Notes under the pieces: generated by a model
The model's input: only the letters and a program-made list of their open reading frames with translations
What the model was told of the DNA's origin: nothing
Database searches by the model: none
In this document: in pieces, positions 1 through 32,650 of the stretch
Layout: every line of letters begins with the position of its first letter
Position numbering within the stretch: the stretch's first letter is position 1
Translations under genes and position numbers: made by a program
Assembly (NCBI GenBank): GCA_022729705.1
Contig: DZAX01000024.1
Coordinates: forward strand, 1-32,650
DNA from: Helicobacter cetorum
Lineage (GTDB): Bacteria; Campylobacterota; Campylobacteria; Campylobacterales; UBA6016
Direction of reading: 5' to 3'
Length of the DNA: 32,650 nucleotides

Positions 1-17
1 TCAGTGTCGCAATATAC

Positions 18-44
18 AATACAAAGGGTGTCAGGTGTTCTTTT
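18..44 (+). repeat. REP-like short repeat, copy 1
   Basis: The 18-base string AATACAAAGGGTGTCAGG recurs exactly at 522-539, and the following bases (TGTTCTTTT here, CACTCTTTT there) also align. The GGTGTCAGGCAC-type core resembles repeats that in other bacteria accompany REP-associated Y1 transposases; that link is from memory and no transposase gene is visible here. The two copies bracket the small coiled-coil gene at 166-510. Confidence 0.5.
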
Positions 45-165
45 ATGTATTTTCTTCTCCTCCTCTCGCTTCACATGATACTGATTCTCTTTGGATTTCT
101 AATACTTCTTTTTATCGCAATGTCCGATATAATCATCTAATAAAAATACAAAAAAGGCTCTTATT

Positions 166-510
166 ATGTTTGAAGACAATATTTTCGAACAATGGCTTGA
201 TTCAAAAACAAAAGAGATAGTTATCAAGATGGGCGACGGCAAAGCTCTTTCAAGCGACGAGATGATTATCCTCGTACTAAAAGCACAAACAAATCATTTT
301 ATACATCTCGACCAAGATTTACGAACAGAGATGATAGAGCTACGAAAAGATATGGACAAACGCTTTGAGCAAGTGGATAAACGTTTTGAGCAAGTGGATA
401 AACGATTCGACGTTATTACGACTAGGATGGATCGTTTTATGATATGGTCGTTTGCGACGACTGTTAGCGTCGGCGGTATTGTCATAGCCGCGATAAAATT
501 TTTGCCTTAA
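166..510 (+). CDS. Small coiled-coil protein with C-terminal membrane anchor
   Basis: This 114-residue protein has no function I can name. Residues 1-50 are soluble, and residues about 50-90 form a charged coiled coil. The coil includes a near-exact 7-residue repeat, DKRFEQV, encoded by 21-bp tandem DNA repeats at about 355-410. Residues about 91-112 form one hydrophobic segment ending in KFLP. The architecture resembles small membrane-tethered coiled-coil proteins (DUF1640-like) that are common next to mobile elements, but the family assignment is only a resemblance. The ATG is preceded by AAAAAAGG about ten bases upstream. The gene lies between two REP-like repeats and next to a broken ORF6N gene, so it is probably part of an accessory patch. 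Confidence 0.6.
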   Translation: MFEDNIFEQWLDSKTKEIVIKMGDGKALSSDEMIILVLKAQTNHFIHLDQDLRTEMIELRKDMDKRFEQVDKRFEQVDKRFDVITTRMDRFMIWSFATTVSVGGIVIAAIKFLP

Positions 511-521
511 AAATTTTTCAG

Positions 522-548
522 AATACAAAGGGTGTCAGGCACTCTTTT
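522..548 (+). repeat. REP-like short repeat, copy 2
   Basis: This is the second copy of AATACAAAGGGTGTCAGG, continued by CACTCTTTT. It begins 12 bases after the stop of the coiled-coil gene and abuts the point where the ORF6N pseudogene loses homology to its family. It may therefore mark an insertion or deletion junction. Confidence 0.5.
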
Positions 549-551
549 CTT

Positions 552-917
552 TCAACCTCCCCAAATATCTTCTAAGGTCACAATTTGCGATCTTAAAGAC
601 TCTTCTTTTTCTAAGGCGCCAAATTGGAACCTTAAAGACTCTTTTGAACTTGAGGAGCCAAATTGGAACCTCAAAGCATCTTTTGAACTTGAGGTCGCAA
701 TTTGCGACCTCAAGTTTTCATATTCATCTTAGGTAAGTTGAAAACGAAAACTTTGTGGAAATCTCTCTATGTTTATGGCTACTGCCCGATTTAGGTTCTT
801 TGTTTCTACTTGATAAAGTTCAGCTAAATCACTATCTAACATCACTTGTAGCCCGCATATGGTGTGGATTTTATCTTGTAGGTTTTGATGTTCTATGGTT
901 TGAAGTTCATTTGTCAT
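552..917 (-). pseudogene. Broken ORF6N-domain (phage-type DNA-binding) gene
   Basis: Read on the minus strand from the ATG at 917, the first 62 residues match the ORF6N domain, a DNA-binding domain of phage and plasmid regulators. They include the IHTICGLQVMLDSDLAELYQVETKNLNRAV and NIERFPQSFRFQLT segments (shown here only in part of the domain). A TAA at 729-731 stops the frame. The same frame then continues with DEYENLRSQIATSS, exactly what family members carry next, so the TAA looks like a single-base change of a lysine codon. The continuation runs through a four-unit 13-residue repeat (LRSQI, LRFQF, LRFQF, LRSQI) and reaches IWGG, where relatives go on with a PYAFTEQGV segment. Here it hits TGA at 552-554 and joins the REP-like repeat. 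The gene thus has a nonsense codon and has lost its C-terminal half. It could instead be annotated as a 62-aa ORF6N protein. Confidence 0.75.
574..714 (+). repeat. 39-bp tandem repeat, about 3.6 units, ending in a perfect hairpin
   Basis: The units are 574-612, 613-651, 652-690 and a partial unit 691-714. Units 1 and 4 share CAATTTGCGAYC, while units 2 and 3 share GCCAAATTGGAACC, giving an A-B-B-A order. On the minus strand the repeat is in frame with the ORF6N remnant and encodes 13-residue repeats. The junction of units 3 and 4 makes a 12-bp perfect inverted repeat with a three-base loop at 688-714 (CTTGAGGTCGCA / TGCGACCTCAAG), followed on the plus strand by TTTT. Confidence 0.8.
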
Positions 918-985
918 TTTAAGTTCCTAGTGTGTACCTATTAGCTATATCTTCCAATTGTCATAGTAGCGTTTATTCCCGATTT

Positions 986-2158
986 TTATTTATTTTGACA
1001 GCTCACTCTATCAAAAAAATAGTAGTTCAAAGCCTTAATCAGCAACATCAAAATAATAGCGTCTAGCATACTGGCAACAACGATAGAGGAGTATTCGATA
1101 TTGTCTATTGCGCCGGATTGGAGTCCGATAGTTGCGGCGGCGACCATAAAGGTGAGGGGCATGGAGTCTGAGAGGGCGAATAGGAGTGTGTTTTTGAAGC
1201 CGAGATGTCCGTAAAATGTACTAAATGAGCCTATGAGGCGGATAGAGACCATGCAGGCAATCAAAAATAGAGCGCCTTTGAAAATCTCCATAGAGAGTAC
1301 AATATCAAGTTTGAGCGTAGAGCCTACAAAGATAAAAAATATTGGCGCAAAAAATCCAAATCCAAATGATGAGAGCTTTTCATGCAAATCTTTTTTGTGG
1401 GCGAAAAATGCGGTAATAAATACGCCCGCAAAGAATGCTCCAAGCACCATATCTATTTTGAGATAAAGCATAATGGCTATCATCACAAAAAAGAGAGCCA
1501 TTGAGAAGCGAATATCTTGCTCTTTTGACGAGACATCCGGCATAATGGCTCTTTTGACCTCCGGAAACCACCAAAAAAACGCCCTTGAGAGTCTAAAAAG
1601 TATAATCAAAACAAACATAATAGCCGCCAAGGTAAACATAGCTTTATAAAACTCTTTGCCAAAACCAAAGCTTACCGCACCGCTAAGAATGGTTAATGCA
1701 ACGATACTGATGACCTCTCCGACTATCCCTATAGGCATGGCAAAAGTAAGCCACTGCTTATCTTTTCCATAATCTTTTATTAGAGCTATTATTATGCCGA
1801 CGGAAGAGATTGGTAAAATTACTAAATAAATAAAATTTAGCTTAAAATAAAGCACAATAAAAAGAGTGATAGAATATCGCAAAATAAAATATAGCGCCAC
1901 TTTTCCAAAAAGTGTGGTTCGTATCGCAGTAAACTCTTTAAGGCTTACCTCGGAACCCGCCAAAAACATCAAAAACAAAAATCCGACTTTTGCGATAATA
2001 TAAAAATACTCATTGTGCCACAAAACACCGTAGTATCCGCCCAAAACGCCAAGAAGCATCTCAACTACGACTATCGGCATTCTAAGTGTTTTTGAGACGA
2101 ACGGAGATATGGCGATAAAAAAAGAGAGAGCCATTACGATTGCAATAGGCGACTGCAT
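986..2158 (-). CDS. Cation:proton antiporter, CPA2 (Kef/NapA-like) family
   Basis: This 390-residue integral membrane protein has about eleven or twelve hydrophobic segments and no soluble C-terminal TrkA-N/RCK domain, so it is a short CPA2-type exchanger. Such proteins swap Na+ or K+ for H+ across the inner membrane. Family-like stretches are FLFLMFLAGSEVSL in the N-terminal third, DMVLGAFFAGVFITAFF near residue 235 and FFAPIFFIFVGSTLKLD near residue 270. The ATG overlaps the stop of the upstream permease gene as TAATG, so translation is probably coupled and the two genes share the secA transcript. Substrate ion and direction cannot be told from sequence. Confidence 0.85.
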   Translation of the reverse strand: MQSPIAIVMALSFFIAISPFVSKTLRMPIVVVEMLLGVLGGYYGVLWHNEYFYIIAKVGFLFLMFLAGSEVSLKEFTAIRTTLFGKVALYFILRYSITLFIVLYFKLNFIYLVILPISSVGIIIALIKDYGKDKQWLTFAMPIGIVGEVISIVALTILSGAVSFGFGKEFYKAMFTLAAIMFVLIILFRLSRAFFWWFPEVKRAIMPDVSSKEQDIRFSMALFFVMIAIMLYLKIDMVLGAFFAGVFITAFFAHKKDLHEKLSSFGFGFFAPIFFIFVGSTLKLDIVLSMEIFKGALFLIACMVSIRLIGSFSTFYGHLGFKNTLLFALSDSMPLTFMVAAATIGLQSGAIDNIEYSSIVVASMLDAIILMLLIKALNYYFFDRVSCQNK

Positions 2159-3360
2159 TACTCGTTTCTTAGGACGGTTAGAGCGTCCACCTCTGATGCT
2201 TTTTTTGCCGGATAGTATGAGGATAAAAACACTATAACAAGCGATCCAATCGTGATAAGTACAAAATCAACGGCGCTAAGCTCCAAAGGAAGCTTTGAGC
2301 TACCGTAAACATCGGCGGGCAGGCTGATAATATCAAAATTGGAGAGCAGATACAAAGACAATAGCGCAAGAGCTACACCCACAACAATACCGCTTCCGCC
2401 GATAATTGCTCCAAGTCTAAAAAATATCGCTTTTATATCCCGTCTATCCGCCCCAAGGGAGAGTAACAATGCAATCTCTTTTCGCCTACTCATGACGGTC
2501 ATCAAAAGAGAGCTTACGATATTAAGAGAAGCCACAAGAATAATCAGCATAAGCACTACAAACAGCGCCCTTTTTTCCAGCGCAAGCGCCGCAAAAAAGT
2601 TGCCGTTTTGTTGCCACCAGCCCACAAGGGCGTATTCGTCGGGGAGTTTTGCGGCTATTGTTTTTATATCTTTTAGCGGCTCTTTGGCGTAGATATGCAC
2701 GCCGTCATATATGCCCTCTTCTTTTGCCAGCACAGCGGCTAAGTCTTTTGCGTTTACATACACATACCCCTTGTCATACGCCAAAAGCCCTGATGAAAAG
2801 CTCTTATCGACAGAAAAACGCTTCATCATGGGGGTGATACCAAGCCCTTGCGGCTCGCCCTCGGCAAATATAATAGTCAGCTTATCGCCTTTTAACAAAT
2901 CAAACTCATCTTTTAGCTTTTCGCCTATAAGAGCCTCAAAAGGCGCAAGCCCACCACTTTTAAGTGCGTCCGCAACAACGGAGTTTATCGGTTTTTCAAG
3001 AGTGCTTTCCACTCCAAAAACCACCACGCCCTCCATATTGTCGCCTTTTTTCGCTATTGCGCTAGCTCTCAAAAATGGGCTAAATTTGAACTCAGGGTAG
3101 TTTTTTTGTAGTTCGTTTACAAACTCCTTTGAGACGTCATGACTCTGTTTTGAATAGAGTGTTATGGGATAGTTCATCGTAAAAAGCTTTTTTTCAAACT
3201 CTTTGTCAAAGCCGTTCATAATAGCCATAGCGACAATAAGCACAAAAACGCCAAGCCCCACGCCCACAAAGGCGAGAGCGGCGGTAATAGAAATAAAAGG
3301 CTGAGAGGGGTCAAACCTCAAATATTTGGAGACGATAAAGCGAATAAGTTTTTTATTCAT
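2158..3360 (-). CDS. LolC/LolE-type lipoprotein-releasing ABC permease
   Basis: This inner-membrane permease of the LolCDE class extracts outer-membrane lipoproteins for hand-over to LolA. The start chosen is the ATG at 3360 (MNKKLIRFIVSKYLRF), which gives 400 residues, the usual length. The frame is open further upstream to 3423, but that part translates a dispersed repeat and is not conserved. There is one N-terminal membrane helix (about 25-50), a periplasmic domain (about 50-255), and three C-terminal helices. The last three carry the FtsX/MacB signature SSLLMTVMSRRKEIALLLSLGA and end with the typical SYYPAKKASEVDALTVLRNE. No second permease or LolD ATPase gene is adjacent. With lolA just beyond secA and lgt at 16962, the window holds several lipoprotein-pathway genes. 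Confidence 0.88.
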   Translation of the reverse strand: MNKKLIRFIVSKYLRFDPSQPFISITAALAFVGVGLGVFVLIVAMAIMNGFDKEFEKKLFTMNYPITLYSKQSHDVSKEFVNELQKNYPEFKFSPFLRASAIAKKGDNMEGVVVFGVESTLEKPINSVVADALKSGGLAPFEALIGEKLKDEFDLLKGDKLTIIFAEGEPQGLGITPMMKRFSVDKSFSSGLLAYDKGYVYVNAKDLAAVLAKEEGIYDGVHIYAKEPLKDIKTIAAKLPDEYALVGWWQQNGNFFAALALEKRALFVVLMLIILVASLNIVSSLLMTVMSRRKEIALLLSLGADRRDIKAIFFRLGAIIGGSGIVVGVALALLSLYLLSNFDIISLPADVYGSSKLPLELSAVDFVLITIGSLVIVFLSSYYPAKKASEVDALTVLRNE

Positions 3361-3370
3361 TAGAATTAAA

Positions 3371-3450
3371 CGCCAATGCGGGCAAAGCCCGCCTTGGCGG
3401 CAAGGACATAAATGTCCCTGCACCCCCTAAAGCTACCGACTTTGCCGGAG
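3371..3450 (+). repeat. Modular hairpin repeat, copy A (forward)
   Basis: Module 1 is a hairpin at 3371-3399: 13-bp arms with one mismatch around the loop AAA, with core GGGCAAAGCCCG. Module 2 is the hairpin GGACATAAATGTCC at 3404-3417. A degenerate module 3 (AGCTACCGACTTTGCCGGAG) follows at about 3430-3449. Modules 1 and 2 align base for base with copies at 18420 and 26787 (reversed). A further hairpin, TTGCGG-AAAG-CCGCAA at 3471-3486, fills the rest of the secA to permease gap. There is no U-run after any stem, so this does not look like a terminator. Confidence 0.8.
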
Positions 3451-3557
3451 AGTGAGAGAATAGTATCAAATTGCGGAAAGCCGCAAGAGCCGTCTGCTGA
3501 AGACATAATCTCAGAGCTTTGCTTCTTCAGGATTTGAGAATTAATCAAATGTTCCAA

Positions 3558-6020
3558 CTAACTCTTCTTTTTACCATAGTTTTTGAGTCTCTCTTCTCTT
3601 TTTTGACTTGCAGGCACAATATCTATCGATTCGTCCGCCTCCTCTATAGTGTCAGCCGTAGTATCCGCGCCGATTTGAAAAGAGTGCAGCACCCTACAAG
3701 CGTTTATTTTTACCGTCTCAACAAGCTCGGTGAAGAGTTTGTAACTCTCTTTTTTGTACTCCACAAGCGGGTCTTTTTGGTTGTAGCCTCTTAGTCCGAT
3801 ACCTGTTTTTAGAATATCCATCTGATATAGATGCTCTCTCCACGCCTCGTCTAGCGTCTGAAGATACAGTATCCGCTCTATCTCTTTTCTCTGCGTCTCT
3901 TCCAACGGCGCTAATTTTCGCTCATAGCTTGTCTTCATAGCGTCAAAGATTTTCTCTTTTAGCTCTACGTATTCAAGACCAGCCATCTCATCCTCAGGCA
4001 CGCCAAGTCCGATGTCTTCTAGTAGTAGTTCGCACACTTTTTCTACGTTGAAGTCCTCTTTTTCAAGCCCGTCGTATATGCCCGCGTCCGCCAAAATATT
4101 TGTGACATATACGCTTCTATTTTCATCTATTCTCGATGTTATATCAAATTCAAGAGCCAACAGCTCATTTCTAAAACCATAAATGATTTTTCTTTGAGCG
4201 TTTGCAATATCGTCATACTCTAGTAGATGTTTTCTGCTCTCATAGTGCATACTCTCCACTTTTTTTTGCGCTTTTTCGACGGCGTTTGTGACCATTTTTG
4301 AGTCGATATGCTCTCCTCTTTCTAGTCCAAGCCTATTCATAATAGATTTTATCTTTTCGCTTCCAAAAATCCTAAGAAGAGTATCGTCAAGGCTCAGATA
4401 AAACTGGCTAAAACCAAGATCCCCTTGTCTACCGCTTCGCCCTCTTAGCTGATTGTCGATTCTTCTACTCTCATGTCTCTCTGTACCGATGATAGCGAGA
4501 CCGCCAAGCTCTTTTACGTCCGTGCCTATTTTGATGTCTACGCCGCGCCCCGCCATATTTGTAGCCACCGTCACCGCGCCTTTTACGCCCGCTAGCTTGA
4601 TGATTTCGGCCTCTTGCTCATGGTTTTTTGCGTTTAGCACCGTGTGTGCTATTCTCTCTTTTTTGAGTACTTCATGCAGTAGTTCGCTTTTTTCGATAGA
4701 GGCTGTACCTATCAGTATCGGTTGCCCTTTGCCCGTTAGCTCTCTTATTTTTTTGATTACCGCCTCAAACTTCTCCTCTTCGGTTTTAAAGATAAGGTCG
4801 TTTACGTCAAGTCTTGCGACAGGCACATTGGTAGGTATAGATACGACGTCAAGCCCGTATATCTCGCTAAACTCCGTAGCCTCCGTCTGAGCGGTTCCCG
4901 TCATACCCGCTAGTTTTCCGTACAATCTAAAGTAGTTTTGAAATGTGATGTCCGCTAGCGTCTGGCTCTCTTCTTTGATAAGAACGCCCTCTTTAGTCTC
5001 AAGAGCTTGATGAAGCCCCTCGGAGTATCTTTTGCCCTCGGAGAGTCTACCTGTAAACTCATCGACGATGATTATCTCGCTATCTCTTACCACATAGTCT
5101 ACGTCTATTTTGAATAGATAGTTTGCTTTTAGGGCTTGGTCTAGCCTGTGAGAGAGTACCGCATTGTCAAGGTCGTATAGGTTTCCAACGTCAAAAAGCT
5201 CTTCGGCGTAGCGAATACCCTCTTCCGTCATTAGTATTACTCTGTTTTTTTCATCAACCGTAAAGTGCTTTGTAAGCTCTAGCGTAAGGGCGACTTCGTT
5301 TGCTTTTTCGTATTGCCCCATAAACGATTTTGTAGGTCCTGAGATAATTAGCGGCGTTCTAGCCTCATCTATCAAAATTGAGTCAACCTCGTCCACGATA
5401 GCATAGTGGTGGCTTCGTTGCACTTGCGACTTTTGCGAATACTTCATGTTGTCTCTTAGGTAGTCAAAACCGTACTCGTTGTTTGTCCCGTAAGTAATAT
5501 CCGCATCATACGCCTCTTTTTTGACCTCTTCGTCGTCTTCATCGGAGAGTATAGCCCCTACGCTAAAGCCCAAAAAGTTGTACAATACGCCCATCTCTGT
5601 AGCGTCTCTTTTTGCGAGGTAGTCGTTGACCGTGATAATATGCACGCCCTCGCCTCTCATGGCGTTTAGGATGACGGAGAGAGTCGCCACTAGCGTCTTG
5701 CCCTCGCCTGTTTTCATCTCCGCTATTTTGCCGTCGTTTAGAACCATACCGCCTATTATCTGCACATCGTGATGTCTCATGCCAAGAGCCCTTTTGGAAG
5801 CCTCTCTAGTTATCGCAAACGACTCACAAAGCGCATCATCAAGAGTCCTACCGTCAATTACCTCAGCTCTTAAGGCATTAAAAGCCGCTTTTAACTCATC
5901 GTCGTTCATAGCTTCATATTTTGGCTCGAGAGCGTTTACAAGCGCCAGCTTTTTTTTATACGCTTTTAGCTCTTTTTCGTTTTTCGTGCCCATTATCTTG
6001 TTTACGATTGCTTTTATCAT
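3558..6020 (-). CDS. secA: Preprotein translocase motor ATPase SecA
   Basis: SecA is the ATPase that pushes unfolded preproteins through SecYEG. The start chosen is the ATG at 6020 ([18 protein letters not shown]), the usual SecA beginning, which gives 820 residues; an in-frame ATG at 6059 would add 13. Walker A is EMKTGEGKT (about 101-109), the Walker B region is [17 protein letters not shown] (about 208-224), and the second nucleotide-binding fold contains [13 protein letters not shown]. The preprotein cross-linking, helical scaffold and wing regions are present to the expected length. The protein ends LKNYGKKKS and lacks the C-terminal zinc-binding CxCx8C(H/C) SEC-C tail that many SecA proteins use to bind SecB or phospholipid. 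The gene is divergent from lolA and is followed after 197 bp, filled by a hairpin repeat, by the LolC/E-type permease gene. Confidence 0.97.
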
Positions 6021-6127
6021 CTGACTTCTATTCCCAAACGCTTGATTTTTAGCTCCCATAATACCAAAACTACCATAAACTTAAACCCCTCTTAGCTATA
6101 CTCCGCCTAAAAGAATCGGTGGTTTTT

Positions 6128-6643
6128 GTGATAAAAAAAGTTTTTGTTAGTATAATTTTTGGCGTTACTCTTTTCGGGCTTAGTTTTGATTACGACACGT
6201 TTGAGGCGAGCTTTACCCAGACAATCAAAAACAAATCAGGCAAAAAGATAGAGTACAGCGGCAGAGTGGTAGCCAAAAAGCCAAATCTGGCACTATGGGA
6301 GTATACAAAACCCGTCAAAAAAACGGTATACATCAATAGCGACAACGTCATAGTCTACGAACCAGCCCTCACGCAAGCAAAATACCTCAAAAAAAGAGGT
6401 TCACTATCGCTAGAGTCGGTACTAGCAAAAGCAAAACTAGACACCGAAAACGAATACGTCGCCAAAGACGGAGACGTAACATATAGATTTAGCGTCTCAA
6501 ACAATATGATAGAAAAGCTAACATACAAAGACTCTTTAGAAAACGACACAGAAATCATCTTTGCAAACCGCAAAAAAAATACGGCTGTTTCAAACGCCGT
6601 CTTTACGTTTAACCCGCCGCCCGATATAGATATTTTAAAATAA
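6128..6643 (+). CDS. lolA: Periplasmic lipoprotein carrier LolA
   Basis: LolA shuttles outer-membrane lipoproteins across the periplasm from the Lol permease to the outer membrane. The protein is about 171 residues with an N-terminal signal peptide (hydrophobic residues about 4-18, ending GLSF). The mature part has the LolA features DTFEASFTQTI, the KNKSGKKIEYSGRVVAKKPN strand pair, and LALWEY, the W-x-Y segment of the family. It ends in FTFNPPPDIDIL, close to the usual F-NPPxGxDV end. The GTG at 6128 is preferred because GGTGG lies about six bases upstream; an in-frame GTG at 6119 adds three residues. The gene is divergent from secA, with about 107 bp between them. A TATACT at 6097-6102 could be the -10 of its promoter. 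Confidence 0.87.
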   Translation: MIKKVFVSIIFGVTLFGLSFDYDTFEASFTQTIKNKSGKKIEYSGRVVAKKPNLALWEYTKPVKKTVYINSDNVIVYEPALTQAKYLKKRGSLSLESVLAKAKLDTENEYVAKDGDVTYRFSVSNNMIEKLTYKDSLENDTEIIFANRKKNTAVSNAVFTFNPPPDIDILK

Positions 6644-6760
6644 AGGCAAATAAGAATATGGGGAAATTTGCAAGGGGCTCTTACATATTTTTTCAGCCAC
6701 TCTATATATCGAATTACAAGCTTTATAGCCAATTTGCTAGAATTTAACCTATAATTGTCT

Positions 6761-6829
6761 GCCGCCTTTTGGCGGCTAGCTTTAGTGCCACAGCGGCTAG
6801 CGTAGCAAGACGGGCTTTGCTCGTCTTGC
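6761..6829 (-). repeat. Modular hairpin repeat, copy E (reverse)
   Basis: Read on the minus strand this copy has module 1 first: a hairpin with arms 6805-6815 and 6819-6829, loop AAA on that strand, core GAGCAAAGCCCG. A module 3 hairpin of GCCGCC-TTTT-GGCGGC follows at 6761-6776. Between them GCGGCTAGC occurs twice as a direct repeat. The module 3 part and its flank (TCTGCCGC, GCGGCTAGCTT, CAGCGGCT) align with copy F at 14201. It fills the lolA to aroQ gap and has no U-run. Confidence 0.75.
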
Positions 6830-6855
6830 GTAATATTAAATGAAAAAGGACGTTA

Positions 6856-7332
6856 ATGAAAGTAGTAGTTATTCAAGGGCCAAATATCAATCTTTTGGGT
6901 ATGAGGGAGCCGCATATCTATGGACCGATGAGAATGGAAGATATACACGAAAATATGAGAAATTTCGCTTCTCAAAACGAAATTGAACTTGAGTTTTTCC
7001 AAAGCAATCTTGAAGGTGAGATAGTGGATAGAATCCAGGAGTGTATCGGCAACACCGACGCAATAGTGATAAATCCGGCGGCTTATACGCACACATCAAT
7101 TGCGATAAGAGACGCGCTTTTAGCTTGCGGCGTTCCCGCGATTGAGACTCATATCTCAAATCCTTCAAGACGCGAGGAGTTCAGACACGTCTCTATGGTT
7201 GCGGCGGCTTGTCATGGAAGTATCGCCGGTTTTGGTCCTTTTTCTTATCACCTTGCTCTTATAGCGGCTATTCAGATAGCTTCAGAGGTAAAAGCGATAG
7301 AAGACGCAAGAGCCAAAGCTATAGAGGCTTAA
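6856..7332 (+). CDS. aroQ: Type II 3-dehydroquinate dehydratase
   Basis: This enzyme makes 3-dehydroshikimate from 3-dehydroquinate in the shikimate pathway (cytoplasm). The 158 residues match the short dodecameric type II class. The start has [16 protein letters not shown], with the catalytic tyrosine near residue 22. [16 protein letters not shown] follows at about 75-90, and [17 protein letters not shown] at about 97-113 carries the substrate-binding histidine and arginines. HGSIAGFG comes next. AAAGGACG lies five bases before the ATG. The stop overlaps the start of the next gene as TAATG, so aroQ and the peptidase are probably translated together. The upstream gap holds a hairpin repeat. 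Confidence 0.96.
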
Positions 7333-8354
7333 TGTTTTTTCTCACCAAGGACGAGTCGGAGATTTTTTATGAAATCTCCTACTCAAACGACAACTCTCTA
7401 CTTCTGACAAACGGTCGGGAAAACTATCTTTTTACGGACGGCAGATATTTTGAAGAGGCGAGGGTGGGGGCAAAAAACTGCGAAGTTATCCTCTCCACAT
7501 CTTCTCTTTTCAAATCCGCCGCACAAATAGCTAGAAAAGAGCGAATAAAAAAGCTCGTCTTCGACCCAAAAAACACAATTCACGCCGATTTTTTAGAACT
7601 CCAAAAACTCTCAAGCGGTTTTTTGTACCCGCAAAAAGGCGCTCTTTCAAAAAAAAGAGCGATAAAAAGAGAGGATGAGCTAGAAAAAATCAAAACAGCC
7701 GCAAAAATCGGGAAAAAAGGGTTTAAGAGATTTGCGGAAAAACTAAACAGTCTAAATAGCGAGCCTGATGAGTTTGCTTTGAACTATTTGGCGCGCGAGT
7801 GTTTGAGCTTTAAAGGCTCTTATGAAACAAGCTTTGACCCGATAACGGCAATAGATGAAAACGCCGCAAATCCGCATGCGAAAGCGACGTCAAAAAAGCT
7901 AAAAAAAGAGTCGCTTATACTCTTTGACGGCGGCGTTAAGTTTGAGAGGTACTGCTCGGATAGGACTAGAACGGCTATTTTTGAAGATGGGTTTGGGTTC
8001 AAAAAAAAGCAAAGCTTTAAAGATATAAAGCTACAAAACATATATGACGTAGTTTTGGCGGCGCAAGAGGCGGCGATAGAGGCGGCAAAACCGGGTATGA
8101 GAGCAAAAGAGTTAGACATGGTCGCTAGAGAGGTTATAAAAAAAGCGGGGTATGGTGAATATTTTGTGCACTCTTTGGGGCATGGGGTAGGGCTTGATAT
8201 TCACGAATACCCATATATCAACAAAAAATCAAATGAATTACTACAAGAAAATATGGTGTTTACGATAGAGCCAGGCGTTTATATACCCGGATTTTATGGC
8301 GTAAGAATTGAAGATATGATTGTTTTGACAAACAGCGGCGCAAAGGTTTTATAA
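7332..8354 (+). CDS. M24 metallopeptidase (Xaa-Pro aminopeptidase type)
   Basis: This is a cytoplasmic metal-dependent peptidase that probably removes N-terminal residues before proline. The protein has 340 residues: a creatinase-like N-terminal domain (about 1-110) and a pita-bread catalytic domain (about 115-340). All five metal ligands are visible: Asp in ILFDGG (about 198), Asp in SDRTRT (about 209), His in GHGVGLDIHE (about 283), Glu in TIEPGVY (about 312), and Glu in VRIEDMI (about 325). The ATG at 7332 overlaps the aroQ stop and begins the conserved N-terminus; the frame is open upstream only because it overlaps aroQ. This gene sits between aroQ and folK, an arrangement I recall from related genomes. 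PepP and PepQ cannot be separated by eye. Confidence 0.9.
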   Translation: MFFLTKDESEIFYEISYSNDNSLLLTNGRENYLFTDGRYFEEARVGAKNCEVILSTSSLFKSAAQIARKERIKKLVFDPKNTIHADFLELQKLSSGFLYPQKGALSKKRAIKREDELEKIKTAAKIGKKGFKRFAEKLNSLNSEPDEFALNYLARECLSFKGSYETSFDPITAIDENAANPHAKATSKKLKKESLILFDGGVKFERYCSDRTRTAIFEDGFGFKKKQSFKDIKLQNIYDVVLAAQEAAIEAAKPGMRAKELDMVAREVIKKAGYGEYFVHSLGHGVGLDIHEYPYINKKSNELLQENMVFTIEPGVYIPGFYGVRIEDMIVLTNSGAKVL

Positions 8355-8389
8355 TTTTTAGGCGAATCGGACAAAAAAGAACTACACTA

Positions 8390-8875
8390 GTGGATGGCTA
8401 TGTAGTCATAGAAACCCCGCTCTTTCCAAAAATAAGCGGCGTAGTCTCAAAAAAAAAGTACACGGCTATGCTAGGAGTAGGCTCAAATATTAATAAACCG
8501 TTGCAAACTATTCATAGGCTTTACTTTTTTTTGATGCAAGATAAGTTTTTAGATATTTCATGTTCTTTTTGTATCCTAAAAAATCCGCCTTTTGGATACA
8601 TAGAACAACCAGATTTTTTTAATACTCTTTTGCTTATTAAGACAAATTTATCGCCAATGAGGCTCCTAAAAAGGGTTTTGTGGATTGAAAAAAGGTTCCA
8701 AAGAAGAAGATTTTTCAAAAATTCACCTAGAACGTTAGACCTTGACGTAATTTTTTTTGAAAATTTGGTAATATATAGCAAACAACTTGTCCTGCCTCAT
8801 CCAGAATACAAAAACAGAGCAAGCGTGTTAATACCTATGACATACAAAAGAAGTAAATTACAATGGAAAAAATGA
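8390..8875 (+). CDS. folK: HPPK, 2-amino-4-hydroxy-6-hydroxymethyldihydropteridine diphosphokinase
   Basis: HPPK moves pyrophosphate from ATP to 6-hydroxymethyl-dihydropterin in folate synthesis. The protein is about 161 residues. Conserved parts are MLGVGSNI (about 27-34), NPPFGYIEQPDFFNT (about 64-78), IEKRFQRRRFFKNSPRTLDLDVIFF with the metal-binding Asp pair, and LPHPEYKNRASVLIPM near the end. The start is uncertain. The GTG at 8390 has no clear ribosome binding site; the frame is open further upstream without ATG, and the next in-frame ATG (27 residues in) would remove part of the N-terminal extension. The gene overlaps flhF by 13 bases and heads the flagellar block. Its codons look more AT-rich than those of flhF. 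Confidence 0.88.
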   Translation: MDGYVVIETPLFPKISGVVSKKKYTAMLGVGSNINKPLQTIHRLYFFLMQDKFLDISCSFCILKNPPFGYIEQPDFFNTLLLIKTNLSPMRLLKRVLWIEKRFQRRRFFKNSPRTLDLDVIFFENLVIYSKQLVLPHPEYKNRASVLIPMTYKRSKLQWKK

Positions 8876-10185
8876 AGCTCTTAAGTTTTCAAGCCGAAAC
8901 TCCGGCTCTAGCGCTCAAAAAGGCGCAAGAGAGTTGCGGAGAGGACGCGTTGGTTGTCAACACGAAGCTAATACGTCAAAAAACAACCATGACGCCGCCG
9001 TTATACGAAGTGATTGTGGCTATTGAGGAAGCGCCAAAAAAAGAGGTGCCGCCAATACGAAAAGCGCCGCCGCAAACATACGCATCCGAGTTAAACGACG
9101 GTACAAACAACGACCAGGCGCCTTCAATGTCCGCCATGGCAAAGCAGATGAACGACATTGGCAAGTTATCGGAGCCGCCCAAAAGCGTCCAGCCGCCTCC
9201 AAAAAGAGAGTTTACGCCGCTTGAGATAAGAGACGACCGCACAGCCTCTGTAAATATGGAAGAGCTAAAGACGATAAAAAGCGAAATCTCAAAACTTGTA
9301 GACAATGTCAAGCTTATACAAAATATGGTTTGGGATAGCAACGAGGCTATGAGAGACGGACTTGTCATACCCCCCGAGTTTGCTGAGATATACAGGGTGT
9401 CAAAAGATAGCGGGATGTCTGAAGAGCACCTATATGAGATTATGAAGCTAACTATCGAGCATATGCAGCCAAAAATGCGCGATAACGCCGTAACAGTAAG
9501 ACGATATTTTACGGTGCTACTTAGAAAACTACTTCCTATAAGACATGAGACAAAAGCAAGTAGCGGCGGTAAAAAAATAATTATGCTAGTAGGTCCAACG
9601 GGAGTTGGCAAAACAACTACTCTTGCAAAACTAGCGGCTAGATATGCGTTTCAGCAAGAGATAAAATATAGAGTCGGAATCATAACCCTTGACACTTATC
9701 GTATCGGTGCTGTGGAGCAGTTGATGCAGTATGCAAAAATGATGAAGCTACCGATTGAGGCCGTGGTTGACCCGACTGAATTTAAGACCGCTCTCTCGTC
9801 TCTTCGCAGCTGCGATATTATTTTGATAGACACAATCGGAAGCTCACACTATGATAAGACAAAAATTAGCAAAATAACAAGCTTTATAAAAGCTGAGAGC
9901 TCGCTTAGTATCGATATCTCTCTTGTTTTGCCGGCAAATACAAAATATGAGGATTTAAAAGAGATATACTCAAGCTTTTCGGCAGAGCTTGATATTGACA
10001 CTTTAATGGTAACAAAGATAGATGAGACAAAATGCTTTGGAAATATGTTTAGTCTCCTATACGATGTTAAAAAGCCCGTAAGTTATTTTTCTACAGGGCA
10101 AGAGGTGCCTGAGGATTTGATAGTCGCCACTTCTGAATTTTTTGTAGATTGTATACTGGACGGGTTCAAAACTAATCATGGATAA
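8863..10185 (+). CDS. flhF: Flagellar SRP-like GTPase FlhF
   Basis: FlhF is an SRP-family GTPase that sets the place (usually the pole) and early assembly of the flagellum. In Campylobacterota it also acts with the FlgSR/RpoN regulon. The 440 residues comprise a basic N-terminus typical of FlhF (MKLLSFQAETPALALKKAQ), a proline-rich low-complexity stretch (about 55-120), then the NG GTPase domain. GTPase motifs are VGPTGVGKTTTLAKLAA (about 242-258), LDTYRIGAVEQLMQYA (about 275-290), DTIGSSHYD (about 322-330, in place of DTAGR) and TKIDE (about 384). The ATG at 8863 is used; a second ATG at 8872 overlaps the folK stop and is equally possible. The last 8 bases overlap flhG. Confidence 0.96.
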   Translation: MEKMKLLSFQAETPALALKKAQESCGEDALVVNTKLIRQKTTMTPPLYEVIVAIEEAPKKEVPPIRKAPPQTYASELNDGTNNDQAPSMSAMAKQMNDIGKLSEPPKSVQPPPKREFTPLEIRDDRTASVNMEELKTIKSEISKLVDNVKLIQNMVWDSNEAMRDGLVIPPEFAEIYRVSKDSGMSEEHLYEIMKLTIEHMQPKMRDNAVTVRRYFTVLLRKLLPIRHETKASSGGKKIIMLVGPTGVGKTTTLAKLAARYAFQQEIKYRVGIITLDTYRIGAVEQLMQYAKMMKLPIEAVVDPTEFKTALSSLRSCDIILIDTIGSSHYDKTKISKITSFIKAESSLSIDISLVLPANTKYEDLKEIYSSFSAELDIDTLMVTKIDETKCFGNMFSLLYDVKKPVSYFSTGQEVPEDLIVATSEFFVDCILDGFKTNHG

Positions 10186-11071
10186 TAAACTAAATATCGA
10201 GAATACGCAAGCCAAGATGCTTCAAGAGCTAGTGGCAAAAAAAGCGCCCGTCAAAAACTCAAGCACGAAATTTATCGCAATAGCTAGCGGTAAGGGAGGG
10301 GTTGGCAAAAGCACTATGAGCGCAAATATAGCGTACGCTCTTTCAAAGCTTAGCTTCAAAGTCGCCCTGTTTGACGCAGACATTGGACTTGCAAATCTCG
10401 ATGTTTTACTAAACGTTAAAACCAAAAAAAATATTCTTCACGTCCTCAAGGGTGAGATTAGTATGTCAGAGGCGGTTGTTCAGATTGACGACAACCTAAC
10501 CCTGATTCCCGGAGAGAGCGGAACGGAGATACTTAAATACGCAACCGAAGAGGTATTGGATAAATTTATCGAAGAGAGCGGCAAGCTTGATGATTTTGAT
10601 TTTGTGATTATAGACACGGGAGCCGGAATCGGCGATACTGTACAAAAGTTTGTCAACGCCTCCGATATGGCTATTATCATCACAACGCCAGACCCAACGG
10701 CGATAACAGACGCTTACGCTATGGTCAAGGTAATAAGCGCAAAAAGAGATAATGTGCAAATGATTTTAAATCAAGTAGTTAGCGAAAAAGAAGCTGTTTT
10801 AAATTATGAAAAAATAGCCAAAATTACCGCTAGTAAAATAAGAAGCGATTTTTCATTAGAGTTTTTAGGTTATATCTGTAGAGATCCAGATGTTCAAAAA
10901 AGCGTCAAAGGTAGGTTTTTGTTTACAAAAAACTATCCGAATGCAAAGTGCACGTCCGAAATCGAAAAGATAAGCTGGAAGTTGTCTGAAAAAATGGAAC
11001 GAAATATGCTTGGAACTGATAGAGAGAGCGGTCTTGCAGGCTTCTTTAAACGTTTAATAAGACATATGTAA
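10178..11071 (+). CDS. flhG: Flagellar number regulator FlhG (MinD-like ATPase)
   Basis: FlhG (also YlxH or FleN) is a ParA/MinD-type ATPase that limits flagellar number, works against FlhF, and in Campylobacter also affects division-site choice. The protein has 297 residues. The N-terminal 30 residues hold the short stretch that in relatives stimulates FlhF (DNKLNIENTQAKMLQELV). The deviant Walker A is ASGKGGVGKSTMSANIA (about 36-52), followed by FDADIGLANLDVLL (Walker A' region) and FVIIDTGAGI (Walker B). The C-terminal tail after SEKMERN is amphipathic and may bind membrane. The 8-base overlap with flhF suggests coupled translation. Confidence 0.95.
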   Translation: MDNKLNIENTQAKMLQELVAKKAPVKNSSTKFIAIASGKGGVGKSTMSANIAYALSKLSFKVALFDADIGLANLDVLLNVKTKKNILHVLKGEISMSEAVVQIDDNLTLIPGESGTEILKYATEEVLDKFIEESGKLDDFDFVIIDTGAGIGDTVQKFVNASDMAIIITTPDPTAITDAYAMVKVISAKRDNVQMILNQVVSEKEAVLNYEKIAKITASKIRSDFSLEFLGYICRDPDVQKSVKGRFLFTKNYPNAKCTSEIEKISWKLSEKMERNMLGTDRESGLAGFFKRLIRHM

Positions 11072-11099
11072 ACTCTAAAATCACACAAAGCGAAAGAAA

Positions 11100-11477
11100 A
11101 TGCTAAACGTAAATAACTTTATATCTTTTTTGGTTGTAAGCGGATTTTTTGTCGGAGTTATATTTGCTATCGTAAAATTAAGCAACCCTGTTGAGATGCT
11201 GATTGCGGTAGTGTTTATCACCTCTATTTTCTACATTATATCGCTTGCTGGAGCTGCGTTTTTTATTAAAAGCGTAAAATATAAACCGAGATATAAAATC
11301 AAAAAAGAAAAATACGAAACTAGTTTGGACTCTGCTATAATAGAGCTTGAAAAACGAGAAGACCAAATAAAAGAGATTTATGAGTTCATCAGAGAGCTTG
11401 AACAAGAAGAGTATGAAGAGATGAGACGCGATAGTGCAATAGCGGCGCAGGCTGCAAAAAGACGTATCCAAGTATGA
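11100..11477 (+). CDS. Small two-helix membrane protein between flhG and fliA
   Basis: This 125-residue protein is not assignable to a family by eye. Residues about 7-27 and 32-58 are two hydrophobic helices. The rest is a charged, Lys/Glu-rich cytoplasmic region with a coiled-coil segment (about 80-112) ending AAKRRIQV. It lies inside the flagellar block, and its stop overlaps the fliA start as ATGA. This implies co-expression with the flagellar regulators and a possible role in flagellar or polar organisation (inference from position only). I recall a small membrane protein at this place in related genomes, but no characterised function. Confidence 0.75.
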   Translation: MLNVNNFISFLVVSGFFVGVIFAIVKLSNPVEMLIAVVFITSIFYIISLAGAAFFIKSVKYKPRYKIKKEKYETSLDSAIIELEKREDQIKEIYEFIRELEQEEYEEMRRDSAIAAQAAKRRIQV

Positions 11478-12172
11478 TTCACAAAAAAGGGCTGGATAGT
11501 TACGGGGAAAATATAAAATATACGCAAGATGATCTTGCTATAAAGTTTTTACCGGCTGTCAGAGCTCTTGCTTTCAAACTAAAAGAAAAACTACCATCTA
11601 GTATAGAGACTTCAGATCTCATATCTATCGGGACTGAAGAGATGGTTAAACTGGCCAGAAAGTATGATGAAGCTCAAAACGACTCGTTTTGGGGATACGC
11701 TAGAAAAAGAGTTTATGGCGCCATGCTAGACTATCTTAGAAGCCTCGATACGGTAAGTCGCTCAGATAGAAAACTTATCAAAGACGTTGACAAGATTGTG
11801 TCAAGGCAGTTTGGAGAGCACGGCGAAGAGCCGACTGATGAGGAAATATCAAAAGAGCTTGGCGTAGAAATAGATAAAGTAAGAGAAGCTAGAAGCTCGA
11901 TAGGCGTATTCAACGTACTACCGCTAGGCGAACAGCTACAGCTATACAAAGACTCTGATACTTTAGAGGGGCTTGAGGAAGAGGAGCTTATAAAAAGAGT
12001 TAGGGGTATCTTGGATGGGTTTACCCAAAGAGAGCAGACTGTTATACAACTTTACTACTTTGAGGAGTTAAAGCTGGACGAAATAAGCGAGATACTAGGT
12101 ATTACAATATCTAGGATTTCGCAGATACACAGGCATGTTTTGAGTAAAATAAGAGAAACATTGGAGAGATAA
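11474..12172 (+). CDS. fliA: Flagellar sigma factor FliA (sigma-28)
   Basis: FliA directs RNA polymerase to late flagellar promoters such as flagellin and is held by FlgM until the hook is complete. The 232 residues match the family length. Region 2 contains SIGTEEMVKLARKYDEAQNDSFWGYARKRVYGAMLDYLRS (about 50-90, cited in part). Region 3 follows with EPTDEEISKELGVEIDKV. Region 4 has the helix-turn-helix LKLDEISEILGITISRISQIHRHVLSKI near the end. The ATG overlaps the preceding stop (ATGA), and fliM starts 4 bases after the fliA stop, so the block is read as one unit. Confidence 0.95.
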   Translation: MIHKKGLDSYGENIKYTQDDLAIKFLPAVRALAFKLKEKLPSSIETSDLISIGTEEMVKLARKYDEAQNDSFWGYARKRVYGAMLDYLRSLDTVSRSDRKLIKDVDKIVSRQFGEHGEEPTDEEISKELGVEIDKVREARSSIGVFNVLPLGEQLQLYKDSDTLEGLEEEELIKRVRGILDGFTQREQTVIQLYYFEELKLDEISEILGITISRISQIHRHVLSKIRETLER

Positions 12173-12175
12173 AAA

Positions 12176-13246
12176 ATGGCAGACATTCTAAGTCAAGAAG
12201 AGATTGACGCCCTCCTCGAAGTTGTAGACGATGATATTGGCGTTGATACAATGTCAACTTCCAAGGAGTCGATGGATCAGCAGCATATTACGCTTTATGA
12301 CTTCAAGCGTCCAAATAGAATATCAAAAGAGCAACTTAGGACGTTTAGAGGTATTCACGATAAAATGGTGCGTTCGATGTCTAGCCAAATATCGTCTGTT
12401 ATGCGCTCTATCGTTGAGATACAGCTTCACTCGATAGATCAGATGACATACGGCGAGTTTTTGATGAGTTTGCCATCCCCTACAAGCTTCAACGTGTTTT
12501 CTATGAAGCCGCTAGAGGGTAACGGCGTATTGGAGCTTAACCCATCTATCGCTTTTCCGATGATAGATAGACTCCTCGGCGGCAACGGCGAGGGGTATGA
12601 GACAAACAGAGACTTTACGGATATAGAGCTAAATCTTCTTGACACAATGCTAAAAGTTATTATGCAAAACCTCAAAGAAGCTTGGGTCTCCATAACAGAT
12701 ATGTATCCGGTGGTAGAGGCCAAAGAGTCAAGTCCAAACGTCGTTCAGATAGTCGCTCAAAACGAAATTGTTATTATGGTCGTAATGGAGCTTATTGTAG
12801 GTCATACCGGCGGCATGATGAATATCTGTTATCCGGTTATCAGCCTAGAGCCGCTACTGCCAAAGCTTGCCAATAGAGATATAATGCTCTCAGAGACGTC
12901 ATCTAGAAAAAGTAGAAATAGGGAGCTAAGAGCACTCTTAGGGGGCGCCAAAGTAGAAGTTGAGGCGGTGCTTGGCACAACAGAGTTACATTTACGAACA
13001 GTTATGGATTTGGCTATAGGCGATATTATAAGACTTGACCAGCCGGCGAATGATACGGCTACACTAACGGTAAACGCTAAGCCTAAATTTATATCAGAGT
13101 TTGGGGTTCAAAGGTTTAGAAAAACGGTTAGGGTTAGCCAGATAATTAGAACAGAGCATGACGACGTTAAAGATATGCTACAAAATCTTGAAGGCGAGAG
13201 AATGAAGCGACTAGCACAATTTAAAGAAGAGGCTGCAAATGGATAA
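12176..13246 (+). CDS. fliM: Flagellar motor switch protein FliM
   Basis: FliM is the C-ring protein that receives CheY-P and switches rotation direction. The 356 residues begin with the CheY-binding peptide ILSQEEIDALLE (about 4-15). The FliG-binding middle domain (about 45-230) includes IDRLLGGNGEGYE and MVVMELIVGHTGGMMNICYP, the family's GG centre. The C-terminal SpoA domain (about 245-330) has GDIIRLDQPANDTATLTVN and ends with FRKTVRVSQII. The last 8 bases overlap fliY. Confidence 0.96.
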   Translation: MADILSQEEIDALLEVVDDDIGVDTMSTSKESMDQQHITLYDFKRPNRISKEQLRTFRGIHDKMVRSMSSQISSVMRSIVEIQLHSIDQMTYGEFLMSLPSPTSFNVFSMKPLEGNGVLELNPSIAFPMIDRLLGGNGEGYETNRDFTDIELNLLDTMLKVIMQNLKEAWVSITDMYPVVEAKESSPNVVQIVAQNEIVIMVVMELIVGHTGGMMNICYPVISLEPLLPKLANRDIMLSETSSRKSRNRELRALLGGAKVEVEAVLGTTELHLRTVMDLAIGDIIRLDQPANDTATLTVNAKPKFISEFGVQRFRKTVRVSQIIRTEHDDVKDMLQNLEGERMKRLAQFKEEAANG

Positions 13247-14153
13247 TTTTTTAGAGTTACTCGAAAGAGAGATTATAGCGACAATTGAGGGTCTTATTGG
13301 CGTAAAGCCGGATGTTAAAGTAAAAAGCAAAGAGCCGCTTAGCGAGTTTTCAAATGTCGTTGCGCCGCTTGTGGTTGTGGATGTCACGGCGAGCGGAGCG
13401 GCAAGAGGGCGCTTGAAAGTAATGCTATCTCCAACGTTGGCTACTATGCTATCGGATATGCTTCTTGGCGGCGAAGGTGCAACCAAAGAAGTGGCTGACG
13501 CCGATGATTTGGATGCCAATAAAGAGATAATATCAAACATATTAGGAGCGCTTGCGACATCGCTTGGAGCGCAAAAAGAGTTGCCAAAACTTACTTTTTC
13601 AATAGACAATATTGCGTTTATTGGAGTCGATGGCAATGTTGATATATCCTCTTTTTCAAAGCTTATCGTGTTTAACTTTTCCGTAAACTCGCTTAAAGAC
13701 GTCATGATGTTTGCGTTTGATAACTCTTTTGAAAATGCGATTGACAAAAAAGACGTGCCGCCTCCATATGTTGCGCCTCAGACGTATGACGCACCTTACT
13801 CGTATGATGCGCCGCCTAGTGCGGCTCCAGAGTATAGAGCTCCATCGCAACACCATCATCACGAAAAAACGCAACTAAACTTCGAAGAGATGAAAAATAT
13901 CGACCTTTTGATGGATGTCAAGCTTCCGGTAAGAGTTAGAATCGGCTCCAAAAAAATGCTCCTAAGAGACGTTATAAATATGGACATAGGTTCTGTTGTA
14001 GAGCTAAATCAATTGGCAAACGAACCGCTTGATATACTCGTAGACAACAAGAAGATAGCCGAGGGCGAGGTAGTCATCGTTGACGGCAACTTTGGTGTGC
14101 AAATAACGACGATAGGAAGCAAAAAAGAGAGACTAGAGCAGCTTAAAGGCTAA
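13239..14153 (+). CDS. fliY: Flagellar motor switch protein FliY (FliN-like with long N-terminal domain)
   Basis: FliY is the C-ring partner of FliM. The 304 residues are an N-terminal CheC-like domain (about 1-165), a linker (about 170-215) rich in Pro, Tyr, Ala and Asp, and a C-terminal SpoA/FliN domain (about 220-300, LLMDVKLPVRVRIGSKKMLLRDV and GSVVELNQLANEPLDILV). The linker repeats YDAP and includes HHHH. The CheC phosphatase signature D/SxxxExxN is not clearly kept: the candidate helix reads NKEIISNILG, with E and N one residue too far apart. CheY-P phosphatase activity is therefore uncertain. The coding run that begins with folK ends here, followed by a hairpin repeat. Confidence 0.92.
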   Translation: MDNFLELLEREIIATIEGLIGVKPDVKVKSKEPLSEFSNVVAPLVVVDVTASGAARGRLKVMLSPTLATMLSDMLLGGEGATKEVADADDLDANKEIISNILGALATSLGAQKELPKLTFSIDNIAFIGVDGNVDISSFSKLIVFNFSVNSLKDVMMFAFDNSFENAIDKKDVPPPYVAPQTYDAPYSYDAPPSAAPEYRAPSQHHHHEKTQLNFEEMKNIDLLMDVKLPVRVRIGSKKMLLRDVINMDIGSVVELNQLANEPLDILVDNKKIAEGEVVIVDGNFGVQITTIGSKKERLEQLKG

Positions 14154-14204
14154 AAAAGACTAATGTTGCGCAGTAAATATTTTTAGTGCGATAGGAAAAA
14201 TTCT

Positions 14205-14252
14205 GCCGCTTCATGCGGCTAGCTTCAGCACCTCAGCGGCTTTGCCCCTCAG
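14205..14252 (-). repeat. Modular hairpin repeat, copy F (reverse, degenerate)
   Basis: Module 3 is GCCGC-TTCAT-GCGGC at 14205-14219. Module 1 is degenerate at 14232-14252: 9-base arms with two mismatches around the AAA loop, core GGGGCAAAGCCG on the minus strand. TCTGCCGC, GCGGCTAGCTT and CAGCGGCT are shared with copy E at 6757-6800. It lies between fliY and hemN. Confidence 0.65.
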
Positions 14253-14317
14253 AGCATGCAAATAAAGTAAAAAAGGTTAAAATCGGCTTTTAATTTTGCC
14301 TACAGGGTGTGCCCATT

Positions 14318-15688
14318 ATGATAGATTTTGACAAATTCGTAAAATACTCCAAAGCCGGACCTAGATACACAAGTTATCCGACAGCCGTAGAGTTTACTGA
14401 AAAGTTTACCGAAACAGATTTTTTAACCCATCTTAAAAACTCAAACAAAGAAGAAAAAGCTTTATCTTTGTATTTCCACCTCCCATTTTGCCGCTCCGCA
14501 TGTTATTTTTGCGGTTGTAACGTAGTATTTACAAGCAAAGATGATAAAAAAACAAGATACATAGAGTACCTCAAAAAAGAGATGCAAATCCTCTCAAGGT
14601 ATTTGGATACAAAAAGAAGCGTCGCACAACTTCACTTTGGAGGAGGAACGCCTACTTTTTTTAGCGCCCAGGAACTTGAAGAGATAATCGCTCTTATACG
14701 CTCGCACTTTACAAATTTTCAAAACGACGCTGAAATATCATGCGAAATCGATCCTAGGTTTTTAGACGAAAAACAGATGCGAGTTCTTAAGGACGGCGGG
14801 TTTAATCGTATCAGTTTTGGAGTTCAAGATTTTGATGAAAAAGTCCAGACTGCAGTTCACAGAGAGCAGAGCTTTGAGCTCACAAAAAGCGCCGTGGAGT
14901 TGGCTAGAAAATATGGCGTTAATAGTGTAAATATGGATTTGATATATGGTTTGCCATACCAAAGCCTAAACAGCTTCAAAGAGACGCTCAAAAAATCAGT
15001 TAGCTTAGACGTCGATAGATTTGCCGTTTTTAACTATGCGCATGTGCCGTGGCTTAAAAAAACCATGAGAAAGATAGACGAGACTACATTGCCGCATCCT
15101 AGCGAAAAGCTTGCTATTCTCAAATTTACAATTGATTATATGAGTGAGCAAGGATACAAAATGATAGGAATGGATCACTTTGCAAAACCGTCAGACGAGT
15201 TATCTCTTGCAATAGATAAAGGCGAGCTCCATAGAAATTTTCAAGGATACACAACAAAAGGCGGTTCTGAGCTTATCGGAGTAGGGCTTACTAGTATCTC
15301 CGAACTTGAGGGTTGCTATAGTCAAAACCATAAAGAGATGGGCGAATATGAGGCGATGATAGACGCCGGAAAACTTCCTGTACATAGAGGGGTAGCGCTT
15401 AGCGAAGACGACAAAATCCGTAAAAAAGCGATTATGGACTTGATGGGTAGCTTTAGACTTGAATTTGGCGAACTGAATGCTAAATTTAATATAAACTCAA
15501 AAGAGTATTTCAAAGATACGCTATCAAAACTAAAAGAGTTTAAGGATGACGAACTGCTAAAGTTTACAGATGACGCCATAGAGGTGTCTCTTACGGGAAG
15601 AATGGTTGTGCGTAATATTGCAATGGCTTTTGACGCATACTTAAACACCGATGACGCAAATAAAAATAAGTTTTCAAAAACAGTATGA
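14318..15688 (+). CDS. hemN: Oxygen-independent coproporphyrinogen III dehydrogenase HemN
   Basis: HemN is a radical-SAM enzyme that oxidatively decarboxylates two propionates of coproporphyrinogen III in haem synthesis without oxygen. The ATG at 14318 (MIDFDKFVKYSKAGPRYTSYPTA) gives 456 residues, essentially the HemN length; a GTG nine bases upstream adds three residues. The 4Fe-4S ligands are HLPFCRSACYFCGC (C-x3-C-x2-C, about 54-67), followed by QLHFGGGTPTFF, the SAM-binding GGGTP. The N-terminal SYPTA and the AKPSDELSLA region are as expected for true HemN rather than HemW. The stop overlaps the next start as ATGA. Confidence 0.95.
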   Translation: MIDFDKFVKYSKAGPRYTSYPTAVEFTEKFTETDFLTHLKNSNKEEKALSLYFHLPFCRSACYFCGCNVVFTSKDDKKTRYIEYLKKEMQILSRYLDTKRSVAQLHFGGGTPTFFSAQELEEIIALIRSHFTNFQNDAEISCEIDPRFLDEKQMRVLKDGGFNRISFGVQDFDEKVQTAVHREQSFELTKSAVELARKYGVNSVNMDLIYGLPYQSLNSFKETLKKSVSLDVDRFAVFNYAHVPWLKKTMRKIDETTLPHPSEKLAILKFTIDYMSEQGYKMIGMDHFAKPSDELSLAIDKGELHRNFQGYTTKGGSELIGVGLTSISELEGCYSQNHKEMGEYEAMIDAGKLPVHRGVALSEDDKIRKKAIMDLMGSFRLEFGELNAKFNINSKEYFKDTLSKLKEFKDDELLKFTDDAIEVSLTGRMVVRNIAMAFDAYLNTDDANKNKFSKTV

Positions 15689-16965
15689 AAATGGAACTCA
15701 TAGACTTAATACAAACGGGCGAGGATTGTGTAAAATGCGGTAAATGTATCCCCGTCTGCACAATACATGCGATAAGTCCGGATGAGACTACAAGTCCGAG
15801 GGGATTTTTGGATCTGCTTGCGGCGCATAAACGAGGAGAACTGCCCCTAAATAAAGACGTAAAACGAATATTTGAGAGCTGTTTTTTGTGTACAAACTGT
15901 GTAGACGTTTGTCCGTCTCGTATTCCGACCGATACGGCGATAGAAGAGGTGAGGGCGGAGATAGCCAAAGAGTTTGGTATTACTTGGTATAAGCGCGCAT
16001 TTTTTTGGCTTCTTCGCAGTCGTACAATTATGGATTTGATGGCAAAAATGGGGTATGTGTTTAAAAGTTGCGTATTTGCCGACAAAAAAGAGAAAAGCTC
16101 TATGCTTGCTAGATTTTGGTTGCCGATAGTAAAAAGCGGTAGACTCTTACCCTCTGTCTCCAAAACCAGCTTTTTAAACAGCCATGAAGAGCGGATAAGA
16201 GTGGATAATCCGGATAAAAGAGTAGCCGTTTTTATAGGGTGTATGGCAAACTACTCATACACAAATATAGGCGATTCACTCGTTAGGACGCTTGAAAAAC
16301 TAAACGTAGATATTTTGATACCAAAAAAACAGCTCTGTTGCGGCGCCCCCGCTTATTTTACTGGAGATTTGGACACGGTAAGGTGGCTTATCAAAAAAAA
16401 TATTGAGCACTTTGAGGATTTTATAGACGATGTGGACGCTATTGTGGTTCCTGAGGCGACATGTTCTTCGATGATGGTGCACGATTGGGAAGTTGCCCTA
16501 AAAAACGAACCAGAGTGGGCGAAAAGAGCTAAAAAAATAACGGCAAAAGTATGCCTCGCCACAAAATGGTTATATGAAAACACTCACCTAAAAGAGTTGC
16601 TAGCTAAAGAGGGCAAGCAGATAGACTTAGCGGTCACATATCACGACCCGTGTCACGCGCGTAAAACGCAAGGCGTATGGAAAGAGCCAAGAGCGCTGTT
16701 ATCTCAAAACTATACAATGATTGAGATGGAAAACCCAAACAGATGTTGCGGATTTGGCGGCGTGACGATACAAACGGAGAGATTTGAGCTAGCTCAAAAA
16801 GCCGGCGCTCCAAAGGCGCAAATGATAGCCGATACAAAAGCAAATATTGTAAGCGCCGAGTGCTCTGCCTGTAGAATGCAGCTTACAAACGCCATGTATG
16901 AGGGTGGGGTGGATACGCTTTTTAAAAATCCGATAGAGCTTATAGACGAGGCGCTAAAAAAATGA
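15685..16965 (+). CDS. Orphan GlcF/GlpC-like Fe-S oxidoreductase subunit (CCG domains)
   Basis: The 426-residue protein resembles the iron-sulfur subunits of glycolate oxidase (GlcF), anaerobic glycerol-3-phosphate dehydrogenase (GlpC) and heterodisulfide reductase. Two 4Fe-4S motifs are visible: CVKCGKCIPVC (Cys 15, 18, 21, 25) and CFLCTNCVDVCPS (Cys 66, 69, 72, 76). Two CCG cysteine-rich domains follow. The first has LCCGAPAYF but ends CSSM instead of CxxC; the second has RCCGFGG and CSACRM and is complete. No flavin subunit is encoded nearby, so its electron donor or acceptor is unknown. It overlaps hemN upstream and lgt downstream by 4 bases each, so it is co-translated with them. Confidence 0.88.
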   Translation: MKMELIDLIQTGEDCVKCGKCIPVCTIHAISPDETTSPRGFLDLLAAHKRGELPLNKDVKRIFESCFLCTNCVDVCPSRIPTDTAIEEVRAEIAKEFGITWYKRAFFWLLRSRTIMDLMAKMGYVFKSCVFADKKEKSSMLARFWLPIVKSGRLLPSVSKTSFLNSHEERIRVDNPDKRVAVFIGCMANYSYTNIGDSLVRTLEKLNVDILIPKKQLCCGAPAYFTGDLDTVRWLIKKNIEHFEDFIDDVDAIVVPEATCSSMMVHDWEVALKNEPEWAKRAKKITAKVCLATKWLYENTHLKELLAKEGKQIDLAVTYHDPCHARKTQGVWKEPRALLSQNYTMIEMENPNRCCGFGGVTIQTERFELAQKAGAPKAQMIADTKANIVSAECSACRMQLTNAMYEGGVDTLFKNPIELIDEALKK

Positions 16966-17774
16966 TTGAGATTTGGCAACACATATATTCGTCGTTTGAC
17001 CCTGTAGCGTTTAGACTTTTTGGTCTCTCTGTGCATTGGTATGGGCTTATGTATGTTTTGGCTCTTCTCTCGGTATATGTTTTTGCGAGATATTTGACCG
17101 AAAAAGACGGCTACCCTTATACAAAACAAGATATAGACAGCTATTTTTTTTGGGCTGAGATAGGCGTAATAATCGGAGCTAGAGTCGGGTATGTACTCTT
17201 TTACGACCCTCACGCTCTTTGGTATGTCATGCATCCATGGCAGATTTTCAATCCCTTTATGGACGGTACGTTTGTTGGTATAAGAGGCTTTAGTTACCAC
17301 GGCGGATTAATCGGATTTTTATTAGCCTCTTATCTTTGGTGCAGAAAATATAAAAAAAGCTTTTGGCTCCTTATGGACTTAACAGCTGTTAGTGCCGGAC
17401 TTGGCTACACTTTTGGCAGAATCGGCAATTTTTTAAATCAAGAGCTTGTGGGGCGGGCTACCGATAGTCCTCTTGGTATATGGGTTGGAGCGACGCTTAG
17501 GCATCCTTCGCAGCTTTATGAGGCGTTTTTTGAGGGTGTGGTTGTTTTTATTATTCTTTATGCGCTAAGGAGTAAAAAAACATTTGATGGGCAACTGGCT
17601 ATGGCTTATGGGGTTCTTTATGGGCTTTTGCGCGCTTTTTGCGAGTTTTTTCGCGAGCCGGATCCGCAAATCGGGTATCTGCTTGGCTCATGGCTTACGA
17701 TGGGGATGCTTCTATCTTTTGTTACCGCTTTGTTGTCCGCCGTTATATATCTGTATATTAGACCGAGGCGTTAA
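16962..17774 (+). CDS. lgt: Prolipoprotein diacylglyceryl transferase
   Basis: Lgt transfers diacylglycerol from phosphatidylglycerol to the lipobox cysteine of prolipoproteins in the inner membrane. The 270 residues form about seven membrane helices. Conserved features are the N-terminal VHWYGLMYVLA, YHGGLIGF with the essential histidine at about 113, FGRIGNFLNQE (Arg 153, Asn 156), and HPSQLYEAFFEG. LLRAFCEFFREPDPQIG is near the end. The start overlaps the Fe-S gene stop (ATGA), and the next gene starts directly after its TAA. Confidence 0.96.
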   Translation: MIEIWQHIYSSFDPVAFRLFGLSVHWYGLMYVLALLSVYVFARYLTEKDGYPYTKQDIDSYFFWAEIGVIIGARVGYVLFYDPHALWYVMHPWQIFNPFMDGTFVGIRGFSYHGGLIGFLLASYLWCRKYKKSFWLLMDLTAVSAGLGYTFGRIGNFLNQELVGRATDSPLGIWVGATLRHPSQLYEAFFEGVVVFIILYALRSKKTFDGQLAMAYGVLYGLLRAFCEFFREPDPQIGYLLGSWLTMGMLLSFVTALLSAVIYLYIRPRR

Positions 17775-18389
17775 ATGAACGAAAACATAGATAGATTTGA
17801 CAAAGCCGCAAAAGAGTGGGATAGCAAGCAAACCAGAATAACGATGGCGACCAAAATAACATCGCAAATTATCAAAAATATTCCGCTTAAAAACGAGCAT
17901 ACAGTTATGGATTTTGGTTGCGGGACGGGGCTTGTGGGGCTAAGTATTGCGCCGCTTGTAAAAAAACTTATAGGCGTAGATATATCAAGCGCTATGATTG
18001 AGGCATTTAAAACCAAAGCGATAGAGCAGGGGTATTGCAACATTGAATCAAAGTGTGTGGACGAACACACAAAACTTGATTTTTGCGATTTGGACGCTAT
18101 TGTCAGCGCAATGGCTCTTCATCATATCAAAGAGCCTCATCTTGCGTTTAAAATTTTCGCAGACTCGTTAAAAAGCGGTGGCTACTTGGGTATTGCGGAT
18201 TTAGATAAAGAGGATGGAAGTTTTCATGAAAATAACAACGGCGTTTACCATTTTGGATTTAGCGCAGACGAGTTTGAAGAGTTTTTTGTAAACGCGGGCT
18301 TTGAAAAACCGCAAATAACGGTTGCCCATACGATAGACAAAGAGCTAAAAAGCTATGATGTACTGTTTTGTTTTGCAAGGAAGATTTAA
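17775..18389 (+). CDS. Class I SAM-dependent methyltransferase
   Basis: The 204-residue protein has a Rossmann-fold methyltransferase layout. Motif I is VMDFGCGTGLVGLS (about 44-57), motif II is LIGVDISSAMIEAF (about 65-78), and motif IV is LDAIVSAMALHHI (about 107-119). The HHI segment and the following FADSLKSGGYLGIADLDKED are typical of the UbiE/Tam-like Methyltransf_11/25 families. The substrate is unknown. It starts immediately after the lgt stop (TAA then ATG), so it belongs to the hemN-lgt transcription unit. Confidence 0.88.
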   Translation: MNENIDRFDKAAKEWDSKQTRITMATKITSQIIKNIPLKNEHTVMDFGCGTGLVGLSIAPLVKKLIGVDISSAMIEAFKTKAIEQGYCNIESKCVDEHTKLDFCDLDAIVSAMALHHIKEPHLAFKIFADSLKSGGYLGIADLDKEDGSFHENNNGVYHFGFSADEFEEFFVNAGFEKPQITVAHTIDKELKSYDVLFCFARKI

Positions 18390-18390
18390 T

Positions 18391-18678
18391 ATGAAATTTA
18401 TACTATCTGATGTTACGCACCAACACGAGCAAAGCCCGTATTGGCGGCAGGGACATAAATGTCCCTTGCAACCCCAACCGGGTCCCATCGCCAACCGGCG
18501 ATGGGTGGCTCTAGCTACCCGCTCATGCGGGAGAGTAGTAGTTTTTGCATACATAAAGCATTTAAGGTCGGTTATACTTATAGCTTTAGCGGCAGTTTTT
18601 TTTACCGGATGTATCGGCAAGATAGTCTCCGCCCCTTTTAAGATAGTAGGCGAAGTGATTGATACGGTGTTGCCTTAG
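18391..18678 (+). CDS. Small lipoprotein gene interrupted near its start by a hairpin repeat
   Basis: The last 40 or so codons give a signal peptide with a lipobox, SVILIALAAVFFTGC, then a short tail IGKIVSAPFKIVGEVIDTVLP. This is like the tiny entericidin/DUF6726-type lipoproteins (family by resemblance). The ATG at 18391 has a strong AAGGAAG site, but about 10 codons later the DNA becomes modular hairpin repeat copy B for about 40 codons, in frame. The signal peptide follows only after that. As translated, a 55-residue polar, Pro/Arg-rich extension precedes the membrane segment, which would be unusual for a lipoprotein. Either the repeat has entered the gene and damaged export, or translation starts inside (for example the GTG at about 18505, within the repeat). 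The gene converges on the GT2 gene with a 4-base overlap. Confidence 0.6.
   Translation: MKFILSDVTHQHEQSPYWRQGHKCPLQPQPGPIANRRWVALATRSCGRVVVFAYIKHLRSVILIALAAVFFTGCIGKIVSAPFKIVGEVIDTVLP
18420..18531 (+). repeat. Modular hairpin repeat, copy B (forward, fullest copy)
   Basis: Four stem-loops follow one another. Module 1 is at 18420-18444 (core GAGCAAAGCCCG). Module 2 is at 18450-18465 (GGGACAT / ATGTCCC). A perfect 9-bp stem, CCCATCGCC-AACC-GGCGATGGG, is at 18484-18505. Module 3, CCCGC-TCAT-GCGGG, is at 18518-18531. It aligns with copy A over modules 1 and 2 and over the AGCTACC...GGAGAGT module 3 flank. It lies inside an open reading frame, unlike the other copies. Confidence 0.82.
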
Positions 18679-19430
18679 GCTTTTGTTTTATACTTATTGA
18701 GTCCATTATAAGCGTAATGGGCAAAATAATATGAGCTTTGCAACAAGCCTAGCTTTTCAATCTCTCTATAAAACTTCCACTGATACTTTGCGGCGTTTAG
18801 TTTGTTGCTGGAGACCGAGGTTGTTCTTATTCTATATGTCGCCAACGATTCGTCTATACCTTGTGCGGAGCCTATTTTTTTTAGGATATTCAACCAAAGA
18901 CCATAATCTTGACGTTTCAAAATATCAGGCATAAACATTTTACCAAGCTTTCCGGCGTCATATATAGCAGTCAAGCAACCCACACTTGAAGTTTTTAGCA
19001 TACTGCTATAACTAATAATCGGCTCTGTGGCAAAATGTCCAAGCGTATTATCGCTCTCGTCTATAAGAGCGTATGAGGAGTATGTAAAAGCGCTATCGTT
19101 TTTTCTCATAAACTCCAGTTGTTTTTGCAACTTATTTTGCGACCATAAATCATCAGCGTCCAAAAACGCTATATATCTACCCTTTGCCTCTTCTATAGCC
19201 GTATTTCTAGCGATAGCCGGTCCGCTGTTTTTTTCAAGTTTTATTAGCTTAATCCGCTCGTCCGCATTGATAAACCCATCGATAATCTTATTTGAATTAT
19301 CGGGCGACATATCATCCACGATAAGCATCTCCCACGCCGTATGCGTCTGAGAGAGCACCGACTCTATTGTTTTGGCTATAAACTTTTCAGATTTATAGGA
19401 TGGCGTTATAATTGAAACTAAGTCACTCAT
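18675..19430 (-). CDS. Family 2 glycosyltransferase
   Basis: The 251-residue protein is a GT-A inverting glycosyltransferase, probably acting on a surface polysaccharide. The N-terminus VSIITPSYKSEKFIAKTIES is typical of GT2. Nucleotide-binding residues are in MLIVDDMSPD (about 35-44), and the DxD metal motif is in AFLDADDLW (Asp 91, Asp 93). The acceptor region has RQDYGLWLNIL, like the RQDyxLWL found in TuaG-type enzymes. There is no membrane helix, so it should be cytosolic or peripheral. It is followed on the same strand by nothing and preceded by the GH16 gene, which points to exopolysaccharide synthesis. Sugar and acceptor are unknown. Confidence 0.9.
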   Translation of the reverse strand: MSDLVSIITPSYKSEKFIAKTIESVLSQTHTAWEMLIVDDMSPDNSNKIIDGFINADERIKLIKLEKNSGPAIARNTAIEEAKGRYIAFLDADDLWSQNKLQKQLEFMRKNDSAFTYSSYALIDESDNTLGHFATEPIISYSSMLKTSSVGCLTAIYDAGKLGKMFMPDILKRQDYGLWLNILKKIGSAQGIDESLATYRIRTTSVSSNKLNAAKYQWKFYREIEKLGLLQSSYYFAHYAYNGLNKYKTKA

Positions 19431-19460
19431 TGCATTAACCTAAAAAATGTATTTTGCTAA

Positions 19461-20219
19461 TTATGGCTTTTGATATACCCTTACATAATCAACTTCAAAT
19501 TGATCCGGCAGTATCTCGCCCTCTACGCCGCCGCCCCATTCGCCTATTTCGGCGCTAAGAATGAGATATTGATTTGTATTGGAGATTACCCCCGTCTTTG
19601 TGTGTCTCAAAACGCCGTCTACATAAAACTCATAAACATCCTTTGTCCACAACAATCCAAAAGTGCGCCAGCCGTTATCCTCAATAGCCGGATAAGTCAA
19701 GCTAAAACCGTTTTTTTTGTGGTATGCGGCATAACCATCCCAGTGCGTGGTAAAATGCACTTTTGAGGATATAATTTTAACATATTCAAAAATATCTATC
19801 TCCATTCCAGAGTTTTGAGGATCGCCAATCACTTTGCCATAATTTTGACTCATCAACCAAAATGCTGATTGTGGACCTTTGATTTTTGGCAGTTTTGCTC
19901 TAATTTCAAAGTATCCAAATTTCGGCTCAAATTTGCCCATCGTCCCTATCATCCCCGAGCAGATCTTATTGCCGTCAATATGAATAATATTTTTTAGAGT
20001 TCCGTTGCTTACCACGATACTATCGGCGGTTGTATACCCCAGCTTTCTCTTTCCAAGATAGCGATGACCCCATTTGCTCTCATCAAGAGCTATACCGTCA
20101 AATTCATCACTCCATACAAGCTCATATCCGAGCGGAGGAGTTTGAGCGCTTAGCGCACTTGTCTGCAGTGTCGCGTATGTAAACAACAAAAATAAAATCA
20201 CAATTTTAAACATGGGCAT
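19461..20219 (-). CDS. Secreted glycoside hydrolase family 16 (beta-glucanase type)
   Basis: The 252-residue protein has a Sec signal peptide (about 1-25, ending SALSA) and a GH16 jelly-roll domain. The catalytic signature ExDxxE is EIDIFE (Glu 140 nucleophile, Asp 142, Glu 145 acid/base). LVWSDEFDG at the front, FGYFEIRAKLPK before the active site, and FEVDYVRVYQ at the end are characteristic. Members cleave beta-1,3 or beta-1,4 glucans or galactans. In polysaccharide clusters (ExoK-like) they trim the exported polymer, and the neighbouring GT2, OPX and Wzc-like genes favour that role. AAAGG lies five bases before the ATG at 20219. Confidence 0.93.
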   Translation of the reverse strand: MPMFKIVILFLLFTYATLQTSALSAQTPPLGYELVWSDEFDGIALDESKWGHRYLGKRKLGYTTADSIVVSNGTLKNIIHIDGNKICSGMIGTMGKFEPKFGYFEIRAKLPKIKGPQSAFWLMSQNYGKVIGDPQNSGMEIDIFEYVKIISSKVHFTTHWDGYAAYHKKNGFSLTYPAIEDNGWRTFGLLWTKDVYEFYVDGVLRHTKTGVISNTNQYLILSAEIGEWGGGVEGEILPDQFEVDYVRVYQKP

Positions 20220-20322
20220 AGAGACCTTTCATATTGGATATGTTGTAGGAGCTTTGCGTGCGTAAGGTCAGCTATGTAACTATATTACAAACGTTATTAA
20301 TTGTATAGCTAACTCTGAAATA

Positions 20323-20350
20323 TTAACTGTTGTCTAAAATATGCTACAAT
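20323..20350 (+). promoter_or_regulatory. Candidate sigma-70 promoter of the 85-aa gene
   Basis: TTAACT (20323-20328) and TACAAT (20345-20350) are spaced by 16 bases, 26 bases before the ATG at 20376. GAGGAG precedes that ATG by about eight bases. The 156-bp gap to the divergent GH16 gene also holds AGCTAT and ATAGCT arms 29 bases apart. Confidence 0.4.
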
Positions 20351-20375
20351 TGCCACACTTAAGAGGAGATAGCCC

Positions 20376-20633
20376 ATGCAGACCATGCAAGAGAGAGCCA
20401 ATGCTCGCAGAAGCATAGCCACTATCAAAAAAGTTGATTTACATTCAAAAGAACACGACAGTTTTCATACACACCTCGATACGAAAGACGCATGGAATCT
20501 TTTGGCAAAACTTTCCAAAGAGGCGTGGATGGAGCAAACAGGCACTGTTGCGCCGCTTAGAGTGGACAAATCTATCTGCAAATTTATTAGACTGGATTTG
20601 GCTCAACTTCAAGAATTGGCAAAGAAGCTATAA
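20376..20633 (+). CDS. 85-residue protein of unknown function in the polysaccharide locus
   Basis: I do not recognise this protein. It is soluble and charged, with no signal peptide. A basic N-terminus (ERANARRSIATIKKVDLHSKEHD) is followed by a mixed region (LDTKDAWNLLAKLSKEAW) and a C-terminal helix rich in Leu and Lys. The IKKVDL...DAW layout faintly recalls small antitoxin-like proteins that accompany nucleotidyltransferases, but no partner toxin lies beside it. A strong ribosome binding site (AAGAGGAGAT) and a plausible promoter support expression. It stands alone between the GH16 and OPX genes. Confidence 0.65.
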   Translation: MQTMQERANARRSIATIKKVDLHSKEHDSFHTHLDTKDAWNLLAKLSKEAWMEQTGTVAPLRVDKSICKFIRLDLAQLQELAKKL

Positions 20634-20960
20634 AACAGCATTTTAATACTAGAGTGTCTCTAAAAACTCATTTTTTGACTTTTCCACTGATGTGACACAC
20701 AATCAACCCTCGCCAGCCAACACTCCGACACATAGCCGCTTTTAACAGCGAAGCCTTAACGAACAAATAGATGGTTTTGCAAGAAGTCTATTAATTTTGG
20801 AGCGTAATTTGTTTATCAACTATAGATAAAATTTTAAATTATGGATAAGAGCCTATAATATAGGTCTTCAATGTGGTTTTTGGATATTTTGCTTTCAACT
20901 ATTTTGTGATAAAAAACGCCCTAAAAACCATATATTACCTCAAACTACAAAAGGTTACAA
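20634..20960 (+). other. Gene-free stretch upstream of the OPX gene
   Basis: This is a 327-bp gap with no convincing gene. The right half is AT-rich and must hold the promoter of the export genes. The arms TGGTTTTTGG (about 20873-20882) and CTAAAAACCA (about 20921-20930) could pair over a 38-base loop. AAAGG lies before the GTG start at 20961. Nothing else stands out, and the hairpin repeat family is absent. Confidence 0.5.
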
Positions 20961-21773
20961 GTGAAGCTTGCTCTATTTTTGACAGCCGCAATAGCTATGT
21001 TTTTTGGCGGCTGTGCGACTAAAACCTTTAAACTGCTAAACGAAAGCGATAAGCCGACTCGTGTGGTATCAGACGCCAAGTATAATGAGGAAGTTGATTT
21101 TGAATGGAAAATTAGCAAGGGCGATCGCGTGGAGATTGTTGTGACTATTCAAACATTCGGCGAACCTATGGTTCAATTTAATCCATTAGTCAACGCTCCA
21201 AATAAGATGCAGGCTGGCTCGACAAAAGACGGGAGCGAAGGGATTATGGTTCCAAAAAATGGCGTAATTAGTATGCCCCTTATAGGTTCTATAAAAATTG
21301 ACGCTCTTACAGAGACCGAGGCGACTGAAAAACTGACAAAAGCCTATAGGCAGTATATAAAAAATCCATTTGTGACCGTAAAAATTTTAAATCAGAAAAT
21401 TTTTGTGTTAGGCGAGGTGCGTAAACCGGGAGTTGTTCCTGTACTAAATGGGACTGTTGGACTTTTTGAAGCACTCGCATATTCTGGGGATCTTACGGAC
21501 GCAGCCGAACGAACAAAGATCAAAATTATTAGAGGAGGGCTACGAAGCCCCGAGTTAAGGGAGATAGATTTATCAAATATGTCGGCTATTAAACTCACAA
21601 GTCTTATTTTGCAACCAAACGATATTGTGTATGTACAACCAAGAACGATGAAAGCTTATAATGTGGCGTTTGACGAGCAAGTACCATTTTTTAGGATGAT
21701 TCACTCAATGCTGCTTCCGTTTGTAGATTTTGCAACCATGAAAAAGGAAGGCGTAATTAATGTATTCCAATAA
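20961..21773 (+). CDS. Polysaccharide export lipoprotein (OPX, Wza/GumB/KpsD type)
   Basis: The protein should form or gate the outer-membrane channel for exopolysaccharide. It has 270 residues. It starts at GTG, with a lipoprotein signal ending AMFFGGC (lipobox Cys about 18). A Poly_export domain (about 50-145) includes ISKGDRVEIVV and GVISMPLIGSIKIDALTETEATEKL. An SLBB-like domain (about 147-235) follows with ILNQKIFVLGEVRKPGVVPV and LQPNDIVYVQPR. It is shorter than Wza and closer to GumB-like OPX proteins. Its stop lies inside the following gene (14-base overlap), so export and co-polymerase proteins are co-translated. Confidence 0.92.
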   Translation: MKLALFLTAAIAMFFGGCATKTFKLLNESDKPTRVVSDAKYNEEVDFEWKISKGDRVEIVVTIQTFGEPMVQFNPLVNAPNKMQAGSTKDGSEGIMVPKNGVISMPLIGSIKIDALTETEATEKLTKAYRQYIKNPFVTVKILNQKIFVLGEVRKPGVVPVLNGTVGLFEALAYSGDLTDAAERTKIKIIRGGLRSPELREIDLSNMSAIKLTSLILQPNDIVYVQPRTMKAYNVAFDEQVPFFRMIHSMLLPFVDFATMKKEGVINVFQ

Positions 21774-24051
21774 TCAAAATGCGCCCCACAACAAGCTTGT
21801 GGATGAGATGGATCTCAAAGAGATTTTTGCGCTTATTTATGGTTATAAAAAATCTATTATTGCAATTACGGCTCTCACTACATGCTACGCTGTTTTTTAT
21901 CTATACACCACAACCAAGGTTTATCAAGCCGATTCGTCGCTAAAAATCCAAAAACAACCATCTAGCTACTCTCCGGACGATTTGCTAGCCAAAGCGTTTG
22001 GTCTGAGTGAACACAACCTAGAGAATGAAATGATTGTTTTACAATCTCGTCAAGTAATGCAAAGAGTGGCTGAAAAATTAAACCTTGAAGTTAGATATTT
22101 TTCGACTGGATTATTAAGAACTAAAGAGCTGTATACAAAGACGCCTTTTGTTGTTGATGTGGCTTTTATTTCGAATGATTTTTTTTATTACAATTTTCAT
22201 CTTCATCCGGTAGATGAAAATCGTTACCGCCTTATTATGGAGCCGACCGTTAAAGCTGACATAATCAACAGATTGCGCTTGATGATTGGTTTACCCGTGG
22301 ATACCAAGAGTAAACCGAGCTATTTTTCAGAAGTGTTTTCTTATGACTCTAAAATTACTAATAAACTATTTAGTATTACTGTCAAAAAAGTAGCCGCAAT
22401 GGATAAAGGCGAGTATATTTTTAAAGTGGTTCCAGATGAATATATAAGAGATACACTACAAGGCTCACTCAAAGTTAGAGCGTCATCAGACAAAAGCTCT
22501 ATTTTAAACTTGAGCTATACAGATAGTGTGCCACAGAGAGCGGAAGAGATTTTAAATACAATCGTTGAATCATATCAACAACAAAGTCTTGAGGCAAAAA
22601 CCAGCACGGTAAAAAAGGTTTTGAGTTTTGTCGATGAGCAGCTAGATATTGTAAACAGGGCGCTTAAAGGTTCTGCAACTGAGCTAGAACAGTATAAGTC
22701 CTCAAATATTGTAGTTGACCCGCAAGAAAAAGCGAAGTTTTCGACACAGAGACTTAATATTTTAGAGATGCAGTACTATGAACTAAACATGCAAGAAGAG
22801 GTTTTTGTAAAGCTCCAAAATAATATAAACGCCAACAAGGGCGTATCGGAAGTTGATACTGGTTCGCTTAGATTAATGGATTCACCTGTTTTGCCTTTGA
22901 TTGACAAACTCCGCGAAGCAGAGCTCACCAGAGCCCCGCTACTCGTTGATTATACAGATAAACATCCGGCTGTAATAAAGGCAAATCAGCAAGTAAACAC
23001 CATAAAAGCAAATCTGAAGGGAACCATTGATAGTACTCTCAAAGGAATCAGGCAGCGTAAAGCAAATATTGATGAGTTTATGAAAAAACAAAATACGTTG
23101 TTGCAAGGTATACCAAAGCAAGAAAAGCAGCTCTCATACTTAGCGAATAGTTTTACCGTAAATCAAAAAATATATGAGTATCTTTTGCAAAAGAGGGCGG
23201 AGATGGCTATAGCGGAGTCCTCGCCTGTATCTGAAATTTTTATTATAGATAAAGCTTTGGCGGATACAACCCCTGTGCGACCTAAATCTGTGCTCGTTAT
23301 GTTGATTGGCATTGTGTTGGGTATTGTTTTTGGCGTTTTGCAAGCTATTATTAGAAGTTTTCTAAGTAAGACAATAAAAACGCCAAATGACATTGAAAAG
23401 CGCACACCGCTACCTATATATGGAATATTGCCGTCTAGCTTAAAGAAAAAACTTCAATATGAAGAGGCGCTACGAATCTTATTGACTAGACTGGAATACA
23501 ACTCTGCGACGCACAAACCGCGAATTATTACATTTATACCATCCGTTGCTGAAGATACAAACAGCACTACAGCTATTGAATTTGCTAAAATAATAGCCCA
23601 AAACGGCAAAAGAGTAATATTGCTAGATCTTGACACAAAAGCACCGACGATTCATAAAAAACTACGTCTTGACAACCAAAAAGGCGTAAGCTCATTACTC
23701 TTGGGTACAAGTAGCTTTAAACAGGCTCTTGCTCGTCTTGATGACGGTTTGGATGTTGTCACAGCTGGAGATCTTCCGAATAATCCACATAAACTAATAA
23801 CATCCGGTGCGATGAGAAAACTACTGGAAATTCTTAGTGAAAGATATGATTATATTGTCATAGAAGCCACAACTGGGGGTATTTTTTCTGACACATTGGT
23901 GATTATGTTCTTGTCTGATTTTAATCTAATTGTTTTTAAGGCAAAAAACTCAAAAAAAGATTTTATAAAAAACTACAACAAAATAATTTGGGAACATAAA
24001 CTGAATAATATTGGCATAGTTTTGACAAATTTTGACTCAAAAACACGATAA
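21760..24051 (+). CDS. Wzc/GumC-like polysaccharide co-polymerase with degenerate BY-kinase domain
   Basis: The 763-residue inner-membrane protein has a Wzz-type domain between two helices (about 33-52 and 503-525), a long periplasmic coiled coil (about 270-480), and a C-terminal cytoplasmic domain (about 560-763) that has the BY-kinase fold. Chain-length control and coupling to the OPX channel are the expected roles. The kinase motifs are damaged. The Walker A region reads PSVAEDTNSTTA (about 593-604), with Asn where the lysine of GEGKSTTA should be. Walker A' VILLDLD (about 619-625) is kept. Walker B reads YIVIEATTG, with Glu for the usual Asp. The C-terminus, NFDSKTR, has no tyrosine cluster. 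Tyrosine kinase activity is therefore unlikely (inference). No other polymerase or flippase gene is in the window. Confidence 0.9.
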   Translation: MYSNNQNAPHNKLVDEMDLKEIFALIYGYKKSIIAITALTTCYAVFYLYTTTKVYQADSSLKIQKQPSSYSPDDLLAKAFGLSEHNLENEMIVLQSRQVMQRVAEKLNLEVRYFSTGLLRTKELYTKTPFVVDVAFISNDFFYYNFHLHPVDENRYRLIMEPTVKADIINRLRLMIGLPVDTKSKPSYFSEVFSYDSKITNKLFSITVKKVAAMDKGEYIFKVVPDEYIRDTLQGSLKVRASSDKSSILNLSYTDSVPQRAEEILNTIVESYQQQSLEAKTSTVKKVLSFVDEQLDIVNRALKGSATELEQYKSSNIVVDPQEKAKFSTQRLNILEMQYYELNMQEEVFVKLQNNINANKGVSEVDTGSLRLMDSPVLPLIDKLREAELTRAPLLVDYTDKHPAVIKANQQVNTIKANLKGTIDSTLKGIRQRKANIDEFMKKQNTLLQGIPKQEKQLSYLANSFTVNQKIYEYLLQKRAEMAIAESSPVSEIFIIDKALADTTPVRPKSVLVMLIGIVLGIVFGVLQAIIRSFLSKTIKTPNDIEKRTPLPIYGILPSSLKKKLQYEEALRILLTRLEYNSATHKPRIITFIPSVAEDTNSTTAIEFAKIIAQNGKRVILLDLDTKAPTIHKKLRLDNQKGVSSLLLGTSSFKQALARLDDGLDVVTAGDLPNNPHKLITSGAMRKLLEILSERYDYIVIEATTGGIFSDTLVIMFLSDFNLIVFKAKNSKKDFIKNYNKIIWEHKLNNIGIVLTNFDSKTR

Positions 24052-24100
24052 AACAAGTAGAGTATGGTGCTTATTCTTCAAATGTTTTTGTGGTAGCAGG

Positions 24101-24109
24101 TGCTATAAT
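24101..24109 (+). promoter_or_regulatory. Extended -10 promoter of efp
   Basis: TGCTATAAT is a perfect -10 hexamer (24104-24109) with the TGn extension. No good -35 is seen, which is normal for extended -10 promoters. It lies 58 bases before the efp ATG. Confidence 0.55.
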
Positions 24110-24121
24110 GTCATTATATAT

Positions 24122-24142
24122 TAGGCTTCTAGTAGGAGTCTA
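24122..24142 (+). other. Stem-loop in the efp leader
   Basis: TAGGCTTC and GGAGTCTA pair over eight positions (two G-U) around the loop TAGTA, within the predicted 5' untranslated region. The ribosome binding site AGGAGA follows at about 24158. A regulatory role is only a possibility. Confidence 0.3.
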
Positions 24143-24166
24143 TACAAAAAAAGTGTAGGAGAATCG

Positions 24167-24730
24167 ATGGCATATTCAATGGGCGACCTTAAAAAAGGTC
24201 TTAAAATAGAACTCGAAGGCATACCGTTTAGGGTTGTAGAGTATCAACATGTAAAACCAGGTAAAGGTGCTGCGTTTGTTAGAGCAAAAATAAAATCACT
24301 AATTGACGGCAGAGTTCTTGAAAAAACTTTTCATGCCGGCGACAAAGCCGACGAGCCAAATCTAGAGCAAAAAGTTATGAATTTTTCATATTCCGATGAC
24401 GACTATATGCATTTTATAGAGCAGTCTAGCTATGAAATGTACCCATTGACGCACGATCAAGTAGGTGACGCAAAAGACTATATTGTTGAGAGTACAGAAG
24501 TTGAAGTACTATTTCATAACGGAAAACCTATCACTGTGGATGTGCCTGCGATTGTAGAACTTCTTGTTATAGATACACCGCCAAACTTCAAAGGAGACAC
24601 CGCCAGTGGAAGTAGAAAGCCGGCAAAACTAGAAACAGGTCTTAGCGTACAAGTGCCGTATCACGTTGTTGAGGGCGATAAAGTAAGAGTTGATTCAAAA
24701 ACAGGCGAGTATTTAGATAAAGTAAAGTAG
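24167..24730 (+). CDS. efp: Translation elongation factor P
   Basis: EF-P relieves ribosome stalling at proline runs. The 187 residues are the usual length. The KOW-like N-domain carries the tip lysine in VKPGKGAAFVRAK (about Lys 33), the residue that EpmA beta-lysylates in many bacteria; no epm gene is in the window. The OB domains follow, with the family signature region FHNGKPITVDVPAIVELLVIDTPP and GDTASGSRKPAKLETGLSVQVP. A good Shine-Dalgarno (GTAGGAGA) precedes the ATG. It is probably a single-gene unit with its own promoter. Confidence 0.97.
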   Translation: MAYSMGDLKKGLKIELEGIPFRVVEYQHVKPGKGAAFVRAKIKSLIDGRVLEKTFHAGDKADEPNLEQKVMNFSYSDDDYMHFIEQSSYEMYPLTHDQVGDAKDYIVESTEVEVLFHNGKPITVDVPAIVELLVIDTPPNFKGDTASGSRKPAKLETGLSVQVPYHVVEGDKVRVDSKTGEYLDKVK

Positions 24731-24799
24731 TAAAGATTATAATACTGGGTTGAGAGGGGCTTGACATGGTTGCTGTTTGGAAAATTGAGGGCATTATGG

Positions 24800-25297
24800 C
24801 TACCTGCCAACCGACAACGATATTCTATTTTTCGGCTTATCTATCGACACAAAATATTTATTATCGCGCTTATGTTTTAGGACTTTAAAAGACGACACGT
24901 CGCTCTCAAAAACATCAGAATGGATATACGCAATCATCTCCACGCGAAACGGCGGCTCTAGTTTTATTTTGCTCTCCAGTCTAACAAGCCTCTTGCCGTC
25001 TTTTAGCGTATACCAGATTACGTTTGGGTTTGCTACGCCGTACATTGAATTTTTGGTTGTAAGAAACAAAATATCATAGTTTGGGTTTGACCTCACGACA
25101 ATCTCATCCGCCAAAAAAATATCGTTAAACATCATCTGATACGTCGTCAAGGAGCCTTGCAGTTCGCTTTTTTTTGTGCCATAGTAAATGATTTTTTGTT
25201 TTACGTCGCCGGAAAGATTTGAAAACATCATCATCACAATAAACAAAATGACGATAGACAAAATCATCTCTATAAGCGTAAAAGCGGATTTTCTCAA
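24800..25297 (-). CDS. Type II secretion minor pseudopilin, GspJ-like
   Basis: The 165-residue protein has a type IV prepilin N-terminus: MRKSAFTLIEMILSIVILFIVMMM, with a very short basic leader, the methylated Phe and Glu at mature position 5. The rest is a soluble domain with no disulfide. GspJ-like status rests on its place at the end of a G-H-I-J order and on length. Its start overlaps the GspI-like stop (ATGA). Pseudopilins build the short periplasmic pseudopilus that pushes proteins through the secretin. The secretin and ATPase genes are not in the window. Confidence 0.75.
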   Translation of the reverse strand: MRKSAFTLIEMILSIVILFIVMMMFSNLSGDVKQKIIYYGTKKSELQGSLTTYQMMFNDIFLADEIVVRSNPNYDILFLTTKNSMYGVANPNVIWYTLKDGKRLVRLESKIKLEPPFRVEMIAYIHSDVFESDVSSFKVLKHKRDNKYFVSIDKPKNRISLSVGR

Positions 25298-25683
25298 AAC
25301 TTATCAAACCTCACAAACTCAACTCTTTGGTTGTCTTCTGTAAAAACAACGCTTTTTTTGAGGTTTAAAAACATATTTGAGCTATTTTTTAGGCTCATCG
25401 AGGCCGGCTCGTTTTTTAGCTCCACAGAGGCTTTTTGACGCACCGGCTCCGGCAGGCTTGACGTGTCGACCTCGTCTGATAAAGATAGCATACCGTCGCT
25501 TTTTTGGGTCAAAATAATGATTGAAGCGCTTTGAACGCTGTTTTGCCTTACCAGGACTCTCTTGTAGATTAGATTGCTTTGAGATATAGCCTCCAACAAA
25601 AGAGACATAGCGACGGCTACGATAGTCACCGCAACGAGCGTCTCCACGATAGTAAATGCGGGCTTATTTTGCAAATTGTTCAT
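25294..25683 (-). CDS. Type II secretion minor pseudopilin, GspI-like
   Basis: The protein has 129 residues from the ATG at 25683 (MNNLQNKPAFTIVETLVAV). The frame is open 21 codons further, but that part lies inside the upstream gene and precedes the prepilin signal. The prepilin motif is KPAFTIVETLVAVTIVAVAMSLL, with Glu at mature position 5. It overlaps the previous gene by 20 bases and the next by 4. The assignment to GspI is by order and the IVET start, which resembles GspI/V types. Confidence 0.75.
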   Translation of the reverse strand: MNNLQNKPAFTIVETLVAVTIVAVAMSLLLEAISQSNLIYKRVLVRQNSVQSASIIILTQKSDGMLSLSDEVDTSSLPEPVRQKASVELKNEPASMSLKNSSNMFLNLKKSVVFTEDNQRVEFVRFDKF

Positions 25684-26194
25684 CAGAAAACGCCAAATTA
25701 TAAGCGCCAAAAGCGTGCTGCTCCGCAAGCGTCTTTGTATCCGCAACCCTGATTTTTGCGACGCCGCCTATCACAAAAAAAGTGTCGTCAAAAAAATATA
25801 TTGCGGGCATAACAACGCCATATCTGTTAAGCTTTATCAATATCTCAGGCTCGCCCGATTCGCGATATTTTTTGTTCAGTTTTCCCTCAATACTCTTCTC
25901 GAACTCCTCTATTGCGCCGCTCTTTTTGACGGCAATCCTGTAGCCGTCCTCTATCACTTTGTCCCCCTCAAAAAACCCGCATTCATCGGCGTTTTTACAC
26001 GCAAAGCTAAGCTCTATTTTTTGGTCGCTTCGCATATTTTGCAACTTCTCTATAGCCTCTTGCAAGCTTATGCTGGTCTGCCTCGTCAAAGATTTTGGCA
26101 TTATCGGCAAAACAAGCGAATAGAGAATAGCCGCTATAGCTGTGACAACAAGAAGCTCTATAATCGTAAAAGCTCGCCTTTTGGCTATTTGCAT
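25664..26194 (-). CDS. Type II secretion minor pseudopilin, GspH/FimT-like
   Basis: The 176-residue protein has a prepilin N-terminus, MQIAKRRAFTIIELLVVTAIAAILYSLVLP, and a soluble domain with two cysteines, FACKNADECGFF (about 65-76). These could form a small disulfide loop. The length and position after the GspG gene suit GspH. The start overlaps the gspG stop by 10 bases, so all four pseudopilin genes are tightly coupled. Confidence 0.78.
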   Translation of the reverse strand: MQIAKRRAFTIIELLVVTAIAAILYSLVLPIMPKSLTRQTSISLQEAIEKLQNMRSDQKIELSFACKNADECGFFEGDKVIEDGYRIAVKKSGAIEEFEKSIEGKLNKKYRESGEPEILIKLNRYGVVMPAIYFFDDTFFVIGGVAKIRVADTKTLAEQHAFGAYNLAFSDEQFAK

Positions 26195-26613
26195 TCTGAA
26201 AGTTTTATATCTTTTGCATCCGCATCTCCGCCCTCTTTACCGTCGCTTCCAAGAGAGACTATATCAATCATTGAGCCGTCGTTTAGGTAGATGTACTTGT
26301 TTTTCCAAGGGTCTACGGGAACTGTTTTTTGACTTAAGTAGCCGTTGTTTGAGTAGCTCTTATATTTTTGGTCGTCCGGATTTTTGATTAAAGCACCAAG
26401 CCCCTCTTCGCTACTAGGATACAAGCCGTTATCGGTCTTAAAAAGCGCCAAACTCTCCGACAAACTCTTCATTTGCACGCAAGTAAGCTTTGATTTTGCC
26501 TCATCCGCCTTGCCCATAATATTTGGCACAACCAGTGCGGCAAGCAACCCCAATATGACGATTACAACCATCAACTCTATTAGCGTAAAAGCTTTCCTAC
26601 GTCTTAAATTCAT
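26185..26613 (-). CDS. gspG: Type II secretion major pseudopilin GspG
   Basis: The major pseudopilin forms the shaft of the type II secretion piston. It has 142 residues. The prepilin signal RRRKAFTLIELMVVIVILGLLAALVVPNIMGKADEAK is closely GspG-like (Gly at -1 is replaced by Lys-Ala here, so the cleavage point is less sure). TDNGLYPSSEEGLGALI and VPVDPWKNKYIY are the family's signature, and LGSDGKEGGD is the calcium-binding loop. A GGGGG Shine-Dalgarno precedes the ATG, and a TATAAT lies about 36 bases upstream. It leads the gspG-H-I-J operon. Confidence 0.93.
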   Translation of the reverse strand: MNLRRRKAFTLIELMVVIVILGLLAALVVPNIMGKADEAKSKLTCVQMKSLSESLALFKTDNGLYPSSEEGLGALIKNPDDQKYKSYSNNGYLSQKTVPVDPWKNKYIYLNDGSMIDIVSLGSDGKEGGDADAKDIKLSECK

Positions 26614-26648
26614 GCGACCCCCTTGTGATTCTCGTGTGGTTTTAGTGT

Positions 26649-26677
26649 ATTATAGTATTATGACTTTTAACAAACAA
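26649..26677 (-). promoter_or_regulatory. Promoter of the pseudopilin operon
   Basis: On the minus strand TATAAT (26654-26649) is a perfect -10. TTGTTT (26677-26672) lies 17 bases upstream as a weak -35. The predicted leader before gspG is about 30 bases. Confidence 0.5.
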
Positions 26678-26786
26678 AGGTGCGATATGGCTTACATCGC
26701 CTTTGTGTGCGAAATCTTCAGCATACTCGCAATACTCAAATGATAGTCTATATCCTCCCACTCAATCCCTGTTTCACAACATATCA

Positions 26787-26834
26787 GGGACATTTATGCC
26801 TTTGCCGTCAATACGGGCTTTGCTTGTATTGACG
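26787..26834 (-). repeat. Modular hairpin repeat, copy C (reverse)
   Basis: On the minus strand module 1 is a hairpin at 26834-26806 (arms CGTCAATACAAGC / GCCCGTATTGACG around AAA, two G-U pairs). Module 2, GGCATAAATGTCCC, follows at 26800-26787. It aligns with copies A and B over both modules. It lies between the end of the thiD2-like gene and the pseudopilin promoter, with 7 bp to the thiD2-like stop. Confidence 0.8.
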
Positions 26835-26841
26835 TGTAGTA

Positions 26842-27258
26842 TCAGCTGGTTTTTAAAAAAAATGATTTTTCTATATCATAAAGTCTATACCTAAGCTCTT
26901 TAAATAGCTCCGCTTCGTCTGTATTTATGATTTTTAGAGTCTCTTCGAGAGTTCTGGCCGACTCCTGCGCTCTTTTGAAGTTTGCGATAACTAAAGAGGT
27001 TATACCTCCCCTTTGTGTCTCGGTTTTTGTAGTTGGTCTTAGCGTATCTCCTACGCTGTCTCTATATCTAAGAGCTTCCAGTAAAAAGACGCTTCTAGCC
27101 TCGTGTCTTATCGCTTTTAGCTTGTAGGCTTCGTCTTTAAACTCATATACGAACCTACATATATCCTCAACAACCCTAACCCCCTCTTTGAAACGGTTAA
27201 GGTTTGCGTCAACAACTCGAAAAAGAGCGGCTGAGTCGTCGCTACTCGTCTTTTCCAC
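26842..27258 (-). CDS. thiD2: Stand-alone ThiD2-like HMP-phosphate kinase
   Basis: The protein is about 138 residues from the GTG at 27258 (TTG or ATG starts further upstream lie deeper inside the Bax-inhibitor gene). Signature segments are FRVVDANLNRFKEGVRVVEDICRFV (about 13-37), LKAIRHEAR, DSVGDTLRP and ANFKRAQESARTLEETLK, with ELRYRLYDIEK near the end. They match the small domain often fused to the N-terminus of ThiE. I know this domain as ThiD2, reported to phosphorylate HMP-phosphate but not free HMP. Databases may call it thiamine-phosphate pyrophosphorylase. GGA lies about seven bases before the chosen start, and it overlaps the preceding gene by 17 bases. Confidence 0.72.
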   Translation of the reverse strand: MEKTSSDDSAALFRVVDANLNRFKEGVRVVEDICRFVYEFKDEAYKLKAIRHEARSVFLLEALRYRDSVGDTLRPTTKTETQRGGITSLVIANFKRAQESARTLEETLKIINTDEAELFKELRYRLYDIEKSFFLKTS

Positions 27259-27973
27259 CGAAAATTCCAAGTATTTGTAACAAAGAGACAAATAGATTTA
27301 AAAAGTCAAGATACAGACTAGCCGCCGCACTAACAGGCGAATCGTATGCGCCTTTTATGATGTTTTGCGTGTCGTATAGAATAAAAAAACTAAACAGCAA
27401 GGCTCCGGCTCCGGCTAACATTAGCTGAAGTATTGGACTACCCAAAAATATATTGATAACTCCGGCGACAATCATCACGATAAGAGCGATAAAGAGCATT
27501 TTGCCCATCATCGTAAAATCTTTTTTTGTATTCATCGCAAACATTGTAAGACCACCAAAAGCCACAGAGGTCATCAAAAACGCATTTGTCACAATACCGG
27601 CACCGCTTGGAAGATTAAGGATATTGCTAAGAAGCGGGGTAAGTGTAAGACCGCTGATAAAAGTAAACGCAAAAAGCACTATAGCGTTGATACCCGGCTT
27701 ATTTCTCACAAAGTGAAGTCCAATAATAAGCGCTATTTCCAAAATAACAAGCGGCCAATAGAAGCTTTTGATAGTAGCGGCGGCTTGCATACCGGCGTAT
27801 GCTCCAGCTGTTCCCGCGACAAGAGAAGCCGCAAAATAAGAGTAGGTGGTTTTTACAAACGCATTGATGTCGCCAATGACATGTCCCACCTCTTCCTGCG
27901 AGCCAAAATCAATTCTCTCAAGCCTATTGTTCGTCTGTGAGCTTCTCACATAATCTCTATCGTAAAGCCCCAT
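27242..27973 (-). CDS. Bax inhibitor-1/YccA family membrane protein
   Basis: The 243-residue protein has seven hydrophobic segments after a 35-residue polar N-terminus. Family landmarks are VGHVIGDINAFVKTTYSYFAASL (helix 1), FTFISGLTLTPLL, LMTSVAFGGLTMFAM and the end LLFSFFILYDTQNII with SAAASLYLDFLNLFVSLLQILG, where the conserved Asp residues act as a pH or calcium sensor in characterised homologues. YccA-type members modulate FtsH; the role here is not known. AAAGGAGAG precedes the ATG. It is divergent from the AmmeMemoRadiSam pair, sharing a 163-bp intergenic region. Confidence 0.93.
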   Translation of the reverse strand: MGLYDRDYVRSSQTNNRLERIDFGSQEEVGHVIGDINAFVKTTYSYFAASLVAGTAGAYAGMQAAATIKSFYWPLVILEIALIIGLHFVRNKPGINAIVLFAFTFISGLTLTPLLSNILNLPSGAGIVTNAFLMTSVAFGGLTMFAMNTKKDFTMMGKMLFIALIVMIVAGVINIFLGSPILQLMLAGAGALLFSFFILYDTQNIIKGAYDSPVSAAASLYLDFLNLFVSLLQILGIFGGKDE

Positions 27974-28102
27974 ATTAAGAACTCTCCTTTAAGTTTTAAG
28001 ATTTAAGCTCTGTGTACCAACCAGAGTTACTAGAACTATAACCGAAATTTGTTAATAAAATGTTGATCTTTTATGTCGCTTATATTATTTTTATTTAACT
28101 TC

Positions 28103-28111
28103 TGATATAAA
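28103..28111 (+). promoter_or_regulatory. Extended -10 promoter of the AmmeMemoRadiSam pair
   Basis: TGATATAAA is an extended -10 (TGn plus TATAAA) 26 bases before the ATG at 28137. CGGAGA is the ribosome binding site. A possible minus-strand -10, TATAGT, for the divergent Bax-inhibitor gene lies at 28040-28035. Confidence 0.45.
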
Positions 28112-28136
28112 ACCGATAACATAACGGAGATAAAAA

Positions 28137-28937
28137 ATGAGCATTAGACCACCAGCCGCTTGCGGTATGTTTTACCCAAAAGAGAGCGACAAACTTTTAG
28201 AATTTGTAAATTATGCGATAGGAAAATCGGCTAATTTTGACAAAAAGCCGCTAATACTAGTCTCTCCTCACGCCGGTTTTATTTATAGCGGCTATACGGC
28301 GGGGTATGCGTTTCGCCAACTTCAAAACTTAGATCAAGACAGAGAGTATAAGGTTCTTTTACTCGGCCCCTCTCATAGAGTTTATCTTGAGTCAGCCGCT
28401 TTGAGTCCAAATGACGGTTTTGAAACCCCGCTTGGAGTTGTAAAAGTAGATCAAGAAGAGTCGCAAAGACTCATGAGTAGGTTTTCATACATCACTGTAA
28501 ACCCTGCCCCGCATAAGTTAGAGCACTCTTTGGAGACACAACTTCCTTTTTTGCAAGCAGCTCTAAAAAGTTTTAGCATAATACCTTTGGTGTATGGCGC
28601 AATAGCCGACGAGAAACTTTTTGAGACGCTGGAAGAGTTTTTGATTGACGAAAGTAGAATAGTTGTTATAAGTAGCGACCTTAGCCACTACTATCATATC
28701 GACGAAGCAAATTTTATTGATTCGCACTGCATTAAAGGAATAGAAAGATTAAGCTTTGCGGTGATGAAAGAGTGTGAAGCGTGCGGCAAGCCGGCGATTT
28801 TGGCGGCGATTAGATACGCTATTAAACACAACTTAAAAGCAAAAACGTTAGACTATAAGACAAGCGCCGATACCGCCGGCGACAAAAACAAGGTGGTAGG
28901 CTACGGAAGTTTTATGTTTTATAAGGAAGAGCTATGA
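28137..28937 (+). CDS. amrB: AmmeMemoRadiSam system protein B (MEMO1 family)
   Basis: The 266-residue protein is a MEMO1 homologue with a LigB-dioxygenase-like fold. Landmarks are RPPAACGMFYP at the start, LVSPHAGFIYSGYTAGYAF (His 45), LLLGPSHRVY (His 80), HSLETQLPFLQ, VVISSDLSHYYH (about 177-187) and ACGKPAILAAI (Cys 216). His, His and Cys correspond to the metal-site residues of human MEMO1. In bacteria it occurs with AMMECR1 and a radical-SAM protein as the AmmeMemoRadiSam system, whose reaction is not firmly established. Its stop overlaps the next start as ATGA. Confidence 0.93.
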   Translation: MSIRPPAACGMFYPKESDKLLEFVNYAIGKSANFDKKPLILVSPHAGFIYSGYTAGYAFRQLQNLDQDREYKVLLLGPSHRVYLESAALSPNDGFETPLGVVKVDQEESQRLMSRFSYITVNPAPHKLEHSLETQLPFLQAALKSFSIIPLVYGAIADEKLFETLEEFLIDESRIVVISSDLSHYYHIDEANFIDSHCIKGIERLSFAVMKECEACGKPAILAAIRYAIKHNLKAKTLDYKTSADTAGDKNKVVGYGSFMFYKEEL

Positions 28938-29491
28938 CCCAAAACGAACAGTTAACAGCCTTGAGACTCGCTAGAAACGCTATTGAGAGCGAACTATTAA
29001 GATCTCCTCTCGGTAGATTAGAACAGTTGCCTCCGGTTTTTAAAGAAGAGGCGGCGGTATTTGTAACTATAAAAACAAAAGAGGGCAACCTACGAGGGTG
29101 CATCGGCTCTTTAATAGCACATAGAAGTCTGTATGAAGATATTGTAGAAAACGCTATTGCAAGCGCATTCAACGACCCTAGATTTCCGCCGCTTAATATC
29201 ATAGAGCTTCCGTTTATCAAAATAGAAATCTCTTTGCTCCACGCTCCAACAGAGGTCGTCTACTCAGGCGCCGCCGATTTATTGGCAAAAATAGAAAAAG
29301 GCAGAGACGGTTTAATAATAAAACACGGCGGCTCTCAGGCTATATTCTTGCCGTCCGTCTGGGATGAGATAAGCCAAAAAGAGGAGTTTTTGTCCAGACT
29401 ATGCGAAAAAGCCGGACTAGAGGCAAACTTTTGGCAAAGCGGCGAATTAGAAGTTTTTGCATACAAGGCGGACAAGCTCAACGAAAAGTAA
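28934..29491 (+). CDS. amrA: AmmeMemoRadiSam system protein A (AMMECR1 domain)
   Basis: The 185-residue AMMECR1-domain protein carries the invariant LRGCIGSL (about 54-61), followed by ASAFNDPRFPPL and SLLHAPTEVV. GRDGLIIKHGGSQAIFLPSVWDEI makes up the C-terminal half. The protein is soluble and of unknown biochemical role. It overlaps amrB by 4 bases. The third partner, the radical-SAM protein AmrS, is not found within the window on either side. Confidence 0.93.
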   Translation: MTQNEQLTALRLARNAIESELLRSPLGRLEQLPPVFKEEAAVFVTIKTKEGNLRGCIGSLIAHRSLYEDIVENAIASAFNDPRFPPLNIIELPFIKIEISLLHAPTEVVYSGAADLLAKIEKGRDGLIIKHGGSQAIFLPSVWDEISQKEEFLSRLCEKAGLEANFWQSGELEVFAYKADKLNEK

Positions 29492-29549
29492 TATTTTTCG
29501 CCACAACAGAGTAGTGCAATTTGCGCCTATAAAATCGCTTTCTTTCTCC

Positions 29550-29578
29550 CGCTAATACGGGCTTTGCTCGCATTAGCG
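29550..29578 (-). repeat. Modular hairpin repeat, copy D (reverse, module 1 only)
   Basis: The hairpin has 13-base arms, 29550-29562 and 29566-29578, around the three-base loop (AAA on the minus strand), core GAGCAAAGCCCG, with two G-U pairs. The outer stem is CGCTAAT / ATTAGCG, different from other copies but still paired. It lies between amrA and the phosphatase gene. Confidence 0.75.
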
Positions 29579-29657
29579 CATAACATTAATAAAGTAATTA
29601 ACGCGTCACAAAACGCTCATACAATTCAACTTATTTTATAACAGTTGGAGCAAAAAG

Positions 29658-31913
29658 ATGCAAAGAAGAGAGTTTCTCAAAACTACGGTTGTGACGGCGG
29701 GTGCGATACTTATGGGTGCGGGTTGCGGCGACGGCGATAGTGGCTCTACTGCGGTATACACGCTTGATATGTGGTACAAAGATAATTCAAGCTACCTATC
29801 AAGTGCCCTTAGCTCCTCAAAAAGCGCAGCTTCCCAGCTACCCCCTGTAAGCGCTTATTTTCCTCAATCAGTAGCCTCCGGCGACCCAAAAAGCGATAGC
29901 GTCGTACTATGGACAAGAGTCTATGATGCAAGCGCTAGCGGCGATTTGAGTATAAAGCTAGAAGTGGCGACCGATAGCACTTTTAAAAATATCGTCTCGA
30001 TAGACGGCGCAACAAGCAAAACAATAACGGCAAAAGTGAGTGACGATGGTTGCGTAAAAGTAAAAATAAAATCGTTATCCGCCAAAACATACTACTATTA
30101 TAGATTTAGTTACACGGCAAAAGACGGCTCTACAAACTACTCCAACTACGGAAGAACAAAGACGGCTCCGGCGGCGAGCGACGATGCGAGCATCAAATTT
30201 GCTTATGTGTCTTGCCAAGACTACAACGGACGATACTACAACAGTTATGTGAAGATGAGAGACGAAGAGCTAGACTTTTTTGTGCATTTGGGCGATTATA
30301 TATATGAAACCACAGGCGACCCTAGCTTTCAAACCACAAAACCAGATAGAGTCACAAAGTTTAGCGATACGGCGGGGGCTATAGTATTTAACAAAGGTAC
30401 ATCAACAGAGTACTACGCCGCAAAAAGCTTGTCAAACTATAGAGACCTCTACAAAACGTATAGAGGCGATAGGGCGTTGCAAGCCGTTCATGAGAGATTT
30501 CCAATGATATCTATTTGGGACGATCATGAATTTACGGATGATTGTTACGGCGACTACGCCACTTACTATGACGGCAAAAGTAATGAGCAAAGCTCGCAAA
30601 GAAGAAAAGACGCAAACAAGGCGTGGTTTGAGTATATGCCGATAGATACGGACGTGATAAGCTACAACGACACTGAAACATTTATGAAAATCTACCGCGA
30701 TTTTATGTTTGGCAAAAACCTACACTTGATTTTGACGGACGAGAGAAGCTATAGACCAGATCATATTATCCCAGAAGACGCATTTCCAGGAAGCGTAATA
30801 CTTGACAAAGAGACGTTAACCGCCGTACTGCCCAGCGTAGGACTAACATACGAGGTGATGAAGTCTGCGTTTGGTCCATATATAGACATAGACAGCACTA
30901 CATGGTCGGCGTACAAACCCGTTTTTGTAGGCGTGATGACCGCTCAATATATGGCGGCGGGACTAAGTCAAACAGATGCGGCGACCAAAGCGTCAAGTGT
31001 GATAAAGGGCAAAATCAGCGCCTACGTCGCAAAAGGGCTAATAGACGGCTACAACGCCACAAAACCGACGCAAAGCTTGCTGCAAATAGATGACAACACT
31101 TACAATAATACGCTTGATAGAGGCGTAGCATATCTACACCTTGGCAAAACAGACATATTCTCCGGCGGTGGTATGGGCTCAAGATATATGGTCGTAAAAG
31201 ATACGTTTGACTTATATACTCCGGTTCGTTATCAAGCAACCGCCAAGGCGAGCGAAAATGTGCTTGGAGCTGTGCAAGAGGCTTGGTTTTTGGATAAGTT
31301 TAAAACATCTAGCGCCACTTGGAAGACATGGGGTAATGAGTATATGAACATGAGCATGGTTTTGGATTTGAGCATCCAAGCCACTCTTCCATCGGATTTA
31401 AGACAAAAGTTTTATCTCAACGTAGATGCGTGGGACGGTATGCCAAACAAGAGAAAAGAGCTTATAAACGCTCTTGCGGCGGTGCAAAACTCTGTTATTA
31501 TCACGGGCGATATTCATAGCTTTTTTGCGGGTAGCATAGCTTCTAGTAGCGGCGTAAAAGTGCCTGAGTTTGTCGGAAGCTCTATTAGCTCCAGCACATT
31601 TCAGAGTATGCTCTATTCACAAATAGCGGCTTCTCCAACGCTAAAAAGCGTCCCTGGTATAAACTCTCTTGTGGCAAGCCTCGATGATTTGATGAAACCA
31701 GCAAACACGCAATACGTTCACAACAATACCTCCTCCGTAGGCTACGCAACGGTAGAGTGCGACGCAAAAGAGTACAAGGTAACATTTAATCAAATAGCCG
31801 AAACCGAGGTAAACACAAACTATCTTAATAAAACAACAAGCGAATTAAACGCTAAATTTAAGCAGGCAAAATTTAAACTTACAAGCGGCTCAAGAGATAT
31901 AACGGTTCTTTAA
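29658..31913 (+). CDS. Large Tat-exported PhoD-like alkaline phosphatase / phosphodiesterase
   Basis: The 751-residue protein starts with a twin-arginine signal RREFLKTTVVTAGAILMGAGC, which ends in a lipobox-like Cys at about 23, so it may be a Tat-exported lipoprotein. The N-terminal PhoD_N beta-sandwich (about 65-170) has FPQSVASGDPKSDSVVLWTRV. The catalytic part has YVSCQDYNG (about 183), HLGDYIYE (about 213), WDDHEFTDDCYGDY (about 290), TDERSYRPD (about 360) and VIITGDIHSFFAG (about 613). The roughly 250 residues between the last two motifs are much longer than in typical PhoD. They include an Ala/Ser-rich helix-like stretch and AWFLDKFKTSSATWKTWGNE. Phosphate scavenging is the likely role. 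The gap upstream contains a hairpin repeat. Confidence 0.9.
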   Translation: MQRREFLKTTVVTAGAILMGAGCGDGDSGSTAVYTLDMWYKDNSSYLSSALSSSKSAASQLPPVSAYFPQSVASGDPKSDSVVLWTRVYDASASGDLSIKLEVATDSTFKNIVSIDGATSKTITAKVSDDGCVKVKIKSLSAKTYYYYRFSYTAKDGSTNYSNYGRTKTAPAASDDASIKFAYVSCQDYNGRYYNSYVKMRDEELDFFVHLGDYIYETTGDPSFQTTKPDRVTKFSDTAGAIVFNKGTSTEYYAAKSLSNYRDLYKTYRGDRALQAVHERFPMISIWDDHEFTDDCYGDYATYYDGKSNEQSSQRRKDANKAWFEYMPIDTDVISYNDTETFMKIYRDFMFGKNLHLILTDERSYRPDHIIPEDAFPGSVILDKETLTAVLPSVGLTYEVMKSAFGPYIDIDSTTWSAYKPVFVGVMTAQYMAAGLSQTDAATKASSVIKGKISAYVAKGLIDGYNATKPTQSLLQIDDNTYNNTLDRGVAYLHLGKTDIFSGGGMGSRYMVVKDTFDLYTPVRYQATAKASENVLGAVQEAWFLDKFKTSSATWKTWGNEYMNMSMVLDLSIQATLPSDLRQKFYLNVDAWDGMPNKRKELINALAAVQNSVIITGDIHSFFAGSIASSSGVKVPEFVGSSISSSTFQSMLYSQIAASPTLKSVPGINSLVASLDDLMKPANTQYVHNNTSSVGYATVECDAKEYKVTFNQIAETEVNTNYLNKTTSELNAKFKQAKFKLTSGSRDITVL

Positions 31914-31935
31914 AAAGTGCGGAGAGCGGGTAAAA

Positions 31936-32650
31936 CTAGACCTCTCTCTCCCACTCCACATAGTTGACACCCCTGCTCTCGCTATCAAACTCAATACCAA
32001 CAAGCCAAATCTCTTTATTCTCATTTTTGTATTTGTCTGCGTAGTTTTTATCTTTTATCTGTTGCATGGCTTTTGGCTCGTTCTCTTTTCTATCTACTTT
32101 AAACTCCAAGATATAGATAAAGTTTTGAAGTTTTAGCGTTAAGTCTATTCTTCCTTTATTGGTCGTGTCCTCGGCTATCATATCTATACCCAGTGAGGCT
32201 AGATAGGCATAGATAACAGAAGCGTAATACCCCTCATAGTTTTCTATCTTGTTTTTTGTGTAGTTGTTGTAGGGGATAGAGGCAAACAGGGAGATTATAG
32301 TAGTTTTGAAGGTTTCTAGGTCGGCGGTAAAAAGGGCGTTGTATATGACGATTTGTCGCCTAGTTTGTGCGTCTTCTTTTGTGAGCAAGGGGATTAGACT
32401 TTCCGCAAAAGAGCTTTGAACTTCAATATTTGGGATTTTTAGCGTATAGGTTGTTTTTGCGCCTGTTCTTTGAGAGTTTTTGATAGTCAAATACCCGCTT
32501 TGAAAAAGTATAGACTCTATCTTTATATCCTCTATCTCAAAAGAGTTTATAAGAGAGTCTCCGACTATACAGCTTTCAAGATTGGGTAGCTGTCCAGTTT
32601 CACCACGTTGTACCATTCCATTCAAAGCAATAGCATAAAACTCATCTGGT
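31936..32650 (-). CDS. PD-(D/E)XK nuclease-fold C-terminus of a DUF1703/AAA-ATPase-like protein (5' partial)
   Basis: The frame is open to the right edge of the window (first complete codon at 32649), so the N-terminal part, which in this family is a P-loop ATPase-like domain, lies outside. Visible are LFQSGYLTIKN (about 45 residues in), a middle helical part (FETFKTTIISLFASIPYNNY), and the nuclease-like core NYEGYYASVIYAYLASLG...NKGRIDLTLK...YILEFKVDR. Here the Asp of GRIDL and the E-x-K of LEFKV match the PD-(D/E)XK active site. The end, KEIWLVGIEFDSESRGVNYVEWE, is typical. Such proteins are common in accessory regions; function is unproven. The gene is convergent with the phosphatase, with 22 bp between stops. 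Confidence 0.85.
   Translation of the reverse strand, partial: PDEFYAIALNGMVQRGETGQLPNLESCIVGDSLINSFEIEDIKIESILFQSGYLTIKNSQRTGAKTTYTLKIPNIEVQSSFAESLIPLLTKEDAQTRRQIVIYNALFTADLETFKTTIISLFASIPYNNYTKNKIENYEGYYASVIYAYLASLGIDMIAEDTTNKGRIDLTLKLQNFIYILEFKVDRKENEPKAMQQIKDKNYADKYKNENKEIWLVGIEFDSESRGVNYVEWEREV

Follow-up and report, generated by a model that had tools for sequence, protein, structure and literature searches.

We analysed a stretch of 32,650 nucleotides from Helicobacter cetorum (contig DZAX01000024.1, referred to below as the window), in which lgt (16962-17774) is followed by a methyltransferase gene (17775-18389, plus strand) recognised as an ORF with Pfam Methyltransf_25/11 matches and found in the same order in two congeneric genomes, G001 and G002. 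One base past the methyltransferase stop, an ATG at 18391 opens a frame that crosses a copy of a dispersed repeat (copy B) without a stop codon and ends at TAG 18676-18678. This ATG is preceded by a Shine-Dalgarno-like AAGGAAGA (18377-18384, plus strand) that matches GCAAGGAAAA upstream of the G001 orthologue; ribosome site, start, repeat and stop-free frame all lie as a first-pass annotation of this DNA had described them. The resulting lipoprotein ORF of 95 amino acids (18391-18678, plus strand) consists of MKFIL, an insert, VILIALAAVFFTGC and a DUF6726 mature part. The peptide preceding the lipobox cysteine reads ...FAYIKHLRSVILIALAAVFFTGC, and the Cys codon of the F-T-G-C lipobox (18610-18612, plus strand) encodes residue 1 of a mature lipoprotein of 22 residues. 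Residues 59-93 of the ORF match DUF6726 (PF20487) with an E-value of 3.7e-7 and 30.4 bits, above the curated profile cut-off of 27, which places the protein in this lipoprotein family. From the ATG at 18391 to the lipobox, the frame holds just two further ATG, GTG or TTG codons, TTG 18466 and GTG 18505, both located in or at hairpins of the repeat and lacking a well-spaced ribosome site. The RNA is predicted to fold strongly (-72.9 kcal/mol, z -3.7), which could hinder translation.

The first-pass annotation had proposed that a palindromic mobile element was inserted in frame here, and had suggested a comparison of the locus after lgt and the methyltransferase in close relatives. The comparison bore this out: in G001, genes for a 4Fe4S protein, Lgt and the methyltransferase are followed directly by MKIILVAILGAFLFTGCIGKIVSAPFKVAGEVIDIVLP, from a short, uninterrupted gene of 38 amino acids. 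When the 167 nt of the repeat and one TTATACT are removed from the window, an uninterrupted gene is restored, and the flanks joined at the duplicated TTATACT read MKFILIALAAVFFTGC..., with 76% identity to the G001 orthologue (E-value 8e-15). The two TTATACT copies (18398-18404 and 18572-18578, plus strand) are a candidate 7-nt target-site duplication, a length of duplication that recurs in the element family, and the right copy restores the codons of the hydrophobic region. The insert begins inside codon 5 and comprises the element (18405-18571) and the right duplication, that is, 174 nt or 58 codons; the stop-free repeat noted earlier is real, and the size of about 40 codons given for it was too small. 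The distance from start to cysteine is about 16-24 residues in the other DUF6726 relatives that we read and 73 in the window, counted from ATG 18391. In the mature part, 19 of 22 residues are identical to G001, with 11 codons differing synonymously and 3 by amino acid.

The inserted copy is a long form with a full tail (18405-18571, plus strand, 167 nt), with left end CTGATGTTACGC from 18407 and right end AAGGTCGG; 2 nt separate the left duplication from CTGATG, and the terminal repeats of this copy are imperfect. From left to right on the plus strand, it contains hairpin P1 (CCAACACGAGC AAA GCCCGTATTGG, 18416-18446), which covaries strongly in the family, hairpin P2 (AGGGACATAAATGTCCCT, 18449-18466), the hairpin CCCATCGCC/GGCGATGGG of a middle module specific to the long form (18484-18505), and the hairpin CCCGCTCATGCGGG followed by AGAG (18518-18531), which is found in long and short forms. 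The right tail (18536-18571), common to a subset of copies, encodes ...FAYIKHLRS, a candidate substitute for the charged n-region of the signal peptide. Three further copies lie in the window: copy A, a short form (3360-3452, plus strand) upstream of the LolC/E start; a copy at 26770-26845 (minus strand), at whose TGA the ORF 26842-27291 (minus strand) ends exactly; and a degraded copy at 29503-29589 (minus strand). Copy A had been thought to add a false N-terminus to the LolC/E permease, a suggestion that we drop, as the natural start MNKKLIRF is downstream of copy A and the longer ORF is a mechanical extension. A second repeat (AGCGGCNAGCCGCGAGAGCCGTCTGCTGAAGACC...) is often found directly 3' of the element, in the window at about 3463-3507 and elsewhere at loci L098, L099, L106, L110, L112 and L116. 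A tail resembling the right end (GTAGGAGCTTTGCGTGCGTAAGGTCAG) also stands isolated, with no left half, at 20244-20280 of the window, upstream of a glycosyl hydrolase-like ORF (19461-20219).

A profile scan of sequence stretches found at least 170 copies in the same genome (2.19 Mb), and a covariance model of the element core matched 150 of 150 scorable candidates there. Elsewhere we counted 14 copies each in G001 and G002, at least 75 in G005, at least 41 in G029 and a few in further genomes; the family is also present in other families of the order, and the covariance-model search returned no copies in 31 of 40 genomes. Copies measure about 90-170 nt and come in two forms, a long one with the middle module and a short one without it. 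Rfam gave no match in the window, and a literature search of incomplete coverage found no description of this element family. Some copies form tandem arrays of two or three (L097 1976-2248, L113 1982-2180, L110, L102 and L107).

The ends of the element are clearest in G005, where copies of 110-126 nt have 12-bp terminal inverted repeats (CTGATGTTACGC on the left and GCGTAACGTCAG on the right, matching at 11 of 12 positions). In the H. cetorum genome these repeats are imperfect, and the right tail is kept by only a subset of copies, the window copy among them. The 7-nt flanks match at 7 or 6 of 7 positions in several G005 and G029 copies (for example ATAATTA/ATAATTA in G005 and TTATATA/TTATATA in one G029 copy), and in H. 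cetorum 9 copies have exact 7-nt flank matches, against a mean of 2.1 and a maximum of 5 in 60 permuted pairings. Many copies show no target-site duplication, and a general duplication pattern among tail-less copies was weak, with a signal confined to 7 nt and to a minority of the copies. The covariation of hairpin P1 was greater than in any of 500 shuffles or any slid control. Since most changes in P1 exchange one Watson-Crick pair directly for another and G-U intermediates are few, the pattern suggests that what is kept is a DNA hairpin or arm-to-arm conversion, and the same observation makes a role at the RNA level a less likely cause of the covariation.

When genes were called simply as ORFs, 157 of the 162 scorable copies fell outside them; this rule also places the window copy outside, since much of its ORF consists of the element. 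The five copies scored as inside appear mostly to be mechanical N-terminal extensions (one of them precedes a fabD-like gene) or tandem copies. Only the window copy is clearly inserted between a start codon and its protein. The first-pass annotation had also remarked that the element length is close to a multiple of three; this holds exactly for the 174-nt insert and is not a family trait: measured from the left end as far as the GGGAGAG hairpin, copies fall into all three phases. Any one forward frame is free of stops in about 8-38% of long-form copies, and none of the three is open in a majority of them. Given this spread of lengths and the low proportion of open frames, the open in-frame insertion is a rare survival rather than a built-in feature, and with 157 of 162 copies outside genes and lengths not restricted to multiples of three, the window copy is an exception within a mostly extragenic family.

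These counts bear on the likeness to Rickettsia palindromic elements (RPEs) that had been suggested for the locus. RPEs are unusually frequent in ORFs and encode a conserved peptide (PMC10969869, PMC3733652). Like them, the present family consists of dispersed, hairpin-forming elements of about 100-170 nt, and the window holds an in-frame insertion that leaves its gene open; the comparison stands for this fusion and fails for colonisation of genes as a habit, as the copies are not frequently inserted in ORFs in frame and no coding phase or peptide is conserved among them. Unlike in RPEs, the single clear case here has its extra peptide within a cleavable signal sequence. RPE-type behaviour as the cause of the insertion was rejected on the copy census and the phase spread.

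The element is closer to bacterial miniature inverted-repeat transposable elements (MITEs) such as MITEAba12 (PMC6382973), which are likewise short, non-coding and high in copy number, with terminal inverted repeats, target-site duplications and AT-rich targets. Its many dispersed, non-coding copies fall within the size range of about 50-500 bp, G005 copies carry the terminal inverted repeats given above, the target-site duplications have a fixed length of 7 nt, and mobility is seen in empty and filled purU-ilvE sites and in the lipoprotein site that is empty in G001. It differs from these MITEs in its internal hairpin modules, its long and short forms and its preference for exact stop-codon positions. 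The element has every MITE feature that we considered apart from a parent insertion sequence, candidates for which were Y1 transposase genes only; none of those examined carries the ends of the element. With RAYT-mobilised REP/BIME repeats (PMC3733652, PMC2817692) the family shares palindromes, a high copy number, mostly extragenic positions and covarying hairpin arms. REP sequences are palindromes of 20-40 nt tagged GTAG/CGTC, whereas the element is much longer, differs at its ends, and has both terminal repeats and target duplications. At the Y1/RAYT genes that we examined, the flanks hold either another repeat or no member of this family. A RAYT/IS605 origin was rejected on this ground and, judged by these genes, the element does not belong to the RAYT-linked REPs. 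The genome also contains a RAYT-like Y1 transposase gene bordered by a distinct repeat, AAAGGGTGTCAGGCACTCTTTT (window 18-44 and 522-548; also L146), which looks like a separate RAYT-linked system. At L151 (2423-4266), an IS605-like element whose tnpA is broken and whose tnpB is intact adjoins a repeat copy and has its own separate ends.

For the lipoprotein gene, we consider the following course of events probable. The 167-nt MITE-like, hairpin-rich element inserted with a 7-nt TTATACT duplication in codon 5 of the DUF6726 gene, at what is predicted to be the boundary between the n- and h-regions of a type II signal peptide. Translation from the original, coupled ATG at 18391 would then yield a preprolipoprotein with 58 extra residues before the h-region, all of them preceding the lipobox cysteine, while the h-region would regain its beginning (VIL) from the duplication and positive charges (IKHLR) would come from the right tail of the element. 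The extension lies wholly before this cysteine and the tail offers a new charged n-region, so the extension could be cut away by signal peptidase II. Export by Sec, lipidation and cleavage by LspA plausibly still take place, and the extended precursor is most likely lipidated and cut to give the same mature lipoprotein, with expression that is tolerated and perhaps lowered by the mRNA hairpins. Long signal sequences are known from autotransporters (PMC2805444). The earlier view that the insertion should destroy export or force an internal start is not compelling, given that the added residues precede the lipobox cysteine and that the in-frame TTG and GTG starts are poor. The locus exemplifies, in an organism other than Rickettsia, a palindromic mobile element within a protein gene that stays open, the empty site being seen in a relative. 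It also offers a specific explanation of why the insert is tolerated, namely that it would fall entirely in a segment removed during maturation.

The main rival to this tolerated extension is that the gene is decaying or silenced, the insertion having abolished useful expression and the frame being open through youth or chance; we regard this as rather unlikely. The DUF6726 gene was not found downstream of the methyltransferase in G002 and is patchy in the order, with any match in no more than 24 of the 100 genomes that were searched, so it may be dispensable, with a reading frame that is open by luck; the proportion of stop-free long-form copies makes an open insertion not very improbable, and strong hairpins lie near the start. 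Such decay sits poorly with 95 codons that hold no stop or frameshift, with a lipobox and mature part kept as closely to G001 as described, and with the retained ribosome site and start. The retained ribosome site also weighs against an internal start in or after the element giving a shorter signal peptide, which we hold to be quite improbable: GTG 18505, which would leave 35 residues before the cysteine, and TTG 18466 are in frame, but both are part of stems or border them and have no ribosome site at a suitable distance, and the GGAGAG that precedes ATA 18553, from which a normal-looking IKHLRSVILIALAAVFFTGC would be made, is spaced about 17 nt from a codon hardly used for initiation. The uninterrupted frame would also fit an ancient conserved N-terminal domain that involves no insertion, a reading of practically negligible probability since the sequence is a dispersed repeat of at least 170 copies and the syntenic G001 orthologue lacks the extension. 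The tolerated extension is the reading that we prefer.

The position of the other copies relative to genes may matter more than the lipoprotein insertion. For 31 of 162 copies, a long upstream ORF on the same strand ends exactly at the T[G/A]A of the left end of the element; 43 ORF ends fall in a 9-nt window at the element, against 0-2 when the anchors are shifted by 200-400 nt, and under a stricter ORF rule the figure is 27 of the 70 copies having a nearby ORF end. In all three cases compared (purU, argB and hemC) the stop of the element replaces the original one and the protein is not truncated, since the counterparts in G001 and/or G002 terminate at the same residue. Exact-stop copies are also found in G005 and G002; examples in H. 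cetorum are L092, L100, L106 and window 26842-26845. The association is compatible with targeting as well as with survivorship. It is conceivable, though we put it forward only tentatively, that the transposition machinery recognises the 3' ends of genes, inserts at the stop and supplies a replacement T[G/A]A, that the element would in this way spread almost harmlessly through dense genomes, and that the occasional misplaced copy persists where the extra peptide is removed, as may be the case here. The family suggests a way of living in gene-dense bacteria, which is to sit exactly on stop codons and bring a new one.

Between purU and ilvE, the site is empty in G001 and on contig C83 of G002, holds a short form with TTATCTT on both sides in H. 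cetorum, and holds a long form at the same stop codon on contig C16 of G002; the copies in H. cetorum and on C16 may reflect two independent insertions or one old insertion. The same junction is present on two contigs of one assembly, filled in L235 (C16) and empty in L236 (C83), and these two versions of the locus may stem from mixed strains, one of the contigs perhaps coming from another strain, or from a recent insertion.
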